DNA of 64,000 nucleotides from Actinoallomurus soli (GTDB lineage Bacteria > Actinomycetota > Actinomycetes > Streptosporangiales > Streptosporangiaceae). Shown here one piece after another: positions 1 through 64,000 of the stretch; the stretch's first letter is position 1; each line of letters starts with the position of its first letter. Under the pieces are notes generated by a model. The model was not told where the DNA came from. It did no database searches and saw nothing but the letters and a program-made list of their open reading frames with translations. The stretch covers positions 1 to 64,000 of the forward strand of contig NZ_JAMXMV010000016.1 of NCBI RefSeq assembly GCF_024055715.1, in the 5' to 3' direction. Both the position numbers and the translations under genes were made by a program.

Positions 1-58
1 GCAGCAACGGCTCGATCCGCTGCCAGGCCGCATCGGTTAACTCATGTCGCCGGACCAT
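1..58 (-). mobile_element. IS5-family transposase, N-terminal fragment at window edge
   Basis: Reading leftwards from the ATG at 58, the frame encodes MVRRHELTDAAWQRIEPLL and runs off the window. This is the characteristic N-terminus of IS5-type transposases with the DUF4096 helix-turn-helix region. Only 19 residues are visible, so it is unclear whether the element is complete outside the window. Another IS remnant follows within 100 bp, suggesting a junction that collects insertions. The family call rests on motif recognition only. Confidence 0.75.
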
Positions 59-141
59 GACACACCATCAAAGCCCGTCACAAGATCGACCTCAGCCGAA
101 CGCCAAGATCTACCGGACACGCCCTAGTACTGCAACGGCAC

Positions 142-300
142 TTATGTGAGTGGATAACCGCGTCGTCGGTAATGGCTGAGGCGGGCTTGGTACTGGCGTC
201 GGCGGCGCCAGATCGACCAGGCCCAGACATGTTCGGTGATGTGAACGCCGTGGATGATCAGCTTGATCAACAGCCGGCGGATCGCCGGTAGCGTGGAGAA
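142..300 (-). pseudogene. C-terminal remnant of an IS701-like (DDE) transposase
   Basis: The minus strand has an open frame ending at a TAA (142-144). It contains TLPAIRRLLIKLIIHGVH followed by EHVWAWSIWRRRRQYQARL, the Trp/Arg-rich tail typical of IS701-type transposases (W.WS.WRRRHQ.R). An in-frame stop lies immediately upstream (about 301-303) and no start or catalytic core is present, so this is a dead 3' fragment. The bases between 110 and 141 may include the old element end; no clear inverted terminal repeat or target duplication can be assigned. Confidence 0.65.
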
Positions 301-613
301 CTAGGCCAAGCCGTGTATGGCGGCTCGCGGGACGCACCTCGCCGCCTCCGGCCGGTGGCGCACCGTTCCCATGTCGCTCCACAGTCGCCTCCCGTCGTCG
401 CGCCCTGCGGTCGCCGCCGGGGCCGTCCGCTGCAACATGCGGCGCTATCCAGCAATATCCGGCGAAACGCACGGTCCTGCCCGCGATGACGCAGCTCAGC
501 ACCTGTGGCCGATGGTCGAGCTGCGGCGTAACAGGGCGCAATCGCTCCGTCATTCCGCGGCAACTCGTCCTTCTTAGCGTCCCCGGCGGGGATCGACGCA
601 ACGAAGGAGAGAC
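301..613. other. Intergenic region, no gene recognised
   Basis: About 310 bases between the transposase remnant and the permease start. Short frames here have no recognisable homology and look like shadows of GC-rich sequence. The only functional element I can point to is the ribosome binding site GAAGGAGA just before the permease ATG at 614. No convincing promoter boxes or riboswitch fold were seen. Confidence 0.5.
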
Positions 614-2287
614 ATGGATCTGGCGGAGAATCCGGCGCTGGAGGACTACTCCCTCCGCTACGCACCCAGCGCCTTCCGTTCCTGGTCGCCATGGATGGTC
701 TTTTTGAGCTGCCTGGTCGGCCTGTCGGCCATGGCCGGCTACGCGCTCGACGCCGCGTTCGTGAACGCCTTCGGATTCGGCAACGCGCTCATCGGCTTCG
801 CGGTCGCCACTGCGGTGACCTTCCCGCTGACCCTCGTCGCCGCGTTCGCCATCGCGCGACGGCACATCGACATCGACCTGCTCACCCGTGGCGCCGGCTT
901 CGGCTACCTGGGGTCGACGCTCACCTCGCTCGTCTACGCCACCTACACCCTGATCTTCCTCGCGTACGAGGGCGCCATCATGGCGCAGGCGCTGACCGCA
1001 CTGACGCACCTCGAGCTCCACGTCTCGTACGCGGTCGTCGCCCTGGTGATGATCCCGCTGACGGTGTACGGCATGACGTTCAGCGCGAAGTTCCAGGCAT
1101 GGACATGGCCGATCTGGGTCGCGCTGATCGGGCTGGCGCTCTGGTCGGCGGCGACCGCGCCGCACGCGGTGCACGACATGGTCAGGCCGCACGTTCCCGC
1201 GGCGGCGGCCACCGGGGTCACCGTGCTGGCGGTGTTCACGATCGCCGCCGCCCAACTCTCGCTCGCCGCGCAGGTCGGCGAGCAGGGCGACTACCTGCGG
1301 CTGATGCCCGATCCACGGCCGGGCCGCGCCGGCCGGTGGAAGCTCGCGGTGATCTTCGGCGGGCCGGGCCTGACGTTGTTCGCGGTGGTGATCTTCTTCG
1401 CGTCGACGCTCCTCGTCGGGTACGCCGAGACGCAGACCACGCCGGACCGGGCGGCCGAACCGGTGGAGCTGTTCACCGTGGTCTACCAGCGGATGACCGG
1501 CAGCCATACGGTCGCGCTCCTGCTCGCCGGCCTGCTGGTCCTGCTCTCCCAAATCAAGATCAACATCATGAACACCTACTCGGGGTCGCTGTCCTGGTCG
1601 AACTTCTTCTCCCGGCTGCTGCACCGTCACCCGGGCCGGGCGGCGTGGGTGTTCCTGCAGGTGGCGCTCGCGCTGCTGCTCATGGAGCTGGACGTCTACC
1701 ACCACATCGTCACGGTCCTCTCCTGGTACGCGAACCTCGGGATCGCCTGGATCGCCGCCGTCGGCTCCGACCTGCTCATCAACAAGCGGCTGCTCAAGCT
1801 GTCCCCGGCGGGCGTGGAGTTCCGTCGCGCCCACCTCTACAACGTGAACCCGGTCGGCTTCGGCTCGATGGCGGTCGCGGCGGTCGTCGCGATCGCCGCC
1901 TACTACGGGGCGTTCGGGGCGACCGCCGCCGCGCTCTCGCCGTTCATCGCGCTGGTCCTGGCGTTCCTGCTGCCGCCGATCGTCGCCGCCGCCACGCGCG
2001 GTCGCTGGTACATCGCGCGTACGAGCGACCTGCCGGCGGACGTGGAGGTGCTGCCGTGCACGGTCTGCGCCGGTTCGTACGACGCCGCGGACATGGCCGC
2101 CTGCCCGTTCCACGACGGGACGATCTGCTCACTGTGCTGCTCGACCGAGGGCTCGTGCCGCGACCGGTGTAAACCGAACGCCTGGCGCCCGGTCGGGGAG
2201 CCGACTCTCCTCGGGATGCCGGAGAAGCGCACGGCGGCCCTGCCCGCGGCGGTCACCGCGTCCACCGAGGAGATGGGGCGGCGATGA
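614..2287 (+). CDS. NCS1-family purine/cytosine-type permease with Cys-rich C-terminal tail
   Basis: A 557-residue polytopic membrane protein, with GAAGGAGA 5-6 bases before the ATG. The N-terminus (DYSLRYAPSAFRSWSP) and the long run of hydrophobic helices from about residue 25 to 470 fit the nucleobase:cation symporter-1 family (cytosine, allantoin and related permeases). After the last helix comes an unusual tail at about residues 475-525 with CTVC, CPF, CSLCC and CRDRC clusters, around nine cysteines, resembling a cytoplasmic metal-binding knuckle. A GntR regulator, an amidase and a small protein follow on the same strand, so the imported substrate is probably a nitrogen-rich amide or base hydrolysed by the amidase. 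The substrate itself cannot be read from sequence. Confidence 0.8.
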   Translation: MDLAENPALEDYSLRYAPSAFRSWSPWMVFLSCLVGLSAMAGYALDAAFVNAFGFGNALIGFAVATAVTFPLTLVAAFAIARRHIDIDLLTRGAGFGYLGSTLTSLVYATYTLIFLAYEGAIMAQALTALTHLELHVSYAVVALVMIPLTVYGMTFSAKFQAWTWPIWVALIGLALWSAATAPHAVHDMVRPHVPAAAATGVTVLAVFTIAAAQLSLAAQVGEQGDYLRLMPDPRPGRAGRWKLAVIFGGPGLTLFAVVIFFASTLLVGYAETQTTPDRAAEPVELFTVVYQRMTGSHTVALLLAGLLVLLSQIKINIMNTYSGSLSWSNFFSRLLHRHPGRAAWVFLQVALALLLMELDVYHHIVTVLSWYANLGIAWIAAVGSDLLINKRLLKLSPAGVEFRRAHLYNVNPVGFGSMAVAAVVAIAAYYGAFGATAAALSPFIALVLAFLLPPIVAAATRGRWYIARTSDLPADVEVLPCTVCAGSYDAADMAACPFHDGTICSLCCSTEGSCRDRCKPNAWRPVGEPTLLGMPEKRTAALPAAVTASTEEMGRR

Positions 2288-2342
2288 CCGAGCGGAGCGA
2301 GGGAAGCGAAAGCACGGTCGGCTCTCCGGCGAAGGAGGGCTC

Positions 2343-3212
2343 GTGACGAGGTCGCTCATGATCAGGCCGCGTAACACCCGGGTGATGGACCGGGAATCAC
2401 GGCGAAATGGACCGACCGTAATGTGCCCGCCCATGGCGGCTCGGGGGTATGGACTGGGCGGAGCGCAGGACGCCCAGGTCCGTCGGCTGCGCGACCTGCT
2501 GCGCTCGGCGGTCCTGCGCGGCCGCTTCGACGGCGGGCAGTTGCCCGGCGAGGCGGAGCTGATGGCCTCGTACGGTGCGACCCGGGCGACGGTACGCGAG
2601 GCCCTTGACCTGCTCCGCCGCGAAGGGCTGATCGACCGGCGGCAGGGAGTCGGCACCCACGTCGTCGTCAACGCCGTCCTGGCCCGGATGGCCGAGGCGC
2701 ACGGCGCGGCCGACCCGATGGCGGACAGCATCTTCAACCGGCGGATGCGCCCCCGCGTGCTCGACCGCTCGGAGGTTCCGCTGCCCGCGGCCGCCGCCGA
2801 ACGCCTCGGCGCGCCTCCCGGCGCGCCGTGCCTCCGGTTGGAGTACGTCGCCCTGGTCGAGGACGAACCGACCGCGCTGGCCACCAACTACGTGCTGTTC
2901 CCGGAGGGTGAGCGGCTGCTCGCCCCGCCCTTCGACTCCGACTGGTACGCCCTGCTGCGCGAGGCGGGTCTCCGCTTCGGCGAGTCGGAGTTCATCATGG
3001 GCTGTTCTGCCGCCGATCCGGCCACGGCGTCGCTGCTCGCCGTCGCCGCAGGCGCTCCGTTGATCACGTTCGAGCAGGTGATCCGCGATCCGGACGGGCG
3101 GCCGTTCAACCTGGCGCACATTCACACGCGCGGCGACCGCTTCCTCTTCGTGTCCCGCGCCGTACGGACCCACACCACGGCATCGCGTCCCGGACGTCCC
3201 CTCGAGTCCTGA
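2343..3212 (+). CDS. GntR-family transcriptional regulator, HutC/UTRA type
   Basis: A 289-residue frame with an N-terminal winged helix-turn-helix (about residues 45-110, including LPGEAELMASYGATRATVRE) and a C-terminal UTRA-type ligand domain (about 140-280, with LGAPPGAPCLRLEYVAL and DPDGRPFNLAHIHT). The GTG at 2343 has AAGGAGGG a few bases upstream, which supports it, but the N-terminus would then be about 40 residues longer than usual. ATGs at 2421 and 2433 are credible alternatives. It lies 55 bases after the permease and before the amidase, so it probably controls this module in response to the substrate or its breakdown product. The palindromes upstream of the amidase are candidate operators. 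Confidence 0.85.
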   Translation: MTRSLMIRPRNTRVMDRESRRNGPTVMCPPMAARGYGLGGAQDAQVRRLRDLLRSAVLRGRFDGGQLPGEAELMASYGATRATVREALDLLRREGLIDRRQGVGTHVVVNAVLARMAEAHGAADPMADSIFNRRMRPRVLDRSEVPLPAAAAERLGAPPGAPCLRLEYVALVEDEPTALATNYVLFPEGERLLAPPFDSDWYALLREAGLRFGESEFIMGCSAADPATASLLAVAAGAPLITFEQVIRDPDGRPFNLAHIHTRGDRFLFVSRAVRTHTTASRPGRPLES

Positions 3213-3322
3213 CTCCGCTTCGTGGCGCCCGAGCCGCCCCGCCGAGTCCGGGGCGAGCCGTCTCATCGAGCACTGAGCCGGCGTCGTTGCACTCGACCCG
3301 GCTGAAAGAGCCCGGACCCGCA

Positions 3323-3382
3323 CCGTCCGCCGTACGGACGGCCGCGCGGGCCCTGACCCCCGACCGCCCGTACGGGCGGTCG
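3323..3382. promoter_or_regulatory. Two inverted repeats upstream of the amidase, candidate GntR operators
   Basis: At 3323-3341 there is a 7-bp-arm inverted repeat (CCGTCCG, 5-bp spacer, CGGACGG). At 3361-3382 lies a perfect 22-bp palindrome centred on TA (arms CGACCGCCCGT / ACGGGCGGTCG). The second ends 23 bases before the amidase ATG, just upstream of its ribosome binding site. GntR proteins bind short palindromes as dimers, so this placement next to a gntR gene suggests an operator. A hairpin acting on transcription or translation is the alternative. Confidence 0.45.
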
Positions 3383-3405
3383 CATCCCCCTTGGAGGAGA
3401 CCCCT

Positions 3406-4830
3406 ATGGAGACACCCCTGACCGTGACCGAGGCCGCGGCGGCCCTGCGCGCGGGAGCGGTGACGAGCACCGAGTTGACCCGCGCGGCGATCGCCCAAGC
3501 CGACCGGCTCGACGGCGAACTCGGCACGTACCTCACCCGCTTCGACGAGACCGCGCTCGCCGCGGCCGAACGCGCCGACCGGGAACTCGCGGACGGCATC
3601 GACCGCGGACCCCTGCACGGCATTCCGTTCGGGGTAAAGGACATCCTCGCCGCGTCCGAGGGGCCGACCACGGCGCAGAGCCTGGTCCTCGCCCTAGAGT
3701 GGGGGGCCGGCAAGGACGCTCCGGTGGTCTCCCGGCTCAAGGCCGCCGGGGCGGTGATCACCGGCAAGGTCACGACCATGGAATTCGCCTGCGGCATGCC
3801 CGACCCGAATAAGCCGTTCCCGATCCCCCGGAACCCCTGGGACACCGCCACCTGGCCGGGCGGGTCGAGTTCCGGTACGGGCAGCGGTGTCGCGGCCGGC
3901 ATGTTCTTCGCCGGGCTCGGCACCGACACCGCCGGCAGCATCCGCATCCCGTCGGCGTTCTGCGGGGTCACCGGGCTGATGCCGACGTTCGGCCGGGTGC
4001 CGAAGTCCGGGTGCGCGCCGCTCGGCTACAGCCTCGACCACGTCGGCCCGCTGGCTCGCAGCGCCCGCGACTGCGCCGCCATCCTCGAGATCATCGCGGG
4101 CCACCACCCGAGCGACCCGGACTGCGTCGACCAGCCGTTCACCATGCCGGACCTGGACGCTTCGCTGGAGGGCGTACGGATCGGCGTCGTCCGTGAGCAT
4201 CACTTTCCGGCGGACGCGGACCCTGCGCTCGCCCCGGCGTTCGACGGGGCGCTCGCCGCACTGACCGGGCTCGGGGCGACGCTCACCGAGATCTCGCTGC
4301 CGTACTGGTCGGAGATGCTGGTCGCCAACATCGTCACGATGGCCTCCGAGGCGTTCGCCTACCACCGCAACGACCTGGTCGGCCGGTGGGAGGACTACTT
4401 CTCGGCGACCCGGCTGATGCTGGCCCGCGGCGCGCTGGTGTCCGGCGCTGACTATGTTCAGGCCCAGCGCGTCCGGCGGGTCGCGCAGGACGCGGTGGCG
4501 CGGCTGTTCGACGACGTCGACGTCATCGTCTGCCCGACCACGGCGATGGGCGCGCCGCGCTATGAGGACGTGACCGACGCCGACGGCAACATCAACATCG
4601 AGGGGCTGTTCCAGTACATCTTCACGCAGTACTGGGACTGCATCGGCAACCCCGTCCTGGCCGCGCCGATGGGCTTCACCGCATCCGGCCTGCCGCTGTC
4701 GATCCAGTTCGCCGGCCCGGCATTCGGTGAGGCCGCGATCCTCGCCGCCGGCAACGCCTTCCAGCAGGTCACCGACTGGCACCGCCGCGTGCCCGAACTC
4801 GCCGCCGCCCTCACCACCGCCACCGCCTGA
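3406..4830 (+). CDS. Amidase (amidase-signature family, AtzE/GatA-like)
   Basis: A 474-residue enzyme starting at the ATG preceded by GGAGGAG; a slightly longer TTG start at 3391 would overlap that ribosome binding site and is rejected. It shows the amidase-signature catalytic set: the lysine in HGIPFGVKDIL (about residue 75), the Gly/Ser loop WPGGSSSGTGSG (about 150-161), and the acyl-enzyme serine in GTDTAGSIRIPS (about 175). The family hydrolyses linear amides through a Ser-cisSer-Lys triad. It is encoded with an NCS1 permease, a UTRA regulator and a small partner 16 bases downstream. That suggests cytoplasmic cleavage of an imported ureide, carboxamide or s-triazine-like ring product. The exact substrate is unknown. 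Confidence 0.85.
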   Translation: METPLTVTEAAAALRAGAVTSTELTRAAIAQADRLDGELGTYLTRFDETALAAAERADRELADGIDRGPLHGIPFGVKDILAASEGPTTAQSLVLALEWGAGKDAPVVSRLKAAGAVITGKVTTMEFACGMPDPNKPFPIPRNPWDTATWPGGSSSGTGSGVAAGMFFAGLGTDTAGSIRIPSAFCGVTGLMPTFGRVPKSGCAPLGYSLDHVGPLARSARDCAAILEIIAGHHPSDPDCVDQPFTMPDLDASLEGVRIGVVREHHFPADADPALAPAFDGALAALTGLGATLTEISLPYWSEMLVANIVTMASEAFAYHRNDLVGRWEDYFSATRLMLARGALVSGADYVQAQRVRRVAQDAVARLFDDVDVIVCPTTAMGAPRYEDVTDADGNINIEGLFQYIFTQYWDCIGNPVLAAPMGFTASGLPLSIQFAGPAFGEAAILAAGNAFQQVTDWHRRVPELAAALTTATA

Positions 4831-4846
4831 TCCGAGGAGAACACAG

Positions 4847-5101
4847 ATGACCACCACCCCGTCGCCCATCGCACCGCCCGGCCCGGCCGCCGCACCGGAC
4901 GCGCAGGCGCTCGCCGACGTCGGCGTACTGCTGACGCGTGCCGGCCTGACCGTCCGCGAGCCGGAGACCGCCCTACTGGCCGCCGGATATGAGGCACAGA
5001 ACGCCGGGGTTGCCCTGCTGTATGCGGTATCCGAGGCCCGCTACGTCGACCCCGCGCTCCGATTCCGCGCCGACGCCCGGATCGTCGACTGGGCCGACTG
5101 A
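4847..5101 (+). CDS. Small orphan protein next to the amidase (possible AtzG-like partner)
   Basis: 84 residues beginning MTTTPSPIAPPGP, with GAGGAGA upstream and 16 bases of spacing after the amidase stop, so it is almost certainly co-transcribed. The first 20 residues are Pro/Ala-rich; the rest looks like a compact helical domain ending in RFRADARIVDWAD. I do not recognise the family. Some amidases of this type (AtzE) need a small partner, AtzG, encoded next to them, and size and position fit that idea, but no diagnostic motif is visible. A permease- or amidase-associated chaperone is equally possible. Confidence 0.55.
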   Translation: MTTTPSPIAPPGPAAAPDAQALADVGVLLTRAGLTVREPETALLAAGYEAQNAGVALLYAVSEARYVDPALRFRADARIVDWAD

Positions 5102-5178
5102 ACCGGTCGGCGCCCCGCCGGTCGGAGCGGCGTCAGCCATTCCGACCGGCGGCGCGAGTATCTCTGTCAGACGAATAC

Positions 5179-5218
5179 ACAGATCGGCCGCGCCCTGCAC
5201 AGATCGGCTGCGCCCTGC
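5179..5218. repeat. 20-bp tandem duplication
   Basis: Two adjacent 20-bp units differing at one base (ACAGATCGGCYGCGCCCTGC). They lie in the degraded stretch between the amidase module and DUF6204, just beyond the stop of the broken secreted-protein remnant. No function is assigned. Confidence 0.8.
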
Positions 5219-5240
5219 GAGGAACGATGCTGCATCGCCG

Positions 5241-5538
5241 TTACGCGGGACGCTTCCACAGCTTCGGGTAGGCGTGCGGGCGCTGGGCGTACTTCGACGG
5301 CTCGCACCGCGAGGTGCCGTCCGCGGGCGTCGAGATCGTTGTGCAGGTCCAGCCCTGCTGGCATGCCTTTGTTTTGGGAGAACGGCCCCGACCCGTTCAC
5401 CGGGTGCCAGTTACGCCGGCCGATATCCTCACCGACGATCGGCCGCCGCCGCAGGCCCTCGGCCCCGCGGTCCCGGTCCGGCGGGCCGAGCCGGCCTCGG
5501 GCTCCCCGCCCGGGAACGCCGGATCGACCTGCCGACAC
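5241..5538 (-). pseudogene. Frameshifted remnant of an unidentified (probably secreted) protein
   Basis: On the minus strand one frame reads GRRNWHPVNGSGPFSQNK and then loses sense. The adjacent frame continues as KACQQGWTCTTISTP, then RCEPSKYAQRPHAYPKLW, ending at a TAA at 5241-5243. Removing one A from the A-rich run near 5370-5375 joins the two into one plausible Cys-containing C-terminus. Upstream of about 5450 the frame has no believable start. I read it as the decayed 3' end of a gene. The family is unknown; paired cysteines suggest an extracellular protein. A sequencing indel cannot be excluded, but the missing 5' end argues for real decay. Confidence 0.4.
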
Positions 5539-5571
5539 GACAGGGCGGCATCGCGCCTCCCTGTGGGCTCC

Positions 5572-5928
5572 TCAGGCGTTCTTGCGGGCGGCGCGGCGTT
5601 GCCGTGCGCCCAGGGGCGCCTGGGAGAGGTCCTCGGCGCTGGACCTCAGGTTCTTGTAGCCGTAGCCGCGCCCGGTCAGCCACGCCCGCGCCGCCTCCTC
5701 CGCGCGTTCGGTCGCGACCAGGATGTCCTCCGCCGCCTCTCCCGTCTCCTGGAACCGGAAGGTGAAGGCGGGCCGGGCGGCGAGGTCGTAGCTGAGGTGG
5801 CCTTCGGGGGTGAAGGCCGCGGTCAGGACGTCATGCTCTTCGGCCTCGGCGAGGAGCTCGGCGCGCTGCTCGGCGGTGAGCCCGTCGAAGACGCCCCGGA
5901 CCATGATGCGGAAGGTGCGCGTACTCAT
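5572..5928 (-). CDS. DUF6204-family protein
   Basis: 118 residues beginning MSTRTFRIMVRGVFDGLT. The pattern VRG.FDGLT.EQRAELLAEA, FTPEGHLSYDLAARPAFTFR, GRGYGYKNLR and SQAPLGARQRRAARK is that of small actinobacterial proteins annotated as DUF6204; function is unknown. It looks cytoplasmic, with no signal peptide. It starts 9 bases after the stop of the GH26-like lipoprotein gene and reads the same way, so the two may share a transcript, though a functional link is not evident. Confidence 0.75.
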   Translation of the reverse strand: MSTRTFRIMVRGVFDGLTAEQRAELLAEAEEHDVLTAAFTPEGHLSYDLAARPAFTFRFQETGEAAEDILVATERAEEAARAWLTGRGYGYKNLRSSAEDLSQAPLGARQRRAARKNA

Positions 5929-5937
5929 CCTCTGACC

Positions 5938-7032
5938 CTAGTGAGCCGCCGTCGGGTTCAGGTAGGAATTTCGGCCCGCCGCGGCGTACGAGGTGAGCAT
6001 GCCCGGTCCGTTGTCGACCTTCAGGTTGCAGCCCGGCCCCGCGTCGAACCGGACGAGCCCGGCGATGTTGGGGTACTTGCTCCGGAGCACGCCGGGAATC
6101 GCGCGGTACCACTCGACCGAGCGCTTGGGATCGGCCGGGTCGTACTGCGTGCCGTACTCCGGGAGGATGAACGGCTTCTTGGCGAACCCGTGCTGCTGGA
6201 AGAAGCGGTACGTCGGGCCGACCTTCTCGTCGAACGTGTGCCACGGCCCGTTGTGGCACTTGTAGAAGTTGTACGGGTCCCAGCCCACCCAGTCGGCGTA
6301 CGCGTCACCGGGGTAGGAGTCGAGCATCCGCTGCGGGTTGACTCCGCTCATCGTGCCGGTGACGACCCAGACCCACACGACGTTCGTGACGCCGGCCTTC
6401 TGGAAGACGTCGTGGACGTGCCGGGCGGCCGCGACGTACTCCGCCGCGCTGCCCTTCATCTCGCCCTTGTTCTGGTGCCGGTCCATCTCCGGGTCGAAGG
6501 ACATGAAGACCTTCTTGCCGTACGCCTTCACGCGCTCGGCGACCGGCTCGATCACGGAGCGGTCGTAGGTGCCGGCCGCGATGTCACGCCACTTGTAGCT
6601 CTGCTGGGTCTGGTAGACCTTGCTCTCCCAGGCGAAGAAGAGCAGCCGGTTCTGTCCGAGCACGCGTTCGGAGGCGTCCGGGAAACGTCCCGGCCCGGGG
6701 GCGTTCGAGAAGTCGTGGAAGCGCAGGGTGAGGTCGAAGCGCCGGCCGATCTTGCTCTCGATGTCGGTCACGGCCGAGGTGAGGGACTTGCCCTGCACCG
6801 AGTAGATGCCCCAGTAGGCGCCGCACTTCGGCATGAGCTTGGCGTCGGCGCCGCAGTCTCCGCCCGGTGTGGCCGACCGGCCCTCCGCGAGGGCGACCGC
6901 CCTCGCGGGCGTCTTCCCGCCCTTGCCGTCGTTGCCGGACGCGGAGCCGCAGGCGGACAGCACGGCGCCCGCGCCGACCAGCAGCACCGCCGACAGGGCG
7001 GCGACGCGCCCGCGTGCTCTGACGATCCTCAT
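5938..7032 (-). CDS. Lipoprotein with GH26-like glycoside hydrolase domain
   Basis: 364 residues from the ATG at 7032, chosen because it begins a textbook lipoprotein signal (basic MRIVRARGR, hydrophobic core, lipobox LSAC with Cys28) and has GGGAGG upstream. The rest resembles the TIM barrel of family 26 glycosidases (mannanase-type). It has WVWVVTG after a central strand, GWDPYNFY, and FILPEYGT carrying the likely nucleophile Glu; the acid/base is probably the Glu in FDPEMDRH, but the usual PxHExN context is not seen. It is probably anchored on the outer membrane face and acts on an extracellular polysaccharide. It lies at one edge of the exopolysaccharide locus, so trimming or releasing that polymer is a reasonable guess. 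Confidence 0.65.
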   Translation of the reverse strand: MRIVRARGRVAALSAVLLVGAGAVLSACGSASGNDGKGGKTPARAVALAEGRSATPGGDCGADAKLMPKCGAYWGIYSVQGKSLTSAVTDIESKIGRRFDLTLRFHDFSNAPGPGRFPDASERVLGQNRLLFFAWESKVYQTQQSYKWRDIAAGTYDRSVIEPVAERVKAYGKKVFMSFDPEMDRHQNKGEMKGSAAEYVAAARHVHDVFQKAGVTNVVWVWVVTGTMSGVNPQRMLDSYPGDAYADWVGWDPYNFYKCHNGPWHTFDEKVGPTYRFFQQHGFAKKPFILPEYGTQYDPADPKRSVEWYRAIPGVLRSKYPNIAGLVRFDAGPGCNLKVDNGPGMLTSYAAAGRNSYLNPTAAH

Positions 7033-7069
7033 GTGCCAAAGCCTCCCATTCCCCAGGCCCCCAACGCGG

Positions 7070-7104
7070 GATCGGGGAATCACCCGGTGGGTGATTCCCC
7101 GATC
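7070..7104 (-). terminator. Perfect 16-bp-arm hairpin between the two secreted-protein genes
   Basis: Arms 7070-7085 and 7089-7104 are exact reverse complements around a GGT loop, in the gap between the fibrinogen-domain gene (stop at 7131) and the GH26-like gene (start at 7032), both on the minus strand. No T-run follows on the transcribed side, so it may be a factor-dependent terminator, an attenuator or an mRNA stabiliser. Confidence 0.6.
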
Positions 7105-7130
7105 ACGATGATGCGGAAGGTGATTTCGGA

Positions 7131-9206
7131 TCAGGGGCAGAACCGGCCGAAGCCGCCGAGCCACTGGTAGCCGGAGCCGGTCCAGGAGCCCTGGCTCAGG
7201 TCGCCACCGGCCCACATGCACCCGTTGTTGTCCTTCACGAGCGCCCAGACGCCGTTGCCGGCCCGCGACGAGAAGGAGGGGTTCCAGTCGGGCAGGTACT
7301 TGCCCGTCTTGGCGTCCCAGGCGCCGACCATGTTGAGGCGGTGCACGTTGGAGTAGCCGCCGGTCTTCGGGTCCGGGTACGTCCAGCCGTCGGTGTAGTC
7401 GAAGTCGAAACCGTGCGACCCGGCGTACAGGACGCCGTTGATCTCGACGGACGACTGGAAGTCACCGCCGGAGCGGGCGAGGTTGCCGCCGATCTTCTTG
7501 TCGAAGTCCCGGTCGTAGACCTGCAGGTCGTGCTCCGACCCGCCCATCCAGACGCGGTCGCCGACCTCGAGGATCGTGTTGCGGTACGGCTTGCTCGGGT
7601 CGTCGGTGCTGGGGATCCACTTGGTGTCGCCCAGCCCCGAGATGTGGCCGCCCGGTGCCGCCGTGCTGACGATCGCGAAGTCCTTGAGCGACACCTCCTT
7701 CTGCTTGCCCATGTGCTGCATGCGGCCGCCGAAGTAGACGCGGTCACCCTGCGAGCTGGCGTCGAGCGAGTAGACGCCCGCGTCGAAGAACGGGTTCCAG
7801 GTGGTGTCCGGGGTCCCGTCCGTCACCTTGACGCGCGCGGCGCCGCCGACCCAGAACGGCGACTTGCTGATGGTCGTGCCGCCCTTGATGTGGTCGAACG
7901 TGCCACCGATGTAGAGCCAGCCGTCCTGGATGTCCATGGCCCGGCCGCGCGGGATGTTGGGGTTGCCGTTGGCGTCCTTACCGCCGCGGATCAGGCTGGA
8001 CTTCCAGGTGGACAGCGGCGCGCCGGTCTTCAGGTCGAGTGCCGCGAGGCCCGACGTGTTGGCGACGCCGTTCACGTTGGTGAAGTCACCGGAGACGAAC
8101 AGCTTGTCGCTGGTCCCCTTGATCGCCCAGACCTCACCGTCCAGCTTGGGCCGGAACCCGGTCTTCCACTCGCCGGTGCTCGTGTCGAACGCCGCGAGGT
8201 AGGACTGCTGGACCTTGTCGCCGGCCGCCGGGTTGGCGCCCTTCTGCACGTACTTGAACTCGCCACCGACGTAGAGGGTGCTCCCGACGACGCCGAGGGC
8301 GTGCACCTCGATGTGGTTCTCACCGCTGAGGCCGCTGACCACGCCGGTCACGCCCCAGGGGCTCGGCGAGGTCTTGCCGCTGAGCAGCTTCGGCGTGGCC
8401 GGGGCCGGACCGCCGGTCGAGGTCGTGATCTTTGGACGGATCCAGACCTGCGTGAAGGGGGTGGGCAGGCCACTGGAGGTCGCCTTCCAGAGGTAGCTGC
8501 TCGAGCTGGTCGACGCGCCCGAGATGCTCGTGGTGTAGGCGAAGCCCTTCTTCCACGAGTCGGCCTGGGCCTTGACGGTCGACAGGCCGTTGTACGGGTG
8601 CAGGAAGTCGGACTTCTTGATCGCGTCGGTGTACCCGCCGTCGTAGGTCGTGCCGTCGAAGGACGCCGAGCTCAGCGGGAGCCCGCCGTCGAAGGTCCAC
8701 GACCAGTCGGCCAGGTCCTTGTACTTGAGCGAGACGTCCTGCCAGGAGGTGCCCTCGGCGTTCTTGGCGCGGTGAAGCCGCACCTCGTCGATCGAACCAC
8801 CGTTGAACAGGCCGTTGATGGTGTCGCCGGGGACCGTGGCCGGTGAGAAGGCGCCGGTGCCGGTCGGGGTGTTGCGCACGTTGGACGCGCTGCTCTGGCC
8901 GGCGTAGTGGAAGTTCCAGTTCTCGCGGCCACGGCCGACGAGAATCCAGCCTCCACCGTCGGTGGTCATGTCGCAGTAGAACTGCTGGGCGCTGCTCATC
9001 CGAGGCGTCTTCAGCCAGTACAGGCCGGTCGTGCTCTTCGGATAGTCCTGCTTGACGGCCCAGCAGGACAGCGCGGCGGCGCCGGAGGACTTGCCGTCCG
9101 GCGCGCCCGCACTGGCCCAGTTGGGGACGAAGATGACGCCGGCGGCGACCAAGGCGGCCGCACCGGCGACCAGGGGGGCCTTGCGCGCAGGCAGACGGAA
9201 TGCCAT
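7131..9206 (-). CDS. Secreted protein with fibrinogen-like domain and beta-propeller repeats
   Basis: 691 residues. The N-terminus is a Sec signal peptide (basic MAFRLPARK, hydrophobic stretch, cleavage near ASA-GAPDG). Residues about 45-270 look like a fibrinogen C-terminal domain: SCWAVKQDYPKSTTGLYWLK, then FYCDMTTDGGGWILVGRG, the hallmark CDM.TDGGGW motif. Residues about 285-690 hold repeated LYVGGEF, LFVSGDFTNVNG, LYIGGTFDHIKGG and VYFGGRM blades, a delta-60/Kelch-like propeller, ending in a Trp/Gly-rich strand. Bacterial fibrinogen-like domains are thought to bind acetylated sugars or surface polymers. With its own promoter upstream and the polysaccharide genes nearby, an extracellular matrix-binding role is inferred. 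Confidence 0.75.
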   Translation of the reverse strand: MAFRLPARKAPLVAGAAALVAAGVIFVPNWASAGAPDGKSSGAAALSCWAVKQDYPKSTTGLYWLKTPRMSSAQQFYCDMTTDGGGWILVGRGRENWNFHYAGQSSASNVRNTPTGTGAFSPATVPGDTINGLFNGGSIDEVRLHRAKNAEGTSWQDVSLKYKDLADWSWTFDGGLPLSSASFDGTTYDGGYTDAIKKSDFLHPYNGLSTVKAQADSWKKGFAYTTSISGASTSSSSYLWKATSSGLPTPFTQVWIRPKITTSTGGPAPATPKLLSGKTSPSPWGVTGVVSGLSGENHIEVHALGVVGSTLYVGGEFKYVQKGANPAAGDKVQQSYLAAFDTSTGEWKTGFRPKLDGEVWAIKGTSDKLFVSGDFTNVNGVANTSGLAALDLKTGAPLSTWKSSLIRGGKDANGNPNIPRGRAMDIQDGWLYIGGTFDHIKGGTTISKSPFWVGGAARVKVTDGTPDTTWNPFFDAGVYSLDASSQGDRVYFGGRMQHMGKQKEVSLKDFAIVSTAAPGGHISGLGDTKWIPSTDDPSKPYRNTILEVGDRVWMGGSEHDLQVYDRDFDKKIGGNLARSGGDFQSSVEINGVLYAGSHGFDFDYTDGWTYPDPKTGGYSNVHRLNMVGAWDAKTGKYLPDWNPSFSSRAGNGVWALVKDNNGCMWAGGDLSQGSWTGSGYQWLGGFGRFCP

Positions 9207-9294
9207 GAACTCTCCCGCGGAGATAAAGCGGCGAGCAGAGGGGCTCGGGGATAATCAATCTGCGGCACAGAGAAGCTGGCGCAGGAACGTGGCA

Positions 9295-9327
9295 AAATTA
9301 GTGCAACGTGCACTCGTTGTCAACGAG
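9295..9327 (-). promoter_or_regulatory. Sigma-70-like promoter overlapped by two palindromes
   Basis: On the minus strand TTGACA (9323-9318) and TAATTT (9300-9295) are separated by exactly 17 bases, about 90 bases before the fibrinogen-domain start. Two inverted repeats overlap it: 9313-9327 (CTCGTTG-T-CAACGAG) over the -35 box and 9301-9313 (GTGCA-ACG-TGCAC) in the spacer. This looks like a regulated vegetative promoter with an operator in its core. Confidence 0.6.
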
Positions 9328-9426
9328 AGTAATCATTTCGCTATTGCCGGTGATTAGCGCGAGAAAAATCGCTGCTGAGGCGAGTAAACCTCCCACGGGG
9401 GCTGCGCGTCGCCCCACGCCGCCGCG

Positions 9427-10329
9427 TCAGGCCGGCCAGGAGTACTCCTCGCCCAGCAGCTCGTACAGGGCCCGGTTGTGCGGCCGGTAGAACTCGGTGA
9501 GCTCCTCCTTGGTGGCCGGATTCATCGGCGGCGCCGGAAGATGGTTGTGCCGCTCGGCGATCTTCAGCGGATGTGCAGGAAGTCCCAGGAATTCGGTGAC
9601 CCGGTCCACGGCCGCCTGTTCGTTCGTGTACAGGTCCTCCGCCGGCATGATGAGGAACTGCTCGCGTGGGAAGACCGAGAACCAGTGCTCCAGCTGCGGC
9701 CGGTAGATGCCGCGGTCCCGGTAGGTGTAGAAGTCGTGGGCCCGGCTGTAGTACATCGGGTCGGCGGCCATCTTCTCGCGCTCGCCGCGCAGCCGCTCCG
9801 GCTCGGCCGCCAGGGCGTCCTCGAAGCTCAGGTCCTCGACGCCGTCCCCGACCCGCTCCCAGTAGTGGGAGTAGGCCCGTTTCACCGGATCGCGCAGCGT
9901 CACGATGATCTTCACGTCCGGAGTGCGGGCGCGCACCCGCTCCGGCACCGGCGGGTAGTACATGTAGTACGGGCAGGCCTCGCCGGTGACGGGCCGGGGG
10001 CCGCCGAGGCGCTGCTGGATCCGGTCGAGCTCCTCCTCGGTGGCGAAGTGCGAGCGGTACCAGTCGTCGCCCCGGTCGTAGTTGACGTAGTAGTAGCCGG
10101 GGCTCTTGACCCCGCGCGACTCCGGATACATCGGCATGACCAGCGGGTGCTGGATGAGGTAGTTCCACAGCGAGGTCGTGCCGCCGCGCTTGGTGCCGAT
10201 GATGAGGAAGTCCGGCAGGTGCCGCCGGCCGGCGGTCCGCACGGCGTACGCGCGCGTCGTCGCGTTGGCCGCGTCCTTCACCCAGCGTGGCGAGCGGTCC
10301 TTCGCCCACCCGACGAACCCGGTCGGCAC
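9427..10329 (-). CDS. PAPS-dependent sulfotransferase
   Basis: 300 residues. The 5'-phosphosulfate loop is FLIIGTKRGGTTSLWNYL (about 41-58), and the 3'-phosphate-binding strand/helix is VTLRDPVKRAYSHYWE (about 145-160). Both are needed to bind PAPS in cytosolic and carbohydrate sulfotransferases. No signal peptide or transmembrane helix is visible, so it should act in the cytoplasm, probably on a lipid-linked sugar or repeat unit. It sits one base from the flippase gene and in the same direction, inside the polysaccharide locus that also encodes cysD, cysN and cysQ. A natural-product or protein substrate cannot be excluded. Confidence 0.85.
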   Translation of the reverse strand: MPTGFVGWAKDRSPRWVKDAANATTRAYAVRTAGRRHLPDFLIIGTKRGGTTSLWNYLIQHPLVMPMYPESRGVKSPGYYYVNYDRGDDWYRSHFATEEELDRIQQRLGGPRPVTGEACPYYMYYPPVPERVRARTPDVKIIVTLRDPVKRAYSHYWERVGDGVEDLSFEDALAAEPERLRGEREKMAADPMYYSRAHDFYTYRDRGIYRPQLEHWFSVFPREQFLIMPAEDLYTNEQAAVDRVTEFLGLPAHPLKIAERHNHLPAPPMNPATKEELTEFYRPHNRALYELLGEEYSWPA

Positions 10330-10330
10330 G

Positions 10331-12043
10331 TCAGCCCTCCTCTTTCTCCCCGGCGCGCCCGCGTGACCGCAGCGCCCCGAACATCACGTCGGCCTGCAGC
10401 ACGTGCCGCAGCCGCCACAGCACGGCACCGTAGCCGCCGGTGGCCAGGACGGCGTACGCGGCGAACGCCGGCAGGCCGGTGCCCAGGAGGATCCGCAGCA
10501 CGATGCCGAGGCCGCCGAACCACACCAGCGCCCAGGCCCCGACGGGAGCGAGCGTACGTGTCCGCAGCCGCAGGCCCATGAGGTAGCGAACCTGCACCAC
10601 GGCCAGCAGGTTGTCCACGAGCATCGAGACGCCCCACGCGGTGGCGGCTCCGATGATGCCGAACGACGGCACCAGCAGCAGGTGCAGCACCACCATGAGG
10701 ACCACGACGACGGCCTTGTCGATCAGGTTCCACGAGCTCTTGCCGCCCATCAGCAGGACCGTCTGCACGTTCCCGGTCGCCAGCACCAGCGCCATGGCGC
10801 AGGCAAGGATCGCCATCGCCCCGGCGCCGCCGCGGAAGTCCGTGCCGAACAGCGTGAGGACGAACGGCCCGAACACCGCGAGGGCGAGGTACAGCGGCCA
10901 GGAGGCGGCGACGATCCAGCCGGTCGCGACCGCGTTCAGGTCCTCGGCCTGCCGGGTCTCCCCCCGCGCGAGCAGGCCGGCGATCTGCGGCGCGACGGCG
11001 AGCCGGGTGGCCGCCAGCACGAGCGTCCCGGTCGTGATGAACCGGCCGGCCGTGGCGTAGATGCCCGCGTCGTGGCTGGACACCATCGCGCTGACGAGCG
11101 GAACGCCGAGCCAGGTGACGACGATCTCGAGCATGGCCGCCACGCCGCGCAGCCCCGAGAAGGCCCAGAACTCCCGGACCGCCGAAGACGCCGCGCCGCC
11201 GGACGCGATCCCGTCCCCTCCGGCCAAGGCGGGTGCGATCTGGCCTGCTCCGGCCACCGCGGGTGCGATCGGGCCTGCTCCGGCCGCCGCGGGTGCGACC
11301 TGATCCGGTCCGGCCGCCGTGGACGCGACCCGGGCCGCTCCGGCCGCCGCATGGTCCTCCGACTCCGCCCGGCGGAGCAGCCGCCACAGGATCGCGACCG
11401 CCGCGACGAAGGTCAGCGCGATGGGCAGTGACCAGGCGACCATGACCCCGCCGGCGCCGTAGCCGACGGCGGCGACGGCGATGACGAGCACCGGGCGGCT
11501 CAGCGGCGTGACGACGTTCGCCTGGACGGTGAACGCGGCGAGACTGCCCATGCCGCGGGTGCCCGAGAGCGCGACGTTGCGGGCGGCCGACACGGCCAGG
11601 ACGGGTCCGCAGACCCGCAGCAGGAACACCGCGTCGTCATGGTGCGCGGAGTCGACGAGCAGCCCGGCCAGCCACGGCGCCAGCGCGAACACCGCGAGCC
11701 CGGCGACCGCGCCGACGGCCAGCACGGGGACCAGCGCGGCGACGACGACCCGGCGGAGGTCACCGACCCGGCCGAGGGCGCGCAGGCGCGCCGTCGTGCG
11801 TACCAGGCCCGTGTCGGCGCCCAGCTCGGTGACCTCCGTGAGGATCATGAAGAGCGCGACCACGGTGAAGAAGACGCCCGTCTGCGCCGGGCCCAGCACC
11901 CGCGCGACGACGACGGTCAGCAGGAAGCCCGCCACCGCGGCGACGCCGGAGCCGACCAGCCCGATCGCCCCGCCGCGCGCGAACTCCCGTACGTGCGAGC
12001 GCCCGGCGCGGTCGTCCCGCGCGGCCTCGGCCTGAGTGGTCAA
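10331..12043 (-). CDS. Wzx-type polysaccharide flippase
   Basis: 570 residues with 12-14 predicted membrane helices, starting GGAIGLVGSGVAAVAGFLLTV after a short basic N-terminus. The pattern (VVARVLGPAQTGVFFTVVAL, then LGADTGLVRTTARL) fits the oligosaccharide-flippase/MATE-like superfamily that moves undecaprenyl-linked repeat units across the membrane. A cytoplasmic loop near residues 225-275 carries an Ala/Pro-rich decapeptide repeat not expected in the family. Its ATG overlaps the stop of the upstream polymerase gene by four bases, indicating translational coupling, and the sulfotransferase follows directly. Confidence 0.8.
   Translation of the reverse strand: MTTQAEAARDDRAGRSHVREFARGGAIGLVGSGVAAVAGFLLTVVVARVLGPAQTGVFFTVVALFMILTEVTELGADTGLVRTTARLRALGRVGDLRRVVVAALVPVLAVGAVAGLAVFALAPWLAGLLVDSAHHDDAVFLLRVCGPVLAVSAARNVALSGTRGMGSLAAFTVQANVVTPLSRPVLVIAVAAVGYGAGGVMVAWSLPIALTFVAAVAILWRLLRRAESEDHAAAGAARVASTAAGPDQVAPAAAGAGPIAPAVAGAGQIAPALAGGDGIASGGAASSAVREFWAFSGLRGVAAMLEIVVTWLGVPLVSAMVSSHDAGIYATAGRFITTGTLVLAATRLAVAPQIAGLLARGETRQAEDLNAVATGWIVAASWPLYLALAVFGPFVLTLFGTDFRGGAGAMAILACAMALVLATGNVQTVLLMGGKSSWNLIDKAVVVVLMVVLHLLLVPSFGIIGAATAWGVSMLVDNLLAVVQVRYLMGLRLRTRTLAPVGAWALVWFGGLGIVLRILLGTGLPAFAAYAVLATGGYGAVLWRLRHVLQADVMFGALRSRGRAGEKEEG
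11218..11367. repeat. 30-bp tandem repeat inside the flippase gene (five units)
   Basis: Five contiguous 30-bp units starting CTCCGGCC at 11218, 11248, 11278, 11308 and 11338; the last is diverged. They keep the frame and encode a 10-residue repeat of the type AGxxxIAPAV in a predicted cytoplasmic loop of the flippase. Copy number could vary between strains without breaking the protein. Confidence 0.85.
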
Positions 12044-13467
12044 TCGTCGTCCTCTCCCTGGCTCCAGGTCGGCCCCGGGGTGTAGCGGACCCAGCCGGAC
12101 AGGGTGCGGACGTCCGACCGGGCGAGGCCGGACCCGGCCCGCCGGCGGGGCGGCCCGAGCGGCGCCACCTCCGGGCCGCCCGCCGTCTCACGCATCACGA
12201 GCGCCGCCGCCACGAAGATCACCACGAGCTGGGAGCCGTCCAGGCCGTAGTAGAACATCATGAAGGAGGCCATGACCGTCACGACGTGCAGCCACAGCAG
12301 CGCGCCCGGCGCGGCTCGCGTCCGCAGCGGAAGCAGCCACAGCCAGGCACAGAACAGGGTCAGCGCCACAAAGCCGAACGAGAACATGACGTTCCAGAAC
12401 TGGCCCTGGGTGCCGACCGAGATGCTGAGGGTGAGCGACGGACGCGGCGCGCCGAATCCGATGAACGGCGACTCCAGCGTGCGCTCGAACGCCTCCCGGT
12501 AGATGGTCGCCCGGCCGGCGTTCGTGGAGCTGTACTGGGTGCGGCTGCCGATGCTCTGCCCGACCCCGAGCGCCGAGGCCGTCGCCAGGCCGATGCCCAA
12601 GAGGACGAGCACCGCCGCCAGCCACTTCACCTGCCCGCGGAAGCCGAACCGGACGGCGGCGTACACGACGCCGACGCCGACCGCGAGGAACATCCCGCGG
12701 TTCAGCGTGCTGAAGGCGGGGACCAGCGAGGCGAGGAGCAGGACGGTGACCGCCTGCCGCCGCCACCGGACCGCCGCCGTCCGCATGTACAGGATCGCGA
12801 ACGGGACCAGCAGCGCGAAGTGGCTCCCCCACGTGTTGGTGTACGGGAACGGCGCGCTCGGCCGGTTGTAGGCGCGCGGCGCCCCCCATGGCCGCTGCAC
12901 CTCGGCGAACTTCGGGTGGACGAGGTCCTTCACGTAGTCGTTGCCGGCGATCGAGCCCGGCAGCAGACTCTGCATGGGCGTGCTGATCGACCCGTTCGGC
13001 AGGATGACGCCCAGGTAGCCGCCCGCCACCACCCAGATCCAGAACAGCACCATGAGGCCGATGGCGCGGGACAGCGGCAGCGCGCGGCGCGAGGCGTTGT
13101 AGACATAGAGGAAGAAAATGGTGGCCGCGGCGTAGTTCATGAACCGGAAGACGAACCCGATCATGCGGCCGGCGCTGTCGAGCTGGGTCGCCGACAACGT
13201 CATCCAGATCAGGAACAGCAGCCACAGCCCGAACGCGGGCGGCACACGGAGGCCGCGCCGCAGCAGCAGAACGCCGAACATCGGCAGCGCGGCCAGATCG
13301 GCGGCGAACCCGCCGAGGCCCAGCACCCACAGGACCGGGTAGCCCGCGAAGAACACCGCGAACGGCCACCGGGGCAGGTCCTGCCCCCATGACTCCTCTT
13401 CGGAGGAGGGGGCGTCGGAGACGCGCCGGGATCCCGGCCGCGCGTTCGAAGAGCTCACGGCGGTCAC
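12040..13467 (-). CDS. O-antigen polymerase/ligase-like membrane protein (Wzy)
   Basis: 475 residues with about 10-12 membrane helices and one large extracytoplasmic loop between the middle helices (about 170-215, containing PNGSISTPMQSLLPGSIAG and PRAYNRPSAPFPYTNTWG). That architecture, with an Arg/Tyr-rich segment after the loop (STLNRGMFLAVGVGVVYA and YREAFERTLESPFIGFG), is typical of the Wzy_C/O-antigen polymerase superfamily, which joins lipid-linked repeat units outside the membrane. The flippase gene overlaps it by four bases. The specificity of linkage is not predictable. Confidence 0.8.
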   Translation of the reverse strand: MTAVSSSNARPGSRRVSDAPSSEEESWGQDLPRWPFAVFFAGYPVLWVLGLGGFAADLAALPMFGVLLLRRGLRVPPAFGLWLLFLIWMTLSATQLDSAGRMIGFVFRFMNYAAATIFFLYVYNASRRALPLSRAIGLMVLFWIWVVAGGYLGVILPNGSISTPMQSLLPGSIAGNDYVKDLVHPKFAEVQRPWGAPRAYNRPSAPFPYTNTWGSHFALLVPFAILYMRTAAVRWRRQAVTVLLLASLVPAFSTLNRGMFLAVGVGVVYAAVRFGFRGQVKWLAAVLVLLGIGLATASALGVGQSIGSRTQYSSTNAGRATIYREAFERTLESPFIGFGAPRPSLTLSISVGTQGQFWNVMFSFGFVALTLFCAWLWLLPLRTRAAPGALLWLHVVTVMASFMMFYYGLDGSQLVVIFVAAALVMRETAGGPEVAPLGPPRRRAGSGLARSDVRTLSGWVRYTPGPTWSQGEDDD

Positions 13468-13659
13468 GCGGCGATCAGACCCGCAGGCCGGGAGCCGCGC
13501 TCGACGGGGCGCGCCCGGCCGCCGGAACCGCCTTCGTATCCGTTCGACACCGACAGCTCCTTAGACTGCTTGTCCCGCCGCCACGCCGGCAGGAGTTTAC
13601 CGGGGGCGGCCCCGGGCCTTACCTTCTCAAAGACTTCAGTGGGGAGAGCCGGGAACAGC

Positions 13660-14730
13660 ATGCCCATCCGCCTGTACCGCGCGTCGTCGGTGTTTCTGGC
13701 CGCGCTCTGCGCCTTCTGGCCGACCACCGCCACCGCGCGCGTCGACGGAGATCCGGGACCGATCGACGCCCAGGTCGTCGAGACCGTGACCGACACCCGC
13801 ATCACGCAGGCGAGCGGGCTGGCGACCAGCGAGAACGGCCGCATCCTCTACAGCCACGAGGACTCGGGCCGCTCCACGGACGTCTTCGGGCTCGACGCCA
13901 AGGGCAGACCGCAGTTCACCGTACGCCTGCCGGCGGGGTCCAACCAGGACTGGGAGGACATCGCCGCGGTCCGGCTCCGCAACGGCAAGCGGGCCATCTA
14001 CGTCGGCGACATCGGCGACGCGCTGAGGACCCGTCAGGCGGCGAAGAAGTCGAGCCGGCGGGACTACGCGGTGCTGAAGTTCGACGAGCCGCCCGCGAAC
14101 TCCACCGGCCAGGTCACCCCGGCCGGCCTGGAGACGTACCACCTGCGGTACGCCGACGGCGTCCCCGGGCGCAACGCCGAGTCGCTGCTCGTCCAGCCCG
14201 GCACCGGCCGCGTCTTCGTCGTCACCAAGACCGAGACCGCGCAGCAGCAGGCGTCGCTGTGGGAGGCGCCGGCGAGCCTGAACCCCCAGGGCGTCAACCT
14301 GCTGCGCAAGGTCATGGACGTCCCGGTCACCCGGGCCTCCGGCGGCGACTTCTCCCCCACCGGCGACCGCGTCGTCATCCGCGACGACGACACCGCGTAC
14401 GTCTGGTGGATCAACGACGGCGACGTGGCCAAGTCCCTCGCGGACAAGCCGACGGCGGTCCTCCTGCCCCAGCAGAAGCAGGGCGAGGGGGTCACGTTCA
14501 CGCCGGACGGTCACTCGCTGCTGGTCAACTCCGAGGGCGTCGACCAGCCCATCTGGCGGGTGCCGCTGCCGAGCTCGGTCAACGCGATGACCACGCCGCT
14601 GCCCGCGCGGCAGAGCGCCGGCGACACCGGCGGCGGCCAGGACACCACCCTCGTCGCGCTCGCCATCGGCGGTGCGGCGTTCGTCCTCGCGGTCGCACTC
14701 ATCGGCTTCCACGTCCGACGCCGCGCCTGA
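13660..14730 (+). CDS. Secreted, membrane-anchored beta-propeller-like protein
   Basis: 356 residues from the ATG at 13660, chosen because it opens a signal peptide (MPIRLYRASSVFLAALCAFWP, cleavage near ATARVDG). The body resembles the phytase-like/SdiA-regulated beta-propeller group: ASGLATSENGRILYSHEDSG, DWEDIAAVRL, NAESLLVQPGTGRVFVVTK, GGDFSPTGDRVVIRD. A Gly/Gln linker precedes a C-terminal transmembrane helix (about 329-350) with a basic HVRRRA end. It is expected on the outer face of the membrane. It is divergent from the polymerase and followed by the Wzz-like gene, so a role at the polysaccharide assembly site is possible; an enzymatic activity cannot be asserted. Confidence 0.65.
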   Translation: MPIRLYRASSVFLAALCAFWPTTATARVDGDPGPIDAQVVETVTDTRITQASGLATSENGRILYSHEDSGRSTDVFGLDAKGRPQFTVRLPAGSNQDWEDIAAVRLRNGKRAIYVGDIGDALRTRQAAKKSSRRDYAVLKFDEPPANSTGQVTPAGLETYHLRYADGVPGRNAESLLVQPGTGRVFVVTKTETAQQQASLWEAPASLNPQGVNLLRKVMDVPVTRASGGDFSPTGDRVVIRDDDTAYVWWINDGDVAKSLADKPTAVLLPQQKQGEGVTFTPDGHSLLVNSEGVDQPIWRVPLPSSVNAMTTPLPARQSAGDTGGGQDTTLVALAIGGAAFVLAVALIGFHVRRRA

Positions 14731-14809
14731 CGAGTCCCGCGCGTTCGTCGGCCGCCGCGCCTGACGGGTCCCGCGCACGTCAGGCGCCGGCGCCTGACGA
14801 GACCCGCGC
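14721..14809. repeat. Three imperfect repeats copying the 3' end of the propeller gene
   Basis: Units of about 22 bases (CCGCGCCTGACGRGTCCCGC) start at 14721, 14755 and 14787. The first contains the propeller gene's own stop codon (14728-14730) and the others carry copies of it downstream. No hairpin or coding role is evident. Confidence 0.75.
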
Positions 14810-14888
14810 AAGCACACGGATCGGCCAAGCCCGGCAAGGTATGTTATGGCGGTCTCATAGACCTTCGGCGAAGGGGCCACGCAGTCAG

Positions 14889-16859
14889 ATGGACGCCACG
14901 GCCACGGGGGGCTCGCGCGAGCTCGCGGACTACCTCGCAATGCTCAAACGCCGCTGGTGGGTGGTTGTCGCCGCGGCCGCGCTCGGGATCGCGGTGGCGG
15001 CGATGCTCGTCGTGGTGATGCCCAAGACCTACTCCGCCTTCACGGTCGTGAACGTCACGCCGACGACCCTGGACAGCGGCAGCCAGTCCGGCAAGCAGCA
15101 GGACATCAACCTGCAGACCGAGGCGCAGCGCGTCCGCTCGTACGACGTGGCCGAGCGGGTCGCCCGGAACCTGCACTCGAATCAGACGCCCACCATGCTG
15201 AGCTCGTCCGTGTCGGTGAACGTCCCTAACAACTCGACGGTCCTCTACATCACCGTCAACGCCGCGACCGCCCAGGGCGCGCGGGACCGTGCGCACGCCT
15301 TCGCCCAGGCCTACCTCGACGACCGCCGCGACAGCGCCACCGGGGTCCTGATGACCCAGCTGGGGGCCCTCCAGCGGCAGATCAACTCGCTGTCGAAGCA
15401 GCTGCGGACGATGACCGACAAGGTGCAGAAGAACCTGGTCGTCGCCCAGATGCAGGCCCTCAACAACAAGTCGTCCGACCTGCGCGTGTCGGCGGCCAAC
15501 GTCAACCCCGGCCAGATCATCACGGACGCGCGGCTGCCCGGCTCGCCGTCCGACCCGAGCCTGATGAGGTACCTGCCGAGTGGGTTCGTCGGCGGCCTGC
15601 TGCTCGGCGTGGTCCTGGCGATCCTCCTGGACCGTACGGACAAGCGGGTGCGCACCGCGCAGGACATCGAGCGGGTCCTCGACCTGCCGGTCCTGGTGGA
15701 CATCCCGGCCAAGCGCGGCCGGGAGGGCCTGGGCCTGCTGCCCGCGCGCAGCCGTACCGGGCAGAGCTTCCACGAGCTCTCCCACGTGCTCACGGCCACG
15801 CTGGGGCACGGCAACCACGTCCTCCTGGTCACCGGCGCGGCGCCGGGCCGCGGCGGCAGCCTCGTCGCCGCCAACCTCGCCGCGGCGCTGGCCCGTACGG
15901 GCTCGGACGTCCTGCTGGTCTGCGCGGACCTGGGCTCCTCGCTGGCCGGTGAGATCCTCGGTCTTCCGGAGGGGCCGGGCCTGTCGGAGGTGCTGCTCGG
16001 CTGGGCCGAGCCGCAGGAGGTGGTCCGCAAGAACCACGGCGCGCCGACGCTGAGCGCCATCACGGACGGCGCGAACAGCGAACTGGCCGCCGAACTGCTG
16101 CAGCGCGAGCAGATGACCCGCCTGATCGGCTCCTTGCGGGAGAACTACCGCTTCACGATCATCGAGGCCCCGTCCACGGAGCTGGGCGCGGACGCCCAGG
16201 CGCTGGCGGACCTGGCCGACGCCGCGATCATGGTGGTCGAGGTCCCGCTCGCGCGCTACGCCCAGGTACGGGACGGCGTCCGGCGCATCGACCGGATGGG
16301 CGCCGCGGTGATGGGCGCGGTCGTGCTGCCCGTACAGGACGACAAGGTGTCCGCGCCGCCGCCCCGGCCGCTGCCGGCCCGGACCCCGCCTCCGCTGCGC
16401 GAGCGGCCGGTTCATCCCCCGACGATGACGGCGGGCACGGCGACGCCGCAGGGCAAGTACCAGGCCATCGAGGACGCGCCGACGGTGCTCGACATGGTGG
16501 CCGTGTCCGACGAGGGCGCCCCTCCCCCGAAGGGCCGCCGGCACCGGCCCGAGCCGCTCCCGCCCGCGTCCGGTGAGCAGCCCGCCCGGCCTTCGGCGTC
16601 GGCGCGCTCCACGGCTCAGGCGAGGTCCGAGCTGGCCCGGTCCGTCGAGCCTTCGCGCCACGCCGACCCGGCCCGCCCTGCGGACGCGGCGCGCCCGGCT
16701 GAATCGGCACGTCCCGCGGAGCCGTCCCGCCCGGCCGCCCAGCCGCGCCCGGCCGAGGCGGCACCGCGGACCGACACCGCCGAGTCGGCACGGCCGGCGC
16801 CGGCCGACAACAGTTCGGCGGAGACGGCCGCCAACCCCAAGGTCACCTGGACGACCTGA
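14889..16859 (+). CDS. Wzz/Wzc-like polysaccharide co-polymerase with degenerate BY-kinase domain
   Basis: 656 residues. Helix 1 (about 23-44, after LADYLAMLKRRWW) and helix 2 (about 232-247) enclose a periplasmic Wzz-like region with a coiled-coil part (LGALQRQINSLSKQLRTM). A cytoplasmic P-loop domain follows, as in bacterial tyrosine kinases. Its Walker A is GAAPGRGGSLVAANLA (316-331), where the family normally has G(E/D)GKS/T; the lysine is replaced by Gly. Walker A' reads VCADL instead of IDADL, and Walker B is IIEAPS rather than IIDTPP. A 200-residue Pro/Ala/Arg-rich tail replaces the Tyr cluster. It probably still sets chain length or organises the Wzy complex, but kinase activity is doubtful. 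The ATG at 14889 is the first start giving the usual N-terminus. Confidence 0.8.
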   Translation: MDATATGGSRELADYLAMLKRRWWVVVAAAALGIAVAAMLVVVMPKTYSAFTVVNVTPTTLDSGSQSGKQQDINLQTEAQRVRSYDVAERVARNLHSNQTPTMLSSSVSVNVPNNSTVLYITVNAATAQGARDRAHAFAQAYLDDRRDSATGVLMTQLGALQRQINSLSKQLRTMTDKVQKNLVVAQMQALNNKSSDLRVSAANVNPGQIITDARLPGSPSDPSLMRYLPSGFVGGLLLGVVLAILLDRTDKRVRTAQDIERVLDLPVLVDIPAKRGREGLGLLPARSRTGQSFHELSHVLTATLGHGNHVLLVTGAAPGRGGSLVAANLAAALARTGSDVLLVCADLGSSLAGEILGLPEGPGLSEVLLGWAEPQEVVRKNHGAPTLSAITDGANSELAAELLQREQMTRLIGSLRENYRFTIIEAPSTELGADAQALADLADAAIMVVEVPLARYAQVRDGVRRIDRMGAAVMGAVVLPVQDDKVSAPPPRPLPARTPPPLRERPVHPPTMTAGTATPQGKYQAIEDAPTVLDMVAVSDEGAPPPKGRRHRPEPLPPASGEQPARPSASARSTAQARSELARSVEPSRHADPARPADAARPAESARPAEPSRPAAQPRPAEAAPRTDTAESARPAPADNSSAETAANPKVTWTT

Positions 16860-16945
16860 GCGACCACCGTCCGGCGCGCGAAGGCAGACCTCCGCGCGCC
16901 GGGTGGTCACGGTTTCGCCGAGCGCCGACGGCGCAAGGCGCGCTC

Positions 16946-17010
16946 CTCTCGAAGGCCGGCCCCCTCGAAGGCCGGGCCCTCTGCAGGCCGGACTCCTCGA
17001 AGGCCGGATC
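16946..17010. repeat. Short imperfect repeats (CTCGAAGGCCGG type)
   Basis: Four imperfect copies of a 16-20-bp unit built on (C)TCGAAGGCCGG, the third with TGCAGG, lie between the Wzz-like stop and the GT2 stop. The two genes converge here, so the repeats may shape a bidirectional termination region, but no strong hairpin was found. Confidence 0.6.
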
Positions 17011-17034
17011 CCCGAGGGTGAGACTCTGCGCGGG

Positions 17035-17931
17035 TCAGATGCCCCGGCCGCGGGCGTGCAGGGTGAGCAGGACCCGCTTGCCGGAGACGGCGCCGCTGGC
17101 CACCGCGAGTGCGAACGGCACCCGCCGCTCCTTCCAGTTCGCCCGCATCGCCCGGCCCGCCCAGCGCACGGCCTCCCGGCGCCGGCCGATGGTGGCGCAG
17201 CCGAACGCGATCTGCCCGTACACGCGCGCGGCCGCCTCGGGGGACCGGCCGATCTCCGGGTAGCGGTCGAGGAACCACCGCAGGGCCTCGACCTTCGTCT
17301 CCCAGGCCTGCGCGTAATAGGACGTCTGCCCGAACAGCACGCGGACGTACGGCCGGTCGACGTTGACGATCGGATGCCGCCGGGCCGCGCGCAGCGCCAG
17401 GTCCCAGTCCTCGCCCTGGCCGCCGGGGATCGTCTCGTCGACCATGCCGATGTCGATGAGCGCCTCGCGCCGCGCGACGTACGTCGAGGAGTGCACGCTC
17501 ACCACGCGGTCGCCCACCAGGTCGTCGAAGCCGACCCGGTCGGCGCCGGCCAGTCGGGGCAGCTCCCGGCCGTCGAACGCGACGAGGATGCCGCAGCTGG
17601 CCAGGACCGCCTCGGGCTCGGTCTCCAGCGCCGCCACCTGAGCGGCCAGCTTGCCGGGCAGCCACACGTCATCGTCGTCGCAGGAGGCCACCAGATCGGT
17701 GTCGAGCGCGAGGATGCCGGTGTTGCGGCTGCCGGGGAGGCCGGGCGTACGAGTGTTGGCGATGACCTCGACCCGGTCGCCGGCCAGACTCGGGTCGGGT
17801 TCGGCCCGGTCGTACACGACGACGACGCGCACCGATCCGTCGTAGTCCTGGGCCAGCACGGACTCGATCGCCTTGCGCAGCAGCCGGGGACGGTTGTGAG
17901 TGGGGATGACCACTCCCACAGAGGGCAGCAC
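17035..17931 (-). CDS. Family 2 glycosyltransferase
   Basis: 298 residues with a GT-A fold start, VGVVIPTHNRPRLLRKAIESV, followed by TPGLPGSRNTGI and the metal-binding acidic strand ASCDDDDVWLPGKL (DXD at about residues 84-88). The acceptor side has HSSTYVARREALIDIGMVDE and QGEDWDLALR (ED.D motif). No membrane helices are seen, so it is cytoplasmic and probably extends the lipid-linked repeat unit of the local exopolysaccharide. The donor sugar cannot be predicted. Confidence 0.85.
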   Translation of the reverse strand: MLPSVGVVIPTHNRPRLLRKAIESVLAQDYDGSVRVVVVYDRAEPDPSLAGDRVEVIANTRTPGLPGSRNTGILALDTDLVASCDDDDVWLPGKLAAQVAALETEPEAVLASCGILVAFDGRELPRLAGADRVGFDDLVGDRVVSVHSSTYVARREALIDIGMVDETIPGGQGEDWDLALRAARRHPIVNVDRPYVRVLFGQTSYYAQAWETKVEALRWFLDRYPEIGRSPEAAARVYGQIAFGCATIGRRREAVRWAGRAMRANWKERRVPFALAVASGAVSGKRVLLTLHARGRGI

Positions 17932-17990
17932 CCGGGAAAGTTTAGGCTGCTGTGCGTAATCATGAGCAGCGTCCGGAAGGGTGATTTCAG

Positions 17991-18452
17991 GTGGCTCCGA
18001 GGATCGCGACCGCCGAGCGGGTCGACCGTGACCAGTTGCTGGAGTTTCTACGGCCCCGGCACCACGGGATGTTGTCCACCGTACGGGCGAGCGGCCGGCC
18101 GCAGATGTCGCCGGTGACCTGCGGCGTGGACTCCGACGGGCGGATCGTCATCTCGACCTACCCCGCGCGGGCCAAGGCGCGAAACCTGCGCCGGGACGAG
18201 CGGGTGTCGATCTGCGTGCTGTCCGACGACTGGGACGGCCCGTACGTCCAGGTCGACGGGCGCGCCGAGGTGCTGGACATGCCGGAGGCGCTGGACGGGC
18301 TGGTGGAGTACTACCGCTGCATCGCCGGCGAGCATCCCGACTGGGACGAGTACCGCGAGGCGATGCGGCGGCAGGGCAAGTCGCTGATCCGCATCCACAT
18401 CGAGGAGTGGGGGCCGATCGCGACCGGCGGCTTCCCGCCCGAGCAGTCCTGA
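17991..18452 (+). CDS. PPOX-class F420-dependent oxidoreductase (FDOR-B-like)
   Basis: 153 residues from a GTG at 17991 with GGAAGGG upstream. The split-barrel flavin/deazaflavin fold is indicated by FLRPRHHGMLSTVRASGRPQ, SPVTCGVDSDGRIVISTYPA, KARNLRRDERVSICVL and YVQVDGRAEVLD. Actinobacteria use this family for F420-linked reductions, including of biliverdin-like molecules and quinones. It is divergent from the GT2 gene and convergent with cysN. Nothing ties it to polysaccharide synthesis, so it may simply be an embedded gene. Confidence 0.85.
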   Translation: MAPRIATAERVDRDQLLEFLRPRHHGMLSTVRASGRPQMSPVTCGVDSDGRIVISTYPARAKARNLRRDERVSICVLSDDWDGPYVQVDGRAEVLDMPEALDGLVEYYRCIAGEHPDWDEYREAMRRQGKSLIRIHIEEWGPIATGGFPPEQS

Positions 18453-18465
18453 TCCGAGCGGCGTA

Positions 18466-18496
18466 CGGGCCCGGCGCCCCTGGGGAGCCGGGCCCG
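18466..18496. terminator. Bidirectional hairpin between F420 oxidoreductase and cysN
   Basis: Arms of 10 bp (CGGGCCCGGC at 18466-18475 and its exact complement at 18487-18496) flank an 11-base loop in the 56-base gap between two convergent genes. A terminator serving both strands is the simplest reading. There is no T-run. Confidence 0.65.
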
Positions 18497-18508
18497 ACCC
18501 CGTTCGAT

Positions 18509-19771
18509 CTAGCGGTTCTCCATGATCATGCCGGCGCCGACCGTGGCGTTGGTGGCCTCGTCGATGAGGATGAAGCCGCCGGTGGCGCGGTTGCGGGAGT
18601 AGTCGTCGGCGAACAGCGGCTGGGTGACGCGCAGCCGCACCCGCCCGATCTCGTTCAGATCCAGGCGCTCGGCGTCCTCGTGCCGGTGCAGCGTGTTGAC
18701 GTCGAGCCGGTACTGCAGCTCCTTGATCATCGCCCTCGCGGTGCGGGTCGTGTGCTTGATGACCAGCTTGCCGCGCGGCACGAGCGGGCGCTCGTCCGAC
18801 ATCCAGCACACCATCGCGTCGACGTCCTGGGTGACCTGGGGCCGGTTGTGCGGCCGGCAGATCATGTCGCCCCGGGAGATGTCGATGTCGTCCTCCAGCA
18901 GGAGCGTCACCGACATCGGCGGGAACGCCTCGTCCACCGGGCCGTCGGCCGTGTCGATCCGCTTGATCCGGGTGGTCAGCCCGGACGGCAGGTGCATGAC
19001 CTCGTCGCCGGGCTTGAGCACGCCGCCCGCGACCTGCCCGGCGTAGCCCCGGTAGTCGTGCAGCTCCGGGTCGGTGGACTTGTGCGGCCGGATGACGTAC
19101 TGCACCGGGAACCGCACGTCGATGAGGTTCCGGTCGGAGGCGATGTGGACGTTCTCCAGGTGGTGCAGCAGCGACGGGCCGTCGTACCACGGGGTGTTCG
19201 CCGACCGCTCGACGACGTTGTCGCCGTGCAGGGCCGAGATCGGGATGAACGTCAGGTCGCCGACCGACAGCTTCGCCGCGAAGGACGTGAACTCGTCCTT
19301 GATGCGCTCGAACGTCGCCTCGTCGTAGTCGACGAGGTCCATCTTGTTGACCGCGAGCACGAGGTGCGGCACCCGCAGCAGCGTCGCCAGGAAGGCGTGC
19401 CGGCGCGACTGCTCCAGGATGCCCTTGCGCGCGTCGATGAGGACGATCGCCAGGTCGGCGGTCGAGGCGCCGGTCACCATGTTCCGGGTGTACTGGATGT
19501 GCCCGGGAGTGTCGGCGATGATGAACTTCCGCCGGGGCGTGGCGAAGTAGCGGTAGGCCACGTCGATGGTGATGCCCTGCTCCCGCTCGGCGCGCAGGCC
19601 GTCGGTGAGCAGCGCGAGGTTGGTGTACTCCTCGCCCCGGTCGCGGCTGGTGCGCTCGACGGCCTCGAGCTGGTCCTCGAAGATCGACTTTGAGTCGTAC
19701 AGCAGGCGCCCGATGAGGGTGGACTTGCCGTCGTCGACCGAGCCCGCGGTCGCGAGCCGCAAGATGTCCAT
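18509..19771 (-). CDS. cysN: Sulfate adenylyltransferase subunit 1 (GTPase)
   Basis: 420 residues with elongation-factor-type GTPase motifs: G1 TAGSVDDGKSTLIGRLLYDS, G3 IADTPGHIQYTRNM and G4 AVNKMDL, then the beta-barrel domains of CysN. The GTPase drives APS formation by CysD. The length matches stand-alone CysN, without a C-terminal APS-kinase (CysC) domain as in NodQ/CysNC fusions. cysD ends exactly where cysN begins (TAA then ATG), so the two are translationally coupled in the operon cysQ-cysD-cysN. Placement inside a polysaccharide locus with a sulfotransferase suggests dedicated supply of activated sulfate, besides possible cysteine synthesis. Confidence 0.95.
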   Translation of the reverse strand: MDILRLATAGSVDDGKSTLIGRLLYDSKSIFEDQLEAVERTSRDRGEEYTNLALLTDGLRAEREQGITIDVAYRYFATPRRKFIIADTPGHIQYTRNMVTGASTADLAIVLIDARKGILEQSRRHAFLATLLRVPHLVLAVNKMDLVDYDEATFERIKDEFTSFAAKLSVGDLTFIPISALHGDNVVERSANTPWYDGPSLLHHLENVHIASDRNLIDVRFPVQYVIRPHKSTDPELHDYRGYAGQVAGGVLKPGDEVMHLPSGLTTRIKRIDTADGPVDEAFPPMSVTLLLEDDIDISRGDMICRPHNRPQVTQDVDAMVCWMSDERPLVPRGKLVIKHTTRTARAMIKELQYRLDVNTLHRHEDAERLDLNEIGRVRLRVTQPLFADDYSRNRATGGFILIDEATNATVGAGMIMENR

Positions 19772-20701
19772 TTAGAAGTAGCCCTCCCGCTTGCGGTCCT
19801 CCATGGCGGCCTCACTGGTGCGGTCGTCGGCGCGGGTCTGGCCGCGCTCGGTGATCCGCGTGGCGGCGATCTCGGCGATCACCTCGTCGAGGCCGGTCGC
19901 GGTCGACTCGACGGCGCCCGTGCAGCTCATGTCGCCGACCGTGCGGTACCGGACCGTCGCCTCGAAGGCCGGCTCGTCCTCACCCCGGTTGGAGTACGGG
20001 CTGTCGGCGAGCAGCATGCCGTCGCGTTCGAAGACCGTGCGGGTGTGCGCGAAGTAGATGGAGGGGATCTCCAGGCCCTCCATCCGGAGGTAGTCCCAGA
20101 TGTCGAGCTCGGTCCAGTTCGACAGCGGGAAGACCCGGACATGCTCGCCCTGGCGGATCCGGGTGTTGTAGAGGTTCCACAGCTCGGGCCGCTGGTTCTT
20201 CGGGTCCCACTGGCCGAAGTCGTCGCGGAAGGAGACGACGCGCTCCTTCGCGCGGGCCTTCTCCTCGTCCCGGCGGGCGCCACCGAACGCGGCGTCGAAC
20301 CGGTGCTCCTCGATCGCGTCGAGCAGCGTGGTGGTCTGCAGGCGGTTCCGGCTGGCCCGCCGGCCGGTCTCCTCGACCACGCGCCCCTTGTCGATGGACT
20401 CCTGGACGGACGCGACGACGAGGCGGACGCCGAGCTCGGCGACCCGGCGGTCGCGGAACTCGATGACCTCGGGGAAGTTGTGCCCCGTGTCGACGTGCAT
20501 GACGGGGAAGGGGACCGGCGCCGGCCAGAACGCCTTCTCGGCCAGGCGCAGCATGACAATGCTGTCCTTGCCACCGGAGAAGAGCAGGACGGGCCGTTCG
20601 AACTCGGCCGCGACCTCCCGGATGATGTGGATCGATTCGGATTCCAGGACGCCGAGCTGAGACGTCCGGTAGTCACGGGTGTCCGCGGTACTGCGCTGCA
20701 T
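19772..20701 (-). CDS. cysD: Sulfate adenylyltransferase subunit 2
   Basis: 309 residues from the ATG at 20701, which begins MQRSTADTRDYRTSQL; the longer upstream extension is not conserved in character. It belongs to the PP-loop ATP pyrophosphatase family with LLFSGGKDSIVMLRLA (about 39-54). It also has MHVDTGHNFPEVIEFRD, a CysD-typical AFGGARRDEEKARAKER block, and the C-terminal DRKREGYF found in CysD proteins. With CysN it converts ATP and sulfate to APS in the cytoplasm. It lies 22 bases after cysQ and abuts cysN. Confidence 0.96.
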   Translation of the reverse strand: MQRSTADTRDYRTSQLGVLESESIHIIREVAAEFERPVLLFSGGKDSIVMLRLAEKAFWPAPVPFPVMHVDTGHNFPEVIEFRDRRVAELGVRLVVASVQESIDKGRVVEETGRRASRNRLQTTTLLDAIEEHRFDAAFGGARRDEEKARAKERVVSFRDDFGQWDPKNQRPELWNLYNTRIRQGEHVRVFPLSNWTELDIWDYLRMEGLEIPSIYFAHTRTVFERDGMLLADSPYSNRGEDEPAFEATVRYRTVGDMSCTGAVESTATGLDEVIAEIAATRITERGQTRADDRTSEAAMEDRKREGYF

Positions 20702-20723
20702 GTGGAGCCGCTCCCGGGTTCGT

Positions 20724-21494
20724 TTACGAGACCGCCCGGATTCCGGCGAGCAGCGTTGGCGCCAAATCCGGGTGGCAAACCAGGATATCCGGCAGCAGGG
20801 TGTTCTCATTGTTGTAGGTCAGGGCTGACCCGTCGATGCGGGAGGCGTGGGCGCCCGCGGCGAGGGCGACCGCGACCGGCGCCGCGGAGTCCCATTCGTA
20901 CTGACCGCCCGCGTGCACGTAGGCGTCGACGTCGCCGAGGAGCACCGCGGCGACCTTCGCGCCGGCCGATCCGATCGGCATGACGCGCACGTCCGGCTCC
21001 ACCTCCTCGACCAGCCGGTCGAGGAACGCGGGCGGGCGGGTGCGGCTGACCGTCATCCGGATCTGCGACGGGTCGGGCAGCGGAGGCGGCGTCAGGGGCT
21101 CGGCCGTGGAGAGGGTGCGGCCCTGGGCGGGCAGTGCGACGGCCCCGGCGGTGAGCCGCCCGGTGCCGTCGGCGTCCCGCTCCCAGAGCGCGACGTGAAC
21201 GGCCCAGTCGGACCGCCCCTCCTCGCCGTACTCGTACGTGCCGTCGAGCGGGTCGATGATCCACACGCGGTCGGCGTCGAGGCGGCCGAGGTCGTCCTTG
21301 CCCTCCTCGCTGAGGACCGCGTCGCCGGGGCGCTGCCGGGCGAGCGCCTCGGTGATGCACACGTGCGACTCTCGATCGCCGGTGTCCCGCAGTGTTCGTA
21401 CGTCGGCGAAGCCGGACTCTGCGCGCAGGCGGAGCAGGAGCGCTCCCGCCTCGGTGGCCAGGTCCCTGGCGAGGGCGTGGTCGTCGTGGATCAC
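20724..21494 (-). CDS. cysQ: 3'(2'),5'-bisphosphate nucleotidase CysQ
   Basis: 256 residues from the GTG at 21494 (VIHDDHALARDLATEAG); longer frames upstream lack protein-like composition. Inositol-monophosphatase superfamily motifs are visible: LSEEGKDD (metal ligand Glu), WIIDPLDGTYEYG (DPLDGT) and the C-terminal YEWDSAAPVAVALAAG. CysQ hydrolyses PAP, the product left after sulfotransferase or PAPS reductase turnover, preventing product inhibition. It heads the cysQDN operon, which matches a need to clear PAP made by the nearby sulfotransferase. Confidence 0.9.
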   Translation of the reverse strand: MIHDDHALARDLATEAGALLLRLRAESGFADVRTLRDTGDRESHVCITEALARQRPGDAVLSEEGKDDLGRLDADRVWIIDPLDGTYEYGEEGRSDWAVHVALWERDADGTGRLTAGAVALPAQGRTLSTAEPLTPPPLPDPSQIRMTVSRTRPPAFLDRLVEEVEPDVRVMPIGSAGAKVAAVLLGDVDAYVHAGGQYEWDSAAPVAVALAAGAHASRIDGSALTYNNENTLLPDILVCHPDLAPTLLAGIRAVS

Positions 21495-21511
21495 GTACTT
21501 CTCTCTACACG

Positions 21512-22990
21512 TCAGTAGGCACCGGAACCGTGCAGGACGGCCGCCCAGGTCTTCCACAGGATCTGCAGGTCGAGGGTCAAGGACCAGTTCTCGACGTAAC
21601 GCAGATCCAGGCGCACGGATTCCTCCCAGGTCAGGTCCGCCCGTCCGCTCACCTGCCACAGACCGGTCATGCCCGGTCGTACGACGAGGCGGCGGCGCAC
21701 GTCATCACCGTACTGTGCGACCTCGTCGGGCAGCGGCGGGCGGGGGCCGACCAGCGACATGTCGCCCCACAGCACGTTGAACAGCTGGGGCAGTTCGTCG
21801 AGGGAGTAGCGCCGCAGCCAGCTCCCGATCCGGGTGACCCGCGGATCGTTCTTGATCTTGAACAGGACGCCGTCGTGCTCGTTGAGCTGCAGGAGCTCGG
21901 CCTTGCGCCGCTCCGCGTCCACGACCATCGTCCGGAACTTCAGCACCGTGAACTCGCGGCCGTCCTGACCGACCCGGACCTGGCGGAACAGCGCGCGACC
22001 GGGGCTCTCCAGCCGGATGGCGATCACGATGGCGGCCAGAAGTGGCCACAGGACCATCAGCGCCGCGGTCGCGACGGTGCGGTCGAACGCGTTCTTGACG
22101 AGCCGGCGGGCGCCGCTCAGCTCGGGATGTTCGACGTGCAGGAGCGGCAGCCCGGCGACCGGGCGGATGGAGGTACGCGGACCGGCGACCTCCATGAGCG
22201 CCGGGGCGACGACGAGGTCGACGTCGTCCTTCTCCAGCTGCCATGCGAGGCGGCGCAGCGCCACGCCGTCCAGTTCGGGGCAGGCGAGCACGGCGACGGT
22301 GTCGGCGTGCACCGCCTCGACGGTTCCGGCGATCCGGGCGAAGTCCCCCGCGACCCGTACGCCCTCGATCTCACGGACCGCGTCGTCGCCCGCGGCGAGC
22401 ATCGGCGGCAGGCAGGCGGCGACGATCTCCATGCCGTGCTGGGGCTCGCGGCGCAGCTGCCGCACCAGGTCGGCCACTGCCGCGCGGTGGCCGGCGGCCA
22501 CGACCCGGCGCATGCACTCGCCGGCCTTCCGCCGCCGGTGCAGCCGCTTGCGCAGCTGGTACCGCCCGACCAGGTCGAGGCCCGTCGTGAGGGGCAGCGC
22601 CACGATGACGTAGCCGCGGGCGACGTCGATCTTGGTGGCGTACGCGAGGATCGCCACGGTCGCCGTCAGCGAGAACCCGGCCTGGATGATCCGGCGGAAC
22701 TCCTCCGAGCCGACGCCGAAGAGCCGCTGCTCGTACGCGCGGCCCATGCCGAGCACGCCGGTCCACAGGAAGGGCAGGAAGAGGCTCAGCCCGATGTACG
22801 GCGTGCTCCACGGGTCGCCGAACGTCGGATAGCGGAACCGCGCGACGAAGGCGAACAGGCCCGCGAGCAGGGCGACGAGGAAGTCGACGCACCATGCCTG
22901 CCGGGCATAACCGGAGGTCCAGGCCTCGACCTGGGAACGACTGCTGTGGGCGGCCTGGGCCTCCGGCCACGCCTTTCCGACGACCGCCAT
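21512..22990 (-). CDS. Undecaprenyl-phosphate sugar phosphotransferase (WcaJ/WbaP type)
   Basis: 492 residues from the ATG at 22990, which has GAGGGGTGAG before it and starts just ahead of the first membrane helix. Several N-terminal helices and a nucleotide-binding-like middle domain are followed by the bacterial sugar transferase domain (about 300-492). That domain has FDRTVATAALMVLWPLLA, the KFRTMVVDAE motif, KNDPRVTRIGSWLRRYSLDE and LVGPRPPLPDEV, and ends WQVSGRADLTWEE. It transfers a hexose-1-phosphate (often Glc or Gal) to undecaprenyl phosphate and so starts repeat-unit synthesis. It lies 17 bases upstream of cysQ in the same direction, suggesting one transcript covering chain initiation and sulfate activation. 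Confidence 0.9.
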   Translation of the reverse strand: MAVVGKAWPEAQAAHSSRSQVEAWTSGYARQAWCVDFLVALLAGLFAFVARFRYPTFGDPWSTPYIGLSLFLPFLWTGVLGMGRAYEQRLFGVGSEEFRRIIQAGFSLTATVAILAYATKIDVARGYVIVALPLTTGLDLVGRYQLRKRLHRRRKAGECMRRVVAAGHRAAVADLVRQLRREPQHGMEIVAACLPPMLAAGDDAVREIEGVRVAGDFARIAGTVEAVHADTVAVLACPELDGVALRRLAWQLEKDDVDLVVAPALMEVAGPRTSIRPVAGLPLLHVEHPELSGARRLVKNAFDRTVATAALMVLWPLLAAIVIAIRLESPGRALFRQVRVGQDGREFTVLKFRTMVVDAERRKAELLQLNEHDGVLFKIKNDPRVTRIGSWLRRYSLDELPQLFNVLWGDMSLVGPRPPLPDEVAQYGDDVRRRLVVRPGMTGLWQVSGRADLTWEESVRLDLRYVENWSLTLDLQILWKTWAAVLHGSGAY

Positions 22991-23253
22991 CTCACCCCTC
23001 GCCGAGCAACACGAGACCTCTGCTGAAGCAGGACGCCCAGGGGTCACCGGAGGTTCACAGGTTTCGGAAGAAATCGCCCTTCGTGTCACTCCGGGGGCGG
23101 TGAGCGCCGAAACAGTGATCTTTCCGGCGGCGACCACGGACACGGCGCCGCGCTCCTGGGGGTACACGAGGCACGATAGAGACAGAGAGCGCACAGAGGG
23201 GCGGAAACCACGTAATCGACCGCACGTGGCCTCTCCGCTGGGAGAAGGTCTTT
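22991..23253. promoter_or_regulatory. Leader region of the polysaccharide/sulfate operon
   Basis: About 260 bases between the phosphotransferase start and the pth stop, both genes on the minus strand. It should hold the promoter of the phosphotransferase-cysQDN unit. No clear -35/-10 pair, riboswitch fold or terminator of pth could be assigned by eye. Confidence 0.4.
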
Positions 23254-23841
23254 CTAAGCGGTATGAAAGACGTTCTGCGCGCGGTCCAGGCCGTCGGTGA
23301 GCAGCGCCTCCGTCGCGTCGGCGGCACGCTCGGTGTTGAGGTCGAGCTCCTTGCGCTCGGTCCCGGAGAAGTCGCGCAGCACGAACACCGCGGCGTCCAT
23401 CCGCCCGGGCGGCCGGCCGATCCCGAACCTGACCCGCAGGTAGTCGCGCCCGCCGAGCGCCTTGGTGATCGAGCGCAGGCCGTTGTGCCCGTTGTCGCCG
23501 CCGCCGCGCTTCAGGCGCAGCGTGCCGTACGGGATGTCGAGCTCGTCGTGGACGACGATGACGTGCTCGAGCGGCACCTTGTAGAAGTCGCGCAGGGCCT
23601 TGACCGGGCCGCCGGACTCGTTCATGTACGACCGGGGCTTGGCGAGCACCACGCGGAGCCCCGCGAGCCGTCCCTCGACGACCTCGGCGCGCGCCTTGTG
23701 CGCCTTGAACCGGCCGCCCATCCGCGCCGCCAGCAGGTCGAGGACCATGAAGCCGGCGTTGTGCCGGTTGCCGGCGTACTCGGGGCCCGGGTTACCGAGC
23801 CCGACGACGAGCCAGGGAGCGTCCGCGCCCGCGTCCGCCAT
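23254..23841 (-). CDS. pth: Peptidyl-tRNA hydrolase
   Basis: 195 residues from the ATG at 23841 with GGAGGG upstream (a GTG three bases earlier is possible). Family motifs: [20 protein letters not shown] with the catalytic His27, [31 protein letters not shown] and GHNGLRSI. It releases peptides from tRNA after premature drop-off, an essential cytoplasmic function. It is the last gene of the glmU-prs-rplY-pth series, the common actinobacterial order. Confidence 0.97.
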
Positions 23842-24061
23842 CACCGACCACCCTCCGACGCATCAGAGCCCGCGCGGGGACCGCCGGGCCTGTCCGGCGC
23901 CCATTCCGCACGGGCTCACCGCGCCCCGGCCGGGGCGCACACGACTCATGGACCACGCGGTACCGCGCAGGGGGCCGCCGCGTCGCCGCGACGGCCGTCC
24001 CGGGGGCTGGGGAGGCACTGTCACTCCTCGCGTCCCGGGGCGTGCTGGAGCGGGAGGAGTG

Positions 24062-24700
24062 TTACTCCTCGCCGCCCTGCTCGGTCTCGCCCTCGGCGGC
24101 GGGAGCCTCGGCGGCGGCCGCCTCGCCCTCACCGGTGGTCGCGGCCTCGATCTGCTCGGCCGTCGGCGCCGCCAGCACGTGCAGGACGAGGGCCTCCTCG
24201 TCGGCGCCCAGGCTCGCGCCCGCCGGCAGCTTGAGGTCCTTGGCGAGCACCTGGGTGCCGACCTCCAGGCCCTCCACGTCGACCTCGACCGCCTCGGGCA
24301 GGTGGGTGGCCTCGGCCTCGAGGGCCACCTGCACGAGCTGCTGGTCGAGCATGCCGCCCGGCGCCACCTCGCCCGTCACCTGGACCGGGACCTCAACGGT
24401 GACCTTCTCGCCGCGCTTGACGACGAGCAGGTCCACGTGCTCGAGGAAGCCCTTGAGCGGGTCGCGCTGGACGTCCTTCGGCAGCGCCAGCTCGGCGCCG
24501 TTCTCCAGACCCTCCACGCGCAGCAGCACGTTGGGCGTCTTGAGGGCGAGCATCAGCTCGTGGCCGGGCAGCGTGATGTGCTTCGGGTCGGTGCCGTGGC
24601 CGTACAGAACAGCGGGCACCTTGCCGGCCCTGCGAGCGCGCCGTGCGGGGCCCTTACCGAATTCGGTGCGGGGCTCGGCGGCAATGCGTACCTCGGACAC
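24062..24700 (-). CDS. rplY: 50S ribosomal protein L25/general stress protein Ctc
   Basis: 212 residues: an L25 domain (MSEVRIAAEPRTEFGKGPAR and RRAGKVPAVLYGHG) that binds 5S rRNA, the TL5/Ctc beta domain (about 95-180), and an acidic Glu/Ala-rich tail ending EGETEQGGEE. Length and tail match the long Ctc form of actinobacteria. It lies between prs and pth, with 220 bases to pth. Expression with the stress and envelope housekeeping operon is expected. Confidence 0.95.
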   Translation of the reverse strand: MSEVRIAAEPRTEFGKGPARRARRAGKVPAVLYGHGTDPKHITLPGHELMLALKTPNVLLRVEGLENGAELALPKDVQRDPLKGFLEHVDLLVVKRGEKVTVEVPVQVTGEVAPGGMLDQQLVQVALEAEATHLPEAVEVDVEGLEVGTQVLAKDLKLPAGASLGADEEALVLHVLAAPTAEQIEAATTGEGEAAAAEAPAAEGETEQGGEE

Positions 24701-24923
24701 GGCGAAAACTCCTCGCTCAAATGAAGCTTGTCAGTACAAGTCGACGCGCGTAACGTCGAAGATCATCGGTGCTCCTCGCGGCCGGGCCCAGAGTGGGCGA
24801 GCCCTTGAACGCAGCGTCGGACGCACACGGTCTCCCAAGTTTAGCCGATCCGCGTTCCGGTTCGTGCGGAGGACCGCGAATCCAGCTCCGGTCCGCCTCG
24901 GGCCGCCGAGGAGACCGGTGACC

Positions 24924-24990
24924 GAGCCCGGCCACGACGGCCGAAAGGGCCGGTGACCGGGCTCGATCGTGGCCGCCGGGAACGGCGGCC
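24924..24990 (-). terminator. Two hairpins downstream of prs
   Basis: Immediately after the prs stop on the minus strand there is a 7-bp stem GGCCGCC/GGCGGCC with a 6-base loop (24971-24990). Next comes a longer structure at 24924-24964 with outer arms GAGCCCGG/CCGGGCTC and an inner GGCC-GAAAG-GGCC stem-loop. They probably terminate or attenuate transcription between prs and rplY. No T-run is present. Confidence 0.6.
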
Positions 24991-24996
24991 GCGAAC

Positions 24997-25977
24997 TCAG
25001 CTGTGACCGCCGAAGAGGCTGGTCACCGAGCCGTCGCTGAACACCTCGCTGATCGCGCGGGCCAGCAGCGGCGCGATCGACAGCACGGTCAGCTTGTCGA
25101 ATCGCTTGTTGTCCGGAATCGGCAGCGTGTTGGTGAGAACGACGTCGGAGATCCGGGAGTTCTTGAGCCGGTCGACGGCCGGCCCGGACAGCACGCCGTG
25201 CGTCGCGGCCACGACGACGCGCTCGGCGCCCTCCTCGAACAGCGCGTCGGCCGCCTTCACGATCGTGCCACCGGTGTCGATCATGTCGTCGACGACGACG
25301 CAGGTGCGCCCGGCGACCTCGCCGACGACGTCGAAGACCTTCACCTCGTTCGCGACCTCGGGGTCGCGACGCTTGTGGATGATGGCCATCGGGCAGCCGC
25401 CCAGCTCGTCACTCCACCGCTCGGCGACGCGCACCCGCCCGGCGTCCGGGGCGACCACGGTCACCTGCTCGGTGTCCAGCTTGGCCCCGAGGTGCCCGGT
25501 GAGGATCGGCAGGGCGAACAGGTGGTCCACCGGGCCGTCGAAGAAGCCCTGGATCTGCGCGGTGTGCAGGTCGACCACCATCAGCCGGTGCGCGCCGGCC
25601 GTCTTGAACAGGTCGGCCATCAGGCGCGCGGAGATCGGCTCGCGGCCGCGGTGCTTCTTGTCCTGCCGGGCGTACCCGAAGAACGGCGCGACGACCGTGA
25701 TCCGCTTGGCCGACGCGCGCTTGAGCGCGTCGACCATGATCAGCTGCTCCATGATCCACTGGTTGATCGGCGCGGTGTGGCTCTGCAGCACGAAGGCGTC
25801 GGAACCGCGCACCGACTCGTTGAACCGCACGAACGTCTCACCGTTCGCGAAGTCGTACGCCGAGGTGGGCGTCGGCTCGATGTCGAGAGCCTCGGCCACC
25901 TCTTCGGCGAGTTCGGGATATGCCCGGCCGGAGAAGAGCATGAGCTTCTTCTCGCCGGTCGCCTTGATCCCTGTCAC
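24997..25977 (-). CDS. prs: Ribose-phosphate pyrophosphokinase
   Basis: 326 residues from the GTG at 25977 (VTGIKATGEKKLMLFSG), 13 bases after the glmU stop. It carries the PRPP-synthetase signatures: FVRFNESVRGSDAFVLQSHT, the flexible-loop YARQDKKHRGREPISARL, and the PRPP-binding VVVDDMIDTGGTIVKAADAL. It makes PRPP from ribose-5-phosphate and ATP for nucleotide, His, Trp and decaprenyl-phosphoribose synthesis. Co-transcription with glmU is conserved in many Gram-positive bacteria. Confidence 0.97.
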   Translation of the reverse strand: MTGIKATGEKKLMLFSGRAYPELAEEVAEALDIEPTPTSAYDFANGETFVRFNESVRGSDAFVLQSHTAPINQWIMEQLIMVDALKRASAKRITVVAPFFGYARQDKKHRGREPISARLMADLFKTAGAHRLMVVDLHTAQIQGFFDGPVDHLFALPILTGHLGAKLDTEQVTVVAPDAGRVRVAERWSDELGGCPMAIIHKRRDPEVANEVKVFDVVGEVAGRTCVVVDDMIDTGGTIVKAADALFEEGAERVVVAATHGVLSGPAVDRLKNSRISDVVLTNTLPIPDNKRFDKLTVLSIAPLLARAISEVFSDGSVTSLFGGHS

Positions 25978-25990
25978 GCGTACAGTCCCC

Positions 25991-27433
25991 TCACTCGCTG
26001 TCCTGGCCATCCTGCTCGCGGGCGCGCTGCGCCGCCTCCGCGGACGGGGTGCCGGCGCGCTTGCGCTGGACCCACCCCTCCACGTTGCGCTGGCGGGCGC
26101 GGGCGACCGCCATCGCCCCCGGCGGGACGTTGTTCGTGATCACGGAGCCCGCCGCGGTGTAGGCACCGTCGCCGATCGTCACCGGAGCGACGATCATGTT
26201 GTCGCTGCCGACCTTGACGTGGTTCCCCACGACGCTGCGACTCTTGTTCACGCCGTCGTAGTTGACGAAGACGCACGCCGCTCCGATGTTGGAGCCCTCG
26301 CCGATCTCCGCGTCGCCGACGTAGGTCAGGTGAGGCACCTTGCTGCCCTCGCCCACGACGGCGTTCTTCGTCTCGACGTAGGTGCCGATCTTGGCCTTGC
26401 GGGCCAGCCGGGTCCCCGGCCGCAGGTACGCGAACGGGCCGACGCTGACCTCCGGGCCGATCTCGGCCGAGACGCACACGGCGTTCACGACCGTGGCGTC
26501 CTCGCCCACGGACGTGTCGGTCAGCGTGGAGTTCGGGCCGATCCGCGCGCCCGCGGCCACGTGGGTGCCGCCGCGCAACTGGGTGTTCGGCTCGACGACC
26601 ACGTCGGGCTCCAGCGTCACCTGCACGTCGACCCAGGTGGACAGCGGGTCGACGATCGTGACGCCGGCGCGCATGTGCTCCTCGAGCACGCGGTCGTTCA
26701 GCTGCCGCCGCGCCTGGGCGAGCTGGACCCGGTCGTTGACGCCCTGCGTCTCGACCCAGTCGGCCGCCTTGTACGCGCCGGCCCGGTGCCCGTCGCCGCG
26801 GAGGATCCCGACGACGTCGGTGAGGTACTCCTCACCGCTGGCGTTGTCGGTGGTGACCCGGCCCAGCGCGTCCGACAGCAGCTTGCCGTCGAAGACGTAC
26901 ATGCCGACGTTGATCTCGTTGATCGCGCGCTCGTCCGGCCCCGCGTCCTTGTGCTCGACGATCCCGGCCACCTCGCCGGCCGGGCCGCGCACGATCCGGC
27001 CGTATCCGGTCGGGTCCGGGATGTCGGTGCTCAGGACCGTGACGGCGTTGCCGTCGGCCTCGTGCGTACGGACGAGCTCGGTGAGGGTCTCCCCGCGCAG
27101 CAGCGGGTGGTCGCCGTTGGTGACGACGACGGTGCCGGTGAGGGCGCCGACCGCCTCGAGGACGATCCGCACCGCGTGGCCGGTGCCGTTCTGCTGCTCC
27201 TGGGTCACGGCGACCGCGTCCGGCGCGATCTCCGCGAGGTGCTCGACGACCTTGTCCCGGCCGTGCCCGACGACGACCACGAGGCGCTCGGGGCGCAGGT
27301 CGCGGGCCGCGGCCAGCACGTGCCCGACCAGGCTGCGCCCGCCCAGTTCGTGCAGGACCTTGGGGGTGGTGCGGGATTTCATCCGGGTGCCCTCGCCCGC
27401 GGCGAGGACGATGACGGCTGCGGGGCGGCTCAT
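25991..27433 (-). CDS. glmU: Bifunctional UDP-GlcNAc pyrophosphorylase/glucosamine-1-phosphate acetyltransferase
   Basis: 480 residues from the ATG at 27433; a GTG at 27439 adds two residues. The N-terminal nucleotidyltransferase has AAVIVLAAGEGTRMKS and VTNGDHPLL. The C-terminal left-handed beta-helix acetyltransferase includes GTYVETKNAVVGEGSKVPHL, SNIGAACVFVNYDGVNK and GSVITNNVPPGAM. It makes UDP-GlcNAc for peptidoglycan and other glycans. It is the first gene of a minus-strand operon with prs. Confidence 0.97.
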   Translation of the reverse strand: MSRPAAVIVLAAGEGTRMKSRTTPKVLHELGGRSLVGHVLAAARDLRPERLVVVVGHGRDKVVEHLAEIAPDAVAVTQEQQNGTGHAVRIVLEAVGALTGTVVVTNGDHPLLRGETLTELVRTHEADGNAVTVLSTDIPDPTGYGRIVRGPAGEVAGIVEHKDAGPDERAINEINVGMYVFDGKLLSDALGRVTTDNASGEEYLTDVVGILRGDGHRAGAYKAADWVETQGVNDRVQLAQARRQLNDRVLEEHMRAGVTIVDPLSTWVDVQVTLEPDVVVEPNTQLRGGTHVAAGARIGPNSTLTDTSVGEDATVVNAVCVSAEIGPEVSVGPFAYLRPGTRLARKAKIGTYVETKNAVVGEGSKVPHLTYVGDAEIGEGSNIGAACVFVNYDGVNKSRSVVGNHVKVGSDNMIVAPVTIGDGAYTAAGSVITNNVPPGAMAVARARQRNVEGWVQRKRAGTPSAEAAQRAREQDGQDSE

Positions 27434-27439
27434 GGTCAC

Positions 27440-27742
27440 GCGACCACCTCACCGGACGGCTCGGTGGTGTGCTGGTGACATGGCATCGCCCGGTGGCTCG
27501 CTCCGCTCACTGGAGGAGGCTCCTCGGCGTCGCTGACAGGTTCGAAGCCGGGCGCGGACGTCTGGAGGGACCTCCGGTGAGGGTGTCGGCCTGCGAAGGC
27601 GGGGTCGCAGGTCCGTTACCCGCCCGACACCGGAAGGATACCGCCCGCCCGCGTGCCGCACGCGCCCCGGTCGGGGACGCGGGGCGTCGAAGCCGAGGTC
27701 ACCGGGCCCGTACGGGACGCGGAGGCTCGACGGAGAAGAGGG
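27440..27742. other. Region between glmU and tRNA-Gln, no gene recognised
   Basis: About 300 bases that should contain the glmU-prs promoter on the minus strand. The ORFs here are GC-rich shadows. It contains GCTCGCTCCGCTCACTGGAG (27493 onward), resembling the short GAGCGGAGCGAG-type elements seen near 2290 and 60.2 kb, and a loose inverted repeat CCGGTGAGGGTGTCGG...CCCGACACCGG around 27570-27635. No assured promoter boxes were found. Confidence 0.4.
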
Positions 27743-27814
27743 CTCCGGCGCCTGGATTCGAACCAGAAATAAAGGGACCAAAACCCTCCGTGATGCCGAT
27801 TTCACCACGCCGGA
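27743..27814 (-). tRNA. tRNA-Gln (anticodon TTG)
   Basis: The minus strand folds as a complete cloverleaf: acceptor TCCGGCG/CGCCGGA plus discriminator G, D-arm GTGA...TCAC, anticodon stem GAGGG/CCCTT with loop TTTTGGT (anticodon TTG), and T-arm TCTGG-TTCGAAT-CCAGG. CCA is not encoded, as is common in actinobacteria. It lies upstream of glmU, a frequently conserved position. Confidence 0.95.
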
Positions 27815-28041
27815 TCGCCGCCGCGGCATGACCCTGCCGCCCCGGCATCCCTAACGATAGCGGTTGCCCCGTCGGGCGGCGCGCTCGTTCCGATCAAGCC
27901 ACGGGAGGCACGCCCCGGCCGTTCCCGTGCGCGGACGCCGGGCCTTTGTCACCGTCGGGGACCAAGGGGCGCCTTGCGATATGGCAACCCTCGTGTGACC
28001 GACACGACATGTTTGCGGAAATCCTGCCGGGTATCTACCTA

Positions 28042-28081
28042 ACTTACGCGGCCGTAGGTTACGGTTGCGTAGCCGTAAGTT
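28042..28081. promoter_or_regulatory. Palindromic operator-like region upstream of the desaturase
   Basis: Outer arms AACTTACG and CGTAAGTT are exact complements about 24 bases apart. Between and overlapping them are two direct copies of TTACG-N4-CGTAG at 28044-28057 and 28059-28072. The element ends 24 bases before the desaturase ATG. A TetR gene follows the desaturase, and TetR dimers bind such repeats in pairs, so this is a candidate site for it. Confidence 0.55.
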
Positions 28082-28104
28082 TCCCGATGAGGAGGAGGAA
28101 CCGC

Positions 28105-29046
28105 ATGACCGTAGCCCCGACCGCGCCACCTCGACCGCAGGTCCAGTCCGAGTTCGAAGCGAAGCCCAAGGGCGTTTTCGAACGCGTCCTGCTGGCCTTC
28201 TTCATCGCGGTGCCGCTCCTCGCCGTCGCGGCGGCCGTGCCGTTCGCCTGGGGCTGGGGTCTCGGCTGGAGCGACGTGGCGATCACCGTGGTGATGTACA
28301 CGGTGACCGGCCTGGGAGTGACCGTCGGCTACCACCGGCACTTCACTCACAAGTCCTTCAAGGCCAAGCGTCCGCTGCGCATCGCACTGGCCCTCGCCGG
28401 CAGCCTCTCCATCGAGATGAGCGTGATCGACTGGGTGGCCACTCACCGCCGCCACCACAAGTACTCCGACAAGGAGGGCGACCCGCACTCGCCGTGGCGG
28501 TTCGGCGGCGACTGGAGGGCGCTGACCAAGGGCCTGGTCTGGGCGCACATGGGCTGGCTGTTCGACGCCCGCCGCACCTCGCCGGCGAAGTTCTGCCCCG
28601 ACCTGGTGGCGGACAAGGACATCCGCCGTATCAGCCGGGTCTTCCCCGGCCTCGTCGCCGTCTCGATGCTCCTGCCCGCCCTGCTGGGCGGCCTGATCAC
28701 GATGTCCTGGTGGGGCGCGCTGACCGCCTTCTTCTGGGGCTCGCTGGTGCGCGTGTCCCTGCTGCACCACGTCACCTGGGCCATCAACTCCATCTGCCAC
28801 GTGATGGGCGAGGAGGTGTTCGACTCCCGCGACAAGGCGCGGAACGTCTGGTGGCTGGCGATCCCGTCCTTCGGCGAGTCCTGGCACAACCTGCACCACG
28901 CGGACCCGACGTGCGCCCGGCACGGCGTCCTCAAGGGTCAGATCGACATCAGCGCACGGCTCATCTGGATCTTCGAGAAGTTCGGTTGGGTCCGTGACGT
29001 TCGTTGGCCGAACGCCCAACGTCTCGCCGCGAAGCGGATATCGTAA
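28105..29046 (+). CDS. Membrane fatty-acid (acyl-CoA/acyl-lipid delta-9 type) desaturase
   Basis: 313 residues from the ATG at 28105, which has GAGGAGGA upstream; an ATG at 28087 overlaps that site. Three histidine boxes of the membrane di-iron desaturases are present: HRHFTH (77-82), HRRHH (about 113-117) and HNLHH (about 270). They lie between hydrophobic helices (about 27-50, 56-75 and two after 185). It inserts a cis double bond in fatty acyl chains for membrane fluidity. The downstream TetR gene and the palindromic region upstream suggest feedback control by acyl-CoA. An electron-donor gene is not adjacent. Confidence 0.9.
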   Translation: MTVAPTAPPRPQVQSEFEAKPKGVFERVLLAFFIAVPLLAVAAAVPFAWGWGLGWSDVAITVVMYTVTGLGVTVGYHRHFTHKSFKAKRPLRIALALAGSLSIEMSVIDWVATHRRHHKYSDKEGDPHSPWRFGGDWRALTKGLVWAHMGWLFDARRTSPAKFCPDLVADKDIRRISRVFPGLVAVSMLLPALLGGLITMSWWGALTAFFWGSLVRVSLLHHVTWAINSICHVMGEEVFDSRDKARNVWWLAIPSFGESWHNLHHADPTCARHGVLKGQIDISARLIWIFEKFGWVRDVRWPNAQRLAAKRIS

Positions 29047-29114
29047 GCCAAACTAACAGTCTCACACGGCGCCGCCTGCGGTCGGGAGTCCAGGGCCGCC
29101 AGGGAAGAGCAGCA

Positions 29115-29894
29115 GTGAGCGTAGCCAACGATTCGGCCGCTACCGCAACAATTGAGGACGTGAGCGAACCCCCACGGTCACGCCGGAAGCGTATGACCGG
29201 AAAAGAACGACGGGAGCAGTTGCTCGACATCGGCCGGACACTCTTCGCCGAACGCGGCTTCGACGGCACCTCCATAGAGGAGATCGCCAGCGTGGCGGGA
29301 GTGTCCAAGCCGGTGGTCTACGAGCACTTCGGCGGCAAGGAGGGCCTCTACGCGGTCGTCGTCGACCGCGAGATGGCACGACTGCTCGACCTGATCACAC
29401 AGGCCCTCGTCGGCGGGCACCCGCGGCAGAAGATCGAACGCGCGGCCCTCGCCCTCCTCGAGTACATCGAGAACAGCAGCAAGGGCTTTCGCATTCTCGT
29501 CCGCGACTCCCACGCCGCCTCGGCGACGGGGACGTTCGCCAGCCTCCTCAGCGACATCGCCAACCAGGTCGAGCACATCCTCGGCGACGAGTTCAAGGAG
29601 AAGGGGTACGACCCCAAGGCGGCCCCCCTGTACGCCCAGGCGCTCATCGGGATGGTCGCGATGACCGGCACGTACTGGCTGGACGTGCGCAAGCCCAAGC
29701 GCGAGGAGGTCGCCGCCCACCTGGTGAACCTCGCGTGGAACGGCCTGTCGGGGCTGGAGCCGAGGCCGTACCTCACGACGGACCACAAGGCCCGCCAGAA
29801 GGAGATGAAGGTGCGGGCGAAGGAGGCGGCCAAGGAGGCCAAGGAGCAGGCCCGCGCCGCCCGCAAGAACGGCGTCGATCCCACCGCCGCCTGA
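29115..29894 (+). CDS. TetR-family transcriptional regulator
   Basis: 259 residues from the GTG at 29115 (VSVANDSAATATIED), with GGGAAGAG upstream; the longer frame overlaps the desaturase stop. The HTH is at about 20-65: RREQLLDIGRTLFAERGFDG, TSIEEIASVAGVSKPVVYEH, FGGKEGLYAVVV. The ligand domain follows, and the last 35 residues are a Lys/Ala-rich charged helix (KARQKEMKVRAKEAAKEA) extending beyond usual TetR length. It lies 68 bases after the desaturase on the same strand, so it probably controls fatty-acid desaturation or synthesis; ligand and regulon are inferred. Confidence 0.85.
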   Translation: MSVANDSAATATIEDVSEPPRSRRKRMTGKERREQLLDIGRTLFAERGFDGTSIEEIASVAGVSKPVVYEHFGGKEGLYAVVVDREMARLLDLITQALVGGHPRQKIERAALALLEYIENSSKGFRILVRDSHAASATGTFASLLSDIANQVEHILGDEFKEKGYDPKAAPLYAQALIGMVAMTGTYWLDVRKPKREEVAAHLVNLAWNGLSGLEPRPYLTTDHKARQKEMKVRAKEAAKEAKEQARAARKNGVDPTAA

Positions 29895-30025
29895 CCCTGC
29901 GTAGCCGTTCTGTCACACCCGGCCCCTATCGTTCCGGCGACAGGCGACGGTGACGGGGCCCGCCCGGCATGGATCTCGGCCCTCACGGGGCGACGATCCG
30001 CCGTCGGCGAAGCAGGAGGTGGGCA

Positions 30026-30334
30026 GTGCGATACCGATCCGGCGACTCCGATCAGCGCCACGAGGGCCGGAGGCGTCCCTCTGTGGCGGCCGAGGGGCCC
30101 GGGGTCCCCCAGCAGGCGGGCCGAGCGCCCGACACGTCGGGTGATGCCTGCGCGATCCGGCTCACCGAGAGTCTCGAGGACGCCGTCCTCGCGCTCGACG
30201 CCCAGCCGGCCGGCTTCGAGGACGCCGTCCGCAAGGCGGATCACGTGGAGGAGCTGCGGCGGATCCTGGGCATCCTGCTCGACGTGCTGGCCGACTGGGA
30301 GATGCTGGCCGACCGAGAGGCGCGAGGCCCCTGA
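30026..30334 (+). CDS. Small hypothetical protein with helical C-terminus
   Basis: 102 residues from the GTG at 30026, supported by AGGAGG ten bases upstream. The N-terminal half is Arg/Gly/Pro-rich and probably disordered. The second half (IRLTESLEDAVLALDAQ, then VEELRRILGILLDVLADWEM) is a credible amphipathic helical pair. No known family is recognised. Its last codons and stop are part of a 38-bp tandem duplication. Confidence 0.45.
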   Translation: MRYRSGDSDQRHEGRRRPSVAAEGPGVPQQAGRAPDTSGDACAIRLTESLEDAVLALDAQPAGFEDAVRKADHVEELRRILGILLDVLADWEMLADREARGP

Positions 30335-30383
30335 CGCGGCATGCGGCCGACCGAGAGGCGCGGAGCCCCTGACGCGGCATGCG
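30308..30383. repeat. 38-bp tandem duplication spanning a gene's stop codon
   Basis: Units 30308-30345 and 30346-30383 differ at two adjoining positions (GCGAGG versus GCGGAG). The first contains the last eight codons and stop of the small protein gene (stop at 30332-30334). Confidence 0.9.
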
Positions 30384-30525
30384 GGTCCGTGACCCACCGA
30401 GCGGGGTCGGTGACGCGGCACGCCGGGCCGGCGACGCGCCGGGCGATGCCGGTGACGCCGCACGCCGGGCCGGTGACGCGGCACGCGGGGTCAGTGACGC
30501 GGCAGGATCCGGGCCCGTGACGGCG
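30384..30525. repeat. GC-rich imperfect repeats downstream of the duplication
   Basis: Six or so copies of an 18-21-bp unit based on GGTGACGCGGCACGCCGGGC follow the duplication up to the VOC gene stop. They look like further decay or expansion of the same GTGACGCGGCA motif. No gene is seen. Confidence 0.65.
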
Positions 30526-30900
30526 TCAGGCCGTCGCGACCGGCTGGAGGAATTCAAGGCGGTTCCCGACGGGGTCGTCGACGTAGAAGCGGCGATATCC
30601 GGGCAGCAGGTCATCGGGCCGGACCCGGTGACCGGCCGCCCGGAGCCGGTCCGCGAGCGCGTCCAGGTCGCTCACGATGATTCCCGGGTGCGCCTTCCCG
30701 GCGGGACGGAAGCCGGCCTCGGCACCGATGTGGATCTCGATGCCCGGCGCCCGGAACCACACTCCGCCCCGCGCCGCCAGGACCGGCGGTTTGGGCACCT
30801 CGGTGAGGCCGAGTTCCCCGGCGTAGAACTCCCGCATCCGCGGCTCGGAGCCCGGCGGGGCGGCGAGTTGTACGTGGTGAAGTCCGGTGAGCAGGCTCAT
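30526..30900 (-). CDS. VOC-superfamily (glyoxalase-like) protein
   Basis: 124 residues from the ATG at 30900 with GGAGGGAG upstream. The paired beta-alpha-beta-beta-beta modules are clear: LTGLHHVQLAAPPGSEPRMR, EFYAGELGLTEVPKPPVLAA, HPGIIVSDLDALADRL and FYVDDPVGNRLEFLQP. Candidate metal ligands are the His in LHHVQ and the Glu in RLEFLQ. Such proteins include glyoxalases, ring-cleaving dioxygenases and antibiotic-binding proteins. It is divergent from a MarR gene and separated by an operator-like palindrome, so it is probably induced by an electrophile or drug sensed by MarR. Confidence 0.85.
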   Translation of the reverse strand: MSLLTGLHHVQLAAPPGSEPRMREFYAGELGLTEVPKPPVLAARGGVWFRAPGIEIHIGAEAGFRPAGKAHPGIIVSDLDALADRLRAAGHRVRPDDLLPGYRRFYVDDPVGNRLEFLQPVATA

Positions 30901-30951
30901 CCTCCACTCCCTCCGGCCCCGGCGCCGGGGTGGGCGCGGCATGGCCACATA

Positions 30952-31003
30952 TCTCTTGACGTCAAGAGAGATGCTCCCGGCATCGATATCTCGATGTCAA
31001 GAA
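30952..31003. promoter_or_regulatory. MarR-type operator between the VOC and marR genes
   Basis: A perfect 18-bp palindrome, TCTCTTGACGTCAAGAGA, occupies 30952-30969. A related half-site-rich copy (TCTCGATGTCAAGA) follows at 30989-31002, ending 18 bases before the MarR GTG. TTGAC/GTCAA in the centre could double as -35 elements. Placement between divergent genes is typical for a MarR autoregulatory operator. Confidence 0.75.
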
Positions 31004-31020
31004 AGGTAAGGTGATCGATT

Positions 31021-31521
31021 GTGAAGGACGAGGTGGACCGGCTGGTCGAGGCGTGGCACGCGGAGCGGCCCGATCTCGACGTGGAGCCCCTGCACGTCCT
31101 CAGCCGGGTCTCGCGCCTCGCCCGCCACCTCGACCGCGCCCGGCGGGCGGTGTTCGCCGCGCACGGGATGGAGTCATGGGAGTTCGACGTGCTGACCGCG
31201 CTGCGGCGCGCCGGCCCGCCGTACGAACTCAGCCCCGGCCGGCTGCTGCGCGCGACGCTCGTGACGTCCGGGACGATGACCAACCGGATCGACCGGCTGG
31301 AGTCCGCCGGCCTCGTCCGCCGCGGCCCCGACCCGCAGGACAAGCGCGGTGTCCTCGTCCGGCTGACCGACGCCGGCCGTACTCGCGTGGACGCCGCGTT
31401 CGCCGACCTCGTCGACCGCGAACGCGAGCTGCTCGGCTCCCTCAGCCCCGGCGACCGCCGTACCCTCGCGAGCCTGCTGCGCTCCCTCCTCGTCCCCTTC
31501 GACACCGACCCGCCCACCTGA
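31021..31521 (+). CDS. MarR-family transcriptional regulator
   Basis: 166 residues from a GTG at 31021. The winged helix is evident: WEFDVLTALRRAGPPYELSP, GRLLRATLVTSGTMTNRIDR, and the wing DPQDKRGVLVRLTDAGR. N- and C-terminal helices (about 20-45 and 125-160) form the dimer interface. Closest in pattern to MarR/HpcR-like regulators with the SGTMTNRIDRLE.AGLV recognition helix. It is divergent from the VOC gene and probably represses both through the intervening palindrome. No cysteine of the OhrR type is seen, so the signal is more likely a small ligand than peroxide. Confidence 0.9.
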   Translation: MKDEVDRLVEAWHAERPDLDVEPLHVLSRVSRLARHLDRARRAVFAAHGMESWEFDVLTALRRAGPPYELSPGRLLRATLVTSGTMTNRIDRLESAGLVRRGPDPQDKRGVLVRLTDAGRTRVDAAFADLVDRERELLGSLSPGDRRTLASLLRSLLVPFDTDPPT

Positions 31522-31910
31522 CGGGATTCACCGCGCCGACCGCCGCCGGACCCGGCACCCGGCACCCGAACGCCCCGCCGGGGCTCAGGCTCCCCCGGTG
31601 GCCGGCACCCGACCACCGAACCGCCCATCGGGAGCCCGCACCCCCGGACCGGCGTCGCGCTCGGTGCCCGGTCACCGAACGGCCCGCCGGGAGCTCGCGC
31701 CCCCGCACCTTCGGGAGCCCGTGCCCCCGCACCCCGGACGCCGGCGCCCGGCGCCCAGCGCCCGATCACCGGACGGCCCGCCCGGGCCCGGGCCCCCGGA
31801 CCGGCGTCGCGCTCGGTGCCCGGTCACCGAACGGCCCGCCCGGGCCCGGGCCCCCCGCCGTTCCGTACGACGGCCGATCCCACGCCCGGATCCGGCGGGG
31901 CCGCTGGAGG
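31522..31910. repeat. Pro/Gly-codon-like low-complexity region with a 48-bp exact repeat
   Basis: This 390-base stretch carries no credible gene, although frames on both strands stay open because of its composition. An exact 48-bp sequence occurs at 31641-31688 and 31793-31840, and shorter copies of CGGTCACCGAACGGCCCGCC-like units lie around and between them. The DUF488 frame reads into it only because of a frameshift. Confidence 0.75.
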
Positions 31911-32442
31911 TCAGATCAGCGGCTCCTGGCCGCCGTCGTACACGAGGAGCCCGTCGTCGCGGACGCGGGCGCCCGGTGCGGGGGGGGTGCGGCGTGAGAC
32001 GCCCGTCGTGCATCAGGTGGACGACCGGCACCTGCCGGACCAGGACGAGGTAGTCGGCGATCAACCGGCGATGGCAGCGCCACCACACGCTCTCGCTGCA
32101 CATGACGGCCTGCCGGCGTTCCTCGGCCAGCAGCTCGTCGACGGCCGTGCCGAACTCCTCGGTGCGCATGTGCGCCGCGTAGCCGCGGAACATCACCTCC
32201 CGCCAGTACACGTCGGGCGAGTCGGCGGGCGCCCGCCGGAAACCGCCGAGGCGCCTGTCCCACCGGTAGTCGATCCCACGCTCGGGCAGCCAACGCTCCA
32301 TCTCATGCCGCGCGACATGCGGGTTGCGGCGGCTTCCCGGCGCCGTACGCACGTCGACGAGCAGTTCGACGCCCGCCCCGCCCAGGAGCTCGGCGATCCG
32401 GTCCGCCGACGCGGTGCCGTGCCCGAACGTGACGACGGGCAT
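31911..32442 (-). pseudogene. DUF488-family protein with a frameshift in an 8-G tract
   Basis: The N-terminal 150 residues are a good DUF488 domain: MPVVTFGHGTASADRIAELL, LLVDVRTAPGSRRNPH, GIDYRWDRRLGGFRR and MCSESVWWRCHRRLIADYLV. After HLMHDGRLTPHPP the frame becomes Arg/Pro nonsense that continues to 31672. Dropping one base from the 8-G run at 31980-31987 restores APGARVRDDGLLVYDGGQEP and a stop at 31911-31913, the expected C-terminus. Either the gene is frameshifted, it is phase-variable, or the homopolymer is miscounted. The start overlaps the stop of the upstream amidase (TGATG). DUF488 proteins are of unknown function. Confidence 0.75.
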
Positions 32443-33557
32443 CAGCGCAGCGCCGCCTCGACCACCGCGCCGACGGCCAGCAGCCGCTCCTCACCTCCGG
32501 ACGGCCCGACGAGCTGCAGGGAGGCGGGCAGGTCCGTACCGGCCACCGGAACGGGCAGCGCGAGCGCGGGGTGGCCGGAGAGGTTGAACGGCACGGTGAG
32601 CTCGGTCAGGTCGACCTCGCGTTCGGCGCCGATCCGGGGTGGCGGCTGGGAGATCGTGGGCAGCGCGAGCACCGGATACCGCGTGAGCAGCTTGTCGAAC
32701 AGTTCGCGCGTCGCCGTCTTGGCGGCGTACGCCTCGTCGAACAGCCCGTCGGTGACCGAGACGCCGCCTTCGATGCGGCGGCGGATGCGGGCGCTCATCC
32801 GGTCCGGGTAGGCGAGCAGGTGACGGTGCTCCCGGTGGCCCTCTCCGCGGATCAGCGTGTTGCCGGCGGACAGCGCCTCCTGCCAGTTGTCGAGGGGTTC
32901 GTCGGCGAACGCCAGCCCGGCCGCGCGCAGCGCCGCGTCGACGGCGGCGTCGAACGCCGGATCCACCGCCACGCCCTCCGGGCGCAGCCGCCCCACGATG
33001 ATCCCGGACTCGTACGGCTCGGGCGTGAACCCGGGCTCGATCAGCCGCATGCCCAGCGCGATCGCCGCCACGTCACGGCCGAGCGGTCCGACGGTGTCCA
33101 GCGACGGCGCGAACGGGAAGACGCCCTCCAGCGACACCCGGCCGTGGGTGGTCTTCAGGCCGACGACTCCGCAGCACGCCGCGGGGATCCGCACGGAGCC
33201 GCCCGTGTCGGTGCCCAGTGCGACGTCCGCCTCGCCGTTGGCCACGGCCACCGCCGAGCCGCTCGACGAACCGCCGGGCACGCGTTCCGGATCGACCGGG
33301 TTCACCGGGACCCCGGTCCACGGGTTGATCCCGTCGGCGGCCCGGCACAGCTCGGTGAGGTTGGTCTTCCCGACGATCCGGGCGCCCTGCGCGCGGGCCG
33401 CGGCGACGCACGCGGCGTCCGCGTCCGCCGGCTCCGCCCGGTCCGCGATCACCGGGCAGGCCGCCGTCGTCGGCACTCCCGCGACGTCGATGGCGTCCTT
33501 GACGGCGAGCCTCGGGCCGTCTCCAGGCGCCTCCATCCGCAAGAGCCACGTCGTCAC
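32442..33557 (-). CDS. Amidase-signature enzyme, paralogue 1
   Basis: 371 residues from the GTG at 33557, chosen by alignment with the neighbouring paralogue (TTWLLRMEAPGDGPRLAVKD versus ATWMMRLDDAGDGPRLAVKD). The catalytic set is intact: Lys in RLAVKDAIDVAG, Gly/Ser loop VPGGSSSGSAVAVA, and nucleophile Ser in GTDTGGSVRIPA. It is shorter than typical GatA-like amidases (450-500), lacking N-terminal helices. The DUF488 gene is coupled downstream. Substrate unknown; a small amide is likely. Confidence 0.85.
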   Translation of the reverse strand: MTTWLLRMEAPGDGPRLAVKDAIDVAGVPTTAACPVIADRAEPADADAACVAAARAQGARIVGKTNLTELCRAADGINPWTGVPVNPVDPERVPGGSSSGSAVAVANGEADVALGTDTGGSVRIPAACCGVVGLKTTHGRVSLEGVFPFAPSLDTVGPLGRDVAAIALGMRLIEPGFTPEPYESGIIVGRLRPEGVAVDPAFDAAVDAALRAAGLAFADEPLDNWQEALSAGNTLIRGEGHREHRHLLAYPDRMSARIRRRIEGGVSVTDGLFDEAYAAKTATRELFDKLLTRYPVLALPTISQPPPRIGAEREVDLTELTVPFNLSGHPALALPVPVAGTDLPASLQLVGPSGGEERLLAVGAVVEAALR

Positions 33558-33676
33558 GATCCGCCTCGCTCGCTCACGATCATCAAGGTCACGGACCCAT
33601 CTTGCTCCTCCCGCGCCCTCCGTGTCGTATCGCACCGCCTGGGCGCGGGCGCCAGGCGAATGGATCTAACACGAGA

Positions 33677-34261
33677 ATGCGTCCCATGTCTCAGGCGACG
33701 CTGCGCACCGACCGCATCCAGCTCGTTCCCCTGTCCGACGACCATCTCGAGTACGAGGTCGAACTCGACGCCGACCCCGAGGTCATGCGCTACCTCGCCG
33801 GCCGCGCCCGTACCCGTGAGGAGGTCGAGGAGTTCCACCGCCGGCGGCTCGCGGCCGCGAGCCGTGTTCCGGGACTCGGCTTCTGGGCCGGCTTTATCGA
33901 CGGGCGGTTCGTCGGGTGGTGGCTCCTGGAGCCCCCGGAGCGCGCCGACCAGGGGCCGGTCGAAGGACAGGCGGAACTCGGATACCGGCTCCTGCGTCGC
34001 CACTGGCGCCAGGGCCTGGCGAGCGAGGGTGCCCGCGAGCTCATCCGGCACGGATTCGGAGATCTCGGGCTGACCCGCATCTTCGCCGAGACGATGGCCG
34101 TCAACACCGCCTCCCGTGCGACGATGGCCGCACTCGGTATGCGGCACATCCGTACGTTCCACCTGCACGACGACGAACCGCTGCCCGGCGGCGATCTCGG
34201 TGAGGTCGAGTACGCGATCACCCGGCACAAGTGGCTCGCCCGCCAGGCGACCGAAGCGTGA
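33677..34261 (+). CDS. GNAT-family N-acetyltransferase, RimJ/RimL type
   Basis: 194 residues if translation starts at the ATG at 33677; a second ATG at 33686 begins the conserved part (MSQATLRTDRIQLVPLSDDH). The acetyl-CoA site is ELGYRLLRRHWRQGLASEGA (R/Q-x-x-G-x-A pattern), followed by GLTRIFAETMAVNTASRATM and ALGMRH, all typical of the RimJ/RimL group that modifies ribosomal protein N-termini, antibiotics or metabolites. No ribosome binding site is clear and a leaderless start is possible. It is inserted between the two amidase paralogues in opposite orientation. Confidence 0.85.
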   Translation: MRPMSQATLRTDRIQLVPLSDDHLEYEVELDADPEVMRYLAGRARTREEVEEFHRRRLAAASRVPGLGFWAGFIDGRFVGWWLLEPPERADQGPVEGQAELGYRLLRRHWRQGLASEGARELIRHGFGDLGLTRIFAETMAVNTASRATMAALGMRHIRTFHLHDDEPLPGGDLGEVEYAITRHKWLARQATEA

Positions 34262-34313
34262 CGGACCGCCAAGGCCGTGCCCGTCTCGGCGTCGCGTTCC
34301 GGCCGCCCCCGTG

Positions 34314-35426
34314 TCAGGAGACGGCGGCCTCCAGCGCGGCGGCGGCGCCGCACAGCAGCTCCTCGCTCCCGGCCGGCCCGACGAGCTGTACGGCGGCCGG
34401 CAGGTGGGAGCCGGGCAGCGGCACCGGCAGCGCGAACGCCGGCAGCCCGGCCAGGTTGAACGGCGCGGTCAGCACGCACAGCAGGAGATCGTCGTCCCCG
34501 GCCGGAGGGGTCGGCGCCACCCCCGGAAGGACCGGGAGCGCGAGGACCGCGTGCCGCCGGAACAGGTTGTCGAGTTCCGCGCGGATCGCCCGCCGGGTCT
34601 CCTCGGCCCAGCCGCGCTTGCCCTTGGCGTCGGCGTACAGGCCGTTGAGGCGCCGGTAGATCCGGTCGCTGAGCCGGCTCGAGTCGGCAAGGAGGTGACC
34701 GTTCTGCCGGTAGGCCTCCTCGCCGACGATCACCCCGTTGGCCAGGACGGCGTCGACGAAGTGCGGGCAGGTCTCGTCCACGACCGTGAACGCCCGGCGC
34801 AGCGCGGTGTCCACCGCCGCGTCGATCGCCGGCTCGGCCACTCCCGGGATCCGCAGCCGACCGACCGTCATCGCCGGATCGTACGGTGTGGGCGCGAATC
34901 CGGGCTCGATCAGTCTCATGCCCAGCGTCACTCCGGCGACGTCCCTGGCCATCGGGCCGATCGTGTCCACCGAGGGCGCCAGCGGATGAACACCGTCACG
35001 CGGCACACGGCCGTACGTCGTCTTCAGCGACGCGATCCCGCAGCAGGCGGCCGGAACGCGCACCGATCCGGCGGTGTCGGTGCCGAACGCCACGTCCGCC
35101 TCCCCGGTGGCGACGGCCACGGCCGAACCGCTGGACGACCCTCCGGGGACCCGGGAGGGGTCGAGCGGGTTCACCGGGGTGCCGAACCAGGGGTTCACGC
35201 CGTCCGCGCCGAGGCACAGCTCGGTCAGGTTCGTCTTTCCGACGATCCGCGCGCCCTGGGACCGTGCGACCGCCACGACGGCGGCGTCGGCCGCCGCCGG
35301 CTCGGCGCGGTCCGCGATGGCAGGGCTGCCCGCGCTCGTCGGCGTGCCCTTGATGTCCATCGCGTCCTTGACCGCCAGCCGCGGCCCGTCGCCCGCGTCG
35401 TCCAGCCGCATCATCCATGTCGCCAT
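34314..35426 (-). CDS. Amidase-signature enzyme, paralogue 2
   Basis: 370 residues, about half identical by eye to the amidase at 32442-33557 and of the same length. The catalytic Lys (RLAVKDAMDIKG), Gly/Ser loop (VPGGSSSGSAVAVATGE) and Ser (GTDTAGSVRVPA) are all present. The pair looks like an old tandem duplication later separated by a GNAT gene on the other strand. The C-terminal third is the most diverged part, suggesting different substrates. Confidence 0.85.
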   Translation of the reverse strand: MATWMMRLDDAGDGPRLAVKDAMDIKGTPTSAGSPAIADRAEPAAADAAVVAVARSQGARIVGKTNLTELCLGADGVNPWFGTPVNPLDPSRVPGGSSSGSAVAVATGEADVAFGTDTAGSVRVPAACCGIASLKTTYGRVPRDGVHPLAPSVDTIGPMARDVAGVTLGMRLIEPGFAPTPYDPAMTVGRLRIPGVAEPAIDAAVDTALRRAFTVVDETCPHFVDAVLANGVIVGEEAYRQNGHLLADSSRLSDRIYRRLNGLYADAKGKRGWAEETRRAIRAELDNLFRRHAVLALPVLPGVAPTPPAGDDDLLLCVLTAPFNLAGLPAFALPVPLPGSHLPAAVQLVGPAGSEELLCGAAAALEAAVS

Positions 35427-35490
35427 GGACAGCGATCATGGCGGGCCGGGACGGCGAAGAACACCCCTCATCCCGACCGGCTCGGGTCGT

Positions 35491-37230
35491 CTACGCCTCA
35501 TCAGCGAGGATGAGCCACTGCTCCTCGATCTCCTCGCGCTCGGCCCGGACCGTTTTCAGCTCCGCGTCAAGCTCCAGCAGCTTCTCGTGGTCGGTGGCGT
35601 GCGCGGCCATCAGCTCGTGCAGCTCCGCCTCCCGGGCGCCGAGCTTCTCGATGCGCCGTTCCAGCCGGTCGAGCTCCTTCTTCGCCTGCCAGGAGTTCTT
35701 GGCCGGCTTCGGCTCGGCGGCCGCCGCCCGTACGGGCTGGGGTTCCGGCTCCGACCGGCGCCGCCGGTCGAGGTACTCATCGACACCGCCGGGCAGCAGC
35801 GACAGCCGTCCGTCGCCGAGCAGCGCGACGACGTGGTCGCTGACCCGCTCCAGGAAGTACCGGTCGTGGCTGACCAGCACGAGCGACCCGGGCCACCCGT
35901 CGAGCAGGTCCTCCAGCTCGGTGAGCGTCTCGATGTCGAGGTCGTTGGTCGGCTCGTCGAGCAGGAGGACGTTCGGCTCGGCCATGAGGAGGCGCAGCAT
36001 CTGCAGGCGCCGCCGCTCACCGCCGGACAGGTCGCCCACCGGGGTCCACTGCGCGTCGCCGCGGAAGCCGAACCGCTCCAGCATCTGGCTCGCCGAGAAC
36101 TCCCGTTTCCCGAGGCTGATGCGCCGCTTGATCTCCTCGACCGACTCCAGGACCCGCTGCGCCGGGTTCAGCTCGCCGAGCTCCTGCGACAGGTGCGCGA
36201 GCTGCACCGTCTTGCCGCGGATCACCCGGCCGGCGGACGGCGCGACCGTCCCCTCCAGGAGCCGCAGCAGCGTCGTCTTCCCGCTGCCGTTGACGCCGAC
36301 CACGCCGACCCGGTCACCGGGCCCGAGCTGCCACGTCAGGCGCTCGAAGAGCGTACGGTCACCGACGCGCAGGGTGACGTCCTCGACGTCGTACACCGTC
36401 TTGCCGAGCCGCGCCGTCGCGAACCGCACCAGCTCCACGGTGTCACGGGCCGGCGGCTCGTCGGCGATCAGGGCGTTCGCGGCCTCGACGCGGAACTTCG
36501 GCTTGGACGTACGCGCCTGCGGCCCCCGCCGCAGCCAGGCCAACTCCTTACGGAGGAGGTTCTGCCGCTTCTCCTCCGCGGAGGCGGCGATGCGAGCGCG
36601 CTCCGCCTTGGCGAGGACGTACGCCGAGTACCCGCCCTCATAACGGTGCACCTGCCCGTCGGACACCTCCCACGTCCGCTCGGTCACCGCGTCCAGGAAC
36701 CACCGGTCGTGGGTGACGACGATGAGCGTACGGTCCTTCAGGTGCCCGGCCAGCCAGGCGATCGCCTCGATGTCCAGGTGGTTGGTGGGCTCGTCCAGGA
36801 CGAGAAGATCGGTCTCCGGTACGAGCAGCCGGGCGAGTGCCACGCGCCGCCGCTCACCACCGGACATGCCCTCGATCGGGGAGTCCAGGGAGACGTCGGG
36901 CAGCAATCCGGCCAGGATGTCCCGGGCCCGGGCGTCACCCGCCCACTCGTGCTCGGCCCGATCACCGAACACGACGGAGCGCACGGTCGCCCCGGCGGGG
37001 AACTCGTCCCGTTGGGTGAGGAACCCCAGCCGCAGCCCGCGGGTATGCGTGACACGCCCGCTGTCGGGCTCGACACGGCCGGCGAGCAGCGAGACCAGCG
37101 TGCTCTTGCCCCCGCCGTTCCGGCCGACCACCCCGATCCGGTCACCGGCGGACACGCCGAGAGAGACATCATCGAGCAGCGGAACCGGCCCGTACGCCTT
37201 GCCCAGGCCTTCAACATTGATCAGATTCAC
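35491..37230 (-). CDS. ABC-F family ATP-binding protein
   Basis: 579 residues from the GTG at 37230 (VNLINVEGLGKAYGPVPLLD). Two ATPase cassettes: Walker A GRNGGGKSTLVSL and GVNGSGKTTLLRL; signatures MSGGERRRVALAR and LSGGERRRLQMLR; Walker B LLVLDEPTNHLD and VLLLDEPTNDLD. They are joined by a charged linker (about 240-300) and followed by a C-terminal coiled coil (about 510-575). There are no membrane domains, so it acts on the ribosome rather than as a transporter. In actinomycetes this gene normally lies beside ispE; here a 6.5-kb island separates them. Confidence 0.92.
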   Translation of the reverse strand: MNLINVEGLGKAYGPVPLLDDVSLGVSAGDRIGVVGRNGGGKSTLVSLLAGRVEPDSGRVTHTRGLRLGFLTQRDEFPAGATVRSVVFGDRAEHEWAGDARARDILAGLLPDVSLDSPIEGMSGGERRRVALARLLVPETDLLVLDEPTNHLDIEAIAWLAGHLKDRTLIVVTHDRWFLDAVTERTWEVSDGQVHRYEGGYSAYVLAKAERARIAASAEEKRQNLLRKELAWLRRGPQARTSKPKFRVEAANALIADEPPARDTVELVRFATARLGKTVYDVEDVTLRVGDRTLFERLTWQLGPGDRVGVVGVNGSGKTTLLRLLEGTVAPSAGRVIRGKTVQLAHLSQELGELNPAQRVLESVEEIKRRISLGKREFSASQMLERFGFRGDAQWTPVGDLSGGERRRLQMLRLLMAEPNVLLLDEPTNDLDIETLTELEDLLDGWPGSLVLVSHDRYFLERVSDHVVALLGDGRLSLLPGGVDEYLDRRRRSEPEPQPVRAAAAEPKPAKNSWQAKKELDRLERRIEKLGAREAELHELMAAHATDHEKLLELDAELKTVRAEREEIEEQWLILADEA

Positions 37231-37748
37231 GACCCCACCAAGGTTAGTGGCTCTCCCACACCCCACCCACCCACTCCGAACCGAAGCCAGGCGACCACGG
37301 AACGTCTGGATCCAAGGAGCGTGAACGACGCCATCCAGACCCGCGATGTCCTGGAGACCACTCGGACATCCTCGCCGCCATGGCCCATAGCCGCGGGCCG
37401 GCCAGTTCCGAGGCCCGTGAGCCCCGCAACGCCGCCCTACTCATCCACTGCGAGGGACGCGACGACAGTTACCGCCCTCCCCCTGGTGAGGCGGCAGCGG
37501 AGATCACCCGGAAACGAGCGGAGCGCGAGGCGTATCTGGCCGGCGAGCAGCGAACGGCCCCCAACTCAGCTGATAGCAGAGGTGAACTCCGGGATCCACG
37601 GTCGCTTGCTCGGCTCGAAGATCAGCTAGTCCCCTGCGGATGCAGCAACCGAGACGATCGCCCGCTTAGAGATCGATCCAGCTCGGGCTGATCGCTCACC
37701 GATTGACTCTGGCCTGAGCTCCAGGCACGGCGCGCATCCACGCGTCCT
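37231..37748. other. Junction region between ABC-F and the secretion-type island; no firm gene
   Basis: About 520 bases between the ABC-F start and the last gene of the island. A frame at 37380-37691 on the plus strand (103 codons, with TRKRAEREAYLAGEQRTA) lacks a ribosome binding site and recognisable homology and is treated as doubtful. Several other frames stay open through it. It may be remnant coding DNA left by the insertion; base composition shifts toward lower GC going right. Confidence 0.4.
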
Positions 37749-38591
37749 TCAGCGGAGATGCTGGCCGATGGCCTCGATCAGCCTAATAGAGTATTGGCGC
37801 GTCACAGCTTCCGTCAGGTTGCGGCCCTTTACCGGGTTGCCGGCGTTCGCTGCGGATGAGTAATCCGCACCTTCAAAGAAGACGGATATCACGACGTTTC
37901 GGAAGCGGGCACATACATAGCTACCGCCAATGTCATAACTTCTTACAGAGCCGTCTTGGCTAGGATGAGCGGCGGCCTGCTCCTTCACGGGAAGAGTGAA
38001 CACTTCATCACCAATACCTGTGGTCGCTTCTGCCGCCCCCTGCTCAAGAGCATACTTCCCCGTCGAAGTACGCTTATTCGCCATCTCGTTTCTCCTGGCG
38101 GCGAGATCAGCGTGCGCACCGTTCGGGTCGACGCTCCGCTTCACCGAAAGACGCAAGTACCGACCAAACTTAGAGTTGAACGACACCCATATGAAAGTCT
38201 GCCCATCACCCGGACTTCTATCAGTGTCATCTCCAGTGAAGACCTTCCCGGAGGTGACATCATTCGTGATCACCGGAGATACGGCCCTAGCCACGTTAGG
38301 CAACGTGCGGACCAGTCCAGATGAGTCCAGAACAGCCTTGTCCGGCAACTTGTCGACAGGAGCCGCCGGCAGCGACTGACTAGGAGCTGATCGCGAATGA
38401 GACGAATCTTCGCCTAGGTAAACCCGTATCGCTACACCCACGATAGCCATGCCGATCGAAAGCGATACTAGGACCCAACGAAGCCCCCGGGACTTCTTTA
38501 CACTCGACCTACTGCGCCGATCACCTTCACCTTTCGATCGAGGGCCTCCATAGACGTCGGTCGGAGGCTCCGGACCCACGGGTCCCGCCAT
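37749..38591 (-). CDS. Single-pass membrane protein of unknown function (island gene 8)
   Basis: 280 residues: a Pro/Gly/Arg-rich cytoplasmic N-terminus (about 1-35), one transmembrane helix (about 38-58, LRWVLVSLSIGMAIVGVAIR), and a 220-residue extracytoplasmic domain. That domain contains GQTFIWVSFNSKFGRYLRL and SVRSYDIGGSYVCARFRNVV and ends in a helix. This resembles the DUF3558/sensor-like lipid-exposed domains common in actinobacteria, but no family is certain. It is last in an eight-gene minus-strand run, 75 bases after the previous gene. Codon use is clearly less GC-biased than in the flanking housekeeping genes. Confidence 0.7.
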   Translation of the reverse strand: MAGPVGPEPPTDVYGGPRSKGEGDRRSRSSVKKSRGLRWVLVSLSIGMAIVGVAIRVYLGEDSSHSRSAPSQSLPAAPVDKLPDKAVLDSSGLVRTLPNVARAVSPVITNDVTSGKVFTGDDTDRSPGDGQTFIWVSFNSKFGRYLRLSVKRSVDPNGAHADLAARRNEMANKRTSTGKYALEQGAAEATTGIGDEVFTLPVKEQAAAHPSQDGSVRSYDIGGSYVCARFRNVVISVFFEGADYSSAANAGNPVKGRNLTEAVTRQYSIRLIEAIGQHLR

Positions 38592-38666
38592 GTCTCAGAT
38601 TCCCTTTACCCATTCGATGCCGTCGCCCGGCACCGGAGTCACCTCATCAGGAATTTGACGGAGCAC

Positions 38667-39014
38667 CTATACTGAGTCCTCTTCGCCCGAGTGATGAGCC
38701 TCCCTAGAGCGCTGTTCTCTTCTAAAAAGGTACGCAACAAAGATCGTTGCAGTTGCCCCCGGAATTGGCGCAAAACGAAGAACCTCGTGCATGGATATAC
38801 CCACGATGAAGGCGCAAATCATCGTCAACCACAGAACACCGATGGCTAGCCGCAATGAAGGTGGCGTGGTTCGCCGGATGCGGCCCCAATTTCCGGTGCC
38901 AAACAACGTAATCGCAGGACCCGCAGAAAGAAAAACAACAATGATCGAATATAGGATACCAAGGAGCGTGTATCCGATGAGGAAATCCGCTGTCGCGGCA
39001 CCATGACCACTCAT
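38667..39014 (-). CDS. Small three-helix membrane protein (island gene 7)
   Basis: 115 residues with three hydrophobic segments (about 10-38, 56-76 and 82-97) and a charged C-terminal tail (RREQRSREAHHSGEEDSV). No family recognised. It begins 9 bases after the stop of the glycine-zipper protein gene, so co-translation is likely. Small membrane proteins often accompany toxin/immunity or secretion modules; an immunity-type role to the preceding protein is a guess. Confidence 0.65.
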   Translation of the reverse strand: MSGHGAATADFLIGYTLLGILYSIIVVFLSAGPAITLFGTGNWGRIRRTTPPSLRLAIGVLWLTMICAFIVGISMHEVLRFAPIPGATATIFVAYLFRREQRSREAHHSGEEDSV

Positions 39015-39023
39015 CGCTTTGCC

Positions 39024-39875
39024 TTAGTCAAAAATTGCTCCTACCAATGGGGCCACTACCGCACCGACGGCAGCTCCCACCCCAATGCCAGCACCTGTGC
39101 CGAAGCCCGGCGCTGGAACGAGCGTACCGATGACGCCACCAGCAATCGTGAAGTCACCCAGCACGACCCCTTCTGCCAAGTCTTTCATGACGCCCTTCTT
39201 GTGAGCGTCCGGCGGGTGGGCAGCCATAAGCGGGTAATCTGCGGTCGTGAAGCTCTTCTCAAGACCCGCCAGCTGGGAGGCAAGAGAGTTGATCTCTGCC
39301 TGAGACAGCAAAGTTCGGTGATTATTCCGATAGTTGACCATCCCGGCGGCCAGCATCTTATATTCCGAGGCGAGCTTCTGCGCAGCCGCCCGACGAACTT
39401 TCTCAGCAGCGGCCAGCGCTTCGGCTCGACGTTGATTAAATTGCCCAAGGAAAGTCTGTATTTTTGGATTCGAGGAGCCGCGGGGAAGGCTCATGTTCCC
39501 CGATCGATCGATAACAACGTAACCAGCTGCCACCCCTCTTTCTGCCTGCTTCTCCAGCCAACATTCGATCTTGGCGAGGTTGAGTGCAAGATTGTCGACG
39601 ATCTCGCCGATCGAAGTCGCACGCTGAGACAACCAGTTTATGTCGTTCAAGTCCTGACCGAACTGGTCTTTGAATTCCCCTACGGCCGAGCCGGGGTATA
39701 CAGAGGCACCACTCTCGCGAACCAGGCGAGTGACCGTACGGTTCAAGTCAGCAACAGGTTCTTTGCTATCCTCCGCGAAGTTGTAGAGCACTTGAGCAAG
39801 ACCCGACAGGCCTTGAATATCGCCACCAACCCAGTTAGCAGAAAAAGTCGGCAGAGGCAATGTTGCTTTCGACAT
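39024..39875 (-). CDS. WXG100/LXG-like protein with C-terminal glycine-zipper segment (island gene 6)
   Basis: 283 residues. The N-terminal 200 are largely helical, with a WXG-like turn region (YPGSAVGEFKDQFGQDLNDI) and heptad-like stretches (RRAEALAAAEKVRRAAAQKL). The last 50 form an unusual Gly/Ala/Val hydrophobic run (GVIGTLVPAPG, FGTGAGIGVGAAVGAVVAPL) with GxxxG spacing, like the glycine-zipper membrane-insertion segments of some effectors. It lies between a WXG100-like gene and a three-helix membrane protein in the same operon. I suggest a secreted effector or membrane-active substrate, by architecture only. Confidence 0.65.
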   Translation of the reverse strand: MSKATLPLPTFSANWVGGDIQGLSGLAQVLYNFAEDSKEPVADLNRTVTRLVRESGASVYPGSAVGEFKDQFGQDLNDINWLSQRATSIGEIVDNLALNLAKIECWLEKQAERGVAAGYVVIDRSGNMSLPRGSSNPKIQTFLGQFNQRRAEALAAAEKVRRAAAQKLASEYKMLAAGMVNYRNNHRTLLSQAEINSLASQLAGLEKSFTTADYPLMAAHPPDAHKKGVMKDLAEGVVLGDFTIAGGVIGTLVPAPGFGTGAGIGVGAAVGAVVAPLVGAIFD

Positions 39876-39890
39876 CCCCGGTCTCCGCTG

Positions 39891-40190
39891 TCAGTAGCTC
39901 GGCGGCGGCGTCTTCTTTGTCAGGTAATCAAAAATGTTACCTTCAGCCTCTTGGTAGTTACGCCGGGCATAGTCCAACTTGTAAGCATGTGCACTTACAG
40001 CTTGGGCGAGTACCACATGCATCTCATAGAGAGCATCGAGCGTCACACTGAGCATTTTGTCGATTGTTGCGTCACCACCTGATGGGCAGGTGAGCTGAGT
40101 CATTAGGTTGGCATAAGCCTCTCCTTGCCGCGAGAACTCGGCTGACGCCCTTGCTAGATCGTTGAAGACGACCTTGTAGCCGCTGCTCAC
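39891..40190 (-). CDS. ESX/WXG100-like small helical protein, DUF6317-like (island gene 5)
   Basis: 99 residues: MSSGYKVVFNDLARASAEFS, then a Pro/Gly turn (TCPSGGDATIDKM) and a second long helix ending HAYKLDYARRNYQEAEGNIF. The helix-turn-helix hairpin of about 100 residues and a C-terminal Y-x3-(E/D)-like pattern fit type VII secretion substrates; the sequence pattern recalls DUF6317 proteins. Its ATG overlaps the stop of the SseB-like gene by four bases. It is a likely partner or substrate of the adjacent proteins. Confidence 0.7.
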   Translation of the reverse strand: MSSGYKVVFNDLARASAEFSRQGEAYANLMTQLTCPSGGDATIDKMLSVTLDALYEMHVVLAQAVSAHAYKLDYARRNYQEAEGNIFDYLTKKTPPPSY

Positions 40191-40606
40191 GAATTCTCCC
40201 TCCTCCAGGCCGCCACCCGGTCAGCCGTCCACCTCTCGGCGTCTTCTTGCACTACCGGGTTCACCACGACGCGCACCTGGGCATGTGATATCTGAATCAG
40301 AAGCTCAAGAACTGGCATCTTTTCCCAAGGTTGCCATTCTCCGAGCTGCTCGACAAGCAATTCTTGCTCGGTGAATACCGGCAGCACACCGGTTCCATCT
40401 GCGAGAGCTCGCAGCTCGAACTGCACCTCCCGAGGGCCGGCGGCTTCAGATGGCTTGCTCGGAAGGGTGGGCACGTATATCCAGGCGACGCCTTCGGTCA
40501 ACTTCTTTCGGGCTTCGTAAGCGCTACGTGCCGCCGGGCCATTCATCGGCGATGAGCTGGGGCCTCCAGGGGGAGCCGATGATGGACCGTGGCTGGGGGA
40601 ATTCAT
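40187..40606 (-). CDS. SseB/SAV_915-like protein (island gene 4)
   Basis: 139 residues from the ATG at 40606 (a GTG at 40612 is an alternative; GAAGGGTGAGG precedes both). The N-terminus is Pro/Ser-rich. The domain (about 35-138) has WIYVPTLPSKPSEAAGPREV, LPVFTEQELLVEQLG and the final VVVNPVVQEDAERWTADRVA. This pattern, an SseB-like alpha/beta domain with FT..E.L...G and a closing (V/L)NP, is found in small proteins encoded near actinobacterial type VII clusters. It begins a few bases after the mycosin stop. Confidence 0.55.
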   Translation of the reverse strand: MNSPSHGPSSAPPGGPSSSPMNGPAARSAYEARKKLTEGVAWIYVPTLPSKPSEAAGPREVQFELRALADGTGVLPVFTEQELLVEQLGEWQPWEKMPVLELLIQISHAQVRVVVNPVVQEDAERWTADRVAAWRRENS

Positions 40607-40615
40607 CCTCACCCT

Positions 40616-41878
40616 TCACTTGTTCCGTATATCGAATGTGCCTTCGTGTGGCTGCCTGTCACCAGTAGAAGCGGTGCCAGCCACGTTCACTCGCCGGCGC
40701 CACACGAACCCGCCGACCACGACCATGGCGATGATGGCACCGGCCGCGGTGAGGGAGATGATGAGGAGTCCGTTACGTGCATGGCCCGATTTCGCCGATG
40801 TCTGCGTTGCAGAGGATTTCGGTGTAGGCCGAGCAGCCGCAGCCGAATGAGATGCCTGCCACTTGTCGAACGCTTCGAAGACGGGGTTCGGTGCGTTCGA
40901 TGGGACGGGGTAGCGCTGCGGGTTCATCGCGGCGGTGATCTGAATCGCGCCATAACCCGTCTGATCGTTCCACTTCGAGGAGCCCAACGGACGAGCCGTC
41001 GCGATCAATCTTTGCACCACGGTACGCGCCGACATTCCGGGGTTACGTGCTCGAATCAGCGCCACAGCGCCCGATGTCAGCGCTGAAGCCATACTTGTTC
41101 CCCAGCCGGAATAGCCTTGCCCGTCTTTTCCAATCGTTCCACCGACACCCGGGGCAGCTACGGAAACGTACCATTGCCTTTCAGAACCAGCTTGGGGTTG
41201 CAGATGTTCATCAATCGAACCGACCGCCAACACCCCTACACATGAAGCAGGCATCTCTGGCGGATTTGAGCCGTCACCCAAATTCCCTGCAGCCGCTACT
41301 ACCACCACGTCATGCTGCAGCGCGTATGAAACGGCAGCCTGCACGTCTGGATCACAATGCTGCGAAATATAGGTCGAATCCGATCCCTGAGAAATATTTA
41401 TTACTTTGGCCCCGTGATCGACGCTGTATCTGATACCGTCGGCGAATCCCTTGAATTCGATGTCGGCCCGGTCACCGGGCTGTTCTGCGGCATGAACAGG
41501 CAGCACCTTCACGGATGGAGCGATACCGACATAGCCAGTGGGCCCGCCACCCCGGGCCGCAATGAGCGCCGCCATCGCGGTCCCGTGACCAAAATCGAAG
41601 TCGAAGTCCTTACGGCCATCACTGTCATGCCCTGTGGTATCCGTTCCCGGAAGAACAGCTCCGCTCAACTCGGGCAACTCAGCGTTGACTCCAGTATCCA
41701 GGACGGCGACAGTGATACCGGCACCAGTCGTCGTCGGCCAGACATCGCTCTGAATACCCCAGGCGGAGAACCACCATTCATCCTGACGCGGCTGGGGTTG
41801 GGCGTCGGCCCTCATCGGCGGCATCACCGCAGCGAAGGTGGCGACAAGGCCTACAGCGAGGCGCCAGACGATCTTCAC
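40616..41878 (-). CDS. Type VII secretion-associated serine protease (mycosin)
   Basis: 420 residues: signal peptide (about 1-26, ending ADA-QPQ), subtilase domain with Asp61 (VAVLDTGVN), His98 (FGHGTAMAALI), oxyanion Asn199 (AAAGN) and Ser262 (GWGTSMASALTSG). A Pro/Ala/Ser linker and a C-terminal transmembrane helix (about 370-395) with a short basic tail follow. This is the MycP architecture: an extracellular membrane-anchored subtilisin that trims or quality-controls ESX substrates. It overlaps the upstream PPE-like gene by four bases. No EccB, EccC, EccD or EccE gene lies in the window, so it is either orphan or works with a distant system. Confidence 0.92.
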   Translation of the reverse strand: MKIVWRLAVGLVATFAAVMPPMRADAQPQPRQDEWWFSAWGIQSDVWPTTTGAGITVAVLDTGVNAELPELSGAVLPGTDTTGHDSDGRKDFDFDFGHGTAMAALIAARGGGPTGYVGIAPSVKVLPVHAAEQPGDRADIEFKGFADGIRYSVDHGAKVINISQGSDSTYISQHCDPDVQAAVSYALQHDVVVVAAAGNLGDGSNPPEMPASCVGVLAVGSIDEHLQPQAGSERQWYVSVAAPGVGGTIGKDGQGYSGWGTSMASALTSGAVALIRARNPGMSARTVVQRLIATARPLGSSKWNDQTGYGAIQITAAMNPQRYPVPSNAPNPVFEAFDKWQASHSAAAARPTPKSSATQTSAKSGHARNGLLIISLTAAGAIIAMVVVGGFVWRRRVNVAGTASTGDRQPHEGTFDIRNK

Positions 41879-43242
41879 ACATCTTCCTCGAAGTACCAGG
41901 GAGAGTCTTTGCCAACTGCTCCGACCTGCCCCTGTTCGCGATTCGTTGGATTCTCCAGTTGCTCGACCTTCGCACGTAGCCGGGCGATCTCCTCTTGTGG
42001 GTCCTCACCGCTGTCTTCGAGGCTCAACTCGTAGAGGAGCTGATCAAGATCATCGCTATCACTGGATAGATCGATCTGGACGAGCTCCGGCGCTTCGTCG
42101 CCGGCACTCGCTGATTCGTCCTTGGCTTCCCTGGCGCCGATGAGGTGTGAGCCTGCCTCAATGCCGCCGGTCCACACGTCCTCGTCTTCGGTGAGCCACG
42201 TCGTACGCTCACGTTCACGGTCACGGCGATCGCCTGCCGCTCCACCGGCAGGACCCACCACACCGGCCTGGCTCGCAGCCCTCATCTCGGCGGCTTGACT
42301 TGCAGCCCTTGTTTCGGCGGCTTGAGCCTCTTCGGCTGCACTCGCCGCCGCATCGCTCACAGCCCTACGGCTTCCAACTCCCCCCCATGGGCCATTCGCT
42401 GGGCTGATGACTCCAGGACCACCTGGTAGCAACCCTCCGATGACACCCCGCGGAGGAGCATCGATGCCTGCTCCAGGCATCCCTGGACTACCTGGAGCGT
42501 TAGGTAGTAGGCCGGTCCTGCCGCCGGGCATCTCAGTCCTTGGATCGGGTGCTGGAGATCCCGCGAGCTGCGTATTCGAGCCGTCGGCGCCAGACACCGG
42601 GTGACCGCTGCCCGGAACGTGAGATGACCCTTCGGAGGCACCGCTCCGGATCTTCGGCGCGTGTCCACCGACACCCGGCGCTCTACCATCCGCAACAGGG
42701 TTTCCTGCAGGGCTTCCACCTGCTGTTTCTCCGATCCTTTTCGCGCCGGTGGTCGGAGAAGGTTCGTAGAGCGAGTTGTTCGGCGGGAGGGTGGTACTGA
42801 CGTCTGAGGGCATCCCGGCCCACGCCTGGTAGACGCGTTCGTTGGCACCGGCCATCCAGCTCCGTGCCTCGGCTAGGTCTTTAGACGGAGGCCTCTTCTG
42901 GTACCAATCCAGGTTGGACCCGTAGTCATTGATCGCAGACCCGAATTCCTGCGCGGATCGTTGAATGGTCGCAGATGATGCCCAAATCTCCCGCAGTGCG
43001 GACTGTGCGGCGGCGGCGTCTGTTCCGCCCCAGGCTTCATGAAGCATGCCACGGACCGTGACCAAGTCGGTCGTGACCTTCTCGTACGCGGAAGCGAAGT
43101 CCTGGTAGTTCTGTCCAGCCGCCTTGACATCGTCCGGAGCCGTCTTCTTCAAGAGATCGTCGATGTCTTTGCGACTGTTGTACTCACCAGGCGTTCCGGA
43201 AGGAGCGCCGGCGCGCATGGGGAACGTGAAGCCCTCGGCCAT
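41875..43242 (-). CDS. Large WXG100/PPE-like protein with Gly/Pro-rich and acidic tail (island gene 2)
   Basis: 455 residues from the ATG at 43242, chosen over 43257 because GGAAGG lies seven bases ahead of it. The N-terminal 150 residues are helical with a WxG turn (MLHEAWGGTDAAAAQSALRE) and YEKVTTDLVTVRG before it, as in WXG100/PPE proteins. Residues 170-320 are a Gly/Pro/Ser-rich low-complexity region, and the last 130 are acidic with a coiled coil (EEIARLRAKVEQLEN). It is a likely type VII substrate or scaffold. It couples to the mycosin gene downstream. Confidence 0.75.
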   Translation of the reverse strand: MAEGFTFPMRAGAPSGTPGEYNSRKDIDDLLKKTAPDDVKAAGQNYQDFASAYEKVTTDLVTVRGMLHEAWGGTDAAAAQSALREIWASSATIQRSAQEFGSAINDYGSNLDWYQKRPPSKDLAEARSWMAGANERVYQAWAGMPSDVSTTLPPNNSLYEPSPTTGAKRIGETAGGSPAGNPVADGRAPGVGGHAPKIRSGASEGSSHVPGSGHPVSGADGSNTQLAGSPAPDPRTEMPGGRTGLLPNAPGSPGMPGAGIDAPPRGVIGGLLPGGPGVISPANGPWGGVGSRRAVSDAAASAAEEAQAAETRAASQAAEMRAASQAGVVGPAGGAAGDRRDRERERTTWLTEDEDVWTGGIEAGSHLIGAREAKDESASAGDEAPELVQIDLSSDSDDLDQLLYELSLEDSGEDPQEEIARLRAKVEQLENPTNREQGQVGAVGKDSPWYFEEDV

Positions 43243-43243
43243 C

Positions 43244-43732
43244 TCAGTGCCTTCCATCCGGGTTCAAAGAGTTGGCCACAGGTGCCTGTGACTCGGGCCG
43301 CGCCGACGGCGGGGAGAAGTCATAGCTCATCGCGCTACCCCCCGGCGCGACGTTCAGCCGCTTGTCCAGCGCAGCGATCCGGCGCGCGAGGTTCGCCTCG
43401 TTCGCGTCATGAACGTTCGCAGCTTGATGCAGCTTGTGAATCGTGCTCAGCAGAGCGTGCAGGATGCGGCTGTGCTGCTCGGCGAGGGCATGGTGACCGG
43501 CTTCGACGCTCGGCTGCAATTCCAACGCGGCGTCCCACGTGCCGAGCGCGCTCGGGTCTTTGAGCGGCTGCAGTCGCTCACTCGCCGCGAGGAGGTCTTC
43601 GAGGTGAGCTTCGAGTCGGTCGGCGACCGCTCTGACCTGAGAGGTGTCGACCCGGAGCTTGCCATGGTCGTCGATTCCCGGCCAGTCGTTGTACGTCTGA
43701 AGTGGAGCCGAGTTCGCGTTCACCGGCGGCAT
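43244..43732 (-). CDS. WXG100/EspC-like helical protein (island gene 1)
   Basis: 162 residues from the ATG at 43732 with AGGAGG nine bases upstream. Two long helices (VRAVADRLEAHLEDLLAASE and HALLSTIHKLHQAANVHDAN) surround a turn at about 58-66 (DPSALGTWDAAL), then ANEANLARRIAALDK, similar to the WXG100/EspC hairpin with its N-x2-L-type end. No signal peptide. It is first in the eight-gene operon and lies one base from the next start. Confidence 0.65.
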   Translation of the reverse strand: MPPVNANSAPLQTYNDWPGIDDHGKLRVDTSQVRAVADRLEAHLEDLLAASERLQPLKDPSALGTWDAALELQPSVEAGHHALAEQHSRILHALLSTIHKLHQAANVHDANEANLARRIAALDKRLNVAPGGSAMSYDFSPPSARPESQAPVANSLNPDGRH

Positions 43733-43972
43733 CGGTCTTGGCCTCCTCGCATGCGAGCACCCCGTACATGCACTGCTCCAGCAGGGGCTTCGATGCGACG
43801 GTCAACCGTCATCGCGCCATCCCCTGCTTGCCCCGTCGATCCCCAAAACGTCCTAAAACTTTACGGATCCTGACAGGGAACGTCCAGGCCATTAGCCATT
43901 CGGTTTACCGAGCCGTGACGATTCGGCATTAGGGACGAACGTTCACGCCGTCCGCCCCTGACCGAAACTGCG
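43733..43972 (-). promoter_or_regulatory. Probable promoter region of the secretion-type island
   Basis: 240 bases between the first island gene and the ispE stop, both read leftwards. It is AT-richer than its surroundings around 43850-43925 (for example AAAACGTCCTAAAACTTTAC), where a promoter would be expected, but I cannot assign boxes with confidence. No gene is seen. Confidence 0.4.
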
Positions 43973-44875
43973 CTACAGCAGGGTCACACCCGGGACCGGG
44001 CCGGAGGCGGGGCGGACGGCAGCGAAGCGGCCCGACTCGTTCAGGGCGGCGGCGAGTTCGGCGCTGTGATCCAGGGAGGCGGCGAGGAAGGCGCACGTGG
44101 GGCCGGAGCCGGACACCAGCGCGCCGAGGGCGCCCGCATCCCGACCGGCCGCCAGCGCGTCGCGGAGGGACGGGCGGAGGCTCAGGGCCGCCGGCTGCAG
44201 GTCGTTGTGCAAGGCCCGGCCGAGGGCCTCGGCGTCGCCGGTCTTCAGGGCGGTCATCAGGTCGTCCGACACCTGGGGCCACACGCTGTCCTGCTCCCCC
44301 GCGGCGCGCAGCCGGTCGCACTCGGCGTACACCGCGGGCGTGGACAGGCCGCCGTCGGCGTACCCGAACACCCAGTGGAACTCCCCCGTGACCTCGACCG
44401 AGGTCAGCCGCTCCCCCCGGCCCAGGCCGACGGCGGTGCCGCCGAGCAGGGCGAACGGGACGTCGCTGCCGAGTCGGGCGCCGAGTTCGAGCAGCGTCTC
44501 GCGGTCGAGACGGGCCTCCCACAGGACGTCGCAAGCGAGCAGGGCGGCGGCCGCGTCGGCGCTGCCGCCGGCCATGCCGCCCGCGACCGGGATGTCCTTG
44601 CGGATGTGCAGCGCGACGTCGGGGCGCCTGCCGATGTGCTCGGCCAGAAGGGCGGCGGCGCGGGCGGCGAGGTTGTCCGGGCCGGTCGGCACGTTCGCCG
44701 GGCCCTCGACGGTGACGCTCAGCGCCTCGGCGGGGGTGGCGGTCACCTCGTCGAACAGCGAGACGGCGTGGAAGACGTTGACGAGGTCGTGATAGCCGTC
44801 GTCGCGGACGGGGCCGACGCTCAGCTGGAGGTTCACCTTGGCGGGCACGCGCACGGTCACAGTACTCACGATCAA
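43973..44875 (-). CDS. ispE: 4-diphosphocytidyl-2-C-methyl-D-erythritol kinase
   Basis: 300 residues. GHMP-kinase motifs: substrate Lys in [14 protein letters not shown], the ATP loop [19 protein letters not shown] (about 96-114), and [15 protein letters not shown] near the C-terminus. It phosphorylates CDP-methylerythritol in the MEP pathway of isoprenoid synthesis. The predicted TTG start overlaps the rsmA stop by four bases; a GTG two codons later is an alternative. The usual neighbour on the other side (ABC-F) has been displaced by the island. Confidence 0.96.
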
Positions 44876-45735
44876 CCGATCGTAGGCGACGAGGGCCGGT
44901 GTTCGGCGATGCGGGTGAAGGCGACGACGTCGAGGGACTCGCCGCGGGCCGTCGGGTCGACTCCGGCGGCGCGTAGGGCCTCCTCGGCCGCCGCGGCGGA
45001 ACCGGCCCAGCCGGCCAGGGCCGCGCGGAGTGTCTTGCGGCGCTGGGCGAAGGCCGCGTCGATGACGGCGAACACCTCCGTGCGCGAGACCGCGCTCGTC
45101 GGTGGCTCGCGACGGGTGAAGGCGACGAGCCCGGAGTCGACGTTCGGCGCAGGCCAGAACACCGCGCGGCCGACGTTCCCGGCGCGGCGAGCCTGGGCGT
45201 ACCAGGCCATCTTCACCGACGGCACGCCGTACACCTTGCCGCCGGGCCCCGCCGTGAGCCGGTCGGCGACCTCGGCCTGCACCATGACCAGCCCGCGCCG
45301 GATGGACGGGAACGTTCCGAGCAGGTGCAGCACCACGGGCACCGCGACGTTGTACGGGAGGTTCGCGACGAGCGCGGTCGGCGGCGAGCCGGGCAGTTCG
45401 GTGACCCGCAGGGCGTCGTCGGGCACGACGTCGAGGCGGTCGGCGAGGTCGGGGGCGCGCTCGGCGACGGTCTCGGGCAGCCGTTGGGCGAGGACGGGGT
45501 CGACCTCGACGGCCACGACGCGGCTGGCGACCGGCAGCAGGGCCAAAGTCAGCGAGCCCAGCCCGGGGCCGACCTCCAGGACCACGTCCTCCGGGCCGAC
45601 GTCGGCGTCGCGGACGATGCGGCGCACGGTGTTGGCGTCGATGACGAAGTTCTGCCCGAGTGTCTTGGTCGGCCGCAGTCCCAGGCCGCCGGCCAGCGCG
45701 CGGACATCCGCCGGCCCGAGAAGTCGTTCACCCAC
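44872..45735 (-). CDS. rsmA: 16S rRNA (adenine1518/1519-N6)-dimethyltransferase
   Basis: 287 residues from a GTG at 45735. Motifs: [21 protein letters not shown]-binding [17 protein letters not shown], acidic [14 protein letters not shown] and catalytic [15 protein letters not shown]. KsgA/RsmA dimethylates two adjacent adenines in the 3' end of 16S rRNA. It is coupled to ispE by a four-base overlap, the standard actinobacterial pair. The rpfB-like gene often found upstream is absent here. Confidence 0.97.
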
Positions 45736-45826
45736 GGACCCAGTCTCCCGTACGACGGTGGCCGCCCGGCCACCGTCCCTTGATCCCTGGCGGTCGCTGC
45801 CGCTAGGGGGCGGCGAATGCCAGTGA

Positions 45827-46153
45827 TCAGGCGTGCAGGGCCCGTAGCGCGTCGATGACGAAACGCCGGGCCTGGGCCATGTCCTTGCGCGCGCGTTCCA
45901 GGTCGATCACCTCGGCGCCCGGCGCCGTCAGCGCGGCTCGGCGGATGAACGCGGACAGGCTCAGGCCGGCCGCGTCGGCCGCCTGCTGGATCCGTTCGAT
46001 CTCCGCGGAGTTGAAACGGACGGAGACGACGCTGTCCAGCTTCCGAGAGACTCGGGCCTCTACCTGCTCGCCCCATACTTCCGGATTGTCGCGCTGCTCG
46101 TAGTAGAACTCGGCCGCGTCAGCGTCGGACATCTCTGACTTGCTCACCGTCAT
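45827..46153 (-). CDS. Ribbon-helix-helix antitoxin of a BrnT-like toxin
   Basis: 108 residues from the ATG at 46153 (a GTG at 46147 has better spacing from GGGAGG). The C-terminal half has an RHH pattern: [38 protein letters not shown]. The preceding segment ([20 protein letters not shown]) is typical of antitoxins paired with BrnT-type toxins, which bind the toxin and autoregulate. The upstream toxin stop overlaps this start (ATGA), but the toxin frame is broken. Confidence 0.7.
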
Positions 46154-46403
46154 ACCTCCCAAGCCGTCACGGGCCGGGCGGATCGTCCACCGGCGTCATA
46201 CGTGAAGGGCACTGCGAGCTTCCTCCCGCCGTCAGTCACACCGACCGCGAGATGATCCGCCGCCGCCCGCGCCTGTTGCGTCGGATCATCGGTCCGTTGA
46301 CGAACACCTGCTCGACCTCATCTCGCGTCACGCGTCGCAGCGCATGGTCGAGGTTTCCGTCGTCCCACTCGATCGTTTCGATGACGAGCAGAGCCCGCGC
46401 CCT
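46150..46403 (-). pseudogene. BrnT-like toxin gene with a one-base deletion
   Basis: The minus-strand frame reads TIEWDDGNLDHALRRVTRDE and VEQVFVNGPMIRRNRRG, then shifts: the old frame stops after SRSV, while the next one continues DHLAVGVTDGGRKLAVPFTY and ARPVTAWEV to a TGA at 46150-46152. Both halves match the actinobacterial pattern (VRRNRRGRAADHLA...ARPVTAWE), so one G is missing in the GCCGCCGCCC run near 46260. No good start codon is visible either. The toxin is probably inactive unless the indel is a sequencing error. Confidence 0.7.
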
Positions 46404-46476
46404 TCATGTCATACATCCTAGACGCCGAATGTATGACTCGCGAGCGTGATCGTTCAGCTACTTCGTGTATTCAGGG

Positions 46477-47313
46477 TCACCAGGGGCCGAAGACGCGTTC
46501 GCCGTTGGCGGCGATGGCGGCGCACAGGTCGGCGAGGTCGACGCCCTTGACGTCGCTGAGGCAGCGGACGGTCAGGGGGACGAGGTACGGGGCGTTCGGC
46601 TTGCCGCGGTGCGGCACCGGGGTGAGGTACGGGGCGTCGGTCTCGACGAGGATGAGCTCCAGAGGAGCGACCGCCGCCGCCTCTCGCAGGTTTGCGGCGT
46701 TCTTGAAGGTGACGTTGCCCGCGAAGCTCATGTAGTAGCCGTGCTCGGCGCAGACCTTGGCCATCTCCCGGTCGCCGGAGAAGCAGTGGAAGACGACCGT
46801 GTCCGGCGGGCCCTCCTCCTCCAGGATGCGCAGCACGTCGTCGTGGGCGTCCCGGTCGTGGATGACGAGGGCCTTGCCGGTGCGCTTGGCGATGTCGATA
46901 TGGGCGCGGAACGAGCGCTGCTGGTCCTCGACCGAGGCCCAGTCGCGGTAGTAGTCCAGGCCGGTCTCGCCGACGGCGCGTACGTCGGGCAGCGCGGCCA
47001 GCTTGGCGATGTCGGCGAGGACGTCGGCGGTGGCGTCACCCGAGTCGTTCGGGTGGATCGCCACCGCGGCGTACACGTCGTCGTACGTCGCGGCCGCGTC
47101 GGCGGCGTGCTGCGACGAGGCGAGGTCGTAGCCCACGGTGACGGCCCGCCGGATGCCGACCGAGTGGGCGGCGGCGAGCACCTCCGTGATCGGCACCTCG
47201 AGGATGTCGAGGTGACAGTGGCTGTCGAACACCTCGACCGGCAGCGCCTCGGGCAGCGGCGGGAAGGCCGCGCCGCGGAAGCCGTCCGACGTGTTCTCCG
47301 GTCCCTCGCTCAT
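46477..47313 (-). CDS. tatD: TatD-family metal-dependent deoxyribonuclease
   Basis: 278 residues. The metal-ligand pattern is complete: FDSHCHLDI, Glu in VGETGLDYYRD, His in ALVIHDRDAHDD, VFHCFSGD, and the final Asp in VETDAPYLTP. TatD enzymes are 3'-5' exonucleases and DNA-repair or quality-control hydrolases of the cytoplasm. It lies 43 bases after metG on the same strand, the common actinobacterial order. Confidence 0.95.
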   Translation of the reverse strand: MSEGPENTSDGFRGAAFPPLPEALPVEVFDSHCHLDILEVPITEVLAAAHSVGIRRAVTVGYDLASSQHAADAAATYDDVYAAVAIHPNDSGDATADVLADIAKLAALPDVRAVGETGLDYYRDWASVEDQQRSFRAHIDIAKRTGKALVIHDRDAHDDVLRILEEEGPPDTVVFHCFSGDREMAKVCAEHGYYMSFAGNVTFKNAANLREAAAVAPLELILVETDAPYLTPVPHRGKPNAPYLVPLTVRCLSDVKGVDLADLCAAIAANGERVFGPW

Positions 47314-47356
47314 ACGAGCACCCTCCCCGGTGTCGCGGCCGGGTACGAGCCCGGAC

Positions 47357-49147
47357 TCAGGACTGCTCCAGCCGGGCCAGCTCCTCGTCCACGACCGAGG
47401 AGTCCAGCTTGGCGAACAGCGGCGTGGGCGGGGCCAGCGGCGTGCCGGCCGCGATCGGGCGCGACTCCCAGCGGGCCTCGGTGTCGTAGGACCCGGTGAG
47501 GACCGGGTAGTCGGGGCCGCCTTCCTCGGAGACCTCGCGGATCTCCGGGGCGCCGCTCCACTCGCCCTGTCCGCCGAGCATCCGGTGGACCTTCTCCGAG
47601 GACCCCGGCAGGAACGGCGTGAGCATCGACTTGGCGTCGTCGACGAGCTGCAGCGCGACGTGCAGGATCGTCTTCATCCGCTCCGGGTCGTCGTTCTTCA
47701 GCTTCCAGGGCGCCTGCTCGGACAGGTACTTGTTCGCCTCGGAGACGGTGCGCATGGCCTCGTTCGCGGCGTTCTTGAACCGCGAGCGCGACAGCTCGGC
47801 GCCGACCGCGTCGAACGCCCTGCGCGACCGCTCCAGGATGTCGCGGTCGAGGTCGGTCAGCTCACCCGCGGCCGGGATCTCCCCGATGTTCTTGGCGGCG
47901 AAGGAGATCGAGCGGTTCACCAGGTTGCCCCAGGTCGCGACGAGCTCGTCGTTGTTGCGGCGGACGAACTCGGACCAGGTGAAGTCGGTGTCCTGGTTCT
48001 CCGGGCCGGCGACCGCGATGTAGTAGCGCAGCGCGTCGACGTCGTACCGCTCGAGGAAGTCGCGGACGTAGATGACGACCTGGCGCGAGGAGGAGAACTT
48101 CTTGCCCTCCATGGTCAGGAACTCTGAGGAGACGACCTCGGTGGGCAGGGTGAGCCTTCCGAGGGAGCCGGCCGTGCCGCCCTTGTCGCCCGCGCCGTTG
48201 TAGCCGAGCAGCATCGCCGGCCAGATCTCGGCGTGGAAGACGATGTTGTCCTTGCCCATGAAGTAGTACGTCTCGGCGTCGGGGTTCTGCCACCAGGCGC
48301 GCCAGGCGTCGGGGTCGCCGCTGCGCTTCGCCCACTCGACGGAGGCCGACAGGTAGCCGACGACCGCGTCGAACCAGACGTACAGCCGCTTGTCCGGCCG
48401 GTCGACCCAGTCCGGCAGCGGCACGGGCACGCCCCAGTCGAGGTCGCGGCTGATCGGCCGGGGCTGCATGTCGTCGAGGAGGTTGCGGGTGAACTTGTAG
48501 ACGTTCGGCCGCCAGAGGCCCTCCTTGCCCTGCAGCCACGAGCCGAGGGTCTCGGAGAACGCGGGCAGGTCGAGGAAGAAGTGCTCGGTCTCGACGAACT
48601 TCGGCGTCTCGCCGTTGATGCGGCTCCGTGGGTTGATCAGGTCGATCGGGTCGAGCTGGTTGCCGCAGTTGTCGCACTGGTCGCCTCGCGCCCCGTCGTA
48701 CCCGCAGATGGGGCAGGTCCCCTCGATGTAGCGGTCGGGCAGGGTGCGCCCCGTGGACGGGGAGATCGCGCCCATCGCCTTCTTCGTGAAGACGTAGCCG
48801 TTGTCGTACAGGCCCTTGAAGATCTCCTGGACGACGGCGTAGTGGTTGCGCGTCGTCGTCCGGGTGAACAGGTCGTACGACATGCCGAGGCCGTGCAGGT
48901 CCTGGGCGATCACCTTGTTGTAGCGGTCGGCCAGCTCACGGGCGGACACGCCCTCCTTGTCGGCCTGGACCTGGATGGGGGTGCCGTGCTCGTCGGTGCC
49001 GCTCACCATCAGGACCTTGTTGCCCGCCATCCGCTGGTAGCGGCTGAACATGTCGGCGGGCAGCGCGAAGCCGGAGACGTGCCCGATGTGGCGGGGCCCG
49101 TTGGCGTACGGCCAGGCGGGCGCGGTCAGGATGTGGCGGCTGGACAT
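47357..49147 (-). CDS. metG: Methionyl-tRNA synthetase
   Basis: 596 residues. Class I motifs: HIGH as PRHIGHVSG (about 18-26) and KMSKS as [10 protein letters not shown]. One zinc knuckle, [18 protein letters not shown] (about 145-165), belongs to the CP domain, placing it in the single-knuckle MetG1-type. There is no C-terminal tRNA-binding (EMAP) domain. It charges initiator and elongator tRNA-Met. It is the first gene of the metG-tatD unit. Confidence 0.97.
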
Positions 49148-49286
49148 GTGCTAAGCCTAAGGGCCGCCCGCCGATGACTCACTCCGATATCACCTTTCCG
49201 GCACGATCACCATGCCGTGTCCGGCTCCTCTTCGTCGTCGAGCGCGTGGGCGTCGTCTGCGAGATGCAGATCGAGTGAGACGCCGC

Positions 49287-50699
49287 TCAGTCCCCGATCA
49301 GAGGGGACCGCGGCGGAAGCGGGTGGCGGCGGCCCATCCACAGGTCCGCCACCGCGAGCGCGGCCGCGATACAGGCGACCGGGACCACCGGCAGGACGTA
49401 TCGGTGGTCGAAGTCCAGGACGGCCACCGGGAGTACGAGCAGCGCCGCCGCCGCGATCCACGGCAGGCGGGCGCGCCGCCGTACGCCCAGGGCCCCGACG
49501 GCCAGGATCGCGGCGAGCACGGGACCGCGCAGGTAGGCCGGGTACTGGTAGACGCGGAGGAATCCCGCGTACGGCTCGACGGAGCGATAGTCGCCCGCCC
49601 CGGGGTCGTACGAGGCGAGGGCCCTCCTCGCCTCCGGGACGTCCGGCAGCGGCACCCGGCCCTTCGCGAAACCGAAGGCCGGGGTCACCCGTTTCGGATG
49701 ACGCGCCGGAGTCCAGTGGAACGCCAGCGACACGTCTCCCGCGACGTCGGCCGCGTAGTCGAGCGGCTGGGCGGCGATCGCGCGCAGCGCGAAGGAGCGG
49801 GCCACGTCGTTGGCGGCGGCCGGGCCACCGGGGAAGCGGTTGATCGGCGAGTCGGCCGCCCAGACGTACTCCCCCGCGGCGTCCTGGCGCGTCCCGGCCG
49901 GACAGAGCCGGGCCTCCCGCTCGGGAGGGAGGATCACCCGGCAGTTCGCGAACGTCATGGTGCGCGCCCACAACGCGACGCCGTCGCCACCGGCGAGGGT
50001 GAACCGGCCGTAGACGGAGGCGTACCAGCTCGCGTAGAGGACGATCGGGAGGGCGCCGACGACCGCGGTCGCCAGCACGGGCCGCCGGCCGGTCCGGCGG
50101 ACGACGAGATGCGCCAGGACCAGGAGGAACAGCGGCAGCGCGATCGTACGGGTCAGCGCCGCCAGGCCGAGCAGCGCGCCCGCGACGGCGCCGGCGCGCG
50201 TGGCCGGTCCCGGCGACCACATCAGGACCGTGATCGCCGCGACGACGAGGAAGATGAACAGCGCGTCGGACAGCACCGCGTGTTCGAGCTGCAGGAACGA
50301 CGCGTCGAACAGCTGCGGGACGGCGGCGGCCGCCGCGCCCCAGGCGGGCAGCGAGTGCCGCCGCAGCACGGCGTAGACCAGCATGCCGGTGGCCAGTCCG
50401 AGGGCGTGCTGCGTCGCCACGACGAAGGTGACGCTGTGGAACGGCCGCAGCAGCGCGAGGAGGAACGGATAGCCGCTCGGCTGGAACCCCCACGAGGGGC
50501 GGGGGTGCGCGGCCAGGGACAGGTACGCGAAAGAGTCCCCGTAGTAGATCCGCGCCGGCCGGTAGCCGAGCATCGTGGTGATCCGCAGGCCGGCGGCGAG
50601 CGCGAGCAGGACCGCGAACGCCCCGTGCCCGCCGAGCGGCCGCCGGGGTGCCGAAGTGCCGTACGGCCGCGGTGGTGCCGGGATGAGCAGGTTCGTCAC
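49287..50699 (-). CDS. Multi-pass GT-C-like glycosyltransferase, paralogue A
   Basis: 470 residues with about 10 membrane helices. GT-C features: an acidic pair in the first loop (IYYGDSFAYLSLA), QLEHAVLSDALFIF in a middle helix, and extracytoplasmic CRVILPPEREARLCP. It shares these motifs and overall layout with the gene at 52531-54087 (FNDSFDYLHVA, QLEHLILSDTMFGF). It probably uses a polyprenyl-phosphate sugar to modify a surface glycan. The GT2 gene between the two paralogues could make that donor. Confidence 0.75.
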   Translation of the reverse strand: MTNLLIPAPPRPYGTSAPRRPLGGHGAFAVLLALAAGLRITTMLGYRPARIYYGDSFAYLSLAAHPRPSWGFQPSGYPFLLALLRPFHSVTFVVATQHALGLATGMLVYAVLRRHSLPAWGAAAAAVPQLFDASFLQLEHAVLSDALFIFLVVAAITVLMWSPGPATRAGAVAGALLGLAALTRTIALPLFLLVLAHLVVRRTGRRPVLATAVVGALPIVLYASWYASVYGRFTLAGGDGVALWARTMTFANCRVILPPEREARLCPAGTRQDAAGEYVWAADSPINRFPGGPAAANDVARSFALRAIAAQPLDYAADVAGDVSLAFHWTPARHPKRVTPAFGFAKGRVPLPDVPEARRALASYDPGAGDYRSVEPYAGFLRVYQYPAYLRGPVLAAILAVGALGVRRRARLPWIAAAALLVLPVAVLDFDHRYVLPVVPVACIAAALAVADLWMGRRHPLPPRSPLIGD

Positions 50700-50847
50700 G
50701 GGGGCGCCCTCATCGATCGGTAATGATCAACTAGACGCTGCACATCAGTGGAGAGTTCGCTGAACGATGAAGAAAGCCCTCAGCGACCGAGAACCCGGCG
50801 CAATCCGCCTGGGAAGCCCCTTGACAGCCTGGGGAGCCCATGGAAAA

Positions 50848-50872
50848 GGCCCCGGTGGGTCACACCGGGGCC
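50848..50872 (-). terminator. Intrinsic terminator after the GT2 gene
   Basis: A perfect 10-bp stem (50848-50857 with 50863-50872) and 5-base loop follow the GT2 stop on the minus strand, and TTTTCC comes directly after the stem. This is the best Rho-independent terminator in the window. Confidence 0.8.
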
Positions 50873-50888
50873 TCGGGGAGGGGCGACG

Positions 50889-52280
50889 TCAGGCGGTCTT
50901 GTCGGCCGCGCCCTCGGCGCTCGCGCCGGCGTCCGCCGACACGGCCTCGGCCGGAACCGTCTCCGCCTCGGGCGTCTCGGCCGCGTCCTCGGCGGCACCG
51001 GGCGCGTCTCCGTCGGTGTCCGCGTCGTCGCGCGGGTCCGCGGGAGCCCCGGCGTCGAGGGTCTCGCTGCGGACCTTGTCCGCCGCGGCCTCGACCACGT
51101 CGGTGGCCTCGTCGACCACGTCGATCACGGGCGGGTGCGAGCGGCGGCGGATCGCGAGGATGCTCACGAACAGCGACGCGAAGATCATCTGGAAGCTCAT
51201 GATGAGCGCGGTGGCCGACGGCACGACGATGCGCAGCGCGTCCCGGGGGTCGAGCTCACCGAAGCTGTGTCCCTGCCAGTGCGCCAGCGAGGCGACGAGC
51301 CCGACGAGGCCGGCGAGCGCGAGCAGCCCGCCGACGACGAGGCCGCGTTCCAGGCTCCAGCTGTCGATGACGCGCTGCACCCGTTTGTCATGGGGGAGGA
51401 AGCCCTCCTCCATGGCGTACACCTTGGTCAGCAAGGCGAAGATCACGGCCTGGAAGCCGATCACCACCGCCGCCGAGGCCCCGACGAGGGTGTCGACGTC
51501 GAACGCGACGTCGCCGACGTGGATCGGCCCGGTGGCCAGGGCGACGCCCGCGATGAGCCCGATCGCCATCATGAGCAGGCCGGGGATCAGGAACAGCCAG
51601 CGCGGGCTGTACAGGCACAGGAAGCGCAGGTGGCGCCATCCGTCGCGCCACGTGCTCAGGTGCGGCGGGCGCGACCGGCCGTCGGGCGACAGGGTCGTGG
51701 GGACCTCGCGGATGTCGTAGCCGGCGAGGGTGGAGCGGACCACCATCTCGCTGGCGAACTCCATGCCGCCGGTCTGCAGCTCCAGCCGCAGGATCGAGTC
51801 GCGCCGGAACGCCCGCAGCCCGCAGTGGAAGTCACCGATCTTGCTGCCGAAGAACAGCCGGCCGACGAAGCTCAGCACCGGGTTGCCGAGGTACCGGTGC
51901 AGCGGCGGCATGGCGCCGGGGGCGATGCCGCCCTTGAACCGGTTGCCCATGACGAGGTCGGCGCCGTCCCGCAGTTGCTCCAGGAACGGCATGAGGGCGG
52001 TGAAGTCATAGGAGTCGTCCGCGTCGCCCATCACGACGTACGTGCCGCGAGCGGCGCGGATACCGCCCATCAGGGCGTTGCCGTACCCCTTCGCGGACAC
52101 CGGGACCACCCGGGCGCCCGCGTCGCGGGCGAGCTGCCGGCTGCCGTCCGTACTGCCGTTGTCGGCGATGATGACCTCGCCGTCGACACCGTGCTCGGCG
52201 AAGAAGCCGAGTGCCTTGCGAACACAGGTCTCGACGGTCTCGGCCTCGTTCAAGCACGGCATCACTACGGAGAGTTCCAC
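50889..52280 (-). CDS. Polyprenol-phosphate-type family 2 glycosyltransferase with membrane tail
   Basis: 463 residues from the GTG at 52280, with GGAGG at the right distance; the longer frame upstream is not protein-like. The GT2 catalytic part has LSVVMPCLNEAETVETCV, VIIADNGSTDGSRQLAR and the metal site MGDADDSYDF (about 95). It is followed by HCGLRAFRRDSILRLELQ and RSRPPHLSTWRDGWRHL, typical of dolichol/undecaprenol-phosphate mannose or glucose synthases. Four helices and an acidic Ala/Asp/Glu tail of about 60 residues close the protein. It probably makes a lipid-linked sugar on the inner leaflet for the neighbouring GT-C enzymes. Confidence 0.85.
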   Translation of the reverse strand: MELSVVMPCLNEAETVETCVRKALGFFAEHGVDGEVIIADNGSTDGSRQLARDAGARVVPVSAKGYGNALMGGIRAARGTYVVMGDADDSYDFTALMPFLEQLRDGADLVMGNRFKGGIAPGAMPPLHRYLGNPVLSFVGRLFFGSKIGDFHCGLRAFRRDSILRLELQTGGMEFASEMVVRSTLAGYDIREVPTTLSPDGRSRPPHLSTWRDGWRHLRFLCLYSPRWLFLIPGLLMMAIGLIAGVALATGPIHVGDVAFDVDTLVGASAAVVIGFQAVIFALLTKVYAMEEGFLPHDKRVQRVIDSWSLERGLVVGGLLALAGLVGLVASLAHWQGHSFGELDPRDALRIVVPSATALIMSFQMIFASLFVSILAIRRRSHPPVIDVVDEATDVVEAAADKVRSETLDAGAPADPRDDADTDGDAPGAAEDAAETPEAETVPAEAVSADAGASAEGAADKTA

Positions 52281-52530
52281 GTCGTGTCCTCCATCACCCC
52301 ACAGCACTGGCTTGGGGGCTTTTCGACTAACCTCGTCGTGTTCCGACAAGTGGCGCGTGTTATCCATGATGCCTGCCGACGAGCGACCGCGTGTTGCAAA
52401 GTCGCAACCTTTAACTCCACCTGGAGCACGGATGCGACGGCAGGCTGGGGATATCAGGATAGGGGCTGTGCGGTCCAGGAAGGTCGGTCCGGACTTGACG
52501 AACGCCGGAGAGCGGGGCGGGTCCACCGTC
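52281..52530. promoter_or_regulatory. Divergent control region between GT2 and GT-C paralogue B
   Basis: 250 bases between two divergent genes, so promoters for both should lie here. A short inverted repeat GTTGC-AAAGTC-GCAAC near 52393-52408 is the only structure seen. AT content is locally raised around 52320-52410. No gene was recognised. Confidence 0.4.
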
Positions 52531-54087
52531 GTGACCAATACGCGTTCCGACGAGGAATCGCAGGTCACGACGGTTGACGAGAATGTGACGGAAAAGACGC
52601 CGGCCGTTGGTGGTTCCGGGCTGCGGGCACTCGTACGGCGGCACAAGATCTTCACCGTGGTGCTCGCGGTCGGTGCGCTGCTCCGGATGATCGCCACCCT
52701 GGGCTACCGGCCCGCGTCGTGGTTCAACGACTCCTTCGACTACCTGCACGTCGCGATGGCGCCGTACCCGCACCCGATCCGCCCGGACGGCTACTCCTTC
52801 CTGCTGTGGATCTTGAAGCCGTTCCACAGCTTCATGCTGATCGCGACGATCCAGCACCTGATGGGCCTGGCCTCGGCGGTGATGATCTACGCGTTGCTGC
52901 GCAAGAGGTTCGGCCTGCCGGCGTGGGGGGCGAGCCTGGCGACGTTCCCGGTGCTGTACGACGGCTACCAGATCCAGCTCGAGCACCTGATCCTGTCCGA
53001 CACGATGTTCGGCTTCCTGCTCGTGTCGGTCGTCACATTGCTGCTGTGGCACGGCCGGGACCTCACCTGGAAGACCGGCGCGCTCGCGGGGCTCCTGCTG
53101 GGGCTGGCCACGCTGACCCGTTCGGTCGGCACGCCGGTCCTGCTGGCGGTGATCGTCTACTTCCTGGTGCGGCGGATCAAGTGGCGTGTGATCGTCGCCA
53201 CGGTCGCGGTGTGCGCGCTGCCCCTCGCCGCCTACGCCGGCTGGTTCTGGTCGTACTACGGCAAGCCGGGCATGACGATGAGCAGCGGCGTCTTCCTGTA
53301 CGCGCGGGTGTCGGCGTTCGCGGACTGCAACAAGATCAAGCCGCCGGTGACCGAGTACGCCCTGTGCAAGAACAACAAGACCTCGCACACGCCGCTCGTC
53401 TTCTCCCAGGACGCGATCTGGAACCGCAACTCGCCGTTCCACCGCATTCCGGATCAGCGCTTCACCAACGACCAGAATCAGCTCGCCAGCGACTTCGCCA
53501 AGCGGGCCATCATCGCGCAGCCCCTCGACTATCTGCGGGTCGTCGGAAAGGACTTCCTCTTCACGTTCCGGTGGAAGCGCACCGTCTTCCCGGACCGCGC
53601 GACGTACGAGATGTACCAGTTCAGCACAAAATCCGCCGCTCTGCCGACCTGGCGGATGAGCAGGGACCGTACGGCGGCGTCCGAGGCCCACACGTACGAG
53701 CAGGGCAACGCCCGGACGAAGATCGTCGATCCGTGGGCCACGACCATCCGCACCTACCAGCGGTTCGTGCACCTGCCCGGCACGCTGCTCGGCGGGATCC
53801 TGATCGTCGGCCTGGCCGGGCTGATCCCGCTCTGGCGGCGATGGGGCGGGGCGGCACTGCTGCCGTGGGTCACCGCGACCGGGCTGCTCCTCGTGCCGCC
53901 GGCCACCGCCGAGTTCGACTACCGGTACGTCCTGCCCACCGTGCCGCTGGCCTGCATGGCAGCGGCGATCACCTTCTCCGGCGAGCCCCGCCGGAAGCTG
54001 GCGCGGCTCGCCCGTACGGTCCGGCGCCGGGGCGGCGGGACGGACGCGGAGGACACCTCGTCGTCCGGCGACGCCGTGCCGGCGTAG
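52531..54087 (+). CDS. Multi-pass GT-C-like glycosyltransferase, paralogue B
   Basis: 518 residues from the GTG at 52531 (VTNTRSDEESQVTT), selected because the longer frame crosses the divergent promoter region. About 10 helices; the first loop has acidic FNDSFDYLHVA and the middle QIQLEHLILSDTMFG. An extracytoplasmic Cys-containing segment (ADCNKIKPPVTEYALCKNNK) may form a disulfide. It is paralogous to the gene at 49287-50699. With the GT2 gene it forms a three-gene set that could add sugars to a cell-wall polymer or protein. Confidence 0.75.
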   Translation: MTNTRSDEESQVTTVDENVTEKTPAVGGSGLRALVRRHKIFTVVLAVGALLRMIATLGYRPASWFNDSFDYLHVAMAPYPHPIRPDGYSFLLWILKPFHSFMLIATIQHLMGLASAVMIYALLRKRFGLPAWGASLATFPVLYDGYQIQLEHLILSDTMFGFLLVSVVTLLLWHGRDLTWKTGALAGLLLGLATLTRSVGTPVLLAVIVYFLVRRIKWRVIVATVAVCALPLAAYAGWFWSYYGKPGMTMSSGVFLYARVSAFADCNKIKPPVTEYALCKNNKTSHTPLVFSQDAIWNRNSPFHRIPDQRFTNDQNQLASDFAKRAIIAQPLDYLRVVGKDFLFTFRWKRTVFPDRATYEMYQFSTKSAALPTWRMSRDRTAASEAHTYEQGNARTKIVDPWATTIRTYQRFVHLPGTLLGGILIVGLAGLIPLWRRWGGAALLPWVTATGLLLVPPATAEFDYRYVLPTVPLACMAAAITFSGEPRRKLARLARTVRRRGGGTDAEDTSSSGDAVPA

Positions 54088-54133
54088 GGCGTGCCCCGGC
54101 CCGTGCGGGACCGGGAACACGCCCGACGGCCGA

Positions 54134-54433
54134 TCAGTAGGCGTGAAGCCTACGGCACTTGAAGATCATCTCCAGTTCGGCGTAGCGGTGGGGCGGGACG
54201 GCCTGGCTTCGCGGCCGGCCCGGCGGGAGGATCTTGACGTCGTACGCCCCGCAGGACGGGCAGTACAGCTCCGCCCACGGAGAGGTGCAGCGCTGACCGT
54301 TGCGGCGGTAGTAGACGACCTCACCGCCGTGTCCGTCGGCGCAGTGGCCGACCTCGAATTCGACGTGCCATTCGAGCAGGCAGGCCAGGCATTCGTACGT
54401 CCACGTCTCACTCGAGATCATGGATTCGTGCAT
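54134..54433 (-). CDS. Small zinc-ribbon protein
   Basis: 99 residues from the ATG at 54433. Four paired cysteines, CLAC near the start (about 15-18) and CPSCG near 60, together with CADGHGGEVV, form a probable zinc ribbon; the start is MHESMISSETWTYECLAC. Similar short proteins of unknown function are common in Streptosporangiales. It is convergent with the GT-C gene and upstream of rsmI's stop. Cytoplasmic; no DNA-binding motif beyond the ribbon. Confidence 0.7.
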   Translation of the reverse strand: MHESMISSETWTYECLACLLEWHVEFEVGHCADGHGGEVVYYRRNGQRCTSPWAELYCPSCGAYDVKILPPGRPRSQAVPPHRYAELEMIFKCRRLHAY

Positions 54434-54549
54434 CGGCGTCACCCCCGGGGGAATCGGCGTACACGCGTGGAATACGCACCGAAGTCATCTTCCCCGCCAA
54501 GTGGTGCTTTTGATGGAGACGCCGCCGCAAAATTAAGTTCAAATAAGGG

Positions 54550-55386
54550 TCAATGATCCGCTTTGTAGGCAATGACAGCGTCATAGAGTTCTCTTTTCGG
54601 AACTCCGTGCTCCCGCGCCACATCGCCGATCGCCTGCTTGCGCGGGGTGCCCTCCCCCACCCGGCGCTCCACCTCCGCCGCGAGGTCCCCCACGTCCACC
54701 TGTTCCGCTCGCTCCGGAGCTCCGGCGACGACCACCGTGACGTCCCCGCCCACTCCGCCGGCGGCCCACGCGGCGAGCTCCCCCAGCGGACCGCGCCGCA
54801 CCTCCTCAGGCGTCCCGGCCGACGCGCGGCAGGCGGCGGCCGGGCGGTCGGCCCCCAGCGCCGCCGCCATCGCCTTCAGGGTCCCCGCCAGCCGATCCGG
54901 CGTCTCGAAGAACACCATCGTGCGCGGCTCGTCGGCGAGGGCGCGCAGCCGCGCGGCGCGCTCCCCGTCCTCCGGCGGCAGGAACCCCTCGGCGCAGAAC
55001 CGGTCCCCGGGCAGCCCGGAGACGACGAGCGCCGTCGTCACCGCCGAGGGGCCGGGCAGCACCGTCACCGGCACCTCCGCCTTCACCGCCGCCGCCATGA
55101 GGCCGTACGCGGTGCCGGAGACGCCCGGCAGGTCCGCGTCCGCGACCACGAGGACGTCGCGGCCCGCGCGGAGCTCGTCGAGGAGCCCGGCCTCTCCGGC
55201 GCCCCCGTTCGCGTCGCGGTACGAGACCACCCGGGCGGACGGGGAGACCTCCAGGTCGGCGGCGAGCCGCCGCAGGTGCCCGGGGTCCGCCGCGGCGATG
55301 ACGTCCGCCTCGGCCAGCGCCGTGCGCAACCGCGCCGACGCGCCTTCCACTCCTCCGGTCGGTGCGGCCAGCGTCAGCGTCCCCAT
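54550..55386 (-). CDS. rsmI: RsmI-like tetrapyrrole-methylase-fold protein with altered motifs
   Basis: 278 residues from the ATG at 55386 (MGTLTLAAPTGGVEGAS). Position (divergent from pmt) and fold match RsmI, the 2'-O-methyltransferase for C1402 of 16S rRNA. The second half is normal: LPGPSAVTTALVVSGLPGDR, CAEGFLPP, FFETPDRL, GTPEEVRRGPLGELAAW. The N-terminal motifs differ: TPIGNL is APTGGV, EDTR is ADPG, and the SDAGTPxISDPG loop is ADADLPGVSGTA. Those segments bind SAM and the substrate in characterised members. Function may be lost or changed, unless another rsmI exists elsewhere. Confidence 0.75.
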   Translation of the reverse strand: MGTLTLAAPTGGVEGASARLRTALAEADVIAAADPGHLRRLAADLEVSPSARVVSYRDANGGAGEAGLLDELRAGRDVLVVADADLPGVSGTAYGLMAAAVKAEVPVTVLPGPSAVTTALVVSGLPGDRFCAEGFLPPEDGERAARLRALADEPRTMVFFETPDRLAGTLKAMAAALGADRPAAACRASAGTPEEVRRGPLGELAAWAAGGVGGDVTVVVAGAPERAEQVDVGDLAAEVERRVGEGTPRKQAIGDVAREHGVPKRELYDAVIAYKADH

Positions 55387-55536
55387 GTTCTCCACGCCTC
55401 CATCTTCGACGCTTCCGTGCGCCGCTCGTCCGGGCGGGGCCCCCCGCGGACGCCGAATGCGTCGTTCCCAATCGTTTCTGACGGTGAAGTGCACGAGCTC
55501 CACGGCTTCCGCCCGTACGATGTCGGAGTGGTGGCG

Positions 55537-57096
55537 ATGACGGGAATCGAACCCGAGACACGGCCCGAGCAGGGAAGAAGGCCACTGTCCTTGCGTCAGT
55601 GGCTCACCCCGGACATGCCCGGCAGCAGACTCATGGGGTGGGTCGGCCCCCTGCTCGTGACCCTGTTCGCAGGTGTCCTGCGCTTCTGGCACCTCGGCAG
55701 GCCCAGAGCCGTCATCTTCGACGAGACGTATTACGCCAAAGACGCGTACGCGCTGACGAAGTTCGGTTATGAGCACAACACGGTCAAGGACGCCGACAAG
55801 CTCCTGCTGCAGCATCCGCCGAACCTCCACATCTGGGCGGACGGTGGAAGTTTCATCGCGCACCCGCCCGCCGGGAAATGGCTGATCGCCATCGGGGAGT
55901 CCATCTTCGGGATGACGCCGTTCGGCTGGCGTTTCTCCGCCGCCCTGGTCGGCACCCTGTCCGTGCTGATCCTGGCGCGGGTCGCCCGCCGGATGACGCG
56001 GTCGAACCTCCTCGGCACGGCGGCCGGCCTCCTCCTCGCCCTCGACGGCATGCACCTGGTCACCAGCCGGACGGCCATCCTCGACGTCTTCGTGATGTTC
56101 TGGATCCTGGCCGGGTTCGCCTTCATCGTCATCGACCGGGACGTCTCCCGCGCCAGGCTCGCCCGTAAGATCGCCGAACGGGGCGAGGACGACGGCCTCG
56201 GCCCGTTCGTCATGCACTGGTGGCTCATTCCCGCCGGCCTCTGCCTGGGCACGGCCACCGCCACGAAGTGGACCGGGCTGTACTACATCGCGGCGTTCGG
56301 GCTCCTGGTCCTCATCTGGTCGATGGGCGCCCGCCGGGCCGCCGGAGTGCGCCGCCCGTACGCCGGCGCGTTCGCCTTCGAGGCCGTGCCGGCCTTCCTG
56401 TCCATCGTCGTCCTCAGCCTGATCACCTATGTCGCCTGGTGGAGCGGCTGGATCTTCAACGCGGGCGGCTGGGGCCGCGGCCGCGTCGCCTCCAACCCGG
56501 TGACCGCGTTCTTCCAGGCGATGCCCCGGCTGTGGGACTACCACCAGCAGATGTGGCACTTCCACACCACGCTGTCGGCCCACCACCCCTACCAGTCCTG
56601 GCCGTGGAACTGGCTGATCCTCAAGCGGCCGGTCTCCTTCTACTACACCCAGCCGACCGGCTGCGGAGCCCCCACCTGCTCGCGGGAGGTGCTCGACATC
56701 GGCACCCCCGCCATCTGGTGGGTCTCCATCGTCACGATGCTCATCGTGGCCGCCTGGTGGCTGGTGCAACGCGACTGGCGCGCGGGCGCCACCCTCCTGG
56801 GCTTCCTCGCCGGCTGGGTGCCGTGGTTCTACTACGGCCTGAACCACCGCACGATGTTCCTGTTCTACGCCACGCCGATGCTGCCGTTCATGGTGCTGTC
56901 CATCGTGCTGGCGCTCGGCCTGCTCATCGGTCCCGCGACGGCGCCACCGGCCCGCCGGGTGTTCGGCTCGGCCATCGCCGGCGCGTACGTCCTGACCGTG
57001 CTGGCCAACTTCTACTTCTTCTATCCGGTGCTGACGGGACACGTCATGTCCTACGAGTCCTGGCACTCCCGCATGTGGCTGGTCTCATGGATCTGA
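55537..57096 (+). CDS. Protein O-mannosyltransferase (GT39, PMT family)
   Basis: 519 residues from the ATG at 55537. The GT39 catalytic acidic pair is in the first loop (RAVIFDETYYAKDAYAL), followed by HPPAGKWLIAIGESIFG, the DGMHLVTSRTAILD helix and a C-terminal TQPTGC segment with ten or so helices. Mycobacterial and Streptomyces PMTs transfer mannose from polyprenyl-phosphate mannose to Sec-exported proteins, coupled to translocation. It is divergent from the RsmI-like gene, which is the usual layout, and overlaps corA by ten bases. Confidence 0.93.
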   Translation: MTGIEPETRPEQGRRPLSLRQWLTPDMPGSRLMGWVGPLLVTLFAGVLRFWHLGRPRAVIFDETYYAKDAYALTKFGYEHNTVKDADKLLLQHPPNLHIWADGGSFIAHPPAGKWLIAIGESIFGMTPFGWRFSAALVGTLSVLILARVARRMTRSNLLGTAAGLLLALDGMHLVTSRTAILDVFVMFWILAGFAFIVIDRDVSRARLARKIAERGEDDGLGPFVMHWWLIPAGLCLGTATATKWTGLYYIAAFGLLVLIWSMGARRAAGVRRPYAGAFAFEAVPAFLSIVVLSLITYVAWWSGWIFNAGGWGRGRVASNPVTAFFQAMPRLWDYHQQMWHFHTTLSAHHPYQSWPWNWLILKRPVSFYYTQPTGCGAPTCSREVLDIGTPAIWWVSIVTMLIVAAWWLVQRDWRAGATLLGFLAGWVPWFYYGLNHRTMFLFYATPMLPFMVLSIVLALGLLIGPATAPPARRVFGSAIAGAYVLTVLANFYFFYPVLTGHVMSYESWHSRMWLVSWI

Positions 57097-58064
57097 AGCC
57101 CCGGACCAGGGTCTGGCGTAACGGCCGGCTGGAGAAGGAGGACTTCCCCGCCGGGCAGATCAGCGACTACCTGGCCGAATCCGACACGGTCGTCTGGCTC
57201 GACCTCTGCGCGCCCGACTCCGAGGGTCTGGCCCTCATCAGCGAGGAGCTGGGCCTGTCGCCGCTCGCGGTCGAGGACGCCGTCAGCGGTCACGAACGTC
57301 CCAAGCTCGACCGGTACGACGGCCACCTGTTCCTCAACGCCTACTCCGTGCACCTCACCGACGACGGCACCGGCCTGGACAAGCACGAGATCTCGGCGTT
57401 CATCACCGAGCGGGCGCTCGTCACCGTCCGCATGGACGAGGGCTTCGACCTCGACGCGCTGCTGAAGCGCTGGGACGGCTCGTCCGACCTGGCGCAGTAC
57501 GGGGTCGCCTACCTCCTGCACGGCCTGCTCGACCTGATCGTCGACGGGCACTTCGACGCGGTCCAGGCCCTCGACGACAAGATCGACGACCTGGAGAGCG
57601 ATCTCTTCGCGGACCACATCCCGCCCGACACCCAGCAGCGGAGTTACCGGCTGCGCAAGAGCCTCGCCCTGCTGCGCCGGGTCGTCCTGCCGATGCGGGA
57701 GGTCGTCAACACGCTCCTGCGCCGCGACCTCGAGGTCATCCCGGCGCCCATGGCCCCGTACTTCCAGGACGTCTACGACCACGTGCTGCGCGCCACCGAG
57801 TGGACCGACAGCCTGCGCGACATGGTGACGAGCCTGCAGGAGACGCGGATCGCCATGCAGGGCAACCACCTGAACCTGGTGATGAAGAAGCTCACCGGCT
57901 GGGCCGCCGTCATTGCCGTGCCCACCGCCATCACCGGCTTCTACGGCGAGAACGTCCCATACCCGGGCTTCGGCAAGCACTGGGGCTTCGTGACGAGCAT
58001 CGTCGTGCTCCTCGTCACCGGCGTCGCCCTCTACGCCGTCTTCCGCAAACGCGACTGGATCTGA
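57087..58064 (+). CDS. CorA-family divalent cation transporter
   Basis: 325 residues from the ATG at 57087, inside the last codons of pmt. The long cytoplasmic domain has DKIDDLESDLF and a helical stalk (SYRLRKSLALLRRVVLPMRE). Two C-terminal helices are separated by GFYGENVPYPGFG, where classical CorA has YGMNF; G(E/Q)NVPYPG variants occur in actinobacteria. The C-terminus FRKRDWI is typical. It is probably a Mg2+ (or Co2+/Zn2+) channel; the altered selectivity loop leaves the ion uncertain. Confidence 0.88.
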   Translation: MDLKPRTRVWRNGRLEKEDFPAGQISDYLAESDTVVWLDLCAPDSEGLALISEELGLSPLAVEDAVSGHERPKLDRYDGHLFLNAYSVHLTDDGTGLDKHEISAFITERALVTVRMDEGFDLDALLKRWDGSSDLAQYGVAYLLHGLLDLIVDGHFDAVQALDDKIDDLESDLFADHIPPDTQQRSYRLRKSLALLRRVVLPMREVVNTLLRRDLEVIPAPMAPYFQDVYDHVLRATEWTDSLRDMVTSLQETRIAMQGNHLNLVMKKLTGWAAVIAVPTAITGFYGENVPYPGFGKHWGFVTSIVVLLVTGVALYAVFRKRDWI

Positions 58065-58070
58065 GCCCCC

Positions 58071-58667
58071 TCAGAGCCGGTCGACCTCGGTCAAGTCGAT
58101 GTCCAGATCGAACGGCACCGTCAGCTTCAGCCGGTCGTGGTGGATGCCGGTCAGTGCGTAGTTGCGCGTCGCCGGGTCAAGCTCGTATACGTAAACGGTC
58201 GGCCGCCCGGAGGCACTTTCCACTCGCCAGAAATGCGGGATCCCTGCCTTCGCGTACAGCTGCGGTTTGCGCTCTCGATCCCGCTCCTCCGACTCAAGAG
58301 ACACAACCTCTACGGCTAGCAGGACGTCAGCCGGCCGATACGTGGTCTGCTCCGGTCCGGTAACACTCTTCGCCCGCACGACCAACACGTCGGGTTCGGG
58401 CCGCTGCCGAGGCCCAAGAGTGATCGTCATCTCACGGCGAACCCTGACGTCGGCCGGGGCGGTCCTCCGTAGACCGGCTACCAGGACGTCCATGGTCAAC
58501 AGATGGAAGTTGGCCTGCGGGCTCACGAAGACCAGACTGCCATCTATTAGCTCTGTGTGAGGTGGCAACTCCGGAATGTGATCCAAGTCCTCTGCGCGAA
58601 AGCCTTCCGCCGGAGGGATGTACCACGGACGCTCTTGTGGCATTTCAGGCATCGGCGCCGCCGTCAT
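58071..58667 (-). CDS. Uma2-family endonuclease-like protein (DUF820)
   Basis: 198 residues from the ATG at 58667 with GGGAG upstream. The PD-(D/E)XK-like core is visible: ELIDGSLVFVSPQAN, RRPEPDVLVV (rather RPEPDVLVVRA), LAVEVVSLESEERDRERKPQ and YAKAGIPHFWRV. Uma2/DUF820 genes are abundant and often mobile in actinobacteria and cyanobacteria; their biological role is unclear. It converges with corA with only six bases between the stops, where TCTGAG-CCCC-CTCAGA can form a small hairpin. Confidence 0.88.
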   Translation of the reverse strand: MTAAPMPEMPQERPWYIPPAEGFRAEDLDHIPELPPHTELIDGSLVFVSPQANFHLLTMDVLVAGLRRTAPADVRVRREMTITLGPRQRPEPDVLVVRAKSVTGPEQTTYRPADVLLAVEVVSLESEERDRERKPQLYAKAGIPHFWRVESASGRPTVYVYELDPATRNYALTGIHHDRLKLTVPFDLDIDLTEVDRL

Positions 58668-58727
58668 CTGATCTCCCTCTACGGAGACGGTCTCCAAGGA
58701 ACCTTGTTGATGCCAATCTACCAATGT

Positions 58728-59669
58728 TCACTCGACAGTGACCCGAGTTCCACGCTCCGTAATGTCCGAGGGGTCGGTGTTGGCGCCGCAGCAGACGAGG
58801 GCGAGGCGCTCGCCCGGGGCGGGGCGGTAGGCGCCGGTGAGCAGGGCGGCGTACGCGGCGGCGGTGCCGTGCTCCAGGACGAGGTGATACCGCCGCCACA
58901 GCTCTCGCCGGGCGGTGACGACGTCCTCGTCCGACACCAGGACGGACGTCACGCCGGTCCGGCGGGCGACGTCGAAGGCGATGTCGCCCACCCGGCGGGC
59001 GCCGAGGGAGTCGGACGCCACCCCGGAGACCTCCACGTCGACCGGTTCGCCCGCCGCGAGGGCGGCGTGCAGGGACGGGCAGCCGTCCGGCTCGACGGCG
59101 ACCACACGGGACCGGCCCTCCAGAGCGGCGGCGATCCCGGCCATCAGCCCACCGCCGCCGACCGCGACGAGGACGGTGTCCACCCCGCCGGTCTGCTCCT
59201 CGAGTTCAAGCGCCAGCGTGCCCTGGCCCGCGCAGATCTCCGGCTGGTCGTACGCGTGGCAGAACAGCGCGCCGGTGTCGGCCACGCGCTTGGTCGCGGC
59301 CTCGTACGCCTCGGCGTACTCGCGTCCCACCTGCGCGACGGAGGCGCCGAGTGCCTTGAGACCGGCCACCTTGACGGCGGGCGCGGTCTCCGGGACATAG
59401 ACCTCCGCCGGAACGCCCAGCTCGCGCGCCGCGTACGCGACGGCGAGCCCGGCGTTGCCGCCCGACGCCGCCACCACGCCCGCGTCCGGGAGGCCGCCCC
59501 GCTCGACGGCCGCGAGGATCCGGTTGAACGCCCCTCGGGCCTTGAACGATCCGGTGTGCTGCAGTTGCTCCAGCTTGAACCACCGCTCGCCGTCGTCGAA
59601 CACCGGAGTCGTACGGACCCGGGAGCCGAGGCGGGCCCGAGCCGCTTCCACGTCGCTGCGAGAGATCAC
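58728..59669 (-). CDS. PLP-dependent threonine/serine dehydratase
   Basis: 313 residues, catabolic-type length without a C-terminal ACT domain. PLP Lys43 lies in HTGSFKARGAFN; the phosphate loop is AVGGGGLMAGI and the asparagine loop AASGGNAGLAVAYA. The final LVCCGANTDPSD matches the serine/threonine dehydratase group. It deaminates Thr or Ser to 2-oxo acids in the cytoplasm. It starts at GTG 59669. No operon partners. Confidence 0.9.
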   Translation of the reverse strand: MISRSDVEAARARLGSRVRTTPVFDDGERWFKLEQLQHTGSFKARGAFNRILAAVERGGLPDAGVVAASGGNAGLAVAYAARELGVPAEVYVPETAPAVKVAGLKALGASVAQVGREYAEAYEAATKRVADTGALFCHAYDQPEICAGQGTLALELEEQTGGVDTVLVAVGGGGLMAGIAAALEGRSRVVAVEPDGCPSLHAALAAGEPVDVEVSGVASDSLGARRVGDIAFDVARRTGVTSVLVSDEDVVTARRELWRRYHLVLEHGTAAAYAALLTGAYRPAPGERLALVCCGANTDPSDITERGTRVTVE

Positions 59670-59818
59670 CCGTCCACCGTACGGCCTTCGTGAAGGGATC
59701 TTCCGCCGGCCGTGGGCCGTACGTCCCGTCGGTGGAAACGGCCGGTGTGCATCGCGGTGGTGGCGGGAAGAGGAAGAGAACGGTAAATCGATTGATAACG
59801 ATTGAGGCGCGGGCCCTT

Positions 59819-60766
59819 ATGAGAAAGGCGGCAGCACGGGATCCTGGGGCCGTGACGGGCCCTCCGAAGAACCGGAGCACAGCCGAACGAGTGGCCGCAC
59901 AATTGGCGACCTGGCCCGGGCTGGCCACCGGTCGACCGTCGTGCGGCGCCGGTCGCGGTTTCGCATACCGCGGCACCCAGATCCTCCACCTGCACACCGG
60001 AGACGAGGCCGATCTACGGCTCACCCGATCGTTCATCGAACGGCTCGACCAGGTGCTGGCCGAGTCCGGGCAGATCGTCGTCCGGCCGGGCGACGACTGG
60101 GTGACCGTGCGTCTGGACACCGACACCGCGGGCTCCTTGCTCATCAGCCTGATGAGCCTGGCCATCCAGGCCGCCGGGGATCAGGCATCACCGACCCGCC
60201 CGTGTACCTGGGAGCGAACCCGACGCAGCGAGCGTAGTGGGCGGTCGAGGGACGAGACCGCCCGCGAAGCGAGTGAGGAGGGTGAGCGACCCGTCGAAAC
60301 AGAGCGAACCCGACGCAGCGAGCGTAGTGGGCGGTCGAGGGACGAGACCGCCCGCGAAGCGAGTGAGGAGGGTGAGCGACCCGTCGAAACAGAGCGAACC
60401 CGACGCAGCGAGCGAAGTGGGCGGCCGAGGGACGAGACCGCCCGCGAAGCGAGTGAGGAGGGTGAGCGACCCGCCGAAACAGAGCGAACCCGACGCAGCG
60501 AGCGAAGTGGGCGGTCGAGCAGTACACCCTCGCGCGCCTCCGGCACGACGGAGACCGCCCGCGAAGCGAGTGAGGAGGGTGAGCGACCCGCCGACACGGA
60601 GCGAGACCGGCACGGCGAGCGAAGCGGGCGGTCGGGCGACGTGTCCGGCCCGGACAGCCCACGGGCTGCCCGCTCGGAGAACGGCGAGGGAACATTAGCG
60701 GCCCGGGCGTCGGAACGTTCCCTGCCTCGGCCCCTGCGTCGGATGCGACCGCTGCGCCAGCGGTAG
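59819..60766 (+). CDS. Luciferase-family DUF5519-like protein with C-terminal 30-residue repeats
   Basis: 315 residues if started at the ATG at 59819; a GTG at 59852 just ahead of the domain is an alternative. Residues about 20-120 resemble DUF5519: RVAAQLATWPGLATGRPSCG, FAYRGTQILHLHTGDEADLR and VRPGDDWVTVRLDTDTAGS. From residue 130 the protein is built of 30-residue repeats (ERTRRSERSGRSRDETAREA and SEEGERPVET), four complete plus a partial, encoded by a 90-bp DNA repeat. The DNA repeat is hairpin-forming and open in several frames, so the natural protein may end soon after the domain and the repeats may be non-coding in origin. Function unknown. Confidence 0.5.
   Translation: MRKAAARDPGAVTGPPKNRSTAERVAAQLATWPGLATGRPSCGAGRGFAYRGTQILHLHTGDEADLRLTRSFIERLDQVLAESGQIVVRPGDDWVTVRLDTDTAGSLLISLMSLAIQAAGDQASPTRPCTWERTRRSERSGRSRDETAREASEEGERPVETERTRRSERSGRSRDETAREASEEGERPVETERTRRSERSGRPRDETAREASEEGERPAETERTRRSERSGRSSSTPSRASGTTETAREASEEGERPADTERDRHGERSGRSGDVSGPDSPRAARSENGEGTLAARASERSLPRPLRRMRPLRQR
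60212..60640. repeat. 90-bp tandem repeat with internal hairpin (four units and a partial)
   Basis: Units begin GAGCGAACCCGACGCAGCGA at 60212, 60302, 60392 and 60482. The fourth carries a 27-bp insertion to 60598, and a truncated fifth begins at 60599. Each contains GGGCGGTC and GACCGCCC about nine bases apart, able to form an 8-bp stem, and the flank AGCGAGTGAGGAGGGTGAGC. Units differ at few bases, so the expansion is recent. Length in multiples of three keeps several frames open. Confidence 0.9.
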
Positions 60767-60872
60767 AGGCGGGAGGACGGGCGCTCCCGAAGATCGACGA
60801 TCGCGCCGGCGAAACGGACACTTCCCTGCTTCCCGTGACGACCACCTGCGAAGGGTCCCTAGGATCGGGCGT

Positions 60873-61562
60873 GTGACGCGGGAACGCATCCTGGTGGTGG
60901 AGGACGATGCCATCATCGGGTCCGAATTGCTGAAGGCACTGTCCGCGAGTGGGTACGAAGCGGGCCTGGCGGCGACCGGCGCGGCAGCGCTGGCGGACGT
61001 GGGTGCGCATCCACCGGATCTCATCCTGCTGGATCTCGGCCTGCCGGACATCGAGGGAGTCGAGCTGTGCCGGCGGTTGCGGGCGGAGCTCCCCCTGACC
61101 GTCATCGTCGTGCTCACCGCCCGGACCGAGGAGTTCGAGGTGGTCGTCGCGCTGGACGCGGGCGCGGACGACTACCTGACCAAGCCCTTCCGGCTGACCG
61201 AACTCGTCGCGCGGATCCGCGCCCACCTGCGCCGCCGCGCCGCCGAGCCGGGCGACCGCGTGATCAGCGTCGGCCGGCTCCGGCTGGACCTGCCGGCGCG
61301 GCGCGTCCACATGGCCGGTGCCGAGGTGGTGCTGCGGCCGAAGGAGTTCGACCTGCTGGCGGCGCTGGTGACGCGTGCGGGCGAGGTCGTGACCCGGGAG
61401 CAGCTGATGGACGAGGTCTGGGACGAGAACTGGTTCGGCCCGACGAAGACGCTCGACGTGCACGTCTCAACGCTGCGCCGCAAGCTCGGGCCGTACGGGC
61501 AGATCACCACGCTGCGCGGGCGCGGCTACCGGTACGAGCGCGAGATGGCCGCGGAGGCCTGA
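60873..61562 (+). CDS. OmpR/PhoB-family response regulator
   Basis: 229 residues from a GTG at 60873. The receiver domain has the acidic pocket VVEDD (10-12), phosphoacceptor Asp54 in LILLDLGLPD, Thr82 in VVLTART and Lys104 in YLTKPFRLTE. The winged-helix output domain has RPKEFDLLAALVTRAGEVVT, VWDENWFGPTKTLDVHVSTL and TLRGRGYRYE. It probably works with the histidine kinase encoded convergently 150 bases downstream, although the pair is usually co-directional. Confidence 0.93.
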   Translation: MTRERILVVEDDAIIGSELLKALSASGYEAGLAATGAAALADVGAHPPDLILLDLGLPDIEGVELCRRLRAELPLTVIVVLTARTEEFEVVVALDAGADDYLTKPFRLTELVARIRAHLRRRAAEPGDRVISVGRLRLDLPARRVHMAGAEVVLRPKEFDLLAALVTRAGEVVTREQLMDEVWDENWFGPTKTLDVHVSTLRRKLGPYGQITTLRGRGYRYEREMAAEA

Positions 61563-61707
61563 GCGCGGCGCGCGGCGTGGCCGCGGAGCCGTGTCGCGCG
61601 GCATGGCGGCGGAGGCGTGTCGCGCGGCGCGGCGGCGGAGGCCTGAGCGCGGCGCGGCCGCGGAGGCGTCTTGCGCGGTGTGGCCGCGGAGGCGCGAGCG
61701 CGTCCGT
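61550..61707. repeat. About six 26-bp repeats copying the response-regulator 3' end
   Basis: Imperfect units of TGGCCGCGGAGGCCTGAGCG and following GCGGC start inside the last codons of the regulator (the first holds its stop codon at 61560-61562) and run nearly to the histidine kinase stop. They occupy the whole gap between the two convergent genes, where a terminator would be expected. Confidence 0.75.
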
Positions 61708-61712
61708 ACGCG

Positions 61713-62984
61713 TCAGTCGGCGGAGCGGTAGTCGCTCGTCGGCAGGAGCAGGCTGAAGACCGGGGGTGAGGGGCGCCGCAGGACCAGGCGGCCTCCTTCG
61801 GCCTCGGCGAGCGAGCGCGCGAGGGCGAGGCCGATCCCGTGCCCGTCCGCGGGGCCGCGGAAGACGTCGGCGCCGTCGGGGATGCCCGGCCCTTCGTCGC
61901 CGACCTCGATGGCCAGTCCCTGGCCGACGTCGACCGCCGACACGGTGATGGGCACCTTGCCGTGGGTGACGGCGTTGTCGACGAGGACGTTGACGATCTG
62001 GCGTACGGCCGACAGGGAGGCGCGGACCTCGGGCAGGCCCGGCTCGATCCGCACCGTGACGTCCGTACGTGCGCGGATCTCCGCGAGCAGCGCGGGCACG
62101 TTGAGCACTCCACGGTCGGCGGGGCTGCCGCGCGAGAGGCGTACGAGGTCGTCGATGATCTCTTGGAGGTGTTCGCCGCGCTCGATCGCCGTGCGGATGA
62201 CCGCCCGCGGGTCCTCCCCCGCCAGTCCCGACTCCAGGCCGAGGAGCAGCCCGGTCAGCGGCGTGCGCAGCTGGTGGGAGACGTGGGCGCTGAACGCGCG
62301 CTCGCGTTCGAGCAGTTCGCCGAGGCGCCGGGCGGTCGCCTCCAGGGCCTGGCTGGCGGCGTCCGCCTCGCGGACGCCGACGGACCGTGCCCGGATGCTG
62401 AAGTCGCCGCTGCCGAGCGCCTGGGCGTCCCGCGTCAGGCCTTCGAGCGGTGCGGCGAGCCGGCCCGCCTGGCGCCGCGCCACCACGGTGGCGAGCCCGA
62501 CGACGAGGATGGCGAGCGCGACCATCAGCAGCCAGGCGCGTTCGACCCGGCCGCTGATGTGCTTGTACGGGGTCGCGACCCGGACGACGGCGACGATGTT
62601 CTCATCGGAGGGCACGGGCGCGGACACGGCGAGCAGGCCGTTCTCCACCGCCTCGTGGACCCGGCCGTCTCCGGCGGCCCCCGCGACCGGCGAGTTGCCC
62701 GGGCCTCGGCCCGTGACGCGGTCGCCGTCGAGGTCGTAGATGCCCACGCTGAGGTGCCGGGACATGCCGGTGGGCAGCGTCACCGGCTTCGGGCGTCGCG
62801 CGATCGTGTCGGGGACCGCCGCCGAGATCCGCGTCGCGTCGCGTTCGAGCGACTTGATCGCTTCGTCCCGGTACAGCCGCTGGAGCGCGATCGCCAGCGG
62901 AATCGCGAACAGCACGACCGCGAGGGCGGCCACGCCGACGATCGCCACGAGCACGCGCCGGCGCAGCGGGGGGATGCGGGTCAT
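61713..62984 (-). CDS. Sensor histidine kinase
   Basis: 423 residues from the ATG at 62984 (an ATG at 62999 is possible). Layout: transmembrane helix (about 12-34), short extracytoplasmic sensor (35-148), second helix (150-168), HAMP, then HisKA with His237 in AHVSHQLRTPLTGL. The ATPase domain has N box VNVLVDNAV, G1 VGDEGPGIPDG and G2 GHGIGLALARS, followed by AEAEGGRL. The neighbouring OmpR-type regulator is its probable partner. The LCP gene upstream on the same strand suggests a cell-envelope signal, which is inference. Confidence 0.92.
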   Translation of the reverse strand: MTRIPPLRRRVLVAIVGVAALAVVLFAIPLAIALQRLYRDEAIKSLERDATRISAAVPDTIARRPKPVTLPTGMSRHLSVGIYDLDGDRVTGRGPGNSPVAGAAGDGRVHEAVENGLLAVSAPVPSDENIVAVVRVATPYKHISGRVERAWLLMVALAILVVGLATVVARRQAGRLAAPLEGLTRDAQALGSGDFSIRARSVGVREADAASQALEATARRLGELLERERAFSAHVSHQLRTPLTGLLLGLESGLAGEDPRAVIRTAIERGEHLQEIIDDLVRLSRGSPADRGVLNVPALLAEIRARTDVTVRIEPGLPEVRASLSAVRQIVNVLVDNAVTHGKVPITVSAVDVGQGLAIEVGDEGPGIPDGADVFRGPADGHGIGLALARSLAEAEGGRLVLRRPSPPVFSLLLPTSDYRSAD

Positions 62985-63055
62985 TCGCACATTGTGCATC
63001 GTGAACGGTGATGTCCTGGCCGGTCCGGCGCCCCTGCCCGGGGCGCCGGGGCGGG

Positions 63056-64000
63056 TCAGCCGCAGACGTTCTTGAGGGAGACCGAGCCGTTCGAGGCCGT
63101 CGCCCCGGCCGTCGGCGAGGTCGTCGGCGTCTTCTTCTTGTGCCGCTTGACGGTCGGGCTCGCACTCGGCTTGTGCGGGTTCTCGCTGTCGGCGATGGCG
63201 TTGGCCGCCGTCCGGCGCATCACCTGGATGATCGTCGCGTCCGCCCGCCGGTCGGTGTGGAATCCGGGGATCTTGTCCGGGTTGTAGGTGAGGCTGGTGA
63301 TGTCGGCGCCGTGCTTGACGGTGCCGGACAGTTTCACCAGGGCGGGCAGCAGCGCCGACGGGATGTTGGTGTAGATCGTGTTGGTCGCGGCTTCGGCGAG
63401 CTTCTCGAAGTGGGTGACGACCTTCTGCGGATCTGCCTGCTCGGCGATGTCCTTGAGCAGGCACTTCTGCCGGTCCATGCGGTGGAAGTCGTCGTCGGCG
63501 TGCCGGCTGCGGCCGTACCACAGCGCCTGCTCGCCGTTCAGATGGTGGGTGCCCGGCTGCAGGTATCCGGACGGCGGGATGCCCCGCTCCGGCTCCCCGC
63601 CGATGGGCAGCCTCTTCTCGATGTGGACCGTCACACCGCCCATGGCGTTCACGATGTCCTTGAACCCGGACAGGTTCACCAGCACGTAATAGTGGATCTT
63701 CAGGCCGGTGAGGTAGCCGATCACGTCTTCGAGCAGGTGGGGTCCGCGTTGGCCCTTCTCGTAGCCCGGCTCGAGCTCGGGGTGCTTCTCACCGTAGAGG
63801 TACAGCTCGTTGAGGAGGCCGCAGTCTCTGCCGACCACACCGCATCCGACCTCGCCCGTGTAACCGTTCGGGAACCGCGATTGCAGCTGGGGCGGCATGT
63901 CGAACCCGTACAGCCCGCGCGGGATGCTCAGCATGACGGTGTTGCCGGTCTTGGTGTCGATGCTGGCGACCGTCATGCTGTCGGTACGGATGCCGGTACG
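63056..64000 (-). CDS. LytR-CpsA-Psr (LCP) family protein, C-terminal part
   Basis: About 314 residues visible; the gene continues beyond the window (GIRTDSMTVASIDTKTGNTV at the edge). LCP features: SIPRGLYGF, GLKIHYYVLVNLSGFKDIVN, MGGVTVHIEKRLPIGGEP, the Arg-rich substrate loop LWYGRSRHADDDFHRMDRQK, and a Lys/Thr/Pro-rich tail ending NGSVSLKNVCG. LCP enzymes attach polyprenyl-linked glycopolymers to peptidoglycan outside the membrane. It could ligate the exopolysaccharide or a teichoic-acid-like polymer. The N-terminal transmembrane segment is outside the window. Confidence 0.9.
   Translation of the reverse strand, partial: RTGIRTDSMTVASIDTKTGNTVMLSIPRGLYGFDMPPQLQSRFPNGYTGEVGCGVVGRDCGLLNELYLYGEKHPELEPGYEKGQRGPHLLEDVIGYLTGLKIHYYVLVNLSGFKDIVNAMGGVTVHIEKRLPIGGEPERGIPPSGYLQPGTHHLNGEQALWYGRSRHADDDFHRMDRQKCLLKDIAEQADPQKVVTHFEKLAEAATNTIYTNIPSALLPALVKLSGTVKHGADITSLTYNPDKIPGFHTDRRADATIIQVMRRTAANAIADSENPHKPSASPTVKRHKKKTPTTSPTAGATASNGSVSLKNVCG

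Follow-up and report, generated by a model that had tools for sequence, protein, structure and literature searches.

A low-GC island at the ispE/ABC-F site of Actinoallomurus soli resembles an ESX satellite with exchangeable toxin-immunity-like cargo

Organization of the island

The island lies on the minus strand at positions 37749..43732 of the window, the 64,000-nucleotide stretch of Actinoallomurus soli DNA analyzed here, and comprises eight open reading frames (A to H) between ispE and an ABC-F ATPase gene.

35491..37230, minus strand: ABC-F ATPase gene, one flank of the insertion site, directly adjoining ispE in the relative G005
37749..38591, minus strand: H, 280 aa, one transmembrane segment and an extracytoplasmic domain
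38667..39014, minus strand: G, 115 aa, polytopic membrane protein, putative immunity protein to F (hydrophobic segments, covariation)
39024..39875, minus strand: F, 283 aa, putative effector with a WXG-like helical N-terminus (about residues 1–209) and a glycine-rich, hydrophobic, variable C-terminus (about 210–283)
39891..40190, minus strand: E, 99 aa, DUF6317, WXG100-like, putative partner of F
40187..40612, minus strand: D, 141 aa, SseB/SAV_915-like
40616..41878, minus strand: C, mycosin with a signal-peptide-like N-terminus, a subtilase domain and a C-terminal transmembrane helix (hydrophobic-segment scan)
41875..43257, minus strand: B, 460 aa, WXG100-like N-terminus, Pro/Gly-rich middle, C-terminal tag
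42172..42198, minus strand: C-terminal tag of B, WLTEDEDVW, common to B of a second satellite and B of one ESX locus
43244..43732, minus strand: A, 162 aa, helical protein (open reading frame call)
43973..44860, minus strand: ispE, the other flank

An earlier note, made from the letters alone, had described an eight-gene unit of lower GC than its flanks, with a mycosin and none of the core machinery in cis. All eight frames were recovered at these coordinates; neighboring frames overlap by 14, 4 and 4 bases or leave 3, 15, 9 and 75 bases between them. The GC content is 0.594 (59%) against 71% in the surroundings; none of 922 segments of equal length taken from the rest of the 64 kb falls below 0.682 (island z -9.3), and third codon positions have a GC of 0.52–0.79 in the island genes, compared with 0.93 ± 0.04 in 47 others. 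Since such low-GC genes escaped the first gene caller, later gene tables were built from tblastn and open-frame chains. None of the eight genes matched an Ecc family in Pfam/NCBIfam, where A, F, G and H (162, 283, 115 and 280 aa) have no curated family, and none of the 22 EccC-profile matches in the genome falls on the contig of the island. The combination by which an ESX (T7SSa) locus is recognized, an EccC ATPase with EccB and EccD within the locus, is thus not found in the island, and the description given in the note holds.

Gene A follows ispE in 6/7 genomes of the genus with an ispE match, this one counted. In the seventh, G005, the site is empty and the ABC-F gene begins 111 bp behind ispE; outside the genus it lies 9–844 bp behind ispE in 13/23 loci, so that calling the two genes usually adjacent was fair. 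No direct repeat of at least 14 bases brackets the island, and the single tRNA of the window (Gln, 27.7 kb) is far away. A plasmid origin was discarded: a search of 72,556 plasmid records gave no homolog of F at E 1e-3, and the mycosin matched three at E 1e-30 (about 36%).

The conserved front and its likeness to ESX loci

The mycosin retains the subtilase triad motifs (D61, H98 and S262) and matches TIGR03921 with E 5e-79 and 265.9 bits, just below the cut-off of 278.75, and PF00082 with E 1e-41. The ESX-tail mycosin of the same genome likewise falls below the TIGR03921 cut-off (264.8 bits). The triad motifs, the signal-peptide-like start and the C-terminal transmembrane helix of C are those of a MycP mycosin. 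Because of these two last elements the protease domain is expected outside the cytoplasm, and this, like the strong type VII context, speaks against a role in abortive infection or phage defense, with the protease releasing a pore-forming F. The low GC and the position of a protease next to a membrane-acting protein would suit such a role; however, PADLOC matched a generic subtilase (E 3e-17) and otherwise gave weak matches, PHROGs returned a protease and a family of unknown function only, and all but one of these matches are on the mycosin. We consider this explanation extremely unlikely, and a phage or defense origin was dropped on the same matches, which are chiefly to the protease.

The two genes ahead of the mycosin are less clearly assigned. 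B matches WXG100_2 (PF25547) with E 4e-5, under the cut-off, which lends weak support to the PPE/WXG-like label it had been given; A, labelled EspC-like, is helical and matched no curated family. The AlphaFold model of A (pLDDT 68) places helices at residues 30–52, 65–71, 74–104 and 110–125, and its C-terminal HDANEANLARRI stands where most homologs carry the type VII export pattern YxxxD/E (11/15 distinct homologs), with H replacing Y in both the island and G004. Across the 9.4 Mb genome, the DNA pattern of the B tag, which omits TTR leucine codons, occurs three times, against none for the reversed-pattern control. Six exact matches were found in 4/7 relatives: in the islands of G004 and G007, in the ESX tail of G002, in a second satellite of G007 (C50), at a contig end of G003 beside a B-like match, and at an uncertain place in G002 (C13). 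At the protein level, the ESX stretch of G002 and that of G007 showed the tag, the latter with a TTG codon missed by the pattern, and it was not seen in the other five ESX stretches taken from relatives. The prediction that every ESX locus of the genus carries the tag thus does not hold as a rule.

A complete ESX locus (EccB, EccC, EccD) is present elsewhere in the genome, and the front of the island resembles its tail. The search for Ecc genes proposed in the note gave six EccC matches over cut-off; EccC is over cut-off in 8/8 genus genomes, the EccC of G001 being 78% identical to that of the C33 locus. The order EccC-EccD-EccB-WXG-WXG-...-B-mycosin is seen in L046/L047, L110/L131 and L160. 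In the mycosin tree, which is midpoint-rooted, a group with 99/99 support unites the satellite proteins with 5/6 ESX-tail mycosins and leaves out the ESX-front mycosins. Placing every satellite in one clade passes the AU test (p-AU 0.056), and detachment may have happened once or several times. The five ispE-site islands from which the mycosin was recovered form one clade (100/100).

Behind this front the cargo varies. The front A-B-mycosin is followed by D-E-F (SseB-like, DUF6317 and helical F) in four genomes and by a YbaB-type cargo in one, and a WXG-hydrolase stands behind this front in another genus. As the mycosins of G006 (D-E-F) and G002 (YbaB) are sisters within the ispE-site clade (100/98) despite their different cargo, the cargo has been exchanged behind an inherited front.

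D-E-F also follows a mycosin directly within Ecc-containing loci of G212 and G137, which represent another genus and another family, and lies 3 kb behind one in G256. The note had held that linked ecc genes in relatives, with a simple deletion here, would count against an acquired module; the linkage exists, but a simple deletion does not explain the island, as a full ESX locus is retained elsewhere in this genome and G005 has an empty site. An ESX locus in decay, stripped of its Ecc genes by deletion, would be in keeping with these Ecc-containing loci of other genera. Against it stand, besides the empty site, the eight open frames out of eight, the intact triad, the 55–82% identity of A and C between the island and G004, G006 and G007, and the EccB/EccC/EccD locus found in this genome and, in like form, in 7/7 relatives, which make it very unlikely. 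The mycosin-D-E-F order in G212 and G137 also weighs against the view that the front and D-E-F are functionally separate genes sharing an insertion hot spot, as do the single direction, tight overlaps and short gaps of the island. Cargo changing behind an unchanged front, and D-E-F loci with no mycosin nearby (L043, L058, L108), are what a hot spot would give, and we regard it as improbable. The proposal of an acquired Ecc-less type VII module able to use a remote ESX machine is well supported by the six EccC matches elsewhere, the empty site of G005 and the profile kinship of E and F to WXG100 (below); actual borrowing of a machine is a prediction.

The cargo and its toxin-immunity pattern

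E matches DUF6317 (PF19840) with 54.4 bits, over the gathering cut-off of 27.4, and carries the export pattern as YQEAE (YxxxD/E in 14/17 distinct homologs). Profile comparison by hhalign relates it to WXG100 (E 2.6e-4, probability 43%), and likewise the N-terminus of F (E 9e-6, probability 83%, W-x-G turn aligned; control protein D, 0.04%). The island F has VYPG at the turn; Pfam WXG100 gave no match on it and matched 4/9 homologs at E<=0.05 (best 5.7e-6). An LXG toxin identity was abandoned, PF04740 being unmatched in the island F and matched in 1/9 homologs at E 0.005, and no toxin-domain match was found in F. Its AlphaFold model (mean pLDDT 50, about 23–30 over the last 70 residues) is usable for helix placement only. 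The glycine zipper is modest, four motifs, a number reached in 26/1000 shuffles of the last 80 residues; among 15 F proteins the motifs are strong in G004, G007 and G256, modest in the island, G006 and G023, and at chance level in nine. D resembles SAV_915/SseB as had been proposed, yet both matches are under cut-off (NF042914, E 2e-9; PF07179, E 0.003), and it is a possible cytoplasmic chaperone of E/F. Two hydrophobic segments exceed the threshold in G and three in its G007 homolog. A homolog of H in G234 is a lipoprotein-like protein placed after F (z 33) and others adjoin the ESX loci of G005, G006 and G202; H may thus be an orphan immunity protein or an ESX accessory.

Comparison of the F proteins revealed a recombined C-terminus. 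Island and G004 are 70% identical over residues 1–209 and 32% over the rest, while G004 and G007 share 36% and then 57%. The small membrane protein after F tracks the C-terminal type (G004/G007, 44%; island/G004, 30%). In addition, G007 keeps a 64% homolog of G as an orphan, and G004 has two further small membrane proteins resembling those of G006 and of the island, assignments that are soft because the immunity types are weakly similar across types as well (island G against the G004 cognate, z 9.3). A polytopic or lipoprotein-like neighbor was seen in 17/20 F loci judged (25 looked at), with 7/8 for the large class, and was not found in G023, own2 and L115 of G198. G007 also holds a decayed older E beside a newer E-F. 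With a conserved N-terminus and recombined C-termini, an adjacent type-matching partner and orphan partners, the cargo looks, on sequence grounds, like a polymorphic toxin-immunity cassette. The earlier reading had not seen this exchangeable cargo.

The same covariation of F and G could reflect a structural partnership, E/F and G forming a complex in the cell's own envelope with ESX-assisted export or assembly and no antagonism. Such a self-directed envelope or developmental module would fit H-like proteins recurring near ESX loci and the D-E-F or E-F loci of this genome with no mycosin in the 20 kb taken (L043, L044), and toxicity of F is itself an inference. Rapid turnover, extra partner copies and decayed older copies are, however, typical of conflict systems and unlike housekeeping complexes, and here both the C-terminus and whole cassettes turn over, with extra partner copies and the decayed E of G007. 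This alternative therefore seems rather doubtful.

Proposed role

From the homology, synteny, covariation and gene content, the likeness of the front to the ESX tail, the export pattern and the orphan immunity-like genes, we infer that the island is probably, though by no means surely, an ESX satellite: it would rely on a resident ESX machine for the export of F, an antibacterial effector acting on membranes, and G would be the immunity protein. The front would be a detached copy of the ESX-locus tail (helical A, WXG/PPE-like B, mycosin C) joined to exchangeable cargo. E and F, a pair of WXG type, would be produced together, possibly with D as chaperone, and exported most likely by the C33 machine, since the B of that locus has the same C-terminal tag; the parts of adapter and machine-side partner would fall to A/B and the mycosin. 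Outside the cell the glycine-rich C-terminus of F may insert into the membrane of a competitor and depolarize it, the producer being shielded by G. H, as said, could act in immunity or with the ESX machine.

More tentatively, and with less confidence than not, the island may represent a mobile class of ESX satellites in Actinobacteria, in which a fixed adapter front (A, tagged B and a dedicated mycosin) docks on a resident ESX, swaps its own mycosin into the membrane complex there and brings along effector cassettes that can replace one another. The cargoes known to date would then be a polymorphic toxin with a glycine zipper and a membrane immunity protein, a cargo of YbaB type and a WXG-alpha/beta-hydrolase. 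Together they would amount to a modular T7SSa arsenal against bacteria, in which the mycosin is the part specific to the cargo. A cassette that is swapped in nature and sharply delimited, with a set of putative immunity genes in related species, makes it possible to ask, in a genus not known to be pathogenic, whether T7SSa kills competitors, how substrates are allotted among several co-resident ESX machines and why a mycosin travels with cargo.

Comparison with known systems

To our knowledge, antibacterial T7SS toxins are documented mainly for the T7SSb of Firmicutes. A full-text literature search on antibacterial effectors and their immunity in type VIIa secretion turned up just one paper, which concerns Bacillus. 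Searches for DUF6317, for Actinoallomurus with type VII secretion, for orphan mycosin with Streptomyces type VII secretion, and for mycosin/MycP, type VII secretion and protease-independent combined gave nothing.

MycP of ESX systems is described as stabilizing the ESX membrane complex, its protease activity being dispensable for secretion (PMC5082899). C is likewise a subtilase with a membrane anchor but, unlike MycP, has no eccB/C/D in cis and scores just below the equivalog cut-off. The conserved leader, variable C-terminus and adjacent immunity gene of the cargo recall polymorphic toxins with WXG leaders, and a mycosin-like protease is noted near the actinobacterial toxin Ntox38 (Imm56) (PMC3482391); this likeness is one of architecture.

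The nearest known kinds are the ESX-5a/b/c accessory clusters of Mycobacterium and the LXG glycine-zipper toxins TelE and EsxX. The former are duplicates of part of an ESX locus that have no secretion apparatus, lie far from the parent locus and are proposed to serve its machine for a subset of substrates (PMC4852179). The island would likewise be an apparatus-free duplicate far from the resident ESX; parent-like EccB/C/D occur in its genome and 7/7 relatives, and dependence on a parent machine is predicted by analogy. In contrast, the passages of that source on ESX-5a/b/c describe four genes (two esx, pe and ppe), with no mycosin or swapped toxin-immunity cargo. TelE and EsxX share with F a helical T7SS targeting domain and have a C-terminal glycine zipper, which in the island F is modest, but belong to the T7SSb of Firmicutes and carry an LXG domain (PMC10434224, PMC12744356), while F is not LXG by Pfam, is encoded behind a mycosin in a T7SSa context of Actinobacteria and has a DUF6317 partner. 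The TelE immunity protein TipE is described as soluble, unlike the membrane protein G (PMC10434224); EsxX (ExiABCD) also resembles the cargo in having small helical proteins as partners and, for immunity, polytopic membrane proteins of which orphan copies occur (PMC12744356).

Organization and setting of the island

The eight genes that the earlier note had read as one unit are open frames on the minus strand (43732 to 37749). Neighbouring frames overlap at three junctions, by 14, 4 and 4 bases, and are separated by 3, 15, 9 and 75 bases at the other four. The features considered here are the following:

35491-37230, minus strand: ABC-F ATPase gene
37749-43732, minus strand: island, with A (helical, 162 aa), B (WXG/PPE-like, 460 aa), C (mycosin, 420 aa), D (SseB-like, 141 aa), E (DUF6317, 99 aa), F (putative effector, 283 aa) and the membrane proteins G (115 aa) and H (280 aa)
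42172-42198, minus strand: C-terminal tag of B
43973-44860, minus strand: ispE

The low GC content claimed for the island was borne out (0.594; the lowest value among 922 windows of equal length in the rest of the 64 kb is 0.682), and third-position GC of its genes is 0.52-0.79 compared with a mean of 0.93 for 47 other genes. The genome that holds this contig comprises 9.42 Mb in 60 contigs.

The view that ispE and the ABC-F gene are usually adjacent also held outside the genus, where 13 of 23 loci have the ABC-F gene behind ispE at a distance of 9-844 bp and none of the 23 has A next to ispE. Within the genus, an A homolog is found behind ispE in six of the seven genomes with an ispE match (the window and the relatives G001, G002, G004, G006 and G007), and the two flanking genes are 5.3-11.6 kb apart in the five genomes showing both island ends. 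The distance in G005 is 111 bp, with normal GC; the ispE search gave no match in G003.

A common front with exchangeable cargo

At the ispE site the front (A, B and mycosin) is followed by D-E-F in the window, G004, G006 and G007. The G002 front is followed by two YbaB-like proteins (the identity of the first was confirmed), proteins of 110 and 227 aa and a lipoprotein-like protein. The G001 contig stops inside B, and another A-B-mycosin-D-E-F island is present on a 16-kb contig of that genome. The genome of the window has a further low-GC island that lacks Ecc matches (contig C11, about 157.4-162.7 kb; L048), with the same front as the window island and a cargo resembling that of G002: two YbaB-like, two helical-looking and one lipoprotein-like protein. 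Its neighbour is presumably a glycyl-tRNA synthetase gene. A related front lies on contig C50 of G007. Four genomes of another genus, g38, carry A-B-mycosin without Ecc matches in the 20 kb taken (L154, L155, L157, L158), followed by a small protein and one of 537-571 aa; the large protein of L157, the only one scanned, combines a PPE-like N-terminus with an Abhydrolase_8 domain (E 2.7e-32). These islands, with a large WXG/PPE protein and small proteins behind it, represent a third cargo type.

In the midpoint-rooted mycosin tree (29 rows), a 99/99 branch unites the satellites, as we call the Ecc-less islands of front and cargo, with five of six ESX-tail mycosins, separate from the EccC-side mycosins. 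The ispE-site mycosins form a single clade (100/100), in which G006, with D-E-F cargo, is sister to G002, with YbaB cargo (100/98). One origin for all satellites was not rejected (p-AU 0.056).

The D-E-F cargo also lies directly behind the mycosin of Ecc-containing loci in G212 (L110/L131) and, in another family, G137 (L059/L161), and 3 kb behind the mycosin in G256 (L109/L160). In the genome of the window (L043), G023 (L058) and G234 (L108) it occurs too, there with no mycosin match within the stretch taken. At E<=0.001, F homologs were found in 24 of 200 family and 13 of 296 class genomes, many being weak WXG-like matches; the single window F sequence as query found 9 of 149.

Resident ESX machines and the tag of B

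A search of the rest of the genome for Ecc genes, which the earlier note had proposed, recovered six EccC above the curated cut-off and a seventh, full-length but weaker, all on other contigs. The genome has 13 mycosin-profile matches, two above cut-off. The front probably derives from the tail of an ESX locus; the complete one of contig C33 has the order EccC, EccD, EccB, WXG, WXG, 180-aa protein, B, mycosin. Its 180-aa protein is similar to the A protein of G006 (z 7.7) and scarcely to that of the window (z 3.4); the N-terminus of its B resembles that of the island's B (z 8.2). EccC above cut-off was present in all seven same-genus genomes, and an EccC 75-84% identical to that of C33, with EccD and EccB, in 7/7 relatives. 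A mycosin lies behind these genes in six and the WXG pair plus B in five; the G001 stretch ends too early for either, and the WXG pair and B were not found in the G004 stretch. The satellite branch does not include three further mycosin-like proteins of the window's genome (L045, L049, L050), which have no EccC match in the 20-kb stretches taken.

The pattern W-[LIMV]-x-E-D-x-D-x-W, searched as DNA with TTR leucines left out, has three matches in the genome of the window, in the B proteins of the island, the C11 island and the C33 ESX locus; the reversed pattern gave none there. This common tag makes the C33 locus the likely partner of the island. The seven relatives hold six exact matches in four genomes, among them two ispE-site satellites and an ESX tail. 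The expectation that each ESX locus would carry one tag failed: at the protein level, G002 and G007 alone showed it in their ESX stretches. In the island and in L046, L048, L198, L201 and L203 the tag has a form like RERxxWLxEDxDxW, in many cases with P-x-x-IG behind it. It matched no family and is possibly a docking signal.

E and F as a candidate substrate pair

When compared by hhalign with eight WXG100 proteins, F scored 83% (E 9e-6) with the W-x-G turn in register and E scored 43% (E 2.6e-4), against 0.04% for the control D. These profiles suggest that E and F are a substrate pair of WXG type. YxxxD/E, which with its longer form is given as a type VII signal in PMC3935865, lies near the C-terminus of E in 14 of 17 distinct homologs (FxxxD in two more) and in A in 11 of 15, His replacing Tyr in A of the window and G004; two duplicate rows had been removed for E and one for A.

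Between the window and G004, A-E are 68-89% identical and residues 1-209 of F 70%, compared with 32% for the remainder of F and 30% for the next membrane protein (shuffle z for F: N-terminus 116, C-terminus 3). Between G004 and G007 the values are 36% for F 1-209, 57% for the remainder and 44% for the membrane protein (z 22 for the F C-termini, 31 for the membrane proteins). Judged by sequence, F behaves like a polymorphic toxin. Between D and E of G007 lies another E, of the window type, decayed and with a broken frame (L042:11240-11560), adjoining a newer putative E-F-immunity cassette, and a homolog of window G (64%) is retained further downstream; both are read as traces of a replaced cassette. 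G004 has an H fragment and two extra small membrane proteins behind the cognate one (L040:10939-11995), one resembling that of G006 (z 13) and the other window G (z 12), an arrangement like an orphan immunity array. Similarity between membrane proteins of different types also occurs (z up to 9.3), and the types may therefore be distantly related.

Of 25 F loci viewed (24 plus Kitasatospora), 20 entered the count. Excluded were L112 and L114, whose frames stop behind the N-terminal part, L118, which runs into a contig end, and L121 and L126, weak matches with other C-termini. A membrane or lipoprotein-like neighbour was seen in 17/20, the three classes combined. F is followed in 7/8 loci of the zipper-like class by a protein of 89-131 aa that has two or three hydrophobic segments (window, G004, G006, G007, G256, G156 and, with a weak F match, L124 of G137; none in G023). 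For the large C-terminal class, 7/8 loci have a polytopic protein (167-228 aa, motif G-[TR]-[TS]-W-x-x-R-G-x-x-Y) that overlaps F or comes after it (G110, G308, G137, two of G198, G001 and Kitasatospora; none at L115 of G198). In the short non-zipper class a lipoprotein-like protein stands behind F (G212, G234), before it (own3, a further F locus of the window's genome) or is lacking (own2, another). Within the C-terminal 80 residues, glycine-zipper motifs number 4 in the window (count reached by 26 of 1000 shuffles), 9 in G004 (2), 5 in G006 (28), 11 in G007 (0), 12 in G256 (0) and 6 in G023 (16); the other nine of 15 F proteins are at chance level. A second large-class polytopic gene starts about 0.5 kb behind F in L057 (G110). 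The protein at L121:9644-10813 (G181) has a WXG-like N-terminus and a C-terminus that we take to resemble an NlpC/P60 cell-wall enzyme.

Proposed mechanism and comparison with known systems

By analogy with EsxX, E and F would be exported via a resident ESX machine, F would act on membranes from outside and G would protect against it; D might act as a cytoplasmic shield for F, and H could serve either as orphan immunity protein or as ESX accessory. PMC12744356 describes EsxX as an LXG protein with a glycine zipper and helical partners, whose immunity proteins are polytopic, membrane-located and also present as orphans. MycP stabilises ESX complexes, and secretion does not require its protease activity (PMC5082899); the island mycosin could likewise join a borrowed membrane complex.

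The nearest precedents, as far as the accessible parts of the sources go, are ESX-5a-c for Ecc-less accessory clusters (PMC4852179), in whose description swapped toxin cargo does not appear, and TelE (PMC10434224) and EsxX for the effector F. A mycosin-like protease near the actinobacterial toxin Ntox38 is an earlier record (PMC3482391). What is new is the combination of a detached, mycosin-bearing front with exchangeable putative effector-immunity cassettes.
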